Positions 1 through 64,000 of a stretch of DNA of 64,000 nucleotides are shown in pieces. How positions within the stretch are numbered: the first letter of the stretch is position 1; every line of letters begins with the position of its first letter. The notes beneath the pieces are model-generated. The model ran no database searches and was not told the origin of the DNA. It saw nothing but the letters and a program-made list of their open reading frames with translations. This DNA is from Sphingomonadales bacterium (GTDB lineage: Bacteria > Pseudomonadota > Alphaproteobacteria > SMXS01). The stretch covers positions 62,001-126,000 of the forward strand of contig JALHLV010000011.1 in the NCBI GenBank assembly GCA_022844405.1. Direction: 5' to 3'. The translations under genes were made by a program, and so were the position numbers.

Positions 1-891
1 GCGCTGCAGGGTCAGCGGCTTGCCGCCCACGTCCGGAAACAGGCCGATGACGCCGTTGATCAGCGTCACCAGCGCCACCAGCACGATCAGCATGGCGATG
101 ATGTTGAGCAGCAGGGTGATGCCGTTGGTGGTGCCGCGGGTGATCGCGTCCATGCTGTTCTCGGCTTCCGAGCGCGGCACCGACAGGGTCTGGTCCTGCG
201 GCCGGAGCGACGGCGGCACCATCAGCGCCGCCACCATGATGGCGGCCGGCGCGGTGATCACCGACGAGGTGATCAGGTGCCCGGCCGCGCCCGGCACGAT
301 CGGCGCCAGCATGGTGGCGTAGAGCACCAGCATGGTGCCGGCGATGCCGGCCATGCCGCCCACCATCACCAGGAACAGGTCGCCCCGGTCCATGCGCGAC
401 AGATAGGGCCGGATCAGCAGCGGCGCCTCCACCATGCCGACGAACACGTTGGCGGCGGTGCTCAGGCCCACCGGCCCGCTGACGCCCAGCGTCCGGTTCA
501 GCGCCCAGGCGAAGCCCTTCACGATCATCGGCAGCACCCGCCAGTAGTAGAGCAGAGCGCTGATGGCGCTGACCACCAGCACCAGCGGCAGCGCGTTGAA
601 CGCCAGGATGAAGCTGCTGCCGGCGCCGCTCGCCGTCCACGGCGAAGGCGCGCCGCCCAGATAGCCGAAGACGAAGGTGGTTCCGGCGGTTGTCGCCCGC
701 TCCAGCGCCTCGACGGCGCGGTTGATCGCGGCGAACGCCTCCGTCGATCCCGGCAGGCGCAGGAACAGCAGGGCGAGGGCGACCTGCAGCGCCAGCGCGC
801 CCAGCACCATCTTGGCACGGAACACCTTGCGATCCTCGCTGATCAGCCAGGCAAGCGCGATCAGCGCCACGATGCCGAATATCGCCTGCAC
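1..891 (-). CDS. CNT-family nucleoside transporter (NupC-like), 3' end outside window
   Basis: Minus-strand reading frame that runs off the left edge, so only the N-terminal ~297 residues are present. The translation matches concentrative (Na+ or H+ coupled) nucleoside transporters: an N-terminal hydrophobic helix ending in SEDRK, then a TTFVFGYLG segment, an RVLPMIVKG stretch equivalent to the RVLP region of E. coli NupC, and several later hydrophobic helices. It should import nucleosides across the inner membrane. The start chosen is GTG at 891, because GGAGGGGG lies 5 nt upstream of it; an in-frame ATG at 906 sits on top of that site and is the alternative. It diverges from the phosphatase gene at 1030. 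The family is clear; substrate range cannot be read. Confidence 0.85.
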   Translation of the reverse strand, partial: MQAIFGIVALIALAWLISEDRKVFRAKMVLGALALQVALALLFLRLPGSTEAFAAINRAVEALERATTAGTTFVFGYLGGAPSPWTASGAGSSFILAFNALPLVLVVSAISALLYYWRVLPMIVKGFAWALNRTLGVSGPVGLSTAANVFVGMVEAPLLIRPYLSRMDRGDLFLVMVGGMAGIAGTMLVLYATMLAPIVPGAAGHLITSSVITAPAAIMVAALMVPPSLRPQDQTLSVPRSEAENSMDAITRGTTNGITLLLNIIAMLIVLVALVTLINGVIGLFPDVGGKPLTLQR

Positions 892-970
892 GAATTCCCC
901 CTCCATTGCCGGCCTGGCGGTATTTGGCGGTGAAGCCGCCGGTGCAGGCAAAGGATTTCTTCCTGCCGCG

Positions 971-999
971 CTTACTTTGTCATCCGGCTGCGCTATAAA
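971..999 (+). promoter_or_regulatory. Possible promoter for the phosphatase gene
   Basis: CTTACT at 971-976 and TATAAA at 994-999 are separated by 17 nt and lie about 30 nt upstream of the gene starting at 1030. The -10 is good and the -35 weak. This is a by-eye match only. Confidence 0.3.
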
Positions 1000-1029
1000 C
1001 CGTCACCGACGAACACAGGAAGAGACGCC

Positions 1030-1794
1030 ATGAACACGACAGCCCCGCCGCGCCGCACGCCCCTCGAAGGCGCCTCCAACTTCCGCGACCTGGGCGGCTA
1101 CGAGGGCGCCGACGGCCGCACGGTGAAGTGGCGCCATCTCTACCGCTCCAACTCGCTGTCGGCGCTGACCGACGCGGACCTGGAGCACATCTCGGGCCTC
1201 GGCATCAGGCTGATCTGCGACCTGCGCCGCGAGGAGGAGAGCGTCGAGGCGCCGACCCGGCTGCCCAGCACCAACGCGCCGCTGATCCTGCAGCTCCCCG
1301 TCGGCCCGCAGCGGTCGGATTCGAAGCTGTACGAGTATCTCTGGAGCGGCGAGGCCAGCGAGGCCGAGTTGCGCGACGTGATGAAGCACATCTACCGCGA
1401 GTTCGCGATCAAGTTCGCGCCGCAATATGCCGAGTTCATGGGCCGCGTCGCCCGCGCCGACCAGCTGCCGCTGCTGTTCCACTGCGCCGCCGGCAAGGAC
1501 CGCACCGGCTTCGCCGCCGCCATCATCCTCGAGGCGCTGGGCGTGTCGCGCGAGACCATCCTCGAGGACTACGCCCTCACCAACGAGTACACCAGGCGCA
1601 ACCTGCTCGACAGATATCCGCAGCTGAAGTCGCCCGAGCTGTTCCACGTCATGATGGCCGCCAACCCGGATTACCTGCTGGCGTCGTTCGAGGCGGTCGA
1701 CGAGAGCTTCGGCAGCTTCGACCGCTATCTGACGGATGCCCTGGGCGTCACGCCCAAGGTCCGCGAGGAGCTGCGCGCCCTGCTGCTGGAGTAG
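1030..1794 (+). CDS. Tyrosine-protein phosphatase family protein (Y_phosphatase3 / PtpB-like)
   Basis: 254-residue protein of the bacterial dual-specificity/tyrosine phosphatase family related to mycobacterial PtpB. The N-terminal NFRDLGGY motif is the family signature. The active-site P-loop HCAAGKDRTG, near residue 154, carries the nucleophilic Cys and phosphate-binding Arg, and the extra Lys of the GKDRTG form suggests lipid or tyrosine phosphoester substrates. No signal peptide is visible, so it is probably cytoplasmic. ATG at 1030 is preceded by AGGAAGAGA. The gene stands alone, divergent from the transporter and ending before a palindromic repeat. The true substrate (phosphotyrosine, phosphoinositide or other) cannot be told from sequence. 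Confidence 0.85.
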   Translation: MNTTAPPRRTPLEGASNFRDLGGYEGADGRTVKWRHLYRSNSLSALTDADLEHISGLGIRLICDLRREEESVEAPTRLPSTNAPLILQLPVGPQRSDSKLYEYLWSGEASEAELRDVMKHIYREFAIKFAPQYAEFMGRVARADQLPLLFHCAAGKDRTGFAAAIILEALGVSRETILEDYALTNEYTRRNLLDRYPQLKSPELFHVMMAANPDYLLASFEAVDESFGSFDRYLTDALGVTPKVREELRALLLE

Positions 1795-1844
1795 GTTTCG
1801 GTCCGGTTGCTCTCTGACGTGCATGGAGCAGAACACAACCTTTA

Positions 1845-1918
1845 CCGTGTCCCTGAGCTCGTCGAAGGGCCTTGCACGGACGCGGATGCAAGGCCCTTCG
1901 ACGAGCTCAGGGACACGG
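1845..1918. repeat. Palindromic repeat, family A, copy 1
   Basis: A perfect 32-bp inverted repeat (arms 1845-1876 and 1887-1918) with a 10-nt spacer. The arm core reads cctgagctcgtcgaagggc. It sits between the convergent phosphatase and pirin genes. A second copy with the same 32-10-32 architecture is at 63060-63133. The core resembles dispersed palindromes common in alphaproteobacterial genomes. In RNA either strand would form a very stable hairpin, so it may also act as a 3'-end or terminator-like structure. Confidence 0.9.
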
Positions 1919-1956
1919 ATATGGGGTGATCTGCATCAAACCCTGACGTCGCGTCG

Positions 1957-2667
1957 TTACGGCGTATAGCCGGTATCGACCAGTACCAGCTCGCTGTCTT
2001 CCAGCGCGGTGACGCGGAGCACATCCACGTCCTTGATCGCCGCGCCGTCGCGGGCGCCGACCTTGACGCCGTTGACCTCGACCGAGCCGCTCGCCGGCAC
2101 CAGATAGCCGTAGCGCCCGCCGCCCAGCCGGTACTCGGTGGTCTCGCCGGCCTTCAGCGTGGCGCCGGCGACCCGGGCGTCGGTGCGGAGAGGCAGCGCG
2201 CCCTCATCGCCGTCGATGCCGCTGGCCAGCGTCACGAACCGGCCCGAGCGGTCGCCCTTGGGGAAGGGCCTGGCGCCCCAGGACGGCGCATTCCGGTCCG
2301 GTTCGCTGGGGATGATCCAGATCTGGAACAGCGTCGTCTCCTCGTCCTCCATGTTGTATTCGGAGTGCGAGATGCCGGTGCCGGCCGACATCACCTGCAC
2401 GTCGCCCGCCTCGGTGCGGCCCTGGTTGCCCAGGCTGTCCTTGTGGGTGACGGCGCCCTTGCGGACATAGGTGATGATCTCCATGTCGGCGTGCGGATGC
2501 GGCGGAAAGCCGCTGCGCGGGGCGACGGTATCGTCGTTCCACACCCGCAGATTGCCCCAGTGCATCCGGTCCGGATCGCGGTAGCCGGCGAACGAGAAGT
2601 GATGTTTGGCGTCGAGCCAGCCGTGGTTGGCGCCGCCGAGGCTGTCGAAGGGACGAAGGTCGATCAT
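1957..2667 (-). CDS. Pirin family protein (quercetin 2,3-dioxygenase-like bicupin)
   Basis: 236-residue cupin of the pirin/YhaK family. The N-terminal cupin carries the expected metal ligands: His57 and His59 in PPHPHADME, and His101 and Glu103 in GISHSEYN. Members bind Fe, Ni or other metals; some open flavonol rings and others have regulatory roles, so the physiological reaction is uncertain. ATG at 2667 is supported by AGGAGA 7 nt upstream, which excludes an upstream in-frame start at 2739. The protein is probably cytoplasmic. It is divergent from the LLM oxidoreductase gene and ends close to a palindromic repeat. Confidence 0.88.
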   Translation of the reverse strand: MIDLRPFDSLGGANHGWLDAKHHFSFAGYRDPDRMHWGNLRVWNDDTVAPRSGFPPHPHADMEIITYVRKGAVTHKDSLGNQGRTEAGDVQVMSAGTGISHSEYNMEDEETTLFQIWIIPSEPDRNAPSWGARPFPKGDRSGRFVTLASGIDGDEGALPLRTDARVAGATLKAGETTEYRLGGGRYGYLVPASGSVEVNGVKVGARDGAAIKDVDVLRVTALEDSELVLVDTGYTP

Positions 2668-2838
2668 CGGTGTTCTCCTGTTTCGCCGCGCTGGCGGCCT
2701 TGCATGGGCACAAGATGGGTACTTTCTTCCGCCCACCAATAGACCGGGTCGAAACGCCCGGTATTCCGAATTTGCATGGGGCGGGACACGGATAGTGGGA
2801 GACCCTGCGTCACGCCGGTTTCCCGCCGCCCATTCCTG

Positions 2839-2867
2839 TTGACCCGTGGCGCGGATCGCTGCTACCA
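2839..2867 (+). promoter_or_regulatory. Possible promoter for the LLM oxidoreductase gene
   Basis: TTGACC at 2839-2844, with CTACCA starting 17 nt later, about 50 nt upstream of the start at 2918. The 250-bp divergent region 2668-2917 holds nothing else that I can identify. Confidence 0.3.
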
Positions 2868-2917
2868 GCCATCAGCCGGGACGATACTTTCCGGTAACAT
2901 CGCGGGGAGCGCATGCC

Positions 2918-3787
2918 ATGAAGTTCGGGGTCAGCATATTCGTCACGCACTTCAGCGCCGGGCCCGCCGAGATCGCGGCCGAGGCGGAACGGCTGGGCTT
3001 CGAGTCGGTGTTCGTCTCCGAGCATTCACACATCCCGGTCGACACCAAGTTCCCGCTCGGTGACGACGTGCCCATGGCCTACCGCAGCATGCTGGATCCG
3101 TTCGTGGCGCTCGGCGCGGCGGCGGCCGTGACCCGCACCATCAAGGTTGGCACCGCCATCTGCATCCTGCCGCAGCATGATCCGATCCACTGCGCCAAGG
3201 CGATCTCGACCCTGGACCAGATCTCCGGCGGCCGCGTGGTGTTCGGCATCGGCGCCGGCTGGAACCCGCCCGAAATGGAAAATCACGGCGTCGCCTTCGC
3301 CAACCGGTTCAAGATCATGCGCGAGCGCATCGAGGCGATGAAGCGCCTGTGGACCGAGGAGGAAGCTGAGTATCACGGCGACCTCGTGAACTTCAGCCGG
3401 TCCTGGCAGTGGCCCAAGCCGGTGCAGACGCCGCATCCGCCCGTCCTGGTGGCCGGCGCCGGCGCGGGCATCCTCAAGCGCGTGGTCGGCTATGGCGATG
3501 GCTGGATGCCGGTCGTCGCGGCCCAGTGGCACGAATCGATGCGCAACAAGATGACGCCGCTGCACGAGCTGCCCGACATGATCGCCCAGCAGCGGCAGCT
3601 CGAGGCCGAGGCGGGACGCGGCAGGACGACGATCACCGCCCTCGGCCTGCCGCCGGAGCCCCAATACATCGACCGGCTGTCCGAACTGGGCGTCGAGCGC
3701 ATGGTGTTCGGCCTGCCGAACGACGGCCGCGACCAGGCCTTCGCCCAGCTGCAGGCCTATGCGGATGCCGTCGCGGCCTATGCGTGA
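2918..3787 (+). CDS. LLM class flavin- or F420-dependent oxidoreductase
   Basis: 289-residue luciferase-like monooxygenase-fold (TIM barrel) protein. Family features are the start MKFGVSIFVTH, the SEHSHIP segment near residue 34, the VKVGTAICILPQHDPI-type strand near residue 72, and GGRVVFGIGAGWNPPEM near residue 103. The GAGWN motif is typical of the F420-binding subgroup, although FMN use cannot be excluded. ATG at 2918 is preceded by GGGGAG; an upstream in-frame extension lacks family similarity. It is followed after 55 nt by a second gene from an F420-associated family, so the two are probably co-transcribed. The substrate is unknown. Confidence 0.85.
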   Translation: MKFGVSIFVTHFSAGPAEIAAEAERLGFESVFVSEHSHIPVDTKFPLGDDVPMAYRSMLDPFVALGAAAAVTRTIKVGTAICILPQHDPIHCAKAISTLDQISGGRVVFGIGAGWNPPEMENHGVAFANRFKIMRERIEAMKRLWTEEEAEYHGDLVNFSRSWQWPKPVQTPHPPVLVAGAGAGILKRVVGYGDGWMPVVAAQWHESMRNKMTPLHELPDMIAQQRQLEAEAGRGRTTITALGLPPEPQYIDRLSELGVERMVFGLPNDGRDQAFAQLQAYADAVAAYA

Positions 3788-3842
3788 CGCGCGTGGCGAG
3801 CCGTCCTAGAGTGTGGACAGTTCAACCAGCGGGAATACCGAC

Positions 3843-4289
3843 ATGAGCGAAGCGACAGTGCCGGACGGCGCGTTCGACTGGGTGAAGGATCACGTCCGCC
3901 GCTATCTGGCCACCGGCGGCGCCGACGGCCACATGTTCTCGGCTGGCAAGATGGCGCCGGTGCCGACCCTGCTGCTGACCACCACCGGCCGCAAGAGCGG
4001 CGACAGGTTCGTCATGCCGCTGATCTACGGCAGGGCCGGCGACTTCTACGTGGTGATCGCCTCGAAGGGCGGCGCGCCGGCCCATCCCGGCTGGTTCCTC
4101 AACCTGGAGGCCGATCCGGCGGTGGAGGTGCAGGTGCTGGCCGACAAATTCCCGGCCAGGGCGCGCGTGGCGACCGGCGCCGAGCGCAGCAAACTATGGA
4201 GCGAGATGGCGGCGCTGTTCCCGCCCTATGACGACTACCAGCAGAAGGCGGGACGGGAAATCCCGGTCGTCGTGCTGGAGCGGGCCTGA
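3843..4289 (+). CDS. Nitroreductase family deazaflavin-dependent oxidoreductase (DDN-like, DUF385)
   Basis: 148-residue protein of the split-barrel DDN/PF04075 family. The diagnostic segment TLLLTTTGRKSGDRFVMPLIYGR is followed by FYVVIASKGGAPAHPGWFLNL, and the family's conserved W, N and L (WFLNLEADP) are present. Mycobacterial relatives use F420H2 to reduce nitroimidazoles or quinones; other members bind heme or fatty acids, so activity is not certain. ATG at 3843 is preferred over 3813 because the family alignment starts after it. It lies 55 nt after the LLM oxidoreductase and ends before a palindromic repeat. No signal peptide. Confidence 0.83.
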   Translation: MSEATVPDGAFDWVKDHVRRYLATGGADGHMFSAGKMAPVPTLLLTTTGRKSGDRFVMPLIYGRAGDFYVVIASKGGAPAHPGWFLNLEADPAVEVQVLADKFPARARVATGAERSKLWSEMAALFPPYDDYQQKAGREIPVVVLERA

Positions 4290-4350
4290 GACTGGAGCGA
4301 GCGTCGATAAGGTTGGCTCGCCTCCGACAGAAGTTCTTCCTACGGTGATT

Positions 4351-4431
4351 CTGCGAGCGTAGCGAAGCAGCCCAGCCGGGCCGCCACACAGCCATCACCG
4401 GAGAGGCTGGGCTGCTTCGCTACGCTCGCAG
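4351..4431. repeat. Palindromic repeat, family D
   Basis: Perfect 27-bp inverted repeat, arms 4351-4377 and 4405-4431, with a 27-nt spacer. The core is gagcgtagcgaagcagccc. It lies in the 220-bp gap between the DDN-like gene and the AbrB-type gene, at the outer edge of the restriction-modification patch. The rest of 4290-4509 shows no coding signal; in particular, no toxin gene follows the AbrB-type gene. Confidence 0.85.
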
Positions 4432-4509
4432 ACTCACAAAAGAGAAGACCTTGGGGATGTTGACCTCAGCGGCTTCGCCATAAGGCGATCATCAGGAGAA
4501 GACTTCCGT

Positions 4510-4779
4510 TCAGTCATCGGTCCATCTGGATGCTTCGGCGGCAACGGCGGCGTCCATCGCTTCCAGCGACATTGGCGGGCCGTCGTATCGGGCAGACCCG
4601 AAGACATCCTCTGGCCGCGTTGCGGGAAACGGCGACGCCAGGCGCAAAAGAACGCCATCCTTGGTTTCCACGACGTCGAGCCGCGTGCCGGCTTCCCAAC
4701 GCCGCCGCACACGGATCGACGCGGGCAAGGTGATTTGGCCCTTGCCGGAAATTGTCGTGGTGAACTTGGAGGGAGCCAT
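4510..4779 (-). CDS. AbrB/MazE/SpoVT-domain DNA-binding protein (orphan antitoxin-like)
   Basis: 89-residue protein. Residues 4-48 form a swapped-hairpin AbrB domain: TTTISGKGQITLPASIR, then a basic patch and LDVVETKDGVLLRL. The C-terminal tail, including MSLEAMDAAVAAEASR, looks like the toxin-binding tail of VapB-type antitoxins. It starts 19 nt after the stop of the upstream restriction-modification gene on the same strand, so it may be co-transcribed. No PIN-domain or MazF toxin follows in 4290-4509; the space is taken by a palindromic repeat. It is either a remnant of a toxin-antitoxin module or a stand-alone regulator. Confidence 0.75.
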   Translation of the reverse strand: MAPSKFTTTISGKGQITLPASIRVRRRWEAGTRLDVVETKDGVLLRLASPFPATRPEDVFGSARYDGPPMSLEAMDAAVAAEASRWTDD

Positions 4780-4798
4780 GTTGGTCCAGTAGCATCGT

Positions 4799-7700
4799 TT
4801 ACTTCGGGATGAAATATTGACTGCCAGAGTCGGCCCGCCGGGCGGCGCCGGTGGCGACGAGGGTGTCGAGAACCTGCTCGACGCGTTCTTTCCGCTTGGC
4901 TGTGCTGCGGCCCGCGAAGGCGGCGGCAACGGCGTCGGCAGCCGCCGGCGCAGGGAATCGCGCGAGGATGTTGCGAACCTGCCGTATCTGCGCCAGGCCA
5001 TCGCCCGGCCACTTCGGACGCAGGTCGGCCTCGGGCAAATCGAACACGGCCTCGACCTGTTCAGCGGCTGGCTTTTTCACCTGTTTGCCAAGTCGCGGTA
5101 TCTGGAAGTCGGGCCGTAGCCAACGCACGGTACCCCGCTTCTCCTCGTCCGCACGGGCATGGTTCAGGGCGACGAGGCGCGTCAGCAAATCCTCCTCGGC
5201 GGCCTCCTGCGCCGGCGATTTGAACGGCGACGGCGCGGTCGCGCCGGGTTTTCCAACCAGGTGCGGGATCAGGTCGGCCCAGCCATAAGCCTCAAACACC
5301 GCACGGTCGATATCGTCATGGATTTCCTTCAGCACCGAGACGAGGCCGGCGTCGTGGATATCCCGCTCCTTGTCGGACAATGGCAGCGCATCGCAGCCAT
5401 TCTCCAGTTCCCGCAGCCGCTCCATGATGTTGTAGAGACCGGTCATGGTGAGGAAATTATATTCCGTCAGCCGGGACTTGCGGAAGGCATCGAGGCGTTC
5501 CCCGAGACCCCGCAGACGGCCAGTCATCGTTGGACCCAACTCGTACATGGAGGGAAAGGGGAAGGGATCAAATGTTCGGGTCTTGACATACACGGGGTCG
5601 TTGCCGACACCTAATTTGCCACCCGTCGCGATCATCCAACCGATGTGAAGGCGAGATGATAGTGTGGCTAGCGTAGCAGCGTCATCGACGCCGATATTAA
5701 TTAGCTTATTGTCTGGCCGAATGCTTGTGTCGAGAAATTGAAAGAAGCGATGTTTCGCGGTCTCGATAGTGGCTATGTAGCGTGGCAGCGTTTCCAAGAC
5801 CGGGCGCAATTCCGAGCGTACCTTACCGAACAGCCACCATTTGTCCGCGTACTCCCGCATATCTTTGGACGCGCCTACTTTTGCGTGTCGTTCTGGCCGC
5901 ACGTGTTCCAGCACATGCTGGTAAACGGCGGGAAAGCGGTCGCACACCTCTTGGAGTGGCAGTGGATACAGGTCGATCACCATCACACCACGCGAGCGCT
6001 GGGCTATGTCGCGGCCGTTGCGATACGCCAGGATATGCTTCTCCAGTCCTTCCAGTTTTCCCAATCCGAGCAATTGAGCTTTCTGAGGAGTGACGATGAA
6101 GCCTGCCCCATGGAGCTTCACGCCCGGACTTGAAATCAACTCGTTGGCGAGCAACGGGCGGATGGAGCCGAGATCGGCGCCCATGGTCAAGTCGGCTTGA
6201 ATCTTGCCGTCGCGGCGGACGAGAGCAACCCTCGGCGTGTCGGAATTCAGGTCGGCTTCCAAAATTACTTCCGCGAGGACACCGGGTTTGTCGCCCTTGT
6301 CCGCCACGGTCATGGCAATACGGACAGCAGCCTTGTCCGACGCCTTCATCCACGGATGATCCGGGATCGCGAATATCAGCGACAGCGGCTCATTTTTCGC
6401 CAGATGCCGTTCGATCACCCGCCGGGAGAACGTCTGGGTGATCGAATTGGTGGTGATGAAGCCGAAGCGGCGGAGCTTCGATCCTTTCGCCAGCAGGATC
6501 GTCGCCGCCTGATCCCAGAAGTGCATGACGAAGTCGGCGCCGCCGGGCATATGGGGTCGCGCCTTCCACGCTGCCTCGGCGTAGCCGTCGCCCAGCGCGG
6601 CCCGCAGGTCCTTGCCGCCGATGAAAGGTGGATTGCCGACGATGAAATCCGCCTCCGGCCATGGCGCCGGGCGCGGCGAGACGTAGGTGTAGGTTTCCTT
6701 GCGCGCGGTTTCGTCCGGGATCAGCTCGCCGGTTATCGGGTGCAGTTTGAAGGTTTCGCCGTCCCAAATGGTAACTGGCTCGCCGGACGAGTCCCGGAGC
6801 AGTTCCTGCCTTGCATAGGCCAGAACGGCATCCTGTTCGCGGATCGTCCCATAAGCGTCCAGCACCGGTTCGGTCACCGACTCCGGTCCGCCGGTGCGCA
6901 ACTGCCATTTCAGGTAGCCGATCCATAATACGAGGTCGGCGATGGGGACGGCGCGCGGGTTGATCTCAAGCCCAAAGAACTGGTGCGGGTCCACCGTCTC
7001 GCCCTTCATGGCGAACTTCGGCGCGGTCTCGCCCAGCCCTTCGAGTGCTTCCAGCACCTCGCCTTCGAGGCGCTTCATCAGTTCGAGCGCAACGTAAAGG
7101 AAGTTGCCGGTGCCGCAGGCGGGGTCGAGCACGCGCACCGTGCACAGCTTGTGGTGGAAATCCTTGACCGCCTTCAGCGCTGCCGCGTGTTCGCCCTGGG
7201 CGCGCAAGTCCTGCACCCGCGCCTGCACCTCCTGCCAGTCCTCGCGCAGCGGCTCGATGATAGTCGGCACCACCAGCCGCTCCACATAGACGCGCGGCGT
7301 GTAGTGAGCGCCCAGCTTGGAACGTTCCTTCGACTCCAGCGCCCGTTCCAACAGAGTTCCGAAGATTGCCGGCTCCACGTCCTGCCAGTCCCGTTTCGCC
7401 GCGACCCACAATTCATGGATGTCCTCGGCATCGAGAGCGATGGCGGTGCGCTTCTTGAACAGCGTGCCATTGAACTTCTTCAAGGTCGCGTTGAGGTGCG
7501 GCGCATAGCCGCCCGCGTCCATCACCGCCCATAGGCTTTCCAACGCCGGCGCGAAGTGTGCTGGCGTTTCCTTCATCTGCTCCAGCAGATCGGCGAAGCC
7601 GTCCCTGGGCAGCAGGCCCACATCTTCCGCGAACATGGTGAACAGGCAGCGCATCAGGAATTCGGCGACCTCTTTCGGGTCGCGCTTGCCCTCCAGCCGC

Positions 7701-8443
7701 CTGGCGATCCGCGCCAGCCTTTCGGCGACGTCGCGGGTGACTTCGGCCGACTTCCTGGCGGGGTCCAGCGAAAGGGGATCGAGCCAGATGGCGCGCAGGC
7801 GATTCTGTACGGTTTCGTCGGCCAGATCGTCGATGGCGATGCGGTATGTCCGGCGGTCGGGGAAGTGGGCATAGTTCTTGCCCTGGCCGGAAAAGTCCGC
7901 GTAGACCTCGATGACGTGTCCGACATCGACGACCAGCAGGAACGGCGGATAGCCGTGCTCGACGGGCAGGGCGCGGGCATAGTCCTCGGCCTGCTTGCGG
8001 ACCGCGACCATGGACGTGTCCCAACCGCGCGTGCCGCGCCTCGCCGTGCCCGCCTTGATCTGGCCGGCATCCTCCGGAAGCAGGTCCATCTGGCTGGCGT
8101 CGGGCTTGCTCGTCCGCTTGGCCGATTGCTTGGCCTCGAGCACGAACGCATTCTTCCGGTACAGGTCGATCCGGCCGAGCGTCTGCGTGCCATCGGGATG
8201 CTTGAACGCAACCCGCCGCTCGAACACATAGTCGTTGTGCTGGTTCTTTTCCTGGGCCGGGTCGGGACGGGGCAGGCGCAGCAACTCGCAAAGCTCGACG
8301 GCGAAAAGCTGATAGTTGGCCAGTTCCGCGTCGCCGGACTTTGCCCATCGTTCAATGAACCCGACGACTTCAGACAAAGGCGGGCTGCTTTCTAATGATG
8401 CGGTCGACAACCGCCGGTACGTTAGCGGCGGCGGAGCCGACAC
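4799..8443 (-). CDS. MmeI-like type IIL/IIG restriction-modification protein (nuclease plus adenine methyltransferase)
   Basis: 1214-residue protein. The N-terminus has a PD-(D/E)XK-like pattern: GRIDLY with Asp93, and VLEAKQ with Glu103 and Lys105. A helical linker follows. The methyltransferase has the SAM motif DPACGTG at 440-446 and the catalytic GNPPF motif at 603-607, typical of N6-adenine or N4-cytosine amino-methyltransferases, plus the GAHYTPR motif near 378. The C-terminal ~400 residues should contain the target-recognition domain. One polypeptide with all these parts fits type IIL/IIG enzymes such as MmeI; DISARM DrmMI is a related family, but no DISARM partners are present. GTG at 8443 is the first possible start and lies 18 nt past the tRNA-Thr 3' end; the RBS is unclear. 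Region 5581-5880 is about 52% G+C against about 66% elsewhere, suggesting transfer or domain exchange. Confidence 0.85.
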   Translation of the reverse strand: MSAPPPLTYRRLSTASLESSPPLSEVVGFIERWAKSGDAELANYQLFAVELCELLRLPRPDPAQEKNQHNDYVFERRVAFKHPDGTQTLGRIDLYRKNAFVLEAKQSAKRTSKPDASQMDLLPEDAGQIKAGTARRGTRGWDTSMVAVRKQAEDYARALPVEHGYPPFLLVVDVGHVIEVYADFSGQGKNYAHFPDRRTYRIAIDDLADETVQNRLRAIWLDPLSLDPARKSAEVTRDVAERLARIARRLEGKRDPKEVAEFLMRCLFTMFAEDVGLLPRDGFADLLEQMKETPAHFAPALESLWAVMDAGGYAPHLNATLKKFNGTLFKKRTAIALDAEDIHELWVAAKRDWQDVEPAIFGTLLERALESKERSKLGAHYTPRVYVERLVVPTIIEPLREDWQEVQARVQDLRAQGEHAAALKAVKDFHHKLCTVRVLDPACGTGNFLYVALELMKRLEGEVLEALEGLGETAPKFAMKGETVDPHQFFGLEINPRAVPIADLVLWIGYLKWQLRTGGPESVTEPVLDAYGTIREQDAVLAYARQELLRDSSGEPVTIWDGETFKLHPITGELIPDETARKETYTYVSPRPAPWPEADFIVGNPPFIGGKDLRAALGDGYAEAAWKARPHMPGGADFVMHFWDQAATILLAKGSKLRRFGFITTNSITQTFSRRVIERHLAKNEPLSLIFAIPDHPWMKASDKAAVRIAMTVADKGDKPGVLAEVILEADLNSDTPRVALVRRDGKIQADLTMGADLGSIRPLLANELISSPGVKLHGAGFIVTPQKAQLLGLGKLEGLEKHILAYRNGRDIAQRSRGVMVIDLYPLPLQEVCDRFPAVYQHVLEHVRPERHAKVGASKDMREYADKWWLFGKVRSELRPVLETLPRYIATIETAKHRFFQFLDTSIRPDNKLINIGVDDAATLATLSSRLHIGWMIATGGKLGVGNDPVYVKTRTFDPFPFPSMYELGPTMTGRLRGLGERLDAFRKSRLTEYNFLTMTGLYNIMERLRELENGCDALPLSDKERDIHDAGLVSVLKEIHDDIDRAVFEAYGWADLIPHLVGKPGATAPSPFKSPAQEAAEEDLLTRLVALNHARADEEKRGTVRWLRPDFQIPRLGKQVKKPAAEQVEAVFDLPEADLRPKWPGDGLAQIRQVRNILARFPAPAAADAVAAAFAGRSTAKRKERVEQVLDTLVATGAARRADSGSQYFIPK

Positions 8444-8461
8444 TCAACAAGGTTAGGAAAA

Positions 8462-8536
8462 TGGTGCCGGATGTCGGAATTGAACCGACGACCTACCGCT
8501 TACAAGGCGGTTGCTCTACCCCTGAGCTAATCCGGC
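8462..8536 (-). tRNA. tRNA-Thr (TGT anticodon)
   Basis: Cloverleaf on the minus strand: acceptor GCCGGAT pairs with ATCCGGC, the anticodon loop CTTGTAA gives TGT, the T-arm is GGTTCAATTCC, and the CCA end is encoded. It lies 39 nt downstream of rlmB and immediately upstream of the restriction-modification gene. Confidence 0.96.
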
Positions 8537-8575
8537 GTCTCGGCGGGATCGGGATACGTCAAATCGGCGATTTTG

Positions 8576-9325
8576 TCACGCGTCGCGCGTCAGTTCGTAG
8601 AGCGCCACGGCGGCGGCGTTCGACACGTTGAGGCTTTCCACCCGCTCGGAGATCGGCAGCCGGGCGAGCATGCCGCACAGCGCGCGGGTCAGGTGGCGCA
8701 GGCCCTTGCCTTCGGCGCCCAGCACCAGCGCCGTGCGCTCGCCGTGCGGCGCGTCGCGCACCAGCACCGGACCCTCGGCGTCGAGGCCGATGCTGATGAA
8801 GTCGTGTTCGTGCAGCTTTTCCAGCAGGCCGGCCAGGTTCTGGATGCGGATATAGGGCATGGCCTCGAACGCGCCGGCGGCGGCCTTCACCAGCACGGCG
8901 GTCTCGGGCGGCGAATGGCGCCAGGTGGTGAGGACGGCGGCGGCGCCGAACGCGGCGGCCGAGCGCAGGATGGCGCCCACATTGTGCGGGTCGGTCACCT
9001 GGTCGAGCACCAGCACGATCCGCGTCGCCTCGTCCTTCAGCAGGGTATCGAGCCGGATGTCGACGATCGGGTCGACCAGCAGCGCCACGCCCTGGTGCAC
9101 GGCGTCCGCTGGCACCAGCCGGTCGATGGCCTTGCGCTCGACGATCTCGGGCTCGAGTTTGAGCGCGCCGTCTTCCGCAAGCGCCTGCGCCGCGTTGCGC
9201 GTCGCCAGCAGCCGGTGCAGCGTGCGGCGGGGATTCGCCAGCGCCGCGCGCACCGGATGCATGCCGTAGAGCCAGTAGGGCTCGTCTCCGGCATGCGGTT
9301 TATCGTGGTGTCTGTCGCTGTTCAT
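8576..9325 (-). CDS. rlmB: 23S rRNA (guanosine-2'-O-)-methyltransferase RlmB (SpoU family)
   Basis: 249-residue SPOUT-class methyltransferase that uses SAM to 2'-O-methylate a guanosine in the peptidyl-transferase region of 23S rRNA (G2251 in E. coli). An N-terminal substrate-binding domain begins at YWLYGMHPVRAAL. The three SpoU motifs follow: LDQVTDPHNVGAILRSA (catalytic Asn and Arg), LVLGAEGKGLR, and LPISERVESLNVSNAAA at the C-terminal trefoil knot. ATG at 9325 is preferred; further in-frame starts at 9388 and 9460 would run into the tRNA-Tyr promoter region. The RlmB label rather than a sister TrmH-family enzyme rests on overall form and on being next to translation genes. Confidence 0.9.
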   Translation of the reverse strand: MNSDRHHDKPHAGDEPYWLYGMHPVRAALANPRRTLHRLLATRNAAQALAEDGALKLEPEIVERKAIDRLVPADAVHQGVALLVDPIVDIRLDTLLKDEATRIVLVLDQVTDPHNVGAILRSAAAFGAAAVLTTWRHSPPETAVLVKAAAGAFEAMPYIRIQNLAGLLEKLHEHDFISIGLDAEGPVLVRDAPHGERTALVLGAEGKGLRHLTRALCGMLARLPISERVESLNVSNAAAVALYELTRDA

Positions 9326-9378
9326 CGCGGCGTTCCGTGGGGCGTGGGGAAGGAAACGCGGTTTAACCCCATTCGGGG

Positions 9379-9407
9379 TTGACAGCATAGGGCAAATTCC
9401 CTTAGTT
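9379..9407 (+). promoter_or_regulatory. Promoter of the tRNA-Tyr/tRNA-Gly/tuf unit
   Basis: TTGACA at 9379-9384, a 17-nt spacer and TTAGTT at 9402-9407, followed at once by a GC-rich discriminator (cccgc). tRNA-Tyr starts about 25 nt after the expected start of transcription. GC-rich discriminators are typical of stable-RNA promoters under stringent control. A small hairpin (aacccc/ggggtt, 9365-9380) overlaps the -35. Confidence 0.6.
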
Positions 9408-9438
9408 CCCCGCACCGTCTTTCGGGGCAGACCCGTGC

Positions 9439-9524
9439 GGAGGGGTGGCCGAGCGGTCAATGGCAGCAGACTGTAAATCTGCCGGGGTAACCCTACGTAG
9501 GTTCAAATCCTACCCCCTCCACCA
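9439..9524 (+). tRNA. tRNA-Tyr (GTA anticodon)
   Basis: 86-nt class II tRNA with acceptor GGAGGGG/CCCCTCC, anticodon loop CTGTAAA (GTA), a long variable arm, T-arm GGTTCAAATCC and an encoded CCA end. It heads the Tyr-Gly-tuf cluster, an order also seen in E. coli (tyrU-glyT-thrT-tufB). Confidence 0.96.
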
Positions 9525-9569
9525 AAGGTCACCGGATCGGCGGCGAAGCTGCGCAAGCGGCTGGCGTGT

Positions 9570-9643
9570 GCGGGTGTAGCTCAATGGTAGAGCACCAGCC
9601 TTCCAAGCTGGCTACGTGGGTTCGATTCCCATCACCCGCTCCA
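9570..9643 (+). tRNA. tRNA-Gly (TCC anticodon)
   Basis: 74-nt cloverleaf: acceptor GCGGGTG/CACCCGC, D-arm GCTCAATGGTAGAGC, anticodon loop CTTCCAA (TCC), T-arm GGGTTCGATTCCC, discriminator T and encoded CCA. It ends 58 nt before tuf and is probably cleaved from the same transcript. Confidence 0.96.
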
Positions 9644-9701
9644 CGACGGGTCTGGGTCAGGTCAACCGCGCCGCGCGGGCGCAAGAACAGAGGTCGAGCC
9701 G

Positions 9702-10892
<1,191 letters not shown>

Positions 10893-10914
10893 GATTTTTT
10901 CAGCCACCGCACGG

Positions 10915-10943
10915 TTGACAATCGAGCCCGGTTCACAATAGAA
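10915..10943 (+). promoter_or_regulatory. Promoter of the tRNA-Trp/secE/nusG unit
   Basis: TTGACA at 10915-10920, a 17-nt spacer and ATAGAA at 10938-10943, followed by a GC-rich stretch. About 105 nt separate it from tRNA-Trp. The -35 is perfect; the -10 is approximate. Confidence 0.5.
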
Positions 10944-11048
10944 GGTGCGGCTCGAAACAAATCAACGGCTCCGGGGACGGCTTCTTGCCGCCCTCGGGTG
11001 CTTTGCGGGCGGTGCGGCGGCGAGCGAAACAACGGCTGGGAAGCCTTT

Positions 11049-11124
11049 AGGAGTGTAGCTCAATTGGTAGAGCACCGGTCTCCAAAACCGGGGGCTGGGG
11101 GTTCGAGCCCCTCCACTCCTGCCA
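11049..11124 (+). tRNA. tRNA-Trp (CCA anticodon)
   Basis: 76-nt cloverleaf: acceptor AGGAGTG/CACTCCT, anticodon loop CTCCAAA (CCA), T-arm GGGGTTCGAGCCCC, discriminator G and encoded CCA. It precedes secE and nusG, the conserved bacterial order. Confidence 0.96.
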
Positions 11125-11176
11125 ATACTGACGCCAGCGCCACGGCGGGATAGACACACGGTTACGCTGAGGGAAG

Positions 11177-11374
11177 ATGGCAAGGACGAATCCAGCACAG
11201 TTCATCCGGCAGGTCCGCCAGGAAGTCTCGAAGGTGGTGACACCGTCGTGGAAGGAGACCTGGGTGACCTCGCTCATGGTGTTCATCATGGTGGCCGCCG
11301 CGTCGGTGTTCTTCCTGCTCGTCGACATGGGCTTCGCCCAGGCCGTCAAACTCATCCTGCCGAACCACGGCTGA
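11177..11374 (+). CDS. secE: Preprotein translocase subunit SecE
   Basis: 65-residue inner-membrane protein of the SecYEG channel; it clamps SecY and stabilises it. The single-TM short form is present: a cytoplasmic amphipathic helix (FIRQVRQEVSKVVTPSWKET, with the conserved V-x-P-S/T-x-x-E) followed by one membrane span at about residues 31-50. ATG at 11177. It is 52 nt downstream of tRNA-Trp and 16 nt upstream of nusG, as in most proteobacteria. Confidence 0.96.
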   Translation: MARTNPAQFIRQVRQEVSKVVTPSWKETWVTSLMVFIMVAAASVFFLLVDMGFAQAVKLILPNHG

Positions 11375-11390
11375 GCGAAACGGAACCGAC

Positions 11391-11921
11391 ATGACCGCCA
11401 GGTGGTACATCATCCAGACCTATTCCAATTTCGAGAAGAAGGTCGCCGAATCGATCAAGGAGCAGGCGGCCCTGCAGGGCATGACTGACCTGTTCGAGCA
11501 GGTGATCGTCCCGATGGAAGAGGTCGTCGAGATCCGGCGCGGCCAGAAGGTCAACGCCGAACGCAAGTTCTTCCCCGGCTACGTGCTGGCGAAGATGGAC
11601 ATGACCGACGAGACCTATCACCTGGTGAAGAACATCCAGAAGGTGTCGGGTTTCCTCGGCTCGGGCAACAAGCCGATGCCGATCACCGACGGCGAGGCGA
11701 CGCGCATTCTCAGCCAGGTCCAGGAAGGCGTCGATCGGCCCAAGCCGTCGATCCGCTTCGAGATCGGCGAGCAGGTGCGGGTCACCGACGGTCCGTTCAC
11801 CTCGTTCAACGGTCTGGTCGAGGACGTCGACGAAGAGCGCGCGCGCCTCAAGGTGTCGGTGTCGATCTTCGGCCGCGCCACGCCGGTCGAGCTGGAATAC
11901 GCCCAGGTCGAGAAGAGCTGA
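11391..11921 (+). CDS. nusG: Transcription termination/antitermination protein NusG
   Basis: 176-residue transcription factor that binds RNA polymerase, suppresses pausing, and links to Rho or ribosomal S10. The N-terminal NGN domain begins RWYIIQTYSNFEKKVAESI and includes the FFPGYVLAKM motif. The C-terminal KOW domain is the stretch around IGEQVRVTDGPFTSFNGLVEDV (residues ~124-146). The length is typical. It forms a unit with secE and lies upstream of rplK. Confidence 0.97.
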   Translation: MTARWYIIQTYSNFEKKVAESIKEQAALQGMTDLFEQVIVPMEEVVEIRRGQKVNAERKFFPGYVLAKMDMTDETYHLVKNIQKVSGFLGSGNKPMPITDGEATRILSQVQEGVDRPKPSIRFEIGEQVRVTDGPFTSFNGLVEDVDEERARLKVSVSIFGRATPVELEYAQVEKS

Positions 11922-11924
11922 CCG

Positions 11925-11980
11925 CCGGGTGCCTTGGCACCCGGGTTACAAGTTGTGAGATTTCGGGCGCCCCGGCGCCC
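11925..11980 (+). promoter_or_regulatory. Two hairpins in the nusG-rplK gap
   Basis: Arms 11925-11933/11936-11944 (ccgggtgcc/ggcacccgg) and 11965-11970/11975-11980 (gggcgc/gcgccc) form two stable stem-loops in the 148-nt gap before rplK. Neither is followed by a T-run, so they are not clear terminators. They may be leader elements where ribosomal protein L1 binds or where the transcript is processed. Confidence 0.35.
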
Positions 11981-12069
11981 AAACGTGCGGGAGGTTGCCA
12001 TGACCGGACCGCGCATCCCTGGGTAGCCTCGAAAGCGGCGCCCGCCCGTAACGAAAGGAAGGGAAGTCC

Positions 12070-12498
12070 ATGGCGAAGAAGATTACAGGCTACATCAACC
12101 TGCAGGTCAAGGCCGGCAGCGCGACGCCGTCGCCGCCGATCGGCCCGGCGCTCGGTCAGCGCGGCGTGAACATCATGGAATTCTGCAAGGCGTTCAATGC
12201 CGCCACGCAGGATATCGAGAAGGGGACGCCGATCCCCGTCGTGATCACCGTGTATGCCGACCGCAGCTTCACCTACATCACCAAGACGCCGCCCGCGTCG
12301 CACTTCCTGAAGCAGGCCGCCAAGATCAACTCGGGCTCCAAGACCCCGGGCAGGGCGGTCGCCGGCTTCGTCACCCGCGCCGACATCCGTTCCATCGCCG
12401 AAGCGAAGATGAAGAATCTGAACGCCAACGATGTGGATGCGGCGATGAAGATGATCGAAGGTTCGGCCCGTTCGATGGGCCTCGAGGTCAGGGAGTAG
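12070..12498 (+). CDS. rplK: 50S ribosomal protein L11
   Basis: 142 residues. It binds the GTPase-associated centre of 23S rRNA and, with L10/L7-L12, supports elongation-factor GTPases; it is also needed for RelA sensing of uncharged tRNA. The N-terminal signature [19 protein letters not shown] and the C-terminal rRNA-binding domain ([16 protein letters not shown]) are intact. RBS GAAAGGAAGGG precedes ATG at 12070. It is followed by rplA after 4 nt. Confidence 0.98.
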
Positions 12499-12502
12499 TC
12501 CG

Positions 12503-13201
12503 ATGGCGAAACTGTCGAAGCGTCAAAAGGACGACCGCAAGATCGTCGATTCCAACAAGTCCTACTCGCTGGACGAGGCGGTAGGCATCCTGAAGCAGCA
12601 TGCCAAGGCCAAGTTCGACGAGACCATCGAGGTCGCCATGAACCTGGGCGTCGATCCGCGCCATTCGGACCAGATGGTGCGCGGCGTGGTGCTGCTGCCC
12701 AACGGCACCGGCAAGAATGTCCGCGTCGCCGTGTTCGCCAAGGACAAAAAGGCCGATGAGGCCCGCGCCGCCGGCGCGGATATCGTCGGCGCCGACGACC
12801 TGGCCGAGCAGATCCAGGCCGGCAACATGGATTTCGACCGCGTGATCGCCACCCCGGACATGATGGCCCTGGTCGGCCGTCTGGGTAAGGTGCTCGGTCC
12901 GCGCGGCCTGATGCCGAACCCGAAGCTGGGCACCGTGACGCCGGACGTGGCGGGCGCGGTCAAGGCGGCCAAGGGTGGCCAGGTCGAGTTCCGCGCCGAG
13001 AAGGCCGGTATCGTCCATGGCGGCATCGGCAAGGCCAGCTTCACCCAGGAAGCGCTCGCCCAGAACATCCGGGCGTTCGCCGACGCGGTGATCAAGGCCA
13101 AGCCGGCCGGCGCCAAGGGAACCTATGTGAAGAAGGTGTCGCTCACCTCGACCATGGGCCCGGGCGTGAAGATCGACGTAGCGAGCCTCAGCGCTCAGTA
13201 A
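12503..13201 (+). CDS. rplA: 50S ribosomal protein L1
   Basis: 232 residues. It forms the mobile L1 stalk that helps release E-site tRNA, and in many bacteria represses its own L11-L1 mRNA. The conserved domain-II motif [23 protein letters not shown] is present (residues ~121-143), as is the C-terminal [13 protein letters not shown]. It is tightly coupled to rplK. A leader region before rplJ follows. Confidence 0.98.
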
Positions 13202-13234
13202 CGAGATTTTCCGGGCACTTCGGTGTCCGGAGAT

Positions 13235-13500
13235 AGGGCGGCATGTTCGCCGCCCGCCTGTCCAAGACCGTAGGCGCCGCGCAAGCGGCTTAATCGGATG
13301 CGCCGGCCTGCACAGACGGGGGAAACGAGACTTGAAGCTTTTCGGTCCGGGTACCATATCCCGGGCCGCTCCCGGCAGGGAGGCCTTCGGGCGGGCGTCG
13401 GGTTCACGGCCCTGGGACAGGGTAACCGGGTCCGGTTCGCGGTTCGCCGCATTCCGGACCTCAATGTGGCCGCGCGGCTGGGACAGTCCCCGTCGCGCTA
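13235..13500 (+). ncRNA. Ribosomal protein L10 leader (rplJL autoregulatory region)
   Basis: The ~310-nt gap between rplA and rplJ has no gene but contains the block accgtaggcgccgc ... cctgcacagacggggg (about 13269-13321) that precedes rplJ in other alphaproteobacteria, with GC-rich stems around it (cggcatgttcgccg; ccgggtaccatatcccgg). In the known system the L10-(L7/L12) complex binds this leader and represses rplJ-rplL translation. Family assignment is from memory of the conserved block; the exact ends are approximate. Confidence 0.55.
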
Positions 13501-13515
13501 CACTGGAGAGTGAAA

Positions 13516-14031
13516 GTGGACCGAGCCCAAAAGGCGGAATTGGTCACCGAGCTCAAAGGCGTCTTCGACAGGACGGGCCTCGTGGTAGTGGCACACTACT
13601 CCGGGCTCACCGTTGCCGAAATGACGGCTTTGCGCGTGCAGATGCACGGCGTCGGTGCCCAGTTCCGTGTGACCAAGAACAGGCTGACCAAGCTTGCTCT
13701 CGAGGGCACCAAGTGCGAGTCCATATCCCATCTGTTCACCGGGCCTACGGCGATCGCCTACTCGGATGACCCCGTGGCGGCAGCCAAGGTGTCGATTGAA
13801 TTTGCCAAGAAGAACGAGAAGCTGATCGTTCTGGGCGGCGTGATGGGCAAGACGGAACTGGATGCGAACGGCGTCAAGGCCCTCGCGTCGCTGCCGTCTC
13901 TGGACGAGTTGCGAGCCAAGATCCTCGGCGTGCTCAACGCGCCGGCGACCAAGGTGGCGGGCGTGCTTCAGGCACCGGCCGGCCAGCTGGCCCGCGTATT
14001 TGCTGCCTATGGGAATAGCGAGGCCGCCTGA
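13516..14031 (+). CDS. rplJ: 50S ribosomal protein L10
   Basis: 171 residues. L10 anchors the L7/L12 stalk: the N-terminal globular domain ([14 protein letters not shown] ... [10 protein letters not shown]) binds 23S rRNA and the C-terminal helix binds L7/L12 dimers. GTG at 13516 is chosen because GGAG lies 7 nt upstream; an in-frame GTG at 13510 is almost on top of that site. It is followed by rplL after 41 nt and probably feedback-controlled through the leader upstream. Confidence 0.94.
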
Positions 14032-14072
14032 TCGGTTGAACCCGACATGGCCTTAATCTTTGGAGATACAAA

Positions 14073-14450
14073 ATGGCTAACCTGCAGAAACTGGTAGACG
14101 AACTCTCGAACCTGACCGTGATCGAAGCCGCCGAGCTGTCGAAGCTTCTCGAAGAGAAGTGGGGCGTCTCGGCCGCCGCGCCGGTCGCCGTCGCCGCCGT
14201 TGGCGGTGCCGCCGCGCCGGTGGAAGCCGTCGAGGAGAAGGACTCCTTCGACGTCATCCTGCTCGGTTCGGGCGACAAGAAGATCAACGTGATCAAGGAA
14301 GTCCGTGCGATCACGGGCCTCGGCCTGAAAGAGGCCAAGGACCTGGTCGAAGGCGCGCCGAAGCCCGTCAAGGAAGGCGTGAACAAGACCGAAGCGGCCG
14401 ACCTCAAGAAGAAGCTCGAGGAAGCCGGCGCTACGGTCGAAGTGAAGTAG
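14073..14450 (+). CDS. rplL: 50S ribosomal protein L7/L12
   Basis: 125 residues; the multicopy stalk protein that recruits IF2, EF-Tu, EF-G and RF3. It has an N-terminal dimerisation helix pair (residues 1-31), an Ala/Pro/Val-rich hinge (about 33-52) and a globular C-terminal domain with [37 protein letters not shown] lies upstream. A strong hairpin follows the stop. Confidence 0.98.
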
Positions 14451-14466
14451 TCTTCGCTGCGGAATT

Positions 14467-14508
14467 GGACAGGCTCTCCTCCTCGGGGGAGCCTGTCCGT
14501 TTTGGTTA
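14467..14508 (+). terminator. rplL-rpoB hairpin (partial terminator or processing site)
   Basis: Perfect 10-bp stem (14467-14476 with 14489-14498, ggacaggctc/gagcctgtcc) with extra GC pairing at the loop, followed by gttttggttattt. It lies 75 nt before rpoB. E. coli has an attenuator and an RNase III site at the same place, tuning rpoBC below rplL. The same role is inferred here. Confidence 0.6.
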
Positions 14509-14573
14509 TTTAGGCGCCAAATCGCCGATTTTTTCGTCGGCTTGAGTACTGAGCGGTCAGAGAAGGATCAAGG

Positions 14574-18668
<4,095 letters not shown>

Positions 18669-18694
18669 CCTGGTTGACACGGCAGGTACACTAG

Positions 18695-22960
<4,266 letters not shown>

Positions 22961-22986
22961 CCGCCCGCTTCATGGCATCTGGAAAG

Positions 22987-23017
22987 GCGCGCGGCTCCGA
23001 AAGGGCCGCGCGCTTTT
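22987..23017. terminator. Rho-independent terminator between rpoC and the TlpA-like gene
   Basis: 9-bp perfect GC stem (22987-22995 gcgcgcggc with 23005-23013 gccgcgcgc), loop tccgaaagg, then tttt on the plus strand. On the minus strand the same hairpin is followed by a shorter T-stretch, so it probably serves both the rpoBC transcript and the convergent TlpA-like gene. Confidence 0.85.
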
Positions 23018-23021
23018 CGTA

Positions 23022-23543
23022 TCAGGGCTTGGCGGTCAGGAAGGTGTTGAGCTCGTCGACCAGCGTCGCCAGCGTCTCGTCGCCATAGCCCACATGGACC
23101 GAGGCGACCTTGCCCTGCTTGTCGATGATGAACATGTGGGGGATGCCCTTCACGCCGAACGCCTTGGCGGCCCGGTATTTGGGGTCGTAGGCGAAGGTGA
23201 GGCTCCAGTCGGGCGTCTTCTCCAGGATCTTCTTGTAGATTTTCCTGCCCTGGCCGTAGTTGACCGCGACGATCGCCAGCCGGTCCTCGCTCACCTGCTC
23301 GCGAATCCCCTGCAGCACCGGCAACTCGCGCAGGCACGGCCCGCACCAGGTCGCCCAGAAAGTCACGACGACCACCTTGCCGCGCTGGGCGCTGGCGAGG
23401 ATGTCGTCGCCGTTCTCGTCCTGGCCGAGATAGTCCGGCGGTACGTCGCCCACCGTTACCTTGGCCTCGGGCTCGCGCTTCGCTTCTGCCGCCGGCGCGG
23501 CGAGCAGCAGGGCTGAAAGCATCAAAATCACAAAACGGACCAT
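23022..23543 (-). CDS. TlpA-like thioredoxin-fold protein (periplasmic disulfide reductase)
   Basis: 173 residues. An N-terminal signal peptide (MVRFVILMLSALLLAAPAAEA, cleavage near 21) exports it to the periplasm. The thioredoxin fold has the active site WCGPC (Cys67, Cys70) and the cis-Pro at 135 in GIPHMF, followed by DKQGKV, as in the TlpA/ResA/AhpC-TSA group that reduces disulfides for cytochrome c maturation or protein repair. ATG at 23543 is preceded by GGAGGC. It runs against rpoC and sits in the gap that separates rpoC from rpsL, an unusual place. The partner is not visible. Confidence 0.88.
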   Translation of the reverse strand: MVRFVILMLSALLLAAPAAEAKREPEAKVTVGDVPPDYLGQDENGDDILASAQRGKVVVVTFWATWCGPCLRELPVLQGIREQVSEDRLAIVAVNYGQGRKIYKKILEKTPDWSLTFAYDPKYRAAKAFGVKGIPHMFIIDKQGKVASVHVGYGDETLATLVDELNTFLTAKP

Positions 23544-23607
23544 CGTTTGCCTCCGAAATCAGGTCTGGTCCCGGCGGACCACTACAGACCGTCCACTCTA
23601 TAATCAT

Positions 23608-23856
23608 TTGTCATCCCGACGAAAGAGCATGTGACGCAATCCAATAAAACGTCGTCATTCCCGCGCACGCGGGAACCCAGATGGTCGTAGAGCGCGTTAG
23701 TGGCCATGGGCTTGGTCCACGAAAAAGTCTTTTCGTTCGATGGAGCGGTTGAACGGTTCTTGCCCTTGCCCCATCTGGGTCCCCGCGTGCGCGGGGATAA
23801 CGAATATTTATTTTGAGATATTGATTTCTTCACACGCTCTTTCGCCGGGATGACAA
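23608..23856. repeat. Palindromic repeat, family B, interrupted by another repeat
   Basis: Outer arms 23608-23634 (begins ttgtcatcccgacgaaag) and 23830-23856 (ends tttcgccgggatgacaa) are 27 nt long and complementary except at 2 positions. Instead of the short spacer seen in the family-B copy at 46132-46216, the arms are 195 nt apart and enclose a second inverted repeat. It lies in the non-coding gap upstream of the TlpA-like gene. Confidence 0.8.
23653..23802. repeat. Inner palindromic repeat nested in a family B element
   Basis: Arms 23653-23684 (cgtcattcccgcgcacgcgg...) and 23771-23802 are complementary over 32 nt with about 4 mismatches, separated by 86 nt. The arms include the 'gggaacccag' block that resembles the inner end of family B arms, so it may be a diverged sister element rather than an unrelated one. 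No ORF is convincing inside. Confidence 0.75.
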
Positions 23857-23868
23857 TGAAGAGAATGG

Positions 23869-24074
23869 TCAATGATGCCCTTGCTCATATTTCGGTAGGT
23901 CGTCGCGGATTTCGAACCAATCGGCTTTCGATTCGGTCCACACATGGCCCGTGATCTCGACGCCATCCGGCGCCTCCATGCCGCCAGGCTGAGATCGCGC
24001 CCTCCCTCGTGGAACCGCCGCAGCATGGCAGCCTTGCGGCGCGCGGATTTAGTCAGCATTTCCGCCGTATTCAC
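23869..24074 (-). pseudogene. Frameshifted small ORF of unknown function
   Basis: On the minus strand the first part (from GTG 24074 or ATG 24059) reads MLTKSARRKAAMLRRFHEGG and continues to about 23980. From there a different frame reads protein-like text starting MEAPDGVEITGHVWTES and ending LPKYEQGHH at a TGA (23869-23871). Joining the two frames near 23980 would give a protein of about 65-68 residues. I infer one small gene broken by a frameshift, though two short overlapping ORFs are possible. I do not recognise the family. It is adjacent to the nested repeats. Confidence 0.4.
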
Positions 24075-24111
24075 GGCTCCGGCGCGGCGCCGGCAATCTG
24101 CGATCTAACGC

Positions 24112-24140
24112 TTGACGGAAGGGCAGGTCGCTCGTATGTT
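24112..24140 (+). promoter_or_regulatory. Promoter of the str operon (rpsL-rpsG-fusA-tuf)
   Basis: CTTGACG with -35 TTGACG at 24112-24117, a 17-nt spacer and -10 TATGTT at 24135-24140, followed by a GC-rich discriminator ccgcgcc. It leaves a leader of about 190 nt before rpsL. The alphaproteobacterial CTTGAC form of the -35 is matched. Confidence 0.65.
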
Positions 24141-24247
24141 CCGCGCCTCTCGAGGGTGCAGGCTGTAGGCCAATTCCTAGACGCTGCGCTGTGACAGTCC
24201 CAGTAGTGGATGTCAGCCTCTTCCGATCACCCCGAGAACAAATCACC

Positions 24248-24311
24248 GGCAGCCGCCAGAGCGGTGGGATGCCGTTGGTTTTTTGCTAGTTGAACGCGGC
24301 ATGTGCCGCGC
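24248..24311 (+). promoter_or_regulatory. Possible attenuator and hairpin in the rpsL leader
   Basis: A bulged stem (24248-24257 pairing with 24262-24275) is followed by six T at 24280-24285, like an intrinsic terminator. A second hairpin, cgcggc/gccgcg (24296-24301/24306-24311), lies 30 nt before rpsL. Together they could provide premature termination or translational feedback (S7 in E. coli acts within the str mRNA). Pairing was done by eye. Confidence 0.4.
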
Positions 24312-24340
24312 CTGTTGAAGATGGACGCCAAAGGGTTCAC

Positions 24341-25194
<854 letters not shown>

Positions 25195-25220
25195 CCGGCA
25201 AACTTGAAGGCTTGATTGAG

Positions 25221-27296
<2,076 letters not shown>

Positions 27297-27322
27297 GCAG
27301 CGCAGAGAGAAGGAATTATCCC

Positions 27323-28513
<1,191 letters not shown>

Positions 28514-28523
28514 GAAACGAACA

Positions 28524-28562
28524 GGGCCGGTCCGGCCAAATCCGGACCGGCCCAATTATTTG
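28524..28562 (+). terminator. Hairpin between tuf and rpsJ
   Basis: Perfect 12-bp stem (28524-28535 with 28542-28553, gggccggtccgg/ccggaccggccc), 6-nt loop, then aattattt. It marks the boundary between the str group and the S10 group and could be a terminator or an RNA-processing site. The tail is T-rich but broken by A, and rpsJ begins only 20 nt later, so read-through is likely. Confidence 0.6.
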
Positions 28563-28573
28563 GTGAGAGTGGC

Positions 28574-28888
28574 ATGGACAATCAAAATATCCGCATTCGC
28601 CTGAAGGCGTTTGACCACCGGATCCTCGACCAGTCGACGGGCGAGATCGTGGGCACGGCCAAGCGGACCGGCGCGCGCGTGCGCGGCCCGATCCCGCTGC
28701 CGACCAAGATCGAGAAGTTCACCGTGCTGCGCTCGCCTCACATCGACAAGAAGTCGCGCGAGCAGTTCGAAATCCGCACCCACAAGCGGCTGCTGGACAT
28801 CATCGACCCGACGCCGGAAACCGTGGACGCGCTGATGAAGCTCGACCTCGCCGCCGGCGTCGACGTCGAAATCAAGCTGCAGGCCTAA
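28574..28888 (+). CDS. rpsJ: 30S ribosomal protein S10 (NusE)
   Basis: 104 residues. A 30S head protein and, as NusE, a partner of NusB and NusG in antitermination and transcription-translation coupling. Conserved core: [34 protein letters not shown] and [24 protein letters not shown]. It is the first gene of the S10 cluster; ATG at 28574, 15 nt before rplC. Confidence 0.98.
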
Positions 28889-28903
28889 GGCAGGAAGACT
28901 CCA

Positions 28904-29662
28904 ATGCGTTCGGGATTGATAGCACAGAAGGTCGGGATGACCCGGGTGTTCGCCGAGGACGGGGCTCATGTGCCCGTGACCGTTCTCAAGGTGGACAATT
29001 GCCAGGTCGTCGCCCAGAAGACCGAGGACCGTGACGGCTACACCGCCGTCCAGCTCGGCGTCGGCGTGGCCAAGGTCAACCGCGTAGGCAAGCCCATGCG
29101 CGGCCACTTCGCCAAGGCGAATGTCGAGCCGAAGAAGAAGGTCGTCGAGTTCCGCGTGTCGCAGGACGCGCTGATCGACGTGGGCGCCGAGCTGACCACC
29201 GGCCATTTCGTCGCCGGCCAGTTCGTCGACGTCGTCGGCACCAGCATCGGCAAGGGCTTCGCCGGCGTCATGAAGCGCCACCACTTCGGTGGTCTGCGCG
29301 CCTCGCACGGCGTGTCGGTGTCGCACCGCTCGCACGGCTCGACCGGCCAGCGCCAGGATCCCGGCAAGGTGTTCAAGGGCAAGAAGATGGCCGGCCACCT
29401 TGGCGCCGTGCGCGTCACCACCCAGAACCTCAAGGTGGTCTCGACCGACGTCGAGCGCGGCCTGATCCTGATCCACGGCGCCGTCCCGGGCCCGGCCAGC
29501 GGCTGGGTGCTGGTGCGCGACGCGGTGAAGCGCAAGCTGCCGAAGGACGTGCCGTTCCCGGCCGGCCTGCGCCAGTCGGCCACGCCGGCCGCCGAGGAGC
29601 CTCAGGTCGAGGACTCCCAGGTGGATGAAACCAGCGGCGACGCCGCCGAGAACCAGGAGTAA
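28904..29662 (+). CDS. rplC: 50S ribosomal protein L3
   Basis: 252 residues; an early-assembling protein near the peptidyl-transferase centre. The signature [47 protein letters not shown] is intact, including the glutamine that is methylated by PrmB in E. coli. After the core, an acidic tail of about 27 residues ([14 protein letters not shown]... to NQE) makes it longer than the ~210-residue E. coli protein. RBS AGGAAG lies upstream. Its stop abuts the rplD start. Confidence 0.98.
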
Positions 29663-29667
29663 TGGCG

Positions 29668-30288
29668 ATGAAAGTGGACGTCATTACCCTCGACGCCGGC
29701 ACCGCCGGCTCGGCCGAACTCGACGAGGCGATCTACAGCCTGCCGGTGCGCCAGGACCTGCTGCAGCGCGCCGTGCGCTGGCAGCTCGCCAAGCGCCAGG
29801 CCGGCACGCACAAGACCAAGGGCCGCTCGGAAATCGCGCTGACCGGCAAGAAGTTCGTCAAGCAGAAGGGTTCGGGCGGCGCCCGGCACGGCGACCGCAA
29901 GGCGCCGCAGTTCCGCGGCGGCGGCAAGGCCTTCGGCCCGGTCGTGCGCAGCCACGCGCATGATCTGCCCAAGAAGGTCCGCAAGCTGGCGCTGAAGACC
30001 GCGCTGTCGGCCAAGCAGGCCGAGGGCAAGCTGGTGGTGCTCGATCACGCGACCCTGTCCGATGCCAAGACCAAGGGGCTGGCGGTGACGCTGGCCAAGC
30101 TGGGCTGGTCGAACGCGCTGATCATCGACGGCGACGCGGTGGAGCAGAACTTCGCCCGCGCCGCGGCCAACATTCCGTATATCGACGTGCTGCCCAGCCA
30201 GGGCGCGAATGTCTACGACATCCTGCGCCACCACACGCTGGTGCTGACCGTAGCCGCCGTCGAGAAGCTCGGGGAGCGCCTGAAATGA
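29668..30288 (+). CDS. rplD: 50S ribosomal protein L4
   Basis: 206 residues. L4 lines the polypeptide exit tunnel with L22 and in E. coli represses its own S10 operon. The core [20 protein letters not shown] and the basic loop [24 protein letters not shown] are conserved. ATG at 29668 is chosen since CAGGAG lies 8 nt upstream; the ATG at 29662 that overlaps the rplC stop is too close to that site. It overlaps rplW by 4 nt. Confidence 0.96.
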
Positions 30289-30590
30289 GCAAACTCAAGG
30301 CGAAGAACAAGCACTTCGACCTGCTGCTGAAGCCCGTCGTCACCGAAAAATCGACGCTCGGCGTCGAGAACAACCAGGTCACCTTCAAGGTCGCCATCAA
30401 CGCGACCAAGCCGGAGATCAAGGAAGCCGTCGAGACTGTGTTCGGCGTGAAGGTGAACGCGGTCAACACCCTGCGCCAGCAGGGCAAGGTCAAGCGGTTC
30501 CGCGGCGTGGTCGGCAAGCGTCCCGACTACAAGAAGGCCATCGTGACCCTCGCCGAAGGCGAGACGATCGATATCACGACGGGAGTCTGA
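30285..30590 (+). CDS. rplW: 50S ribosomal protein L23
   Basis: 101 residues. It sits at the tunnel exit, where it docks trigger factor and [25 protein letters not shown] and [15 protein letters not shown]-like segments are present (here [14 protein letters not shown]). ATG at 30285 overlaps the rplD stop (ATGA), implying translational coupling. Confidence 0.98.
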
Positions 30591-30593
30591 CCG

Positions 30594-31427
30594 ATGGCAC
30601 TCAAGACATATAATCCGACCACTCCCGGCCAGCGCGGCCTGGTGCTGGTTGATCGCTCCGGCCTCTGGAAGGGCAAGCCCGTCAAGGCGCTGACCGAAGG
30701 CCTGACCAAGAAGGGCGGTCGCAACAACCATGGCCGCGTCACGGCGTTCGGCCAAGGCGGCGGTCACAAGCGGTCCTACCGCCTGGTCGATTTCAAGCGC
30801 CGCAAGTTCGACGCGGCGGCGACGGTCGAGCGGCTGGAGTACGATCCGAACCGGTCGGCGTTCATCGCCCTCGTCAGGTACGAGGACGGCGAACTCGCCT
30901 ACATCCTGGCGCCGCAGCGCCTCTCGGTCGGCGATCAGGTGATCTCCGGCAAGAAGGTCGACGTGAAGCCGGGCAACGCCATGCCGCTGGGTTCGATGCC
31001 GGTGGGCACGATCGTGCACAACGTCGAGCTGAAGCCGGGCAAGGGCGGCCAGATCGCCCGCGCCGCCGGCACCTACGTGCAGTATGTCGGCCGCGACGGC
31101 GACTATTCGATCCTGCGTCTGGCCTCGGGCGAGCAGCGCATCGTGCATTCCACCTGCATGGCCACGGTGGGCGCGGTGTCGAACCCGGACAACCAGAACA
31201 CCAACCTCGGCAAGGCCGGCCGCAATCGCTGGCTGGGCAAGCGCCCGTCGGTCCGCGGCGTGGCCATGAACCCGGTCGACCATCCGCACGGCGGCGGCGA
31301 AGGCCGCACCTCGGGCGGCCGCCACCCGGTCACCCCGTGGGGCAAGCCGACCAAGGGCAAGAAGACCCGGTCCAACAAGTCGACCGATCAGTTCATCGTC
31401 CGCTCGCGCCACGCGCGGAAGAAGTAG
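30594..31427 (+). CDS. rplB: 50S ribosomal protein L2
   Basis: 277 residues; one of the most conserved 50S proteins, near the peptidyl-transferase centre and needed for subunit joining. [22 protein letters not shown] and the C-terminal [26 protein letters not shown], with the conserved His of the latter loop, are intact. It starts 4 nt after rplW. Confidence 0.98.
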
Positions 31428-31437
31428 GAGACACAGC

Positions 31438-31716
31438 GTGCCACGTTCAGTCTGGAAAGGCCCGTTTGTCGACGGCTACCTGCTCAAGAAGGCCGGTGCC
31501 GTCCGTGACAGCGGCCGCAGCGAGGCGATCAAGACCTGGTCGCGCCGCTCGACCATCGTGCCGCAGTTCGTCGGCCTGAACTTCGCCGTGCACAACGGCC
31601 ACAAGTTCGTGCCGGTGCATGTGTCCGAGGAAATGGTCGGCCACAAGCTCGGCGAGTTCGCGCCGACCCGCACCTATTACGGCCACGCCGCCGACAAGAA
31701 GGCGAAGAGGGGCTGA
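31438..31716 (+). CDS. rpsS: 30S ribosomal protein S19
   Basis: 92 residues, 30S head protein that contacts S13 and the A-site finger. [17 protein letters not shown] at the N-terminus, [11 protein letters not shown] and the C-terminal [13 protein letters not shown] are typical. Start GTG at 31438 with RBS AGGAGA 5 nt upstream. Confidence 0.97.
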
Positions 31717-31717
31717 G

Positions 31718-32098
31718 ATGAGCAAGAAAGCCAAACCGCGCGTTCTGGGCGATCACGAGGCGACGGCGATCGCCACCTCGATCCGCACCAGCCCCCGCAA
31801 GCTGAACCTGGTCGCGGGCATGATCCGCGGCCTGAAAGCCGAGCAGGCGCTGAACGCCCTGACCTTCTCCAAGCGCCGCATCGCCGCCGACGTGAAGCGG
31901 GTGCTGGAAAGCGCCATCGCCAACGCCGAGAACAATCACCAGCTGGACGTCGACCAGCTGATCGTCGCCGAAGCCCATGTGGGCAAGGCGCTCATGATGA
32001 AGCGCTTCCACGCCCGCGCCCGCGGCCGTGGCGCGCGTATCGAGAAGCCGTTCAGCCGGCTGACGATCATCGTCCGCGAAGTCGAGGAGGCCGCCTGA
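31718..32098 (+). CDS. rplV: 50S ribosomal protein L22
   Basis: 126 residues; its extended beta hairpin narrows the nascent-peptide tunnel (site of macrolide resistance changes). [19 protein letters not shown] and the hairpin with [22 protein letters not shown] are conserved. ATG at 31718 directly follows the rpsS stop; its own stop overlaps the rpsC start. Confidence 0.97.
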
Positions 32099-32799
32099 TG
32101 GGTCAAAAAGTCAATCCGATCGGGCTGCGCCTCGGCGTCAACCGCACCTGGGATTCGCGCTGGTACGCGAACGACAAGGACTTCGCCAAGCTGCTGCACG
32201 AGGACATCAAGATCCGCGAGTATCTGGAAGACAAGCTGTCGGCCGCCGGTATTTCGAAGATCGTCATCGAGCGGCCCGCCAAGAAGGCCCGCGTCACCAT
32301 CCACTCGGCGCGTCCGGGCGTGATCATCGGCAAGAAGGGCGCCGACATCGACAAGCTCCGCAAGGAGATCTCGACGATGACCGGCTCGGAAGTGCACCTC
32401 AACATCGTCGAGATCCGCAAGCCCGAGATCGACGCCAAGCTGATCGCCGAGAACATCGCGCAGCAGCTCGAGCGCCGCGTCGCGTTCCGCCGCGCCATGA
32501 AGCGCGCCGTGCAGTCGGCCATGCGCCTGGGCGCCAAGGGCATCCGCATCAACTGCGGCGGCCGTCTCGGCGGCGCCGAGATCGCGCGCATGGAGTGGTA
32601 CCGCGAAGGCCGGGTGCCGCTGCACACGCTGCGCGCCGACATTGATTACGGCGAAGGCCGCGCCAACACCGCCTATGGCGTGTGCGGCGTGAAGGTCTGG
32701 GTGTTCAAGGGCGAGATTCTCGCCCATGACCCGATGGCCTCGGAAAAGCGGGCACTGGAGTCGCAAACAGGCGGCCCCGGCTCCCGGTCGATGAACTAA
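32098..32799 (+). CDS. rpsC: 30S ribosomal protein S3
   Basis: 233 residues; forms part of the mRNA entry tunnel and its helicase activity. It begins [20 protein letters not shown]. The KH domain has the GXXG-like [14 protein letters not shown], and the C-terminal domain includes [33 protein letters not shown] overlaps the rplV stop (TGATG). Confidence 0.98.
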
Positions 32800-32823
32800 A
32801 GCGCAGACTGAAGGTACAGGTCC

Positions 32824-33240
32824 ATGCTTCAGCCGAAGAAGACGAAATTCAGGAAGGCCTTCAAGGGCCGCATCCACGGCAAGGCCAAGGGTGGCACCGA
32901 GCTCAACTTCGGCGCCTTCGGCCTCAAGGCGGTGGAGCCTGGCCGTATCACCGCGCGTCAGATCGAGGCGGCACGCCGCGCGATCAGCCGCCACATGAAG
33001 CGCGCCGGCCGCGTCTGGATCCGGGTGTTCCCGGATGTACCAGTCTCGAAGAAGCCGACCGAAGTCCGCATGGGCAAAGGCAAGGGCTCGCCTGAGTTCT
33101 GGATCGCCCGCGTCAAGCCGGGCCGCATCATGTTCGAGATCGAAGGCGTGTCCGAGACGATTGCCCGCGAGGCTTTCGACCGCGCCGCCGCCAAGCTGTC
33201 GATCCAGACCCGTCTGGTTTCGCGGCCGGGCGAACACTAG
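32824..33240 (+). CDS. rplP: 50S ribosomal protein L16
   Basis: 138 residues; late-assembling protein that positions A-site t[65 protein letters not shown] and the C-terminal [18 protein letters not shown] match. The Arg hydroxylated by YcfD in E. coli lies in the conserved MGKGKG region. It is between rpsC and rpmC. Confidence 0.98.
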
Positions 33241-33253
33241 GAGATTGGAAGCC

Positions 33254-33457
33254 ATGAAGGCGTCGGAAACCAGGGGCATGACCCCCGACCAGCTCACCGA
33301 CCGGCTCGCCGAGCTGAAGCGTGAGCAGTTCAACCTGCGCGTCCAGCAGGCCACCGGCCAGCTGGAAAAGCCCTCGCGCCGCCGCCAGGTGCGTCGGGAC
33401 ATCGCGCGGATCAAGACGATTCTTGGCGAGAAACAGGCCCCCGGGGCCAGCGCGTAG
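33254..33457 (+). CDS. rpmC: 50S ribosomal protein L29
   Basis: 67 residues, helical protein near the tunnel exit, next to L23. The conserved motif [37 protein letters not shown] is present. ATG at 33254; ends 17 nt before rpsQ. Confidence 0.97.
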
Positions 33458-33474
33458 GACGGAGTACGCTAGAG

Positions 33475-33711
33475 ATGCCGAAAAGAATTCTGCAGGGCGT
33501 GGTCGTCAGCAACGCCAACGAAAAGACCGCGGTGGTCCGCGTCGAACGGCGCGTCAAGCACCCGGTGCTGGGCAAGGTCGTGCGCCAGTCGAAGCGCTAC
33601 CACGCCCATGACGAAGGAAATGCGTGCCAGGTCGGTGACCTGGTGCGGATCGAGGAATGTCCGCCGATCTCGCGCCTGAAGCGCTGGCGGGTGATTGCCG
33701 AGCAGGCTTGA
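33475..33711 (+). CDS. rpsQ: 30S ribosomal protein S17
   Basis: 78 residues, OB-fold primary binder of 16S rRNA helix 11/7. [34 protein letters not shown] and the C-terminal [12 protein letters not shown] are typical. ATG at 33475 with RBS GGACGGAG-like upstream. Confidence 0.97.
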
Positions 33712-33733
33712 TGAGCGCACCGGGAGAGACGCC

Positions 33734-34102
33734 ATGATTCAAATGCAGTCGAATCTGGATGTTGCCGACAACTCGGGTGCGCGCCGTGTCCAGTGCATCA
33801 AGGTTCTCGGCGGCTCCAAGCGGAAGACCGCTTCCGTCGGCGACGTCATCGTCGTCAGCGTGAAGGAGGCGATTCCGCGGGGGCGCGTGAAGAAGGGCGA
33901 CGTGCACCGTGCCGTCATCGTTCGCACCGCCAAGGAGATTTTCCGGTCGGACGGATCGAGCATCCGCTTCGACAACAACGCGGCCGTGCTGATCAACAAG
34001 CAGGGCGAGCCCATCGGCACCCGTATCTTCGGCCCGGTGACCCGCGAGCTGCGCGCGAAGGCGATGATGAAGATCATCTCGCTGGCGCCGGAGGTGCTGT
34101 GA
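33734..34102 (+). CDS. rplN: 50S ribosomal protein L14
   Basis: 122 residues; beta-barrel at the subunit interface and the binding site of silencing factor Rsf[28 protein letters not shown] and [19 protein letters not shown] are conserved. ATG at 33734 after CGGGAGAG. The stop overlaps the rplX start (TGATG). Confidence 0.97.
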
Positions 34103-34416
34103 TGGCCGCGAAGATCAAGAAGGGCGACCAGGTCGTCGTGACCAAGGGCCGCGACAAGGGCAAGAAGGGCCAGGTGCTGCGCGTCATCCCCGATGACAAC
34201 CGCGCCGTCGTCCAGGGCGTGAACGTGGTGAAGAAGCACAAGCGCCCGAGCCAGCTCGACCCGGGCGGGATCAAGTCGGAAGAGGCGCCGCTGGCGCTCG
34301 CCAACCTGGCCATCGTCGACCCCAAGACGGGCGAGGCGACCCGTGTCGGCTTCCGTATCGAGAACGGCCGCAAGGTCCGTTTCGCGAAGAAGTCAGGAGA
34401 GAACATCGATGTCTGA
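34102..34416 (+). CDS. rplX: 50S ribosomal protein L24
   Basis: 104 residues, assembly initiator with a KOW motif: [25 protein letters not shown], then [17 protein letters not shown] at 34102 overlaps the rplN stop, and its own 3' end overlaps the rplE start by 8 nt, so translation is likely coupled across the three genes. Confidence 0.97.
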
Positions 34417-34966
34417 GACCGCTGACAAGGCGCGCCTGCAGAGCCACTACGAGACGGCGGTGCGGCCGCAGCTGATGGAACAGTTCGGGCTGAAGAACAA
34501 GCTTGCCGTGCCGCGGCTGGACAAGATCGTCATCAACATGGGCGTGGGTGAAGGCACCCGCGACGCCAAGAAGATCACGATCGCGGCCGAAGAGCTGACC
34601 AAGATCGCCGGCCAGAAGCCGGTGGTCACCAAGGCCAAGAAGTCCATCGCTGGCTTCAAGCTGCGCGAGGGCATGGCGGTCGGCTGCAAGGTGACGCTGC
34701 GCGGCAAGCGCATGTACGAGTTCCTGGACCGGCTGGTGACCATCGCGCTGCCCCGCGTCCGAGACTTCCGCGGCGTGTCGCCCAAGAGCTTCGACGGCAA
34801 CGGCAACTACGCGCTGGGGCTGAAGGAACAGATCGTGTTCCCCGAAATCAACTATGACCAGATCGACGAGATCCGGGGCATGGACATCATCATTTGCACC
34901 ACGGCGACCGACGACGAGCAGGCGAAAGCCCTGCTGACCGGTTTCCAGGTGCCGTTCCGGAATTAA
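34409..34966 (+). CDS. rplE: 50S ribosomal protein L5
   Basis: 185 residues; binds 5S rRNA and contacts S13 and P-site tRNA at the central protuberance. [46 protein letters not shown] and [17 protein letters not shown] are conserved. ATG at 34409 with AGGAGAG upstream, inside the end of rplX. Confidence 0.97.
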
Positions 34967-35007
34967 GGCGTTGTTTGCGCTGGAGCAGGTCTCAGGAGGA
35001 CTTGATC

Positions 35008-35313
35008 GTGGCTAAGAAGAGTTCGATCGCTAAGAACAAGAAGCGTGAACGCCTGGCGGTCCGGTTCGCCGGCAAACGCCGCCAATTGAAGGCCCAGGCG
35101 AAGGACGAGGCGCTGTCGCCGGAAGACCGGTTCCGCGCCCGCCTGAAGCTGGCCGAGCTGCCGCGCAACAGCGCGGTGGTGCGTGTCCGCAATCGCTGCG
35201 AACTGACCGGCCGTCCGCGCGCCGTCTATCGCAAGTTCAAACTGTCACGCATTGCCTTGCGCGAGCTCGGGTCCAAGGGACAGATCCCGGGCCTGGTCAA
35301 GTCGAGCTGGTAA
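35008..35313 (+). CDS. rpsN: 30S ribosomal protein S14 (zinc-free type)
   Basis: 101 residues, 30S head. The long, zinc-independent form: no CXXC pairs, with [41 protein letters not shown] at the C-terminus. GTG at 35008 with CAGGAGGA 8-10 nt upstream. Confidence 0.97.
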
Positions 35314-35326
35314 CGGAGAAACGCCC

Positions 35327-35725
35327 ATGGCGATATCAGATCCAATCGGCGATATGCTGACCCGCATCCGCAACGCCCAGATGCGGCGCAAGTCGACGGT
35401 GCGCGTGCCGGCGTCCAAGCTGCGCGAGCGTGTTCTCGAAGTGCTCAAGTCGGAAGGCTACATCCGCACCTATGAGCGGTTCGACCTGGCCGACAACAAG
35501 GCCGAAATCGAAGTGTCCCTGAAGTACCACGAGGGCGAGCCGGTGATCCGGACCATCGCCCGCGTGTCGACGCCGGGCCGCCGCGTCTATTCGTCGGTGG
35601 GCGACCTGCCGCGTGTCGCCAACGGCTTGGGCATCTCGATCATTTCGACGCCCAAGGGCGTCATGTCCGACAACCAGGCCCGCGCGGCCAATGTTGGCGG
35701 CGAAGTGATCTGCACGGTCGTCTAG
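35327..35725 (+). CDS. rpsH: 30S ribosomal protein S8
   Basis: 132 residues; central-domain 16S binder and, in E. coli, the translational repressor of the spc operon through the rplE leader. [32 protein letters not shown] and the C-terminal [33 protein letters not shown] are typical. ATG at 35327. Confidence 0.97.
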
Positions 35726-35751
35726 GGCCGAGAGCGTAAGGAAACGGAACG

Positions 35752-36285
35752 ATGTCTCGTATCGGTAAAAAGCCCGTCAGCATCCCCAACGGCGTCAACG
35801 TGACGCTGAACGGGTCCGAGCTGTCGGTGAAGGGTCCCAAGGGCGCCCTGGCGATGACCTTCGTCGACGATGTGATCGTCACGCAGGACGACGGCGGCAT
35901 CTCGGTGCAGCCGCGCGGCAACACCAAGCGTGCCCGCTCCATGTGGGGCATGCAGCGGACCCTGGCGAACAACCTTGTCACCGGCGTGTCGACGGGCTTC
36001 ACCGAGAAGCTGGCGATCACCGGCGTCGGCTACCGCGCCGCGGCCCAGGGCAGGACCCTGACGTTGCAGCTCGGCTACAGCCATGACGTGGTGTTCCCGA
36101 TCCCGGACGGCATCGACATCAAGACGCCGACGCCGACCGAGATCGAGATCTCGGGCATCGACAAGCAGAAGGTCGGCCAGGTCGCGGCGAAGATCCGCGA
36201 ATGGCGCAAGCCGGAGCCCTACAAGGGCAAGGGCGTGCGCTATGTGGGCGAGTTCATCTTCCGCAAGGAAGGCAAGAAGAAGTAA
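35752..36285 (+). CDS. rplF: 50S ribosomal protein L6
   Basis: 177 residues; near the factor-binding site and the sarcin-ricin loop. [21 protein letters not shown], and the C-terminal [31 protein letters not shown] are diagnostic. ATG at 35752 with AAGGAAACG upstream. Confidence 0.98.
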
Positions 36286-36319
36286 TGGCCGCGTTCGGCA
36301 CACGGGTGGGTTTGAAGCC

Positions 36320-36682
36320 ATGAACAAGAGAATTGAGCTGTTTTTCCGGCGTCAGCAGCGGGTGCGCAACCAGCTGCGGAAGAACTCGACCGGGCGCGTG
36401 CGTCTGGCCGTGCACCGCAGCGGCAAGCACATCTACGCCCAGGTCATCGACGACAGGCAGGGCCGCACGCTGGTCGCCGCGTCGACGCTGGAGAAGGATT
36501 TCCGCGGCGCCCACAAGTCGGGCGCCAATGTGGACGCGGCCCGTGAAGTGGGCACCCTGATCGCCAAGCGTGCGGTCGACGCAGGCATCAAGGATGTCAT
36601 GTTCGACCGCAGCGGCTTCCTCTACCACGGCCGGATCAAGGCCCTGGCGGATGCCGCGCGCGAAGCCGGCCTGAACTTCTAA
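36320..36682 (+). CDS. rplR: 50S ribosomal protein L18
   Basis: 120 residues; carries 5S rRNA into the central protuberance with L5. [33 protein letters not shown] and [26 protein letters not shown] are conserved. ATG at 36320. Confidence 0.97.
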
Positions 36683-36712
36683 GCCGATAACGGAATCGAG
36701 TAGGAACACGAT

Positions 36713-37282
36713 ATGGCACGGGAACGTGGAGAACGGTCGGAGCGTTCGCAGGAGCGGCAGCAGGACAGCGAATTCATCGATCGCCTGGTGCACATCAACC
36801 GCGTCGCCAAGGTGGTGAAGGGCGGCCGGCGCTTCGGCTTCGCCGCGCTCGTCATCGTCGGCGACCAGAAGGGCCGCGCCGGCTTCGGCCATGGCAAGGC
36901 GCGCGAAGTGCCCGAAGCGATCCGCAAGGCGACCGAATCGGCCAAGCGCAACCTGATCCGCGTGCCGCTGCGCGAGGGTCGCACGCTGCACCACGACATC
37001 GATGGCCGTCACGGCGCCGGCAAGGTGATCCTGCGGACGGCTCCGGCCGGTACCGGCATCATCGCGGGCGGCCCGATGCGCGCGGTGTTCGAGGCGCTGG
37101 GCATCCACGACGTGGTCACCAAGTCGACCGGCACGTCCAACCCCTACAACATGGTGCGCGCCACGTTCGACGCGCTGAAGAAGCAGATGTCGCCGCGCAT
37201 GGCGGCCGCCAAGCGCGGCAAGAAGGTCAGCGACATCCTCGTCCGTCGTCCCGAGCAGATGGGCGAAGTTGTCGACGGCTGA
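36713..37282 (+). CDS. rpsE: 30S ribosomal protein S5
   Basis: 189 residues; decoding fidelity and mRNA entry tunnel. The S5 dsRNA-binding fold includes [41 protein letters not shown], and the later [37 protein letters not shown] at 36713, 26 nt upstream of rpmD. Confidence 0.98.
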
Positions 37283-37308
37283 TAAAGCCCGAAGCGGAAG
37301 GTAGGAAG

Positions 37309-37500
37309 ATGTCCGAGAAAATGTTGAAGGTGACGCAGATCGGCAGCCCGATCCGCCGGACCAAGGACCAGCGGGCGACCCTCGTCGGCCTGGGCCTGAA
37401 CAAGATGCACCGCACCCGCGTGCTCGAAGACACGCCGTCGGTGCGCGGCATGGTCAACAAGATTCACCACCTGGTGCAGGTGGAAGAGGTCGACGTCTAG
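37309..37500 (+). CDS. rpmD: 50S ribosomal protein L30
   Basis: 63 residues, small 50S protein. [54 protein letters not shown] is a full match to the family. RBS GGTAGGAAG before ATG at 37309. Confidence 0.96.
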
Positions 37501-37529
37501 GCGTTTGCCCCTAACCAAGGATTAGTAAG

Positions 37530-38012
37530 ATGCGGCTCAACCAGATCAGCGACAATCCCGGCGCGAACAAGACCAGCAAGCGCATCGGCCGCGGCATCGG
37601 CTCGGGCAAGGGCAAAACCGGCGGCCGTGGCGTGAAGGGTCAGACCTCGCGCTCGGGCGTGGCGATCCACGGCTATGAAGGCGGCCAGATGCCGCTGCAT
37701 CGCCGGCTGCCGAAGCGCGGCTTCAAGAGCATCAACCGCAAGCGCTATGCATCGGTCAATATCGGCCGCCTGCAGGCCGCGATCGACGCCGGCAAGCTGC
37801 AGGCGGGCGCCATCGACGGCGCCGCGCTGGTCGCCGCCGGTGTCGTGACGCATCTGCGTGACGGCTTCCGTCTGCTCGGCAAGGGCGAGATCACCGCGTC
37901 CATCGAGATCACCGCCAACGGCGCGTCGAAGTCGGCGGTCGAGGCGGTTGAAAAGGCGGGTGGCAAAGTCCACATCGTCGCGGGAGCGACGCCGACCGAC
38001 GGCGCCGAATAA
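37530..38012 (+). CDS. rplO: 50S ribosomal protein L15
   Basis: 160 residues; late-binding 50S protein. The Gly/Lys-rich N-terminus ([28 protein letters not shown]) threads into rRNA, and RLPKRGFKS precedes a globular C-terminal domain ending in GAE. It is 30 nt upstream of secY, the standard spc order. Confidence 0.97.
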
Positions 38013-38042
38013 GAGCGCCCAGGCGCGGAACCGGGAAGTCCA

Positions 38043-39370
<1,328 letters not shown>

Positions 39371-39374
<4 letters not shown>

Positions 39375-40036
39375 ACGTCATTCTCCTTGGTCCCCCGGGC
39401 GCGGGCAAGGGCACCCAGGCCAAGCGCCTCGAGGACCGCCACGGCATGGTCCAGTTGTCGACGGGTGACATGCTGCGGGCCGCCGTGAAGGCGGGCACCG
39501 AGATCGGCAAGATCGCCGACGGCATCATGAAACGCGGCGAGCTGGTGCCGAACGATGTGGTCGTGTCGATCATCTCGGACCGGATCGACCAGCCCGACGC
39601 CAAGCGCGGCTTCATCCTCGACGGCTTTCCACGCAACGTGGCCCAGGCCGAGGCGCTCGACGCCATGCTGGACAGGAAGGGCCTGAAGCTCGACCACGTC
39701 ATCCAGATGGAAGTGGACGACGAGGCGCTGGTCGATCGCATCACCGGCCGCTTCACCTGCGGCAAGTGCGGCGCCGGCTATCACGACACGTTCAAGCCGA
39801 CCAAGGTCGCCGGTGTGTGCGACGTATGCGCCTCGACCGAGATGGTGCGCCGCGCCGACGACAACGAGACCACGGTGCGCTCGCGCCTCGCCACCTACCA
39901 CAAGGAGACGGCGCCGCTGCTGCCCTACTACAAGAAGCGCGGCAACCTGGTGCAGCTGGACGGCATGGCGCCCATGGACAAGGTCGCCGAAGAGATCGAA
40001 AACGTGCTCGCCGCCGACCAGCGGCTGAGCGGTTGA
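39371..40036 (+). CDS. adk: Adenylate kinase (long, zinc-type lid)
   Basis: 221 residues. It catalyses ATP + AMP = 2 ADP. P-loop GPPGAGKGTQ at residues 7-16, AMP-binding STGDMLR and DGFPRNVAQA, and an enlarged LID with two CXXC-type pairs (CGKCG and CDVC) that should hold a structural zinc, unusual among Gram-negative enzymes. The start is TTG at 39371: GGAGGAAGG lies just upstream and the TTG shares bases with the secY TGA (TTGA), so translation is coupled to secY. Position between secY and rpsM is typical of alphaproteobacteria. Confidence 0.97.
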
Positions 40037-40121
40037 CTGGACGCTGTAGCTTTCTATAATCCCGCGTTCCGCGAATCAGGGCGGATCAGCGCAGAATTGA
40101 ACGCCTAAGGAGACTAACGTC

Positions 40122-40490
40122 GTGGCACGTATCGCCGGTGTAAACATACCGACCAACAAGCGGGTCGAGATCGCGCTGACCTACATCCATGGGATCGGGC
40201 ACACGCGCGCCAAGGAAATCTGCGCGAAGCTGAACATCCCGGCGCAACGCCGCGTCAACGAATTGACCGACTCCGAGGTCATCCACATCCGCGAGAGCAT
40301 CGACAGCGACTACACCGTCGAAGGCGATCTGCGCCGCGAAGTGGCGATGAACATCAAGCGGCTGATGGACCTGGGCTGCTACCGCGGCCTGCGTCACCGC
40401 CGCGGCCTGCCGGTACGCGGCCAGCGCACCAGCACCAACGCACGGACGCGCAAGGGCAAGGCGAAGCCCATCGCCGGCAAGAAGAAGTAA
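40122..40490 (+). CDS. rpsM: 30S ribosomal protein S13
   Basis: 122 residues; head protein that contacts P-site tRNA and L5. [25 protein letters not shown] and the C-terminal [28 protein letters not shown] are conserved. GTG at 40122 with CTAAGGAG 9 nt upstream. It heads the alpha operon group. Confidence 0.97.
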
Positions 40491-40502
40491 GGACAGAGCC
40501 CT

Positions 40503-40892
40503 ATGGCAACCGATACCGGCCGCGTCAAACGCCGCGAACGCAAGAACATCACCTCCGGCGTCGCGCATGTCAGCGCCACGTTCAACAACACGACGGTGAC
40601 CATCGCCGATCACCAGGGCAACACGATCGCCTGGTCCTCGGCGGGCGCCCAGGGTTTCAAGGGCTCGCGCAAGTCGACGCCATATGCCGCCCAGCTCGCC
40701 GCCGAAGACGCCGGCCGCAAGGCGCAGGAGCACGGCATGAAGACGCTGGAAGTCGAAGTCAGCGGCCCCGGGTCGGGCCGTGAGTCGGCGCTTCGCGCGC
40801 TGCAGTCCGTGGGTTTCACGATCACGTCGATCAAGGACGTGACGCCGATCCCGCACAACGGTTGCCGCCCGCCCAAGCGTCGCCGCGTCTAA
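40503..40892 (+). CDS. rpsK: 30S ribosomal protein S11
   Basis: 129 residues; platform protein near the 3' end of 16S r[39 protein letters not shown] and the C-terminal [15 protein letters not shown] are diagnostic. ATG at 40503, 12 nt after rpsM. Confidence 0.98.
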
Positions 40893-40924
40893 GCCTCAAG
40901 GCACGCGGAATATCCAGGATTATA

Positions 40925-40941
40925 GCGCCCCACCGGGGCGC
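40925..40941 (+). promoter_or_regulatory. Hairpin in the rpsK-rpoA gap
   Basis: 7-bp GC stem gcgcccc/ggggcgc with a 3-nt loop, 24 nt before the rpoA start and not followed by T. It may stabilise or process the alpha-operon mRNA; rpsD, which encodes the usual alpha-operon repressor in E. coli, is absent here. Confidence 0.35.
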
Positions 40942-40965
40942 TTGACCTTAACAAGGGGTCTAACG

Positions 40966-41997
40966 GTGGTAGTACAGAAGAACTGGCAGGAACTGATTCG
41001 GCCGAACAAGCTCGAGGTCAAGCCGGGGACCAACGCGAAGACGAAGGCGACCATCGTCGCCGAGCCGCTCGAGCGCGGCTTCGGCCTGACGCTCGGCAAC
41101 GCCTTGCGCCGGGTACTGCTGTCCTCGCTCCAGGGTTCGGCCGTCAGCGCCATCAACATCACGCATGAGGGCGGCGTCGTGCTGCACGAGTTCTCGTCGA
41201 TCCCGGGCGTCCGCGAGGACGTGACCGACATCGTGCTGAACATCAAGTCGCTCGCGCTGAAGATGCATGTGGAAGGCCCCAAGCGTCTGACGCTGAAGGC
41301 CGTGGGACCCAAGCTGGTGACCGCCGCCGACATCGGCGAGCATGCCTCGATCGAGGTGCTCAATCCGGACCTGATGATCTGCACGCTCGACGACGGCGCC
41401 GACATCACCATGGAACTGACCGTCAACAACGGCAAGGGCTATGTCCCGGCCGAGCGCAACCGTCCCGAAGACGCCCAGATCGGCCTGATTCCGGTCGATG
41501 CGCTGTACAGCCCGGTCGTGTCGGTGTCCTACCGGGTCGAGAATACCCGCGAGGGCCAGGTGCTCGACTATGACAAGCTGACCATGGACGTCGAGACCGA
41601 CGGCTCCATCGGACCCGAGGACGCGGTGGCCTATGCCGCGCGCATCCTGCAGGACCAGTTGCAGCTGTTCGTCAACTTCGAGGAGCCGCGCGAAGTGGTG
41701 CGCCGCGAAGAGGAGAAGGAGCCGGAGTTCAACCGGAACCTGCTGCGCAAGGTCGACGAGCTCGAGCTGTCGGTGCGTTCGGCGAACTGCCTGAAGAACG
41801 ACAACATCGTCTATATCGGCGATCTCATCCAGAAGACCGAGGCGGAGATGCTCCGCACGCCGAACTTCGGCCGCAAGTCGCTCAATGAGATCAAGGAAGT
41901 GCTGTCCTCGATGGGGCTGAAGCTGGGCATGGAAGTGCCCAACTGGCCGCCGGAGAACATCGAGGAACTGGCGAAGAAACTGGAAAGTGAATACTGA
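40966..41997 (+). CDS. rpoA: DNA-directed RNA polymerase subunit alpha
   Basis: 343 residues. The N-terminal domain (dimerisation and beta/beta' binding) includes [26 protein letters not shown] and the C-terminal domain (UP element and activator contact) includes [46 protein letters not shown] at 40966 gives [18 protein letters not shown], matching the family; AAGGGG lies upstream. An in-frame TTG at 40942 is unlikely. It is followed by rplQ after 33 nt. Confidence 0.98.
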
Positions 41998-42030
41998 TCG
42001 GCCCTAGGCCGGTCATTCGGGAGTAGCACG

Positions 42031-42459
42031 ATGCGCCATGGTATGTCGGGACGGAAACTCAATCGCGATTCGTCGTCGCGCAAGGCGCTGCTGCAGAGCC
42101 TGGCGACGTCGTTGCTCAAGCATGAGCAGATCAAGACCACGCTGCCCAAGGCGAAGGAACTGAAGCCCTACGTCGAGAAGCTGATCACGCTGGGCAAGAG
42201 CGGCAGCCTGCACGCCCGCCGTCAGGCCGCGGCCAGGATTCCGGAGTCCAAGGTGGTGGACAAGCTGTTCTCGACCATCGCCGCGCGCTACGAGGACCGG
42301 GCCGGCGGCTACACCCGTGTGCTGAAGGCCGGTTTCCGCTATGGCGACGCCGCGCCGATGGCGATCATCGAGCTGGTCGATCGCGATCCCGAGGCCAAGG
42401 GCACCGACGCGGGTCCGACCGCCGATGCGCGCGATGACGACGACGAGGACGCGGCGTAA
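42031..42459 (+). CDS. rplQ: 50S ribosomal protein L17
   Basis: 142 residues; at the tunnel exit. [52 protein letters not shown] is diagnostic. An acidic C-terminal tail (about residues 122-142, ending DDDDEDAA) extends beyond the E. coli protein. It is the last gene of the superoperon and is followed by a terminator. Confidence 0.98.
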
Positions 42460-42486
42460 GCCTGGTTCCTGTGGGAATTCACCGAA

Positions 42487-42512
42487 GGGCAGCCCTCACC
42501 GGCTGCCCTTTG
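42487..42512 (+). terminator. Rho-independent terminator after rplQ
   Basis: 8-bp stem gggcagcc/ggctgccc (42487-42494 with 42501-42508), 6-nt loop, then ttt. It ends the ribosomal superoperon 28 nt after the rplQ stop. Confidence 0.7.
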
Positions 42513-42569
42513 CGTTTGTGGAACCGGCCTCCTACATAGAAACGGGACTGTCGAGAGGGTGACGGACGC

Positions 42570-44060
42570 ATGAGCGGATGGGTGTCGGGCTGGCGCGGCG
42601 CGCTGGCGGTGTTGGTTGTTCTCGCGGTCGGCGGCGCGGTCGGCGGCGTCAGCGTCGCACAGCTCGGCCCGCCCCAGCCGGACGCCGAGCCGCCGGCGCC
42701 GCTGGCCTCGCCGGAACCGGTGCGCAAGGTGGTCCCCGCCGACACTTCCGTGATCGAATATTCCTATGCGCCGCTGATGAAGCGCGTGGCGCCCGCCGTG
42801 GTGAACATCTACACCACCAAGATGGTGCAGGCCGGCGGCAACCGGATCTTCGACGACCCGTTCTTCCGCCAGTTCTTCGGCGACCGCTTCAGCGACGAGC
42901 CGCAGGAGAAGCGGAAGCAGCAGAATTCGCTGGGCTCGGGCGTCATCGTGCGCGCCAACGGCGTCGTCGTCACCAATCACCACGTCATCAAGGGCGCCGA
43001 CGAGATCTTCGTCGTGCTGAACGATCGGCGCGAGTTCAAGGCGAGGATCATCGCGGATGACGCGCGCCTCGACCTGGCGGTGCTGAAGATCGAGTCGGCC
43101 GGGCTGCCCTTCCTGCCGCTGCGGGATTCGGACGCGATCGAGGTCGGCGACGTCGCGTTCGCCATCGGCAACCCGTTCGGCATCGGACAGACCGTGACAC
43201 AGGGTATCGTCTCGGCGGTGGGACGCGCCAGCCGTTCGGCCGCCGGCGACTACGAGTTCTTCATCCAGACCGACGCGGCCATCAATCCGGGCAACTCCGG
43301 CGGCGCGCTGGTCGGCCTCGACGGAAAATTGTTCGGCATCAACACCTCGATCTTCTCGCCCACCGGCAGCTATGCCGGCATCGGCTTCGCCATCCCCGCC
43401 AACATGGTGAAACGTATCGTCGAGGCGTCGCAGACCGGCGGCAAGGTGCTGCGGCCCTGGTTCGGCGCCACAGGGCAGGAGATCACCAGCGATCTGGCGG
43501 AATCGCTGGGCCTGGACCGGCCCGGTGGCGTGCTGGTCAACGCGGTGTACCCGGGCGGTCCGGCCGACAAGGCGGGCCTGCAGGTCGGCGACGTGGTCAC
43601 CGAGCTCGAGGGACGGCGCGTCGACGATCCCGCCAGCATGGTCTCGCTGCTGGCGACCCATTCCGTCGGCGGCAAGGTACAGATCCGGGTCGTGCGGGAC
43701 CGCGGGATGATGACGCTGGCCGTGCCGCTGGTCGCGGCGCCGGAAGTCCCCAAGCGCGACGAGACCGTGCTGCCCAAGGGGCATCTGTTCGCCGGCGCCA
43801 AGGTGGCGAACATGTCACCGGCCCTGGCGGACGAACTGCAGCTCGACATCATGGGCAAGGGCGTCATCGTCCTCGCCATCGAACGCGGCGGCTCGGCGCA
43901 TCGCTCCGGCCTGCGGCCCGGCGATGTCATCGTTTCCATCAACAACAAGCCGGTCAGATCGGTGGCCGAGCTCAACGCCGGCTGGACCGGCTACAGGGGC
44001 ATGATGGAGGTGAAGATCAAGCGCGGCGACCAGATCGTCACGGGAACCTTCCGCCAGTAG
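42570..44060 (+). CDS. Periplasmic DegP/DegQ-type serine protease (Do family)
   Basis: 496 residues. An N-terminal hydrophobic segment (about 9-30) is a signal peptide or membrane anchor. The trypsin-like domain has the triad His138 (VVTNHHV), Asp168 (RLDLAVLK) and Ser243 (NPGNSGGAL). Two PDZ domains follow, around residues 295-395 and 400-490, each with a GL.xGDV-type core (KAGLQVGDVV, SGLRPGDVI). It degrades or chaperones misfolded envelope proteins. ATG at 42570, 110 nt after rplQ and beyond its terminator, so it has its own promoter; none was convincing. The symbol is not assigned because DegP, DegQ and DegS-like forms cannot be separated. Confidence 0.92.
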   Translation: MSGWVSGWRGALAVLVVLAVGGAVGGVSVAQLGPPQPDAEPPAPLASPEPVRKVVPADTSVIEYSYAPLMKRVAPAVVNIYTTKMVQAGGNRIFDDPFFRQFFGDRFSDEPQEKRKQQNSLGSGVIVRANGVVVTNHHVIKGADEIFVVLNDRREFKARIIADDARLDLAVLKIESAGLPFLPLRDSDAIEVGDVAFAIGNPFGIGQTVTQGIVSAVGRASRSAAGDYEFFIQTDAAINPGNSGGALVGLDGKLFGINTSIFSPTGSYAGIGFAIPANMVKRIVEASQTGGKVLRPWFGATGQEITSDLAESLGLDRPGGVLVNAVYPGGPADKAGLQVGDVVTELEGRRVDDPASMVSLLATHSVGGKVQIRVVRDRGMMTLAVPLVAAPEVPKRDETVLPKGHLFAGAKVANMSPALADELQLDIMGKGVIVLAIERGGSAHRSGLRPGDVIVSINNKPVRSVAELNAGWTGYRGMMEVKIKRGDQIVTGTFRQ

Positions 44061-44083
44061 GGTCTCCGCCCTACATTACGCGG

Positions 44084-45409
44084 ATGGCAGACCTGTTCCA
44101 GACCGCCGGGCTCGAGGCGTCGGCGCCGCGCCCGCTCGCCGACCGGCTGCGGCCGGCGCGTATCGAGGACGTGGTCGGGCAGGATCGCCTGCTCGGCCCC
44201 ACCGGTCCCATCGGCCGCATGCTCGGCGCCGGGCGCATGGCGTCGCTGATCCTCTGGGGACCGCCCGGCACCGGCAAGACCACCATCGCCCGCCTGCTCG
44301 CCGATCACGTCGACCTGCATTTCGAGCAGGTGTCGGCGGTGTTCTCGGGCGTGGCGGATCTGCGCAAGGTGTTCGATACCGCCAGGGCGCGCCGCAAGGA
44401 CGGCAAGGGCACGCTGCTGTTCGTCGACGAGATCCACCGCTTCAACCGCTCCCAGCAGGACGCCTTCCTGCCCTATGTGGAGGACGGCACCGTCATCCTG
44501 GTGGGCGCCACCACCGAGAATCCATCCTTCGAGTTGAACGCCGCGCTGCTGTCGCGGGCCCAGGTGATGGTGCTCAATCGGCTCGACGACGCGGCCATGG
44601 AGATCATGCTGACGCGGGCCGAGGCCGAGACCGGTCATCCCCTGCCGCTGGTGCCGGATGCGCGCGTGGCGCTGAAGGCCATGGCCGACGGCGACGGCCG
44701 TTTCCTCTACAACATGGTGGAGGAAGTGGCGGCGCTGGGTCCAGGCGCCGCGCCGCTCGACACCGCCGCGCTCGCCGACGTGGTGCAGCGCCGCGCGCCG
44801 GTCTACGACAAGGCGCAGGAAGGCCACTACAACCTGATCAGCGCCCTGCACAAGAGCCTGCGCGGCTCGGATGTGGACGCGGCGCTGTACTATCTGGCGC
44901 GGATGCTGACGGCGGGCGAGGACCCGCTCTACATCACCCGCCGGCTGGTGCGCTTCGCCGCCGAGGACATCGGCATGGCCGATCCGCAGGCGCTGGTCCA
45001 GGCGCTGGCCGCCAAGGACATGTACGACTTCCTCGGCTCGCCCGAGGGCGAGCTGGGCATCGTCCAGGCCGTCATCTATCTGGGCACCGCGCCCAAGTCG
45101 AACGCGGTCTATACCGCGTTCAAGATGGCCAATGCCGCCGCGCGCGAGGCCGGCTCGCTGATGCCGCCCATGCACATCCTCAACGCGCCGACGCGGATGA
45201 TGAAGACTCTGGGCTACGGCAAGGGCTACGAATACGACCACGACGCCGACGACGGCTTCTCCGGCCAGGACTACTTTCCCGAAGCCATGGCGCGCCGCCA
45301 GCTCTACCGCCCGGTCGAGCGCGGCTTCGAGCGCGAGGTGCGCAAGCGCCTCGAATACTGGGCCAAGCTGCGCGCCGAGCGCCAGCAGCGCGACGCCGGC
45401 CAGCAGTGA
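44084..45409 (+). CDS. rarA: Replication-associated recombination protein A (RarA/MgsA AAA+ ATPase)
   Basis: 441 residues; clamp-loader-like AAA+ ATPase that acts at stalled replication forks. Walker A GPPGTGKTT at 59-67, Walker B FVDEIHRFN with Asp115-Glu116, sensor 1 VGATTENPSFELN, and the C-terminal tetramerisation domain with YDKAQEGHYNLISALHKSLRGSDVDAALYYLARML, PPMHILNAPTRMMK and the family terminus with GYEYDHD.DGFSGQDYFPE. The GTG start of the next gene overlaps its stop. Confidence 0.96.
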   Translation: MADLFQTAGLEASAPRPLADRLRPARIEDVVGQDRLLGPTGPIGRMLGAGRMASLILWGPPGTGKTTIARLLADHVDLHFEQVSAVFSGVADLRKVFDTARARRKDGKGTLLFVDEIHRFNRSQQDAFLPYVEDGTVILVGATTENPSFELNAALLSRAQVMVLNRLDDAAMEIMLTRAEAETGHPLPLVPDARVALKAMADGDGRFLYNMVEEVAALGPGAAPLDTAALADVVQRRAPVYDKAQEGHYNLISALHKSLRGSDVDAALYYLARMLTAGEDPLYITRRLVRFAAEDIGMADPQALVQALAAKDMYDFLGSPEGELGIVQAVIYLGTAPKSNAVYTAFKMANAAAREAGSLMPPMHILNAPTRMMKTLGYGKGYEYDHDADDGFSGQDYFPEAMARRQLYRPVERGFEREVRKRLEYWAKLRAERQQRDAGQQ

Positions 45410-46365
45410 CGGGGTTCGACCTGTTCGTGGGCGCCGACTGGTCCGGCGAGCGCGGCCCCAGGGTGAAGCGGCTGCAAGTGGCGGCCTGCGGCGCCGGGCA
45501 GGGCGCGCCGTCGCTGGTCGCCAATCCGTCAGGCGGGGCGTGGACCCGGCCGGGCTTCGCCGCCTGGCTGCTGGCGCGGGCGAGGGAGCGCCGCGTGCTC
45601 TGTGGCCTCGATTTCTCGTTCTGCTTTCCGTGGGAGGACCGGCAGGCCTATTTCCCGGGTTTCGCCGACGATCCGGCGGACCACGCCGGATTCTGGGCGC
45701 TGGTCGAGGCGCTGTGTGTGGCCGATGACGGCCTGTTCGGCGGCGGTCTCGCCGATGTCGAGCCGCTGCATCACCACTTCCGGCGCGGCGCGGTGACCGG
45801 AGCGTGCTACGCCCGCCGTCTGCGGGTGGTCGAGGCGCTGACCGGAGAGCGCGGGTTGGGCGTGCCCGAGTCCGTCTTCAACCTGGTCGGCGCGCGGCAG
45901 GTGGGCAAGGCGTCGCTGTCGGGCATGCGAATGCTGCGGTGGCTGCGTCGGCATGACGGCGTGGCGGTGTGGCCGTTCGACGAAATCGGCGACACGCGGC
46001 TGGTGCTGGTCGAAGCCTTCCCAACCGCCTTCGTGCGCATGGCCGGCGGCGGGTCCGGGAAGGTGAGGGATGGAGAGCGGCTGAACCGGGTGCTGAAGCA
46101 CTTCAGTTCCCGCCCAATTCTCAAAACATCTTGTCATCCCGGCGAAGGCCGGGACCCAGAACGGGGAAGGGACATTGGCCTACGACCACTGGGTCCCGGC
46201 CTTCGCCGGGATGACAGTGTATTTGAGTTCACCGACGATATGACCGATGCGCTTGTCAGCTCGGCGGCGTTGCGCGCCCTCAGTCCGAATCCCTCGCTGT
46301 GGCATCCGCCGGGCTTATCGGATAGGGTCCGCCGCTTCGAAGGCTGGACGTTTGGAATTACCTGA
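45406..46365 (+). CDS. Unrecognised protein (RNase H-like/DUF429-like?) with an in-frame palindromic insertion
   Basis: 319 residues; I do not recognise the family with confidence. The N-terminus LFVGADWSGERG and later LCGLDFSFCFPWED recall DUF429/RNase H-fold proteins, where an early Asp and the GLD segment matter. GTG at 45406 overlaps the rarA stop (GTGA) and the stop overlaps the rluC-like start, so it is embedded in an operon. Residues about 239-275 (SCHPGEGRDPERG ... PLGPGLRRDD) are encoded by a family B palindromic repeat (46132-46216) and look foreign; the protein resumes with DDMTDALVSSAALRAL. The reading frame is intact through the insertion. Confidence 0.7.
   Translation: MTGFDLFVGADWSGERGPRVKRLQVAACGAGQGAPSLVANPSGGAWTRPGFAAWLLARARERRVLCGLDFSFCFPWEDRQAYFPGFADDPADHAGFWALVEALCVADDGLFGGGLADVEPLHHHFRRGAVTGACYARRLRVVEALTGERGLGVPESVFNLVGARQVGKASLSGMRMLRWLRRHDGVAVWPFDEIGDTRLVLVEAFPTAFVRMAGGGSGKVRDGERLNRVLKHFSSRPILKTSCHPGEGRDPERGRDIGLRPLGPGLRRDDSVFEFTDDMTDALVSSAALRALSPNPSLWHPPGLSDRVRRFEGWTFGIT
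46132..46216. repeat. Palindromic repeat, family B, inside a coding region
   Basis: Perfect 28-bp inverted repeat: arms 46132-46159 (tgtcatcccggcgaaggccg...) and 46189-46216, spacer 29 nt. It is the same family as the elements at 23608-23856 and 63008-63186, but here it lies in frame within a gene. Confidence 0.92.
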
Positions 46366-47333
46366 TGAGTGGCGTGCAAACCATATCGGTCAAACCGGCC
46401 GACGCCGATCAGCGGCTCGACCGTTGGTTCAAGCAGTACTATCCGGCGCTGTCCTTCGGCCACCTGCAGAAACTGCTGCGCACCGGCCAGATCCGGGTGG
46501 GCGGCAGGCGTGCCAAGGCCGACTACCGGCTCACGGCGGGCGACGAAATCCGCATCCCGCCCATGGGCGAGATGGCGCTGCCGATGAAGAAGGCGCCGCC
46601 GCCACCGCCGCGCAGCGAAGACGTCCAGATGCTGCAGGATACGGTGCTGTTCAAGGACGAGCACGTCATCGTCATCAACAAGCCGCCCGGCCTTGCCGTG
46701 CAGGGCGGCACCAGCATCGGCAAGCATCTCGACGGCATGCTCGATGCGCTGCGCTTCGGCGCGTCCGAGCGGCCCCGGCTGGTGCACCGGCTGGACAAGG
46801 ATACCAGCGGCGTGCTGGTGCTGGCGCGCTCGCGCCTGGCCGCCGCCGCGCTGGCCAGGTCGTTCAAGGACCGCACCACCAAAAAGACCTACTGGGCGCT
46901 GGTGACCGGCGTTCCCGTGCCCAACGAGGGCGAAATCATCTCGATCATGGAAAAGGACGGCGAGGAGGACGAGCGCGTCCGGCCGGGCGACAAGGGCCAG
47001 AAGGCGATCACCGAATACAAGGTGGTCGAGGCCGCCGGCAACGCGCTGTCCTGGCTGGCGCTGCGGCCGGTCACCGGGCGCACGCATCAGCTCCGCGTCC
47101 ACTGCGCCCAGCTCGGCACCCCCATCGTCAGCGATGGCAAGTACGGCAACGAGGATTGCTTCCGCGACGGTCTGTCCAGCAAGCTGTACCTGCATGCGCG
47201 CAACATCGTCATTCCCCATCCGGTGCGCGGCACCGTCGACGTGACGGCGCCGCTGCCGCCACATATGCGCGAGACGTGGAAGCTGTTCGAATTCGATCCG
47301 AACATGCGCGAGGACGTCTTCGACGATGACTGA
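46365..47333 (+). CDS. RluA/RluC-family 23S rRNA pseudouridine synthase
   Basis: 322 residues. An N-terminal S4 RNA-binding domain (residues ~16-66, RLDRWFKQYYPALSFGHLQKLLRTGQIRVGG) precedes the catalytic domain with RLVHRLDKDTSG, where Asp144 is the catalytic residue, and GRTHQLRVHCAQLGTPIVSDGKYG. The order S4 plus RluA-type catalytic domain and length fit RluC (U955/2504/2580 in E. coli), but RluD-like specificity cannot be excluded. ATG at 46365 overlaps the previous stop (TGATG); the 3' end overlaps the HAD gene by 8 nt. Confidence 0.93.
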   Translation: MSGVQTISVKPADADQRLDRWFKQYYPALSFGHLQKLLRTGQIRVGGRRAKADYRLTAGDEIRIPPMGEMALPMKKAPPPPPRSEDVQMLQDTVLFKDEHVIVINKPPGLAVQGGTSIGKHLDGMLDALRFGASERPRLVHRLDKDTSGVLVLARSRLAAAALARSFKDRTTKKTYWALVTGVPVPNEGEIISIMEKDGEEDERVRPGDKGQKAITEYKVVEAAGNALSWLALRPVTGRTHQLRVHCAQLGTPIVSDGKYGNEDCFRDGLSSKLYLHARNIVIPHPVRGTVDVTAPLPPHMRETWKLFEFDPNMREDVFDDD

Positions 47334-48003
47334 CCCGCGGCTGATCATGTTCGACTGCGACGGCACGCTGGTCGACAGCCAGCATGTGATCTTCGCCGCC
47401 ATGACCTACGCCTTCGAACGGCACGGCATGGCCTGCCCGGACATGGATTCGGTGCGCCGTGTTGTCGGGCTGGGCCTGGTCGAGGCCGTCGAAGTCCTGG
47501 TGCCGCACCTCGACCGGGACACCCACGTCGTCCTCGCCGGGTCCTACAGGGACGCCTTCGGCCATCTGCGCCAGGACCCGCTCCATACCGAGCCGCTGTT
47601 TCCCGGCGTCCGCGAGGCGCTTGAGGCGCTGGCCGGCGCCGGTTACCTGCTGGGCATCGCCACCGGCAAGTCCCGGCGCGGGCTCAACAGCACGCTCAAC
47701 CTGCACGGCATGCGCGACCTGTTCGTCACCCTGCAGACGGCCGACGACGCACCCGGCAAGCCCCATCCCGGCATGCTGGAGAACGCCCTGCGCGCGACCG
47801 GCGCGCGCCGCGAGGACACGGTGATGATCGGCGACACCGTTTTCGACATCCACATGGCGCGCAACGCGGGTGTCCATCCGCTGGGCGTGTCCTGGGGCTA
47901 TCATCCCGCCGGGGAGCTGGCCGACGCCGGCGCCCGGCACGTGCTCGAGGAGTATGCCGGCCTGTCGCCCTGGCTGGCCAGCCTCTGGGAGCCGGTTGCG
48001 TGA
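47326..48003 (+). CDS. HAD-superfamily hydrolase (phosphoglycolate phosphatase-like)
   Basis: 225 residues. HAD motif I DCDGT (nucleophile Asp10, Asp12), a helical cap (residues ~15-85), motif II with the ATGKS/R region near 105, the motif III Lys in GKPHPGM near 144, and motif IV MIGDTVFD near 166. Subfamily IA, similar to Gph, which salvages 2-phosphoglycolate; other small phosphoesters are possible. ATG overlaps the upstream pseudouridine synthase gene, and its stop overlaps the ATP12 start, a conserved RluC-HAD-ATP12 order in alphaproteobacteria. Confidence 0.88.
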   Translation: MTDPRLIMFDCDGTLVDSQHVIFAAMTYAFERHGMACPDMDSVRRVVGLGLVEAVEVLVPHLDRDTHVVLAGSYRDAFGHLRQDPLHTEPLFPGVREALEALAGAGYLLGIATGKSRRGLNSTLNLHGMRDLFVTLQTADDAPGKPHPGMLENALRATGARREDTVMIGDTVFDIHMARNAGVHPLGVSWGYHPAGELADAGARHVLEEYAGLSPWLASLWEPVA

Positions 48004-48695
48004 AGCGGTTCTACACGCAGGTCGCCGTCGTCCCGGATGGCGAGGGCTTCGCCGTGCGGCTGGACGCCAAGCCGATCCGCACCCCGGCCCGCGCGCCCCT
48101 GGTGCTGCCGACACGGGCGCTGGCCGAGCGCGTCGCCGCGGAGTGGGACGCGCAGCAGGACGAGGTGAGGCCCCAGACCATGGCGATGACCGGCATGGCC
48201 AACGCCACCATCGACCTGATGCCCACGCGCCGCGGCGAGATCGTCGCCGATGTGGCCGGCTACGCGGCGACCGACCTGCTGTGCTACCGGGCCGAGGCGC
48301 CCGCCGAACTGCGCGCCCGGCAGGACGCCGGCTGGCAGGCGTTGCTCGACTGGGCGGCGGCGCATCTGGGGCTGCGCTTGGTGGTCACCGCCGGGATCGT
48401 GCCGGTCGAGCAGGAGCCGGGGCTGGTCGAGGCGGCGCGGCTTCACCTCGACACCTATGACGACTTCACCATGGTGGGCGCCAGCAAGCTCACCCACGGC
48501 ACCGGCTCGGTCGTGCTCGCCATGGCCGTCATCGCGGACCGGATCACCGCCGACGAGGCGTTCGCGCTGAGCCAGATCGACGAGCTCTGGCAGGAATCGC
48601 TGTGGGGCGCCGACGACGAGGCGGTGGCATTCCGCCGGGCGCTGCGCCAGGACCTGCTCGACGCGGCGGATTTCGCGCGGCTGGCACGCGGCTGA
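48000..48695 (+). CDS. ATP12 family F1-ATPase assembly chaperone
   Basis: 231 residues. Related to mitochondrial Atp12, which binds the F1 alpha subunit during assembly. Family features: FYTQVAVVPDGEGFAVRLDAKPIRTPAR near the N-terminus, LAERVAAEWDAQQDEVRPQTMAMTGMANATID, and the DLLCYRAEAP segment. GTG at 48000 overlaps the HAD stop (GTGA). It ends the four-gene overlapping run that starts with rarA. The presence of this family is mainly alphaproteobacterial and mitochondrial. Confidence 0.9.
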   Translation: MKRFYTQVAVVPDGEGFAVRLDAKPIRTPARAPLVLPTRALAERVAAEWDAQQDEVRPQTMAMTGMANATIDLMPTRRGEIVADVAGYAATDLLCYRAEAPAELRARQDAGWQALLDWAAAHLGLRLVVTAGIVPVEQEPGLVEAARLHLDTYDDFTMVGASKLTHGTGSVVLAMAVIADRITADEAFALSQIDELWQESLWGADDEAVAFRRALRQDLLDAADFARLARG

Positions 48696-48768
48696 CCGCC
48701 CGGGCGCCTTGAATATTTGCCCGGTCCGGCGCCCGCCAAACGGCCTATGCCGCAGGTGCGAGAGTCTG

Positions 48769-48796
48769 TTACAAAGCAGATTACCTTGCTGTAACG
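48769..48796. promoter_or_regulatory. Possible operator upstream of propionyl-CoA carboxylase genes
   Basis: Inverted repeat with outer half-sites gttaca and tgtaac, 28 bp overall and AT-richer than its surroundings, centred about 85 nt upstream of pccB. It looks like a binding site for a dimeric repressor. I cannot name the regulator. Confidence 0.35.
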
Positions 48797-48867
48797 TCGC
48801 CACCGAATTGCCGGTCGCCGAACCGGTTTCTCCATAATCGACAATCAATCGTTGGGGGGATCCCGCC

Positions 48868-50400
<1,533 letters not shown>

Positions 50401-50418
50401 GGCCAGGGGAGGAAGCCC

Positions 50419-52407
50419 ATGCTGTTCGACAAGATCCTCATCGCCAACCGCGGCGAAATCGCCTGCCGCGTCATCAAGACCGCCCGTAAGCTGGGCATCG
50501 CCACGGTCGCCGTCTATTCCGACGCCGACCGCGACGCGCTGCACGTCCAGATGGCCGACGAGGCGATCCATATCGGTCCGCCGCCGGCCGCCCAGTCCTA
50601 CCTGGTGATCGACAAGATCATGGACGCGGTCAGGCGCACCGGCGCCCAGGCGGTGCATCCGGGCTATGGCTTCCTGTCCGAGAACACCAGATTCGCCGAG
50701 GCGCTGAAGGCGGCGGGCGTCGCCTTCATCGGCCCGAACCCGCACGCCATCTTCGCCATGGGCGACAAGATCGAATCGAAGAAGCTGGCGATCGCCGCCG
50801 GCGTCAGCACCGTTCCGGGCTATATCGGCGTGATCAAGGACGAGGCGGAGGCCGCCAAAATCGCCGCCGAGATCGGCTATCCGGTCATGATCAAGGCGTC
50901 GGCCGGCGGCGGCGGCAAGGGCATGCGCATTGCCTTCAACGACGCCGAGGCGCGCGAGGGCTTCACCTCGGCCACCAACGAGGCGCGATCCAGCTTCGGC
51001 GACGATCGGGTGTTCGTCGAGAAATTCATCGAGGAGCCGCGCCATATCGAGATTCAGGTGCTGGGCGACAAGCACGGCAACGTGATCTATCTGGGCGAGC
51101 GCGAATGCTCGATCCAGCGTCGTCACCAGAAGGTGATCGAGGAGGCGCCGAGCCCGTTCCTGACGCCCGAGCTGCGCAAGGCCATGGGCGAGCAGGCCGT
51201 GGCGCTGTCCAGGGCGGTGAACTACGACAGCGCCGGCACCGTCGAGATGATCGTCGGCCAGGACGGCAGCTTCTTCTTCCTCGAGATGAACACCCGCCTG
51301 CAGGTCGAGCATCCGGTGACCGAGCTGGTGACCGGCGTCGACCTGGTCGAGCAGATGATCCGCTCGGCCGCCGGCCTGCCGCTCAACCTCACCCAGGACG
51401 ATGTGAAACTCACCGGCTGGGCGGTGGAAAGCCGCCTCTATGCCGAGGACCCGCTGCGCAACTTCCTGCCCTCGATCGGCCGCATCACCCGCTATCAGCC
51501 GCCGGCCGAGACCGACGGCGTCCGGATCGACACCGGCATCTACGAGGGGTCGGAGATCAGCATGTTCTACGATCCGATGATCGCCAAGCTGTGCACCTAT
51601 GCGCCGACCCGTGCCGAGGCCATCGAGCGCATGCGCGTGGCGCTCGACGAGTATTATCTGCGCGGCATCTCGCACAACATCTCGTTCCTGTCGGCGGTGA
51701 TGGCCCATCCGCGCTTCAAGGAGGGCCGGCTGTCGACCAACTTCATCGCCCAGGAATATCCCGACGGCTTCCACGGCGCGCCGCTGACCCCCCATGCCCG
51801 CGACGGCCTGATCGGCGTGGCGACCGTGGTCCACGCGCTGTCGGCGGCCCGCGAGGCGACGATCTCCGGTCAGTTGCCGCACTGGGCGCCGGCCGAGGCG
51901 ACGGACTGGGTGGTCGGCATCGAGGGCGAGACCCACGACGCGCGTATCGCCCCCGCCACCGCCGGTTGGGACGTGTTCCTCGACGGAAGGTTCGTCAACC
52001 TGCAGTCCAGCTGGAAACCCGGCCAGACGGTGTTCAAGGGCCTGCTGAACGGCGTGCCGTTCGGCGTCGAGGTGGACCGGCTGACCGACGGCTATTTCCT
52101 GACCCATGACGGCTCGTTCGTGAAGGTCACGGTACGCTCGCCGCTGGTGGCGAAATACGCCGCGCTGATGCCGGTGAAGGTGCCGCCGGACACCTCGAAA
52201 TTCCTGCTCTGCCCGATGCCCGGCCTGATCGTGTCGATCGCCGTGGAGGAGGGCGAGGAAGTGTTCCCTGGCCAGACGCTGGCCGCCGTCGAGGCCATGA
52301 AGATGGAAAACATCCTGCGCGCCGAGAAGCAGGCCAGGGTGTCGAAGATCCATGCCAGGCCCGGCGACAGCATGGCCGTCGACCAGGTCATCATGGAATT
52401 CGAGTGA
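50419..52407 (+). CDS. pccA: Propionyl-CoA carboxylase alpha subunit (biotin carboxylase plus BCCP)
   Basis: 662 residues. Biotin carboxylase domain (1-~450): KILIANRGEIACRVI, the ATP-grasp glycine loop KASAGGGGKGMRI, the catalytic EMNTRLQVEHPVTE and RLYAEDP. The middle BT domain bridges to the beta subunit. The C-terminal biotinyl domain has EAMKMEN with the biotinylated Lys628. It is 18 nt downstream of pccB, probably one operon feeding propionate, odd-chain lipid and branched amino-acid carbon into the methylmalonyl route. RBS GGGGAGGAAG precedes ATG at 50419. Confidence 0.94.
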   Translation: MLFDKILIANRGEIACRVIKTARKLGIATVAVYSDADRDALHVQMADEAIHIGPPPAAQSYLVIDKIMDAVRRTGAQAVHPGYGFLSENTRFAEALKAAGVAFIGPNPHAIFAMGDKIESKKLAIAAGVSTVPGYIGVIKDEAEAAKIAAEIGYPVMIKASAGGGGKGMRIAFNDAEAREGFTSATNEARSSFGDDRVFVEKFIEEPRHIEIQVLGDKHGNVIYLGERECSIQRRHQKVIEEAPSPFLTPELRKAMGEQAVALSRAVNYDSAGTVEMIVGQDGSFFFLEMNTRLQVEHPVTELVTGVDLVEQMIRSAAGLPLNLTQDDVKLTGWAVESRLYAEDPLRNFLPSIGRITRYQPPAETDGVRIDTGIYEGSEISMFYDPMIAKLCTYAPTRAEAIERMRVALDEYYLRGISHNISFLSAVMAHPRFKEGRLSTNFIAQEYPDGFHGAPLTPHARDGLIGVATVVHALSAAREATISGQLPHWAPAEATDWVVGIEGETHDARIAPATAGWDVFLDGRFVNLQSSWKPGQTVFKGLLNGVPFGVEVDRLTDGYFLTHDGSFVKVTVRSPLVAKYAALMPVKVPPDTSKFLLCPMPGLIVSIAVEEGEEVFPGQTLAAVEAMKMENILRAEKQARVSKIHARPGDSMAVDQVIMEFE

Positions 52408-52411
52408 GGCC

Positions 52412-52690
52412 GTGAGCCGCACCGTCAAATCCCGTATCCGCGGGCGCGTCCAGAACGTCGGCTTCCGGATGTGGGTGCTGCGCGAGGCGACCAGGCGCGG
52501 CCTCAGGGGCTGGGTGCGCAACCGCGCCGACGGCAGCGTCGAGGCGCTGTTCTCCGGCGACAACGAGCAGGTCATCGAGATGATGATGGCCTGCTATCTG
52601 GGACCGCCCGGCTCGAAGGTCTCCGAGGTGATGTCCGATCCCAGCAAGGACGATCCCGGCCCCGGCTTCGAGATTCGCGAGACCGCCTGA
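52412..52690 (+). CDS. acyP: Acylphosphatase
   Basis: 92 residues. The catalytic pair is present: Arg19 in GRVQNVGFR and Asn37 in GWVRNRADGSVEA. The usual VQGVGFR loop reads VQNVGFR. It hydrolyses acyl phosphates such as carbamoyl- or 1,3-bisphosphoglycerate. GTG at 52412, 4 nt after pccA, with GAGTGAGG upstream, so it is likely the third gene of the pcc unit. C-terminal GPGFEIRETA is typical. Confidence 0.9.
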   Translation: MSRTVKSRIRGRVQNVGFRMWVLREATRRGLRGWVRNRADGSVEALFSGDNEQVIEMMMACYLGPPGSKVSEVMSDPSKDDPGPGFEIRETA

Positions 52691-52782
52691 TCGCTCTCGC
52701 GATCACCTTGAGCGGCGGCATGAGCTGTGCCACCGTTCGCCCCGTCGATCTCATCACATTGTCAGGATGTCGGGCCCTCGGA

Positions 52783-53403
52783 ATGACCGCGATCGGACCA
52801 AAGCAGCGCCGCACCCAGGCCGAACGGTCGGCCGCCTCGTCCGCGGCGATCCTGAGCGCCGCCGTGGAGCTGTTCTTCGAGGAAGGCACGCGCGCGTCCA
52901 TGGTCGAGATCGGCCGCCGCTCGGGCTTCAGCCACGGGCTGGTGATGGCCAGGTTCGGGTCGAAGGACGGCCTGATCTCGGCCGTCACCGCCGAAATCCA
53001 TCGCCGGTTCCGGACCGAGGTGGTCGAGCAGCTGGGCAACGCCAGGGGCTTCGATGCGCTGACCAGGTTCATCGACGCCTATTGCGCCTCGCTGATGGGC
53101 AACTCCCTCGGCACCAATGCGTTCTTCGTGCTGCTGGGCGAGGCGCTGGGGCCCAATCCGGTGATCCGCGAGACCTTTGTGGAGGTTGACCTGGTGTTCC
53201 GCGAAATCCTCGCCCGCATGATCGACGAGGCCAAGGCTGACGGCCATATCGGCGCCGGACTGCCGACGGCCTCGCTCGCGGTGCTGCTGGTAGGCATGCT
53301 GCGCGGCATCGGCATCCAGTCGCGCTTCAATCCGGGCGCCGTCGATATCGGGGCGGCGAGGGACACAGCCCAGGAGCTGTTGAAAGCCGCCTTTCGCCCC
53401 TGA
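52783..53403 (+). CDS. TetR family transcriptional regulator
   Basis: 206 residues. The N-terminal helix-turn-helix (about residues 16-62: RSAASSAAILSAAVELFFEEG, MVEIGRRSGFSHGLVMARFGSKDGLISAV) is TetR-like. The all-helical C-terminal half has no recognisable ligand signature. ATG at 52783 is preferred; the weak upstream RBS leaves some doubt. It lies 92 nt after acyP and is followed by a TonB-dependent receptor gene in the same direction, which it may control. Confidence 0.87.
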   Translation: MTAIGPKQRRTQAERSAASSAAILSAAVELFFEEGTRASMVEIGRRSGFSHGLVMARFGSKDGLISAVTAEIHRRFRTEVVEQLGNARGFDALTRFIDAYCASLMGNSLGTNAFFVLLGEALGPNPVIRETFVEVDLVFREILARMIDEAKADGHIGAGLPTASLAVLLVGMLRGIGIQSRFNPGAVDIGAARDTAQELLKAAFRP

Positions 53404-53470
53404 TCATCATCCAGTCGGCGCCCTCGGCAGGTCATATTGATTCCAGGCCCGCGACCTAAAAAACAGCGCC

Positions 53471-53498
53471 CTTGACTTTAGTATATGGCTGTATAGAA
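53471..53498 (+). promoter_or_regulatory. Possible promoter upstream of the TonB-dependent receptor
   Basis: TTGACT at 53471-53476 and TAGAAA at 53493-53498 with a 16-nt spacer, inside an AT-rich island (tatatggctgtatagaaa) that may also hold a TetR operator. About 180 nt separate it from the receptor ATG; the rest of 53404-53680 has nothing I can support. Confidence 0.35.
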
Positions 53499-53680
53499 AA
53501 TTGATCGAGAGACGGGGGTTTCCAGGACCAACGGGAATCTTGGTGCGGGCGATCACGCTCGCGGCCGAGGGGACCGTCAACGACGCAGGCCCGGACATCG
53601 AGGCGGAGGGCGATCCGCATCCCTGTCCGGCGGCGGCAATGATCGCGAGCAAGGCACATCAAAAATCCCAGGGGGGAACA

Positions 53681-56104
53681 ATGAAACATTTTCCAGGCGC
53701 GCTTACCGTCGCGCTCCGCCGGCCGCTCATGTTCGGCGCACTGACGCTCGCCATCGCCGCGCCCGCCTGGGCGCAGAATCCGCCTCCCGCCGCGCCTGCG
53801 CGCACCGGCGGCATCGAGTCGGTCACCACCACGGCCCGCAAGCAGGAAGAGACCCTGATCGACGTGCCGGTCGCGGTCAGCGCGCTCACCGAGAGAGACC
53901 TCGACCGCTACAACGCGACGCGCATCACTGAAATCGCTGACCAGGTGCCGCAGCTGCAGATCACGCAGGGCACCTCGGGCAATGGTGGCGCGGTGATCCT
54001 GCGCGGCATCGCGTCGTCGTCGACCAACGCCGGCATCGAGACGGCGGTGAGCTTCAACGTCGACAGCGTGCAGATCTCGCGCGGCTGGATCGCGCGCGCG
54101 GCGTTCTTCGACCTGGAGCAGGTCGAAGTGCTGAAGGGCCCGCAGGCGCTGTTCTTCGGCAAGAACAGCCCGGCCGGCGTGATCTCGCTCCGCTCCAAGG
54201 GACCGGGCTCCGAGTGGGAAGGCTATGTCCAGGCAGGCTACGAATTCGAGGCCGAGGAGATCATGGTCGAGACCGCCTATGGCGGCCCGATCAACGACAA
54301 GTTCGGCATCCGCGCGGCGGTGCGCTTCTCGGACATGAAGGGTTATCTGCGCAACATTTCCACCCCGATCGCCAACCCGTTCGAACCGGCCTATCCGATC
54401 CCCGGCGCCAGCGACAAGAACCGGGTCACGCCGTCCGTCCAGAACCTGGTCGGTCGCATCACCATGCAGTTCGACCCGTCCGACCGGTTCACCGCCACCT
54501 TGCGGGTCCTGGGCTCGCTATACAAAGACGACGAGCAGACCGGCATCACCCAGGTGGCCGGTTGCGGTCCCGATGGCTCGACCACGCGCGGTTTCCGCGA
54601 TCCCCTCGAGGATTGCAAGCCGGACCACATCCGCGTCTCCAGCCAGATGCCGACCTTCATCGCCTCGACCTATCCGCTGCAGGCGAAGGGCGCCGACGGC
54701 GAGTACTATACCCATCAGAAGAGCGCCCTGATTTCGCTCAACATGACCTACGACTTCGGCGACGTGAACATCAACTCGATCAGCGGCTACTACTATCTGA
54801 GCACCAAGGGCTGGGGCAACTATGGCTTCGACAGCTCGACCCACTTTCCGGGCCTCAACGGCGAGACCCAGTCGCAGTTCAGCGAGGAACTGCGCATAAC
54901 CTCGACCTTCGACAGCCCGGTCAACTTCGTCATCGGCGGCTATTACGAGAACACCACCAGGCGTCCCTTCAATGTGGGCCGCGGCGGCCTCAACACGGCG
55001 CTGACCCTCGATCCGACGGTGCCGTTCTTCGTCGGCTACTGGCACGAGGACGTCAACAAGCGCGAGACCATGTCCGGCTTCGGCCAGATTCTGTGGGACA
55101 TCGTCGAGGACCTGCAGTTTACCGCCGGCGTGCGCTATACCAACGAGCACATGTACGCGTTCCGCGAGAACCTCTACATCAACCCCGGCTCGCTGTTCCA
55201 GTTGCTGATGCTGCAGCCAGGCCAGAACATCCAGGGCACCACGGACACCTCCAACTGGTCGCCGGAAGCGACGCTCACCTGGCATCCCGCGCCCGATCAC
55301 ACCATCTACGCGGCCTACAAGACCGGCTTCAAGTCGGGCGGCATCTCGCATGCCGGCCTGATCTTCAAGGCCGAAACCTACCAGAGCCTGTCGTTCGGCC
55401 CGGAAACCGCCAAGGGCGGCGAAATCGGCTACAAGGCGGCGCTGGCCGACGGCACCATCCGGCTCGACCTCAACGCCTACTACTACCTGTTCAAGGGCCT
55501 GCAGCGGTCGTCGCTCGACATCGTCACCACCTCCTTCGTCATCCGCAACGCGGCGTCCGCCGTGACCAAGGGCGTCGAGGCGGAGATCCAGTGGGTGCCG
55601 GACGATCACTGGAACATCCGCACCGCCCTCACCTACAACGTGGCGAAGTTCAGGGACTTCTCCACGGCTCCGTGCTTCAACGGCCAGCTTCCGGGCGAAG
55701 GCTGCCTACCGTCCGCTCCCGGCAAGCCGAACGTTCAGGACCTCAGCGGCGAAAACCTGGCCAACGCGCCGCGGTTCTCGGGCTTCTTCGGCGTCAGCTA
55801 CGACACGCCGATCAGCAACGGCATCAATATCGGCCTGTCTGCGGACGTGAAGTACATCACTTGGTACTGGTCGCAGGACAACCAGGCGCCCGGCACCCGC
55901 CAGCCCGGCTATGCCAAGATCAACGCCGCGATCCGCTTCCACGATCCCGACGACACCTGGGAGTTCGCGCTGATCGGCAAGAACCTGACCAACGAGATCA
56001 AGGTGCTGACCTCGGGCGACAAGCCCGGCGGCAACCGCGGCGATCTCTCCGGCGTCGTCGAACGCGGCCGGGAACTCATGGTGCAGGGCACCTACCGCTT
56101 CTGA
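53681..56104 (+). CDS. TonB-dependent outer-membrane receptor
   Basis: 807 residues. Signal peptide (1-~31, ending APAWAQ), a probable TonB box in the stretch ESVTTTARK (residues ~45-53), a plug domain to ~165 with VEVLKGPQALFFGKNSPAGVI, then a 22-strand barrel ending in the outer-membrane signature GTYRF. It takes up an energised ligand (iron chelate, sugar, aromatic or other) that cannot be read from sequence; the IESVTTTARKQEE start and length are typical of the large sphingomonad-type receptor family. ATG at 53681 is clear: GGGGGG upstream and a signal peptide directly after. An in-frame extension to 53501 is non-coding. Confidence 0.93.
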   Translation: MKHFPGALTVALRRPLMFGALTLAIAAPAWAQNPPPAAPARTGGIESVTTTARKQEETLIDVPVAVSALTERDLDRYNATRITEIADQVPQLQITQGTSGNGGAVILRGIASSSTNAGIETAVSFNVDSVQISRGWIARAAFFDLEQVEVLKGPQALFFGKNSPAGVISLRSKGPGSEWEGYVQAGYEFEAEEIMVETAYGGPINDKFGIRAAVRFSDMKGYLRNISTPIANPFEPAYPIPGASDKNRVTPSVQNLVGRITMQFDPSDRFTATLRVLGSLYKDDEQTGITQVAGCGPDGSTTRGFRDPLEDCKPDHIRVSSQMPTFIASTYPLQAKGADGEYYTHQKSALISLNMTYDFGDVNINSISGYYYLSTKGWGNYGFDSSTHFPGLNGETQSQFSEELRITSTFDSPVNFVIGGYYENTTRRPFNVGRGGLNTALTLDPTVPFFVGYWHEDVNKRETMSGFGQILWDIVEDLQFTAGVRYTNEHMYAFRENLYINPGSLFQLLMLQPGQNIQGTTDTSNWSPEATLTWHPAPDHTIYAAYKTGFKSGGISHAGLIFKAETYQSLSFGPETAKGGEIGYKAALADGTIRLDLNAYYYLFKGLQRSSLDIVTTSFVIRNAASAVTKGVEAEIQWVPDDHWNIRTALTYNVAKFRDFSTAPCFNGQLPGEGCLPSAPGKPNVQDLSGENLANAPRFSGFFGVSYDTPISNGINIGLSADVKYITWYWSQDNQAPGTRQPGYAKINAAIRFHDPDDTWEFALIGKNLTNEIKVLTSGDKPGGNRGDLSGVVERGRELMVQGTYRF

Positions 56105-56120
56105 GACTCGCGGAAAGAGT

Positions 56121-56159
56121 GGGCAGGCCGGCGCAAGCTGGCCTGCCCGCTGCTTTTTT
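56121..56159 (+). terminator. Rho-independent terminator after the TonB receptor
   Basis: 9-bp stem gggcaggcc/ggcctgccc (56121-56129 with 56140-56148), 10-nt loop, then tgctttttt. It is 17 nt after the receptor stop. Confidence 0.85.
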
Positions 56160-56214
56160 GGCGGCACTCATATCAATGCCATGGCTGCAATCTGCCAGTA
56201 TACGATACGACGGC

Positions 56215-56568
56215 TTAGTTTGGCGGATCATTCAGAAGTCTGGCGACCTTGGCCCGCAATTTCGGAACGTCGTCGAGCACGATGCCCCAGACAATCCCAT
56301 CCGCTGTACTCTCATAGTCGTGCACCAGCCTGTTGCGGAAAGCGACGATAACTGATCGTTCGGGGAAGTGCGCCGCATAGTCGGGAAACCGCTGCAGCAA
56401 TTGTACGACAGCCTCGCCGACAATCATGAGTTGGCGTTCGACGGCCGACTTCATGTACGCGTCGGCGGCGTATTTCTCCAATGTGCAGCCCGCCGTGAAT
56501 TCCTGCGTTTTGCCGCAGGCATCCATGATGTCCCAAAGATACGCGGTTACACTACGCCGCTTCTTCAT
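56215..56568 (-). CDS. hepT: HepT-like ribonuclease toxin (HEPN domain)
   Basis: 117 residues, all-helical HEPN fold. The RNase motif R-X4-H-X-Y is exact: Arg78, His83 and Tyr85 in RNRLVHDY. In characterised HepT/MntA pairs the Tyr is AMPylated by MntA, which inactivates the toxin. It starts at 56568 inside the 3' end of the mntA-like gene (17-nt overlap). Lower G+C than neighbouring genes suggests acquisition. Symbol given by family motif, not by proof of function. Confidence 0.88.
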   Translation of the reverse strand: MKKRRSVTAYLWDIMDACGKTQEFTAGCTLEKYAADAYMKSAVERQLMIVGEAVVQLLQRFPDYAAHFPERSVIVAFRNRLVHDYESTADGIVWGIVLDDVPKLRAKVARLLNDPPN

Positions 56569-56866
56569 AAATCAGTTCATTTGAAGACAGGATGGCGTCA
56601 CGACGATAGGGGTTCCGGATCGCGTCCTCGACGACAAGGTCGATCTTGCGGGAAAACAAATCCTCGAGATCAGCCAGAAGACCGAAAAAATGGTCCTTGT
56701 ATTCCACCGGAGGCAGGGGCTCGAATACAACCAGAAAATCCAGATCGCTGGTGTCCGGATTGAAATCGTCGCGGGCCGCCGAGCCAAACAGCGCGAGCTT
56801 GCGGACCTTGTGCTTGATGCACAAAGCGCGAATGTCATTCAGCCTGTGTGTAACCAACGGTATCAT
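56552..56866 (-). CDS. mntA: MntA-like nucleotidyltransferase antitoxin
   Basis: 104 residues. Minimal nucleotidyltransferase (MNT) fold with FGSAARDDFNPDTSDLDFLV: Gly28-Ser29 and the metal-binding pair Asp41 and Asp43. In the known system it transfers AMP from ATP to the HepT tyrosine. ATG at 56866 follows the lipB stop by 8 nt, and its end overlaps hepT, so it may be read through from lipB. The RBS is weak, consistent with coupling to lipB. Confidence 0.87.
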   Translation of the reverse strand: MIPLVTHRLNDIRALCIKHKVRKLALFGSAARDDFNPDTSDLDFLVVFEPLPPVEYKDHFFGLLADLEDLFSRKIDLVVEDAIRNPYRRDAILSSNELIYEEAA

Positions 56867-56874
56867 GGCGTCAC

Positions 56875-57555
56875 TTATATCCCATCGATGCCAGCTTGAG
56901 AACGGAAGCTCTCCGTTGGTTGGCTGGCGACGCCAGGGAAACTGGTCTCGAACGCTGCCTTCAGCGCCACGTCGAGGTCGGTCATCGTCACCGGCAGGCC
57001 CAGGTCGACCAGCGACGTCACGCCGTGCCCGGCGATGCCGCACGGCACGATGCCCGAAAAATGCTCCAGCACCGGGTCGACGTTGATGGCGATGCCGTGG
57101 AAGGTGATCCAGTGGCGCACCCGCACGCCGATGGCGGCGATCTTGTCCTCGCGGCCGCCGCCCCGGTCTATCCAGATGCCGACCCGGCCCGCCCGCCGCT
57201 CGCCCTTGACGTTGAAGGCGGCGAGGGTGTCGATGACCCACTGCTCCAGGCCGGTTATGTAGCGCCGCAGGTCGCGGCCGCGCCGGTTCAGGTCCAGCAT
57301 CACATAGGCCACGCGCTGGCCCGGGCCGTGATAGGTGTACTGGCCGCCGCGCCCCGTGTCGTAGACCGGGAACCGTCCGGGCGTCAGCAAGTCCCCGGCG
57401 CGGGCGCTGGTGCCGGCGCTGTAAAGCGGCGGGTGCTCGAGCAGCCAGACCGTCTCGGGCGCGCGACCGGCCCCGATATCCGCGACGCGCCGTTCCATGA
57501 AGGACAGCGCGTCGGGATAGGCGACGGGCGCGCCCGAAATGATCCAGTCCGGCAT
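56875..57555 (-). CDS. lipB: Octanoyl-[acyl-carrier-protein]:protein octanoyltransferase LipB
   Basis: 226 residues. It transfers the octanoyl group from ACP to lipoyl domains, the first step in endogenous lipoylation. [12 protein letters not shown] near residue 70, the catalytic Lys138 ([11 protein letters not shown]) and Cys172 ([15 protein letters not shown]) are intact. ATG at 57555 is preferred over a TTG at 57564. It ends 8 nt before the mntA-like gene. Confidence 0.95.
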
Positions 57556-57586
57556 CCCCGTCAAACTAGGCCGGGAACGGCCGCGA

Positions 57587-58012
57587 TCAATCGGCCTGGA
57601 TGCGGGTGCCCCGGGCGACCAGCTGGTGGCGGGCGATCTTCCACTCGCCGTTCACCCGCTTCATGTCGCTTTCATAGGTCGCCCACAGCGTCAGCGTGGT
57701 GTCCGGCTTGTCCTTCAGATAGTGCAGCGCCTGCACGTCGGTGCGGCAATGGGCCGTGTCGCCGTTCACCGTCGCCAGCTGCGGGCCGAGCATGTGCTGG
57801 GTCGGTCCGTACTGCAGCAGCGCTTCCTTGACGTATGCGGTCCATGCATCGCCGCCATGATAAACATTCTGGCCGAAGCCCACGACTTCCACGTCGTCGG
57901 TGAAAACCGACCGGTAGAGCGCGAGGTCGCGGTTGTCGACGCCCTTGGTGTATTTCAGCATCACGTCCATCAACGCGATGCGATCGGCCACATATTGTAA
58001 GGATTCTGACAT
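57587..58012 (-). CDS. SnoaL-like NTF2-superfamily protein
   Basis: 141 residues with the NTF2/SnoaL cone fold: an N-terminal helix ([37 protein letters not shown]), sheet segments [29 protein letters not shown], and the closing strand [20 protein letters not shown]. Members are enzymes (polyketide cyclases, dehydratases) or ligand binders; no catalytic assignment is possible. ATG at 58012 after GGGAGCC-type RBS. It is transcribed toward lipB, 31 nt upstream. Confidence 0.82.
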
Positions 58013-58134
58013 GCTGGCTCCCCTTTCTGCCGCTGGGTCTCTCCCGAAGAAGGACCGCCAGAATAGGCACGCGGTTTCGAGAGTGCCACAACAACGTCGG
58101 CCCGGGCCGCGGGCAATTAAATCAACAAGTTTTT

Positions 58135-58159
58135 CATGTATAATTTTGGGTTTTACATG
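58135..58159. promoter_or_regulatory. Possible operator in the cys promoter region
   Basis: Inverted half-sites catgta (58135-58140) and tacatg (58154-58159) in an AT-rich block just upstream of the promoter. This may be a binding site for a regulator of sulfur assimilation, but no known motif is claimed. Confidence 0.3.
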
Positions 58160-58164
58160 TTCCC

Positions 58165-58192
58165 TTGAGATTTTTCCCGATACCCCTAATAT
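58165..58192 (+). promoter_or_regulatory. Promoter of the siroheme dehydrogenase-cysH operon
   Basis: TTGAGA at 58165-58170, 16-nt spacer, TAATAT at 58187-58192, about 50 nt upstream of the gene at 58241. The surrounding 58120-58200 is clearly AT-rich for this genome. Confidence 0.55.
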
Positions 58193-58240
58193 ACACTGTC
58201 AATTGGAAACCGGTGCGGTTGCCGGCAGCGGAACGGCCCC

Positions 58241-58801
58241 ATGATCCCGATCATGATAGACCCGGAACGGGTGACCATCGTGGTGGCGGGAAACGGCCCT
58301 GCGGCCGAGCGCCGCGTGCGCCAGGCCCGCGAGGGCGGCGCCAGCGCGGTGGCGGTGTTCGCGCCCGGCGAGGCGGAACGGTTCGCGGCGTTGACCGGCG
58401 GCGTGGTCCATGACCGGCTGCCCGAGGTCGCTGACCTGGCGGGCGTCGATCTGCTCTACGTCGCCGGGCTCGACAACGACGCGTCGTTCGGCCTGGCGCT
58501 GATGGCGCGTGAGCACAACGTGCTGGTGAATGTGGAAGACGTGCGCGAACTGTGCGACTTCCACGTGCCCGGATCGGTCCGGCGCGGCGATCTGCTGATC
58601 GCCGTCGGCACCGGCGGGGCGAGCCCGGGCCTGGCGCGCAGCTTGCGCCGCCACCTGGAGGAAGAATTCGGGCCCGAATGGGCCGAGCGGCTTCAGGTGC
58701 TGTCGGCGCAGCGCCGGAAGTGGATCGAGGAAGGCGCCGATATGGCGACGGTCGCCGAGCGCACCGACGCCATGATCGAGAAGAGCGAGTGGTTGAAATG
58801 A
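58241..58801 (+). CDS. Precorrin-2 dehydrogenase / sirohydrochlorin ferrochelatase-like protein
   Basis: 186 residues, corresponding to the N-terminal (CysG-B/Met8p/SirC) part of siroheme synthase. An NAD-binding half begins TIVVAGNGPAAERRVRQA, where the usual Gly-rich loop is GNGPAAERR. NVEDVRELCDFHVPGSVRRGDLLIAVGTGGASPGLARSLRR is the family's central motif, followed by the helical end. It makes sirohydrochlorin (and possibly siroheme) for sulfite reductase. ATG at 58241. The stop overlaps cysH (ATGA-type overlap). The methyltransferase half is not fused here. Confidence 0.88.
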   Translation: MIPIMIDPERVTIVVAGNGPAAERRVRQAREGGASAVAVFAPGEAERFAALTGGVVHDRLPEVADLAGVDLLYVAGLDNDASFGLALMAREHNVLVNVEDVRELCDFHVPGSVRRGDLLIAVGTGGASPGLARSLRRHLEEEFGPEWAERLQVLSAQRRKWIEEGADMATVAERTDAMIEKSEWLK

Positions 58802-59520
58802 CGGCGGCGTTGCAAGTGAAGCAGGAAAACCGGCTGCCCGACGTGGCGTGGCTGAACGAACGCTATGGCCACCTGGACGGCAAGGACCTGCTCGAGGTCA
58901 TGATCAGGGAGGTGTTCCCCGGCCGGATCGCGCTGGTGTCGTCCTTCGGCTCGGAATCCGCGGTGCTGATCGACATGGTCGCCCGGATCGACACGGCGAC
59001 GCCGATCCTGTTCCTCAACACCGGCAAGCTGTTCGGCGAGACGCTGCGCTACCGCGACACGCTGCAGAGCCGTTTCGGCCTGACCGACATCCGCACCCTG
59101 AAGCCGGACGCCGAAGAGGTGAAGGCCGAGGACAGAAACGGCCTGCTGTGGACCCGCAACCTCGACGCCTGCTGCGACCTGCGCAAGACCCGCCCGCTCG
59201 ACAAGGCGCTGGAAGGCTTCGACGCCTGGATCACCGGCCGCAAGCGGTTCCAGACCGGCACCCGCGCTAGCCTGCCGCTGATCGAGGAGAGCGAGGGCCG
59301 CATCAAGATCAACCCGCTGGCCAATTTCAGCCTGGAGGATCTCCAGCGCGTGGCCAACGAGAAGGACCTGCCGCGCCATCCGCTGGTCGAAGACGGCTAT
59401 CTGTCGATCGGCTGCATGCCCTGCACCAAGCGGGTCGAGGCCGGCCAGGACTACCGCGCCGGCCGCTGGGCCGGCACCGACAAGACCGAGTGCGGCATCC
59501 ACGTGGCCGAGAACATCTAG
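58798..59520 (+). CDS. cysH: Adenylyl-sulfate (APS) reductase, CysH family
   Basis: 240 residues. Reduces activated sulfate to sulfite using thioredoxin. The PP-loop SSFGSES is at 49-55. Cys125-Cys126 (DACCDLRK) and Cys206/Cys209 (GCMPCTKRV) form the [4Fe-4S] site that separates APS reductases from PAPS reductases. The catalytic Cys232 is in ECGIHV. ATG at 58798 overlaps the stop of the upstream siroheme-type gene, giving a two-gene sulfate-assimilation operon. The sulfite reductase genes are not in the window. Confidence 0.94.
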   Translation: MTAALQVKQENRLPDVAWLNERYGHLDGKDLLEVMIREVFPGRIALVSSFGSESAVLIDMVARIDTATPILFLNTGKLFGETLRYRDTLQSRFGLTDIRTLKPDAEEVKAEDRNGLLWTRNLDACCDLRKTRPLDKALEGFDAWITGRKRFQTGTRASLPLIEESEGRIKINPLANFSLEDLQRVANEKDLPRHPLVEDGYLSIGCMPCTKRVEAGQDYRAGRWAGTDKTECGIHVAENI

Positions 59521-59537
59521 GCCGGTTTGCCTCATCG

Positions 59538-59640
59538 AAAACGCCCCTCACCCTAACCCTCTCCCAATGGGAGAGGGAACGCGGGAGCGTACTCCATCGA
59601 ACCCTCTCCCCTTGGGAGAGGGCAGGGTGAGGGGCGTTTT
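59538..59640. repeat. Palindromic repeat, family C (three-stem)
   Basis: Outer perfect 17-bp arms 59538-59554 (aaaacgcccctcaccct) and 59624-59640 enclose two 9-bp hairpins, 59557-59565/59569-59577 and 59602-59610/59614-59622, both ccctctccc/gggagaggg with 3-nt loops. In RNA or single-stranded DNA it would fold as a three-way junction. It lies between cysH and tRNA-Leu and ends in tttt, so it may also terminate cysH. The ccctcaccctaaccctctccc theme is a common dispersed repeat in proteobacteria. Confidence 0.9.
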
Positions 59641-59722
59641 ATCCACCGCTCACGCCAATCGGATTCCCGGCCCGTTCTTTCCTTGCGGCCCGCATCCGAT
59701 TTTGCTACTTCAGCGCCTCACT

Positions 59723-59809
59723 GCGGTCGTGGCGGAATTGGTAGACGCGCAGCGTTGAGGTCGCTGTGGGCGCAAGCTCGTGGAAGTTCGAGTCTTCTCG
59801 ACCGCACCA
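59723..59809 (+). tRNA. tRNA-Leu (GAG anticodon)
   Basis: 87-nt class II tRNA: acceptor GCGGTCG/CGACCGC, anticodon loop TTGAGGT (GAG), long variable arm, T-arm with GTTCGAGTC, and encoded CCA at 59807-59809. It stands between cysH and mgtE. Confidence 0.95.
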
Positions 59810-59886
59810 GTTCAAGGACCTGCAGGTAACCGATATTGCCTGCAGGTCTTTTTTCTTCCGCGAACCTGTTCTGACAGGGGGTGCCG

Positions 59887-61287
59887 ATGCAGAGCGAAGA
59901 GACGGAACTGGAAGGCCGCCCCGTCGCCGAGGCGCCTGAAAGCTCGCCCTACCGGGTCTCCGAGGAGGAGGTCGCGCAGGTCGCCGAGGCGCTCAGGAAC
60001 GACGACGGCGCCTTCATTCACGCCCTGCTCGACAAGTACCACGCCGCCGACCAGGCCGACCTCATCGAGCAACTGTCGTCGAAGAACCGGCGGCGGCTGA
60101 TCGAGATCGCCCGCGACTGGATCGAGCCCGAGGCGCTGACCGAACTGGAAGAGACGGTCCGCGACGAGATCCTCGACCTGCTCGGGCCGCGCGAGGTCGC
60201 CGCCGCCATGAGCGAGCTGGAGGCGGACGACGCGGCCTACCTGATCCAGGACCTGGACGACGCCGACCGGCGCGAAGTGCTCGACGCCATGCCGGTCGAG
60301 GAGCGCGCCGACGTCGAGGCGGCGCTGGCCTATCCGGACGAGTCCGCGGGCCGGCTGATGCAGCGCGACTTCATCGCGGTGCCGGCCTACTGGACCGTCG
60401 GCCAGACCATCGACTACATGCGCGACAGCGAGGACCTGCCCGAGGATTTCTACGAAATCTTCGTCGTCGACGCCAAGATGAAGCCGATCGGCTCGCTCGC
60501 CCTCAACCGCCTGCTGCGCGCCAAGCGCCCGGTGAAGGTCGAGGAGATCATGGAGGACGAGCCGGTCCTCATCAACGCCATGACCGACCAGGAGGAAGTG
60601 GCGTTCCTGTTCAAGCAGTACGACCTGATCTCGGCCCTGGTCGTCAACGACGACAACCGGCTGCTCGGCGTCATCATGGTCGACGACATCGTCGACGTCA
60701 TCCACGACGAGGCCCAGGAGGACATTCTGCTGCTGTCGGGCGTGTCCGACGCCTCGGTGCACGAGTCGGTCCTGTGGACGGTGCGCACGCGCCTGCCATG
60801 GCTGTTCGTCAACCTGCTGACGGCGATCCTGGCCGCCTCGGTGATCAACCAGTTCGACGCCACCATCGAGCAGATGGTGGCACTTGCCGTGCTGATGCCC
60901 ATCGTCGCCAGTATGGGCGGCAACGCCGGCACCCAGGCGCTGGCCGTGGCGGTCCGCGCGCTGGGCATGAAGGAGCTGACATCGGCCAACGCCATGCGGA
61001 CGGTGATCCGCGAGGCGTCGGTCGGCCTGCTCAACGGCTTGGCCATGGCGCTGCTGATCGGCCTGCTGGTGGGCTTCTATTTCGGCAACTGGATGCTCGG
61101 CGGCGTGATCGCCAGCGCCATGATCATCAACCTGGTGGTCGCGGCCTTCGCCGGCGTGCTCATTCCGCTGGGCCTGTCGCGCGCTGGCGTCGATCCGGCG
61201 GTCGCCTCCAGCGTGTTCGTGACCACGGTCACGGACGTCGTCGGCTTCTTCGCCTTCCTCGGTCTCGCCGCGCTGATCCTGCTGTGA
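59887..61287 (+). CDS. mgtE: Magnesium transporter MgtE
   Basis: 466 residues. Cytosolic N domain (about 25-140, with helical MgtE-N repeats such as ALLDKYHAADQADLIEQL), two CBS domains (~140-260; LMQRDFIAVPAYWTVGQTIDYMR, FKQYDLISALVVNDDNRLLGVIMVDDIVD), then five transmembrane helices (~290-466) with the pore motif LMPIVASMGGNAGTQALAV. It is a Mg2+ channel gated by cytosolic Mg2+ through the N and CBS domains. ATG at 59887 is chosen because AGGGGG lies 6 nt upstream and the GTG at 59881 overlaps that site. Confidence 0.95.
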   Translation: MQSEETELEGRPVAEAPESSPYRVSEEEVAQVAEALRNDDGAFIHALLDKYHAADQADLIEQLSSKNRRRLIEIARDWIEPEALTELEETVRDEILDLLGPREVAAAMSELEADDAAYLIQDLDDADRREVLDAMPVEERADVEAALAYPDESAGRLMQRDFIAVPAYWTVGQTIDYMRDSEDLPEDFYEIFVVDAKMKPIGSLALNRLLRAKRPVKVEEIMEDEPVLINAMTDQEEVAFLFKQYDLISALVVNDDNRLLGVIMVDDIVDVIHDEAQEDILLLSGVSDASVHESVLWTVRTRLPWLFVNLLTAILAASVINQFDATIEQMVALAVLMPIVASMGGNAGTQALAVAVRALGMKELTSANAMRTVIREASVGLLNGLAMALLIGLLVGFYFGNWMLGGVIASAMIINLVVAAFAGVLIPLGLSRAGVDPAVASSVFVTTVTDVVGFFAFLGLAALILL

Positions 61288-61402
61288 TTTTGCCGCGCGT
61301 CGGCCCATGTGCCTCCATTCCGGGTTGACTCCGGGCCCCCGGTCAAAACAAAAAGACGTCCATCACGCCGCCTTCCCGGCGCTCCGCAACGAAGGAAACG
61401 CC

Positions 61403-62584
61403 ATGTCCGACACTTCGATCGTCATCACCGGCATCGGCCGCACGCCCATGGCCACGTTCCAGGGCGAGCTGGCGTCCCTGACCGCGCCCCAGCTCGGCGC
61501 CGTCGCCATCGCCAGGGCCGTCGCCGAGACCGGCATTCCGGTCGCCGACTATGACGAGACCATCATGGGTTGCGTGCTGCCGGCCGGCCTGGGCCAGGCG
61601 CCGGCCCGCCAGGCCAGCCTGGGCGCGGGCATCCCCGACAGCGTCGGCGCCACCACGGTCAACAAGATGTGCGGCTCGGGCATGAAGGCGATCATGCAGG
61701 GCGCCGACATGATCATGGCCGGCGCCGCCGACATCGTCATCGCCGGCGGCCTGGAGAGCATGACCAACGCGCCCTACCTGCTGCCCAAGGTCCGCCAGGG
61801 CCTGCGCATGGGCCATGGCGAGGTCAAGGACCACATGTTCACCGATGGCCTGGAGGATTTCCGCCACGGCCGCCTGATGGGCACCTATGCCGAGGCGACC
61901 GCCCAGCGCTACCAGTTCACCCGCGAGGCGCAGGACGCCTTCGCGGTCGCCTCGCTCAACCGCGCCCAGACCGCCAACGTCGACGGCACCTTCGGGCGCG
62001 AGATCGCGGCGGTGACGGTCAAGACCCGCAAGGGCGAGGCGGTGATCGATTCCGACGAGCAGCCGCGCACCGCCGACCACTCGAAGATCCCGAACCTGAA
62101 GCCGGCCTTCGCCAGGGACGGCACGGTGACGCCGGCCAATTCCAGCTCGATCTCCGACGGCGCCGCCGCCGTGGTGCTGATGACCCGCGGCAACGCCGAC
62201 AAACGGGGCGTCAAGCCGCTCGCGCGCATCATCGGCCAGGCGACCTTCGCACAGGAGCCGGAATGGTTCACCACGGCGCCGGTCGGCGCGGTGAAGAAGG
62301 TGCTGGACCGCGTCGGCTGGAAAATGTCGGACGTGGACCTGTTCGAGATCAACGAGGCCTTCGCCGTGGTGCCGATGGCGGTGATGCGCGACCTTGGCGT
62401 CGGCCACGACATCATGAACATCCATGGCGGCGCCTGCGCGCTGGGCCATCCGGTCGGCGCCTCGGGCGCGCGGATCATCGTCACCCTGATCAACGCGCTG
62501 GAGAAGCACGGTCTCAAGCGCGGCGTCGCCGGCATCTGCCTGGGCGGCGGCGAGGCCACGGCGCTGGCCATCGAGCTGGTCTGA
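61403..62584 (+). CDS. Acetyl-CoA acetyltransferase (biosynthetic-type thiolase)
   Basis: 393 residues. The acyl-accepting Cys90 (NKMCGSGMKA), His349 (CALGHPVGASGAR) and the proton-shuttling Cys379 (ICLGGGEATA) are all present, and the length fits the acetoacetyl-CoA thiolase (PhaA/AtoB) group. It condenses two acetyl-CoA or cleaves acetoacetyl-CoA. ATG at 61403 with GAAGGAA upstream; longer in-frame starts have no support. The following DUF1489 gene overlaps its stop. A role in PHA synthesis or in degradation cannot be separated here. Confidence 0.93.
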   Translation: MSDTSIVITGIGRTPMATFQGELASLTAPQLGAVAIARAVAETGIPVADYDETIMGCVLPAGLGQAPARQASLGAGIPDSVGATTVNKMCGSGMKAIMQGADMIMAGAADIVIAGGLESMTNAPYLLPKVRQGLRMGHGEVKDHMFTDGLEDFRHGRLMGTYAEATAQRYQFTREAQDAFAVASLNRAQTANVDGTFGREIAAVTVKTRKGEAVIDSDEQPRTADHSKIPNLKPAFARDGTVTPANSSSISDGAAAVVLMTRGNADKRGVKPLARIIGQATFAQEPEWFTTAPVGAVKKVLDRVGWKMSDVDLFEINEAFAVVPMAVMRDLGVGHDIMNIHGGACALGHPVGASGARIIVTLINALEKHGLKRGVAGICLGGGEATALAIELV

Positions 62585-62991
62585 TGGCCAGCGTTCACCT
62601 GCTGCGTCCGGCGGTCGGGGTCACCGACCTCGACAATCTGCGGCAGGTGATGCTGGCACGCGGCGATGGGCGCTGCATCCATACGCGCAACATCCCCAAG
62701 CGCGCCGACGAGCTGCTTGCCGGCGGCTCGGTCTACTGGATCATCACCCGCAAGATCCTGGCGCGGCAGCTGCTGACGTCCATCGAGCGCCTCGAGGACG
62801 ACAACGGCCGCGCCTACTGCCGCATCTACCTGGATGGCACGGTGGTGCCGGTCCATCCCTGGCCCCGCCGCCCGCACCAGGGCTGGCGCTACCTGAAGCC
62901 CGAGGACGCCCCGCCCGACCTGCGCGAAGGCGACACCGGCGACATGCCGCCGGAAATGATCGCGGAGTTGCGGGAACTGGGGCTGCTGTAA
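62584..62991 (+). CDS. DUF1489 family protein
   Basis: 135 residues. The sequence matches the alphaproteobacterial DUF1489 family: VHLLRPAVGVTDLDNL, then RHIPKRADELL.GGSVYWIITRKILARQ (here IHTRNIPKRADELLAGGSVYW), CRIYLDGTVVPVHPWPRRPHQGWRYLKPEDAP and the C-terminal MPPEMIAELRELGLL. Function unknown. ATG at 62584 overlaps the thiolase stop (TGATG), implying coupling. Confidence 0.85.
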   Translation: MASVHLLRPAVGVTDLDNLRQVMLARGDGRCIHTRNIPKRADELLAGGSVYWIITRKILARQLLTSIERLEDDNGRAYCRIYLDGTVVPVHPWPRRPHQGWRYLKPEDAPPDLREGDTGDMPPEMIAELRELGLL

Positions 62992-63007
62992 AGACCCATC
63001 CCAATTG

Positions 63008-63186
63008 TTGTCATCCCGGCGAAAGCCAGGACCCAGTCCCTGTGCAAGCAAAAAACTATCCGTGTCCCTGAGCTTGTCGAAGGGCGTTGCACCAAGGCTG
63101 ATGCAGGGCCCTTCGACAAGCTCAGGGACACGGTAAAGGTTGGAGACTTGCATCGCTGGGTCCCGGCTTTCGTGCCGGGATGACAA
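63008..63186. repeat. Palindromic repeat, family B, interrupted by family A
   Basis: Arms 63008-63036 (ttgtcatcccggcgaaagcc...) and 63156-63186 are complementary except for one mismatch and a 2-nt insertion in the right arm. Their spacer holds a complete family A palindrome. The element lies between the convergent DUF1489 and panC genes and its right arm touches the panC stop codon. Confidence 0.85.
63060..63133. repeat. Palindromic repeat, family A, copy 2
   Basis: Arms 63060-63091 and 63102-63133, 32 nt each, spacer 10 nt, with about two mismatches. Same 74-bp architecture as copy 1 at 1845-1918, with gcttgtcgaa in place of gctcgtcgaa. It is inserted in the spacer of a family B element. 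Confidence 0.9.
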
Positions 63187-64000
63187 TCAGTTTTGGATCG
63201 CCCAGTTGTCGATCAGCCGCGTCGTCCCCAACCTTGCCGCGCCGAACACCCTTGCAGGCTTGCCGGGCTCGGTGACCAGTTCCAGCGACGACGGGTCGCG
63301 CACCTCGACATAGTCGACGCTGTCGAATCCGGCCTCGACGATGTCCGCGCGCGCTTTCGCCGACGCCTCGGACGGGTCGCGGCCGGCCTTCACCGCGTCC
63401 CGAACCGCCTTCAGCGCCGTGGGCAGCGCCACGGCCGCCCTGCGCTGCTCCGGGTTCAGGTAGCGGTTGCGCGACGACAGGGCGAGACCGTCGGCCTCGC
63501 GCTCGATGGGTCCGCCCATGATCCGCACCGGGATGTTCAGGTCGGCGGTGAAGCGGCGGATGATTTGAAGCTGCTGGTAGTCCTTCTCGCCGAAGATCGC
63601 CACGTCGGGCAGCGCCGAGGTCAGCAGCTTGACCACCACCAGCGCCATGCCGTCGAAATGGCCGGGACGGTGGGCGCCGCACAGCACGTCGCCGAGCCGC
63701 TCGATATGAACCCTGGTGGAAAAGCCCTCCGGATACATCTCGCGGACCGTCGGCACGAAGGCGGCGTCGACGCGGGCGGTGGCCAGCTTCGCCACGTCCT
63801 CGGCCTCGGTGCGCGGATAGCGCTCGTAGTCCTCGCCGGGGCCGAACTGGGCCGGGTTGACGAAGATGCTGGCGATCACCCGCCCGGCCTGGCGCTTCGC
63901 CAGCCGCATCAGCGACAGATGCCCTTCGTGCAGCGCGCCCATGGTCGGGACGAGGGCGACGGTTTCGCCAGCTTTTCGCCACGCCGCCACTTGTCCGCGC
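63187..64000 (-). CDS. panC: Pantothenate synthetase PanC, 5' end outside window
   Basis: About 271 residues are visible; the N-terminal few residues lie past the right edge (the frame stays open to 64000). It ligates pantoate and beta-alanine with ATP. VPTMGALHEGHLSL carries the first nucleotidyl-transferase motif (HEGH), SIFVNPAQFGPGEDYERYPRT binds pantoate, GEKDYQQLQIIRR and the KMSKS-like SSRNRYL segment follow. The GTG codon near 63990 is internal, because the family has about 10-20 residues before AAWRKAGETVAL. Its stop touches the repeat element. Confidence 0.94.
   Translation of the reverse strand, partial: RGQVAAWRKAGETVALVPTMGALHEGHLSLMRLAKRQAGRVIASIFVNPAQFGPGEDYERYPRTEAEDVAKLATARVDAAFVPTVREMYPEGFSTRVHIERLGDVLCGAHRPGHFDGMALVVVKLLTSALPDVAIFGEKDYQQLQIIRRFTADLNIPVRIMGGPIEREADGLALSSRNRYLNPEQRRAAVALPTALKAVRDAVKAGRDPSEASAKARADIVEAGFDSVDYVEVRDPSSLELVTEPGKPARVFGAARLGTTRLIDNWAIQN

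What the first reader, a model, noticed from the sequence alone, without database searches (positions are those of the whole stretch)
23608..23856. Repeat nested inside a repeat between rpoC and rpsL
A family B palindrome (outer arms 23608-23634/23830-23856) is split by a second inverted repeat (23653-23684/23771-23802). Such nesting indicates sequential insertion and orders the events: outer first, inner later. Its location in the gap that separates rpoC from rpsL marks this as an insertion-prone spot.
Basis: seen in the sequence. Interest (0 to 1): 0.55.

Follow-up and report, generated by a model that had tools for sequence, protein, structure and literature searches.

The report
One palindromic repeat, not two insertions
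The "repeat inside a repeat" beside a ribosomal gene is one member of a small family of roughly 249-base palindromes that recurs as a unit elsewhere in the same genome, so it is mostly an ordinary bacterial repeat, although related species show that such repeats often differ in content at the same address.

Summary
The inverted repeats are real at the stated coordinates and far above chance. They are not two unrelated repeats. The pairing runs almost unbroken from 23608-23684 to 23771-23856, and the 249 nt fold as one hairpin. The same outer+inner composite sits at 3 further sites of this genome and 1 site of a sister species. Four of these 5 cores form one clade, support 0.992. Two searches of 7 genus genomes found the composite-specific outer arm only beside a core, whereas the core alone is common. 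The site is empty in two sister species. A published precedent exists (PMC3733652). "Outer first, inner later" is unproven here. It may still describe how the composite first arose: at C1:301710 three sister species carry palindromes with the same tips but different interiors. In a related survey, 9 of 18 two-sided shared addresses hold different element types. True nesting exists elsewhere in this genome and looks different.

The parts
23608..23856 (.). composite palindromic element (249 bp)
23608..23641 (+). left outer arm: family-B-like tip TTGTCATCCCGACGAA plus composite-specific part
23823..23856 (-). right outer arm
23653..23680 (+). left inner CGTC-type REP unit (CGTC, stem-loop, CCAG tail)
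23775..23802 (-). right inner CGTC-type REP unit, inverted (head-to-head dimer)
23681..23774 (.). 94-nt spacer between the two inner units, with a small ACGAAAAA/TTTTCGT hairpin in the middle
23022..23543 (-). TlpA/thioredoxin-like gene; its start lies 64 bp from the element
23869..23990 (-). 3' remnant of a GFA-type gene (PF04828, partial match in sister G006); about 150 bp of the 5' part present in G006 are missing here
18752..22960 (+). rpoC
24290..24712 (+). rpsL (ribosomal protein S12)

Best explanation
The 249-bp feature is one non-autonomous palindromic repeat. It is a head-to-head dimer of two CGTC-type REP units (23653-23680 and 23775-23802) whose outer flanks have been extended by a second palindromic layer ending in family-B-like tips. 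Most known copies descend from one composite that spread as a unit to several places in this genome and one known place in a sister species. It landed between the GFA remnant and tlpA after the split from the two relatives that can be checked. Shown: recurrence as a unit, core clade, empty sites, single-hairpin fold. Inferred: it moves as single-stranded or hairpin DNA with help from a trans-acting enzyme or repair pathway not encoded by the element, and it has no dedicated cellular job. At most it acts as a strong hairpin in transcripts entering tlpA from upstream. How the outer layer was first joined to the core is not shown.
For: Near-continuous pairing and one hairpin, z -12.4. Composite copies at C2:65522-65754 (84%), C3:113094-113327 (81%), C1:301710-301946 (82% over its first 193 bases) and G003:C2:494941-495192 (79%); alignment including both outer arms. 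Cores of the window, C2, C1 and G003 copies form a clade with support 0.992 among 31 cores. The outer-arm pattern (<=3 mismatches) was found 4 times in 7 genomes, all inside composites. In the 62-nt right-arm search, hits reaching inward of the tip lay only in the window, C1, C2 and G003 composites. Ten further core loci in this genome without outer arms were inspected, and 31 core-arm matches stand against 0 for the reversed control. Empty sites in G006 and G003. Found in 7 of 7 genus genomes and 0 of 3 other family genomes at E <= 1e-6. CGTC tag, head-to-head dimer, 94-nt spacer, no flanking transposase, as described in PMC3733652 (abstract, sections 6-7 and passages read).
Against: The C3 copy is weakly symmetric outside its core (flank score 16, shuffle p 0.30) and groups with its own orthologues L050/L055, not with the other four composites; those orthologues share only one outer side with it. 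A G006 locus (C109:6080-6260, L198) has a composite-like outer arm on one side of its core only, so outer and inner parts are not always paired. Search sensitivity is limited: one search recovered 4 of the 10 arms of the five composites and one search missed C3. RNAalifold on the five composites gives a slightly unfavourable covariation term (+4.2) and only 6 of 78 pairs with a double change, so hairpin conservation by selection is not supported. No target-site duplication was recognised, and no mover was found. The composite count (4+1) is small.
Confidence: 0.8

Rival explanations
1. Sequential nesting at this locus: a family-B palindrome inserted first and a core element later inserted in its loop.
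For: Outer tips are family-B-like. At C1:301710 sisters hold B-tipped palindromes at the same point without the core: G004 28 bp, G005 69 bp, G006 175 bp. Genuine nesting does occur in this genome: at C1 near 126.1 kb a 222-bp element with CATAGGCGTC-type ends splits the left arm of a B element, with AAGGCC on both sides, and sister G004 has an uninterrupted B at that point.
Against: No outer-only allele seen at the window site; G003 and G006 are empty there. Outer arm seen only beside a core. The composite is repeated and four of its five cores form one clade. The core is nearly central between both arms, unlike the off-centre true nest.
Confidence: 0.12
2. In-place exchange: palindromes persist at an address while their interior is swapped, shortened or inverted by recombination or hairpin-break repair between dispersed copies that share tips. 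The composite would be one of several interiors carried by B-like shells.
For: C1:301710: four species carry four different interiors with the same tips at the same point within a few bases, and G002 and G003 are empty. Types differ at 9 of 18 two-sided shared addresses. One of the 9 (address 14) is explained by the nested insertion, leaving 8, or 7 without locus L260, which was fetched by an address search. Random placement of 89 elements gives on average 0.9 differing addresses for 1918 gaps, 3.4 for 480 and 6.2 for 240. One interior is inverted between G000 and G005.
Against: Repeated independent insertion into a few hundred favoured gaps cannot be excluded: P(>=7) is 0.04 for 480 gaps and 0.44 for 240. 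At several addresses the 10-25 bp next to the tips are not conserved. The element sample was not collected at random. The window address itself shows only empty or occupied.
Confidence: 0.27
3. A functional RNA or terminator: the hairpin was kept because it controls tlpA or insulates rpsL.
For: Very stable hairpin on the strand leading into tlpA; PMC3733652 discusses effects of REPs on neighbouring transcripts (passages read).
Against: Absent in two sisters that keep tlpA. None of the 3 terminator-like sites in 23400-24300 lies inside the element; of 2 promoter-like matches (0.4 expected from shuffles) one, 23829-23857, lies at its right end and is a bare consensus hit. Only Rfam match up to E 1 in 23000-24300: mir-789, 20.4 bits against a gathering score of 100. 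No covariation support.
Confidence: 0.06

Closest known systems
CGTC-tagged REPs, head-to-head dimers (Di Nocera et al. 2013, PMC3733652: abstract, sections 6-7 and passages read)
   Same: CGTC/TGTC tag, short stem-loop, CCA tail, inverted pairs with a 20-100 nt spacer, intergenic, no associated transposase gene
   Different: Here the dimer carries 45 nt (left) and 54 nt (right) of further palindrome outside; the first stem pair is A/C, not A/T
Halothiobacillus neapolitanus CGTC-1 dimers inside 41-bp palindromes (PMC3733652 section 7, read)
   Same: REP dimer regularly enclosed by an outer palindrome that is not found without the REP
   Different: Unrelated outer sequence; there all dimers are enclosed, here 4 of the 14 core loci inspected in the genome
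REPINs / GTAG-REPs with RAYT (PMC3116915, listing and start of abstract only; PMC8049555, passages)
   Same: Inverted pairs of REPs spread as a non-autonomous unit
   Different: No GTAG tag; none of the 7 Y1-transposase genes found in 4 of 7 genomes has these REPs in the roughly 3.3 kb fetched around it
Neisseria dRS3 (CGTC-1 according to PMC3733652 section 6)
   Same: Same superfamily, similar CGTCATTCCC core (dRS3 letters recalled, from no call)
   Different: Different organism and arrangement

Membership tests
CGTC-tagged REP (head-to-head dimer) | CGTC or TGTC tag at the outer end of each unit | tested here: met
   CGTCATTCCC at 23653; the inverted mate at 23775-23802 reads CGTTATCCCC, one base off the tag
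CGTC-tagged REP (head-to-head dimer) | 8-9 bp stem, almost invariably with complementary A/T at positions 1 and 2, 4-5 nt loop, tail fitting CCA | tested here: inconclusive
   ATTCCCGC-GCAC-GCGGGAAC-CCAG: loop 4, tail CCA, 7 of 8 stem pairs; position 1 is A opposite C (read)
CGTC-tagged REP (head-to-head dimer) | units in opposite orientation, mostly 20-100 nt apart | tested here: met
   spacer 94 nt here; 24-119 nt in the 43 A- and B-type units listed
CGTC-tagged REP (head-to-head dimer) | not flanking a tyrosine transposase gene | tested here: met
   7 Y1_Tnp genes, no A or B unit at <=6 mismatches in their loci; G001, G004 and G006 have no Y1_Tnp match
REPIN (GTAG-REP + RAYT) | GTAG tag and RAYT gene flanked by the same REP | tested here: not met
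   tag is CGTC; RAYT loci carry none of these units
MITE derived from an insertion sequence | target-site duplication and matching ends on an autonomous IS | tested here: inconclusive
   no duplication recognisable against the empty sites, which are diverged in the gap; a parent IS was not searched for

The most novel reading that the evidence does not exclude
In this genus CGTC-type palindromes are long-lived addresses whose ends persist while their interiors are exchanged, shortened, inverted or layered between species, without a dedicated transposase. The window composite is a B-like shell that acquired a foreign REP-dimer core and then spread. Breakage of the hairpin and repair from another copy sharing the tips would be the copying mechanism.
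Probability: 0.25. Interest if true: 0.55.

Novelty: new member of a known kind. Interest (0 to 1): 0.3.

Why it matters
The finding itself is an ordinary repeat. The comparison gives two useful things. First, a clear contrast between a true nested insertion (off-centre, short flanking repeat, uninterrupted orthologue) and a symmetric composite that only looks nested. Second, a natural test bed for the open question of how CGTC-REPs, which apparently lack a dedicated transposase (PMC3733652), spread. Family-B arm matches are many in four species including the window's (G000 44, G004 63, G005 41, G006 75) and few in three (G001 1, G002 1, G003 8), and the two genomes with most B arms, G004 and G006, have no Y1 transposase match.

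Tried and rejected
Rejected: a RAYT-driven REPIN; a known Rfam RNA; an intrinsic terminator; hairpin maintained by compensatory change. Gene-context bias was inconclusive: 12 classified loci gave uni 6, conv 4, div 2, against 206/58/55 of 319 neighbouring gene pairs in 400 kb, using a home-made codon score that overlooked the GFA remnant; one of 13 loci was dropped as lying at an edge. The 400-kb sample held no element while the window holds three. The 62-nt outer-arm search reported many hits in positions 37-62 only; these are family-B tips and were not counted as outer arms. Flank symmetry outside the composites reached p <= 0.05 in three other loci (L058 0.035, L052 0.04, L050 0.02) of 43, about what chance gives. 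In the address survey, addresses 3 and 9 were linked by one flank only and were dropped from the 18; the L343 link in address 1 was also one-sided.

Errors made and corrected: the G003 composite was aligned in the wrong orientation; one search has it right. On checking this report, the address count was lowered by one (address 14 is a nested insertion) and the odds of the exchange reading were lowered from 0.30 to 0.27, and of the novel case from 0.28 to 0.25.

Full report
Observation. Longer arms are found by search, 23608-23641/23823-23856 at 88% and 23643-23684/23771-23812 at 86%. These two pairs nearly abut, so there is in effect a single arm pair of 77 and 86 nt with a bulge of about ten bases. 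The 249 nt fold as one hairpin at -139.1 kcal/mol, z = -12.4. The inverted-repeat score exceeds all 30 shuffles of the region. Surroundings: rpoC 18752-22960, a TlpA-like gene on the minus strand 23022-23543, the element, a remnant of a GFA-type gene, then rpsL 24290-24712.

Is it one element or two? A search of the own genome (3.78 Mb, 41 contigs) with the element gives three further copies carrying inner and outer parts: C2:65522-65754 (84%), C3:113094-113327 (81%) and C1:301710-301946. One more is in sister species G003:C2:494941-495192 (79%) (alignments, corrected). The inner part alone is common: 31 arm matches in this genome against 0 for the reversed control, and ten inspected loci without outer arms (L041 among them has its two arms about 400 bp apart). 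The outer arm beyond its family-B-like tip was found 4 times in 7 genus genomes, all in composites. A 62-nt right-arm search reached inward of the tip only in the window, C1, C2 and G003 composites. Both searches miss diverged arms: one search recovered 4 of the 10 arms of the five composites. A one-sided case exists: L198 in G006 has such an arm on one side of its core. In a tree of 31 cores, the cores of the window, C2, C1 and G003 copies form one clade with support 0.992. The C3 core instead groups with its orthologues in G004 and G003, so C3 may have a separate history; a stretch of roughly 10-12 kb present in G003, G004 and G006 is missing next to it. I conclude that the composite is a subfamily that spreads as a unit.

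The site itself. In G006 and G003 the gap upstream of tlpA measures 191 and 137 bp between alignment anchors, where the window has 420 and 366 bp (coordinates; sequences). A scan of the rpoC-rpsL stretch of G002, G003, G004 and G006 found no repeat unit. In G004 tlpA is absent; in G002 a DsbA-like gene lies after rpoC. G001 and G005 gave only matches to the repeat and tell nothing about this site. The insertion is thus specific to the window lineage among those that can be checked. No target duplication can be read because the gap has diverged.

What kind of element. The left inner unit reads CGTC, a 7-of-8 pair stem, a 4-nt loop and a CCAG tail; its inverted mate differs by one base in the tag. 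The two face outward with 94 nt between them. This fits the CGTC-REP head-to-head dimers of Di Nocera et al. 2013 (PMC3733652; abstract, sections 6 and 7 and passages read), except for the first stem pair. Their section 7 describes Halothiobacillus neapolitanus CGTC-1 dimers that all sit inside 41-bp palindromes not found without REPs: a direct precedent for the architecture here. [quoted passage not shown] Here, the seven Y1-transposase genes found in 4 of 7 genomes carry none of these units in their loci, and G004 and G006, richest in family-B arms, have no Y1 match.

Did an outer shell exist first? At C1:301710 the orthologous gap is empty in G002 and G003, holds a 28-bp palindrome in G004, a 69-bp B element in G005, a 175-bp B element with an internal CCCTGAGCTTGTCGAAGGG-type repeat in G006, and the composite in the window genome, with the same tips at the same point within a few bases. 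The simplest account is one ancestral insertion whose interior changed. A wider survey of 91 elements (not randomly collected) gives 20 shared addresses, 18 with both flanks matching; element type differs at 9 of 18. One of the 9 is the true nested insertion described below; without it and without the address-searched locus L260, 7 remain. Random placement of 89 elements gives on average 0.9 differing addresses for 1918 gaps, 3.4 for 480 and 6.2 for 240; P(>=7) is 0.04 at 480 gaps and 0.44 at 240. In-place exchange is therefore favoured only if insertion is not confined to few gaps. One element is inverted between G000 and G005.

Contrast with real nesting. Near C1:126.1 kb a distinct 222-bp element with CATAGGCGTC-type ends interrupts the left arm of a B element, with AAGGCC on both sides; sister G004 has an uninterrupted B element with the same left flank. 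That is what sequential insertion looks like: off-centre, with an uninterrupted relative. The window composite shows neither sign.

Function. The element can put a very stable hairpin into any transcript that enters tlpA from upstream, but it is absent from two sisters that keep tlpA, no terminator-like site was found in it, and the five composites give no covariation support (term +4.2; 6 of 78 pairs with double changes). I regard it as mobile and probably neutral. Whether interior exchange at fixed REP addresses is already in print was checked only with the searches; I saw no such title or abstract start among the rows listed, which for searches were only part of the papers found.

Noticed in passing
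window 46132-46216 and 63009-63186: Two further REP dimers of family B; the second encloses a CCCTGAGCTTGTCGAAGGG-type inverted repeat, a 172-178 bp form that also occurs elsewhere in G000, and in G004 and G006.
   Followed up: partly
window 23869-23990: Remnant of a GFA-type gene whose first part (about 150 bp) is missing compared with sister G006.
   Followed up: partly
L311 from 158 (G000:C1 near 126.1 kb) and L048 (G000:C1 near 298.3 kb): A 222-bp element with CATAGGCGTC-type ends, itself enclosing another GTCATCCCC palindrome, inserted in a family-B element with AAGGCC on both sides and an uninterrupted B in G004; a second copy lies between B-like tips at the other place.
   Followed up: partly
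L319 and L353: The same family-B element lies in opposite orientation in the same gap in G000 and G005.
   Followed up: partly
L198 (G006:C109:6080-6260): A core with a composite-like outer arm on one side only.
   Followed up: no
L030 (G000:C3 near 113.1 kb): Roughly 10-12 kb present in G003, G004 and G006 is missing in the window genome with one end at the composite repeat, suggesting a repeat-linked deletion.
   Followed up: partly
L154-L160: Seven Y1-transposase genes; several have their own inverted ends around GGTGACAGTGCA, unlike the REPs of this genus.
   Followed up: no
   Followed up: no

Follow-up and report, generated by a model that had tools for sequence, protein, structure and literature searches.

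How did one long palindrome come to lie in the spacer of another? The window analysed here (the whole stretch of 64,000 nucleotides, G000:C11:62001-126000) belongs to a 3.78-Mb genome in 41 contigs (G000), and at 63008-63186 it carries a palindrome of one family, A, enclosed between the two arms of another, B. Six further genomes of the genus were used for comparison, and A copies were counted over four sibling species (G000, G004, G005 and G006).

Anatomy of the nested palindrome

The nested A-in-B palindrome is confirmed to be real and non-random. The composite is present as described, with its B arms, a 119-nt spacer and an A core, and the lone A and the lone B described earlier (1845-1918 and 46132-46216) also match their description. 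The features of the window used below are the following.

63010..63036, + strand: left REP unit (arm) of the B dimer, GTCATCCCGGCGAAAGCCAGGACCCAG; 27-nt consensus, about 28 places in the genome
63037..63155, no strand: spacer of the B dimer, 119 nt, nearly all A unit
63041..63155, + strand: full A unit, with shoulders TGTGCAAG ... CTTGCATCG shared with A units elsewhere
63060..63133, + strand: A palindrome core, two 35-nt arms, 91% complementary
63156..63184, - strand: right REP unit (arm) of the B dimer, with a 2-nt insertion
1845..1918, - strand: A palindrome outside B, within a longer E-type unit; 32-nt perfect arms
46133..46215, + strand: A-free B dimer, 28-nt perfect arms and 29-nt spacer (palindrome 46132-46216)
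23654..23801, + strand: D-type CGTC-REP dimer, 94-nt spacer, inside the palindrome 23608-23856
23608..23856, no strand: outer palindrome around the D dimer, arms TTGTCATCCCGACGAAAGAGCATGTG / CACACGCTCTTTCGCCGGGATGACAA

With its insertion, the right B arm of the composite reads CGTGCC in place of CGCC. The A unit, of about 113 bp, is larger than the palindrome alone, having shoulders of the form GATGCAGG-n12 and n13-TTGCAYC, and it occupies the whole B spacer except for 4-6 nt. An Rfam search of the window returned tRNAs only, all palindromes being unmatched.

The palindrome at 23608-23856 had been counted as a further B element hit in its spacer, so that two of three B elements in the window seemed to be interrupted. 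This count has to be abandoned, because only the outer ~18 nt of its arms are common with B and the inner element is a D dimer: the structure is a D dimer in another palindrome, not A-in-B. The 29-nt spacer of the lone B dimer is also found at the orthologous site in G004 and G005. Elsewhere in the window, a palindrome with 33-nt arms (GTGATTCTGCGAGCGTAGCGAAGCAGCCCAGCC) at 4345-4437 resembles a C-type CGTC-REP dimer, and a 300-bp direct repeat, 99% identical (9699-9998 and 27320-27619, 17.6 kb apart), probably corresponds to duplicated tuf genes.

B arms have the features of CGTC-type REPs

By the features of its arms, family B consists of two CGTC-type REPs standing head to head. In the definition of these REPs, the stem begins with AT and spans 8-9 bp, the loop has 4-5 nt and the tail is CCA (Di Nocera et al. 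2013, PMC3733652). The B arm reads ATCCCGGC-GAAR-GCCGGGA(C)-CCAG, which provides the stem, the loop and the CCA tail. Nearly all copies bear the outer tag C/TGTCAT, in agreement with the CGTC or TGTC/CCTC tag of the class, and head-to-head dimers with recurrent spacer classes dominate among B elements, as they do among CGTC REPs. Ordinary B spacers fall into classes of 13, 24-32, 43-55 and 92-95 nt, and those of the intact B-A-B composites measure 117-119 nt.

Nesting of A in B exceeds chance

G000 contains 34 A palindromes, 33 of them recovered as arm pairs, and B is present in about 28 places. Five A copies lie in B spacers (C2:99823, C10:130580, C11:125009, which is the copy of the window, C16:26811 and C17:38260), and three more are inside C-type or D/B hybrid dimers. 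Random placement in the ~10% of DNA that is intergenic would put 0.08 copies in B spacers (P about 2e-8, by a rough Poisson estimate), and chance nesting was rejected. The siblings G004, G005 and G006 have respectively 14, 9 and 12 A pairs, with 3, 0 and 3 of them in B dimers; two of these sibling composites have damaged arms (L198, L224). Over the four species, 11 of 68 A are nested, and the excess of nesting that followed from the original prediction is thus borne out. The register of A within B is identical in all 11 cases, which come from three species, and it is nearly the same where A occurs in C-type (L062, L085), D-like (L208) or D/B hybrid (L089) dimers.

Ten of the 33 A of G000 belong to E, a species-specific unit of about 220 bp with ten copies in this genome, in which the A core stands between ends like GGTTCATCACGGAATAGCGGG (L064, L067, L071, L072, L077, L080, L081, L086, L087 and the 1845-1918 region of the window). 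E was considered as another A-free target for A and set aside: a search with its left end gave no A-less copy. Searching the literature for the A sequence found nothing.

Orthologous sites and spacer turnover

Of the free A, 32 of 53 have an orthologous A in a sibling, but of the 11 composites not one does (Fisher P = 0.0003); counted by site, the figures are 0/11 and 12/33 (P = 0.02). This suggests that nested A turn over with B, and that free A are older.

At six of the 11 composite sites (L065, L082, L199, L210, L225, L230), a sibling carries an A-free B-type dimer, with a spacer of 13, 28, 31, 44 or 50 nt, and a seventh (L075) has D dimers. For the family, A-free B elements at orthologous positions, on which the idea of A inserting into B depended, therefore exist. 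The window's own site is not among these six: its siblings have no B at all, G003 having just a small CGTC-like hairpin, so that the composite cannot be polarised, nor an exchange of cargo shown, at this place.

At several of the sites where the spacer appears replaced, the ~20 nt next to the dimer differ as well, a pattern to be expected if one permissive intergenic site had been hit more than once. Different dimers might then have been inserted independently, without any swap of cargo, into a small number of permissive gaps between genes; we regard this as somewhat less likely than not. The sites L210/L391, L199/L390 and L225/L105, where the flanks change together with the spacer, agree with such independent insertions, as do the D dimers at the L075 site and a C dimer at a B site of G004. 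Three other sites argue against them: at L065, L082 and L230/L378, one flank or more, or else the B subtype, is conserved up to the arm although the spacer is different. At L230/L378, arms and left flank agree and the spacer alone differs. L082 in G000 looks chimeric: on the left, flank and arm resemble those of the G005 dimer, and on the right they resemble another B subtype, as expected if arms recombine. Empty orthologous sites of B are also present, with flanks too diverged for a target-site duplication to show.

Among 15 other orthologous B sites, the spacer was kept in 11 (inverted in place in one of them) and different in 4. A B dimer spacer lies inverted at the same site in a sibling species (L104 versus L385), and a GIY-YIG-bearing dimer (see below) is apparently inverted in the same manner (L402 versus L397). 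Inverted spacers would be expected from recombination between the inverted arms.

Insertion of A or spread of the composite as a unit

One reading of the composites, which narrows the original proposal to one exact site, is that A is a mobile palindrome inserting site-specifically at the hairpin tip of CGTC-REP dimers, each composite being a separate insertion. The large excess of nesting is in keeping with this, and so are the A-free dimers at six orthologous sites, with a change limited to the spacer at L230/L378, and the presence of A at nearly the same register in C-type, D-like and D/B hybrid dimers. We nevertheless consider it unlikely. Nested A were closer to one another, across species, than random A (P = 0.0002 for the full element and P = 0.006 for the core, on trimmed sequence), although the clustering is modest; in a comparison made before the B-arm letters were trimmed, the nearest neighbour of a nested A was often a nested A of another species. 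Moreover, no remnant of an ordinary B spacer (13, 29, 46 nt etc.) was found around the nested A in the 11 composites. Free A are older, and among them no recent insertion with a clean target was seen; nor did we find an enzyme associated with A.

Taken together, the shared register, the relatedness of nested A and the missing ordinary spacers suggest that one composite lineage was moved or copied into B sites as a unit. These sequence comparisons are better explained if A travels as a class of cargo in B dimers than if it has struck hairpin spacers repeatedly. Thus, of the proposal that A inserts into B with hairpin spacers as preferred targets, the excess of nesting and the A-free orthologous dimers are retained, and repeated targeting is disfavoured on the same three grounds. 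The rival explanations weighed in this study overlap, and the probabilities given to them do not sum to one.

A few B spacers of 47-49 nt (L103:2029-2075, L325, L335) look like the A shoulders minus the core, and are possibly deletion scars of the long palindrome.

RAYT genes are linked to other repeats

The original prediction had pointed to a transposase of the TnpA-REP (RAYT, Y1) type. Four RAYT/TIRYT-like Y1 transposase (Y1_Tnp) genes are indeed present in G000 (L111-L114, at C1:236032, C8:81046, C2:23154 and C33:40345), but their link is to a fourth repeat family and not to A or B: three of the four have TTACGGTGACAGTGCAYTTAA inverted repeats, as does a separate 69-bp palindrome in L112, and no A or B arm was seen beside any of them. 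The marks of RAYT-driven REPINs, i.e. a GTAG tag and a RAYT gene flanked by the same REP, were likewise not found. That RAYT enzymes move A or B, for which the presence of the four genes would speak, is therefore very improbable, and we rejected them as mobilisers. The 2013 survey likewise saw no CGTC REPs at RAYTs (PMC3733652).

A GIY-YIG subfamily lies between REP arms

A search for PF01541 gave 37 matches in the seven genomes. Among them is a subfamily of small, single-domain proteins (94-103 aa), over the PF01541 cut-off and with conserved Y, Y, R, E and N residues; none of the NCBIfam models reaches its cut-off on these proteins, and a search by sequence gave no relative of solved structure. 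Among the intact genes of this subfamily, 19 were examined, and 17 of these have inverted arms scoring above 14 on either side, versus 1 of 13 GIY-YIG genes from outside it (UvrC, YhbQ-like and others; P = 5e-6); none of 400 random intervals of the window exceeded that score. In the remaining two genes (L397, L406), REP-like flanks are recognisable by eye. Most genes of the subfamily are inside a dimer, with one arm on each side; L423 and an Azospirillum gene stand between two whole dimers.

At L358/L422 (G006:C16:24713-25064), the GIY-YIG ORF is exactly the 298-nt spacer of a B dimer. As expected of a MITE, the B arms thus also occur in a full-length form that encloses an enzyme gene, and this is equally true of other arm types. 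Each of six REP types (B, H, D, F, G and C) corresponds to one GIY-YIG clade of its own, the B clade being a single gene. On the GIY-YIG tree, REP type takes the least possible number of changes and every type with several members is monophyletic; some rows of this tree are orthologues, so that independent cases are fewer than genes. Within the seven genomes, the B-type enzyme gene was found in G006 only. The G000 assembly has the H, D, F, G and C types, so that in this genome an action in trans on B by another type would be needed.

The inner ends of the dimers were also compared with those of the gene-bearing elements. A-free D dimers share up to ~14 nt with D-type GIY-YIG elements (closest values 13.5-14.5, versus ~6 for shuffled sequences, in two dimers), and B spacers of 36-55 nt gave a weaker match to H-type GIY-YIG ends (7.3-7.5 versus 5.5). 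The inner ends of A-carrying and of 13-nt B spacers hardly match, if at all, those of the only B-type GIY-YIG element found.

The association extends beyond the genus. Flanking inverted arms, mostly of CGTC type, were present at 10 of 15 relatives in public plasmid and megaplasmid records, and such flanks occur in Azospirillum, Shinella, Rhizobium, Neorhizobium, S. meliloti, Sphingobium, Novosphingobium, N. gonorrhoeae and Aeromonas. On plasmid AZO_p3 of Azospirillum lipoferum 4B (L430), a GIY-YIG gene with CGTC dimers on both sides lies between sufB and sufC, as if it had been inserted into an operon.

GIY-YIG genes are also found beside A (C11:19124 and its orthologues, L394-L396). They are YhbQ-like and have no flanking REP arms, and their proximity to A was set aside for this reason.

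GIY-YIG enzymes elsewhere home into fixed sites, and those described here might be mere passengers, i.e. degenerate homing endonucleases living in REP dimers as A does, the dimers being moved otherwise or amplified by replication slippage and recombination. Both A and the GIY-YIG gene sit in the dimer loop, and a gene located between two whole dimers rather than inside one (L423, Azospirillum) would suit a passenger. We find this rather unlikely, since the strict match between REP type and GIY-YIG clade over six types, and the recurrence of the association over several bacterial classes, are not expected of a passenger. The subfamily is a strong candidate for the dedicated enzyme of CGTC REPs, and for B a better one than RAYT.

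A proposed mechanism

We infer that B and the other REP dimers are mobile. On balance, we favour the view that B is a small mobile or homing cassette composed of REP arms and exchangeable cargo, A being one class of it, and probably a non-autonomous relative of the GIY-YIG-bearing elements. The two hairpin-forming arms of a B dimer would enclose the cargo, and B-A-B would have spread as a unit with its own B arms, not through a long series of A insertions. The sister dimer families, like B, would probably be non-autonomous kin of elements having a GIY-YIG gene between the same arms. The nuclease may recognise its own REP hairpin and nick or cut it; the break would then be repaired from another copy via the REP arms, and this repair would either insert a dimer at a new place or swap the cargo of an existing one. 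Nuclease action followed by repair would account for the fixed register, for the relatedness of nested A units and for the spacer differences.

For the wider proposal, we see an even chance that a dedicated GIY-YIG subfamily co-evolves with CGTC REP dimers and mobilises them in Alphaproteobacteria, Neisseria and beyond, as a counterpart of RAYT, with B, C, D and the A composites as non-autonomous or homing derivatives. CGTC REPs are widespread in Alphaproteobacteria and were previously without a known enzyme, and with a matching clade for every REP type it can be tested directly where these repeats come from and how they spread. If the proposal is true, each of the two large classes of bacterial REPs independently arose from its own enzyme family, the two families being unrelated to each other, and the nested palindrome would be explained by cargo exchange, not by chance or hairpin targeting. 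For specialists, the surprising part is the association of CGTC REPs with GIY-YIG clades; among the search lists of open-licence literature, we found no paper joining GIY-YIG with REPs or dRS3, and those retrieved for GIY-YIG with RAYT dealt, by their titles and abstracts, mostly with fungal mitogenomes.

Comparison with known systems

The arms of B, C, D and the other types share with the CGTC REPs of PMC3733652 the CGTC or TGTC-AT start, the 8-9 bp stem, the 4-5 nt loop and the CCA(G) tail, as well as the head-to-head arrangement, the several spacer classes and the abundance in Alphaproteobacteria. That class includes the dRS3 repeats of Neisseria and the RPE repeats of Rickettsia. It was said to seem devoid of a dedicated transposase, after tyrosine and other transposases had been tested; unlike here, GIY-YIG genes were not tested, the term being absent from that paper, and a spacer class made of a second long palindrome such as A was not seen in the parts of it consulted.

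Regular nesting of palindromes is known from A. variabilis, H. neapolitanus and T. roseum, in which REP dimers lie in other palindromes (PMC3733652). There the REP element lies inside the other palindrome, and for two of the three species no outer palindrome without it was found. The arrangement is the opposite here, the REP dimer being the outer partner and A-free dimers being common. Other elements also sit in REPs in the case of the insertion sequences that target them (Tobes and Pareja 2006, PMC1525189); A differs from these in being a non-coding palindromic unit of 113 bp with a fixed register, for which spread as a unit fits better.

The proteins of the GIY-YIG subfamily have the VYI...nGTLYxGVT, R, E (REK) and NP residues of small free-standing GIY-YIG proteins (YhbQ/UPF0213-like, SLX1-type) and of homing endonucleases. 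They form a distinct clade of 95-100 aa, apart from the four other GIY-YIG genes of these genomes on the tree, and their genes are within REP dimers.

A parallel in organisation is seen in REPtrons and TIRtrons, in which RAYT genes lie between GTAG REPs or between unrelated TIRs; the RAYTs of G000 look like the TIR type. As in these systems, a small enzyme gene lies here between the repeats that it supposedly moves, and REP types are matched to enzyme clades. What differs is the enzyme, a GIY-YIG nuclease that is unrelated to RAYT and lacks the HUH/Y1 motif, and the class of repeats, here CGTC REPs.
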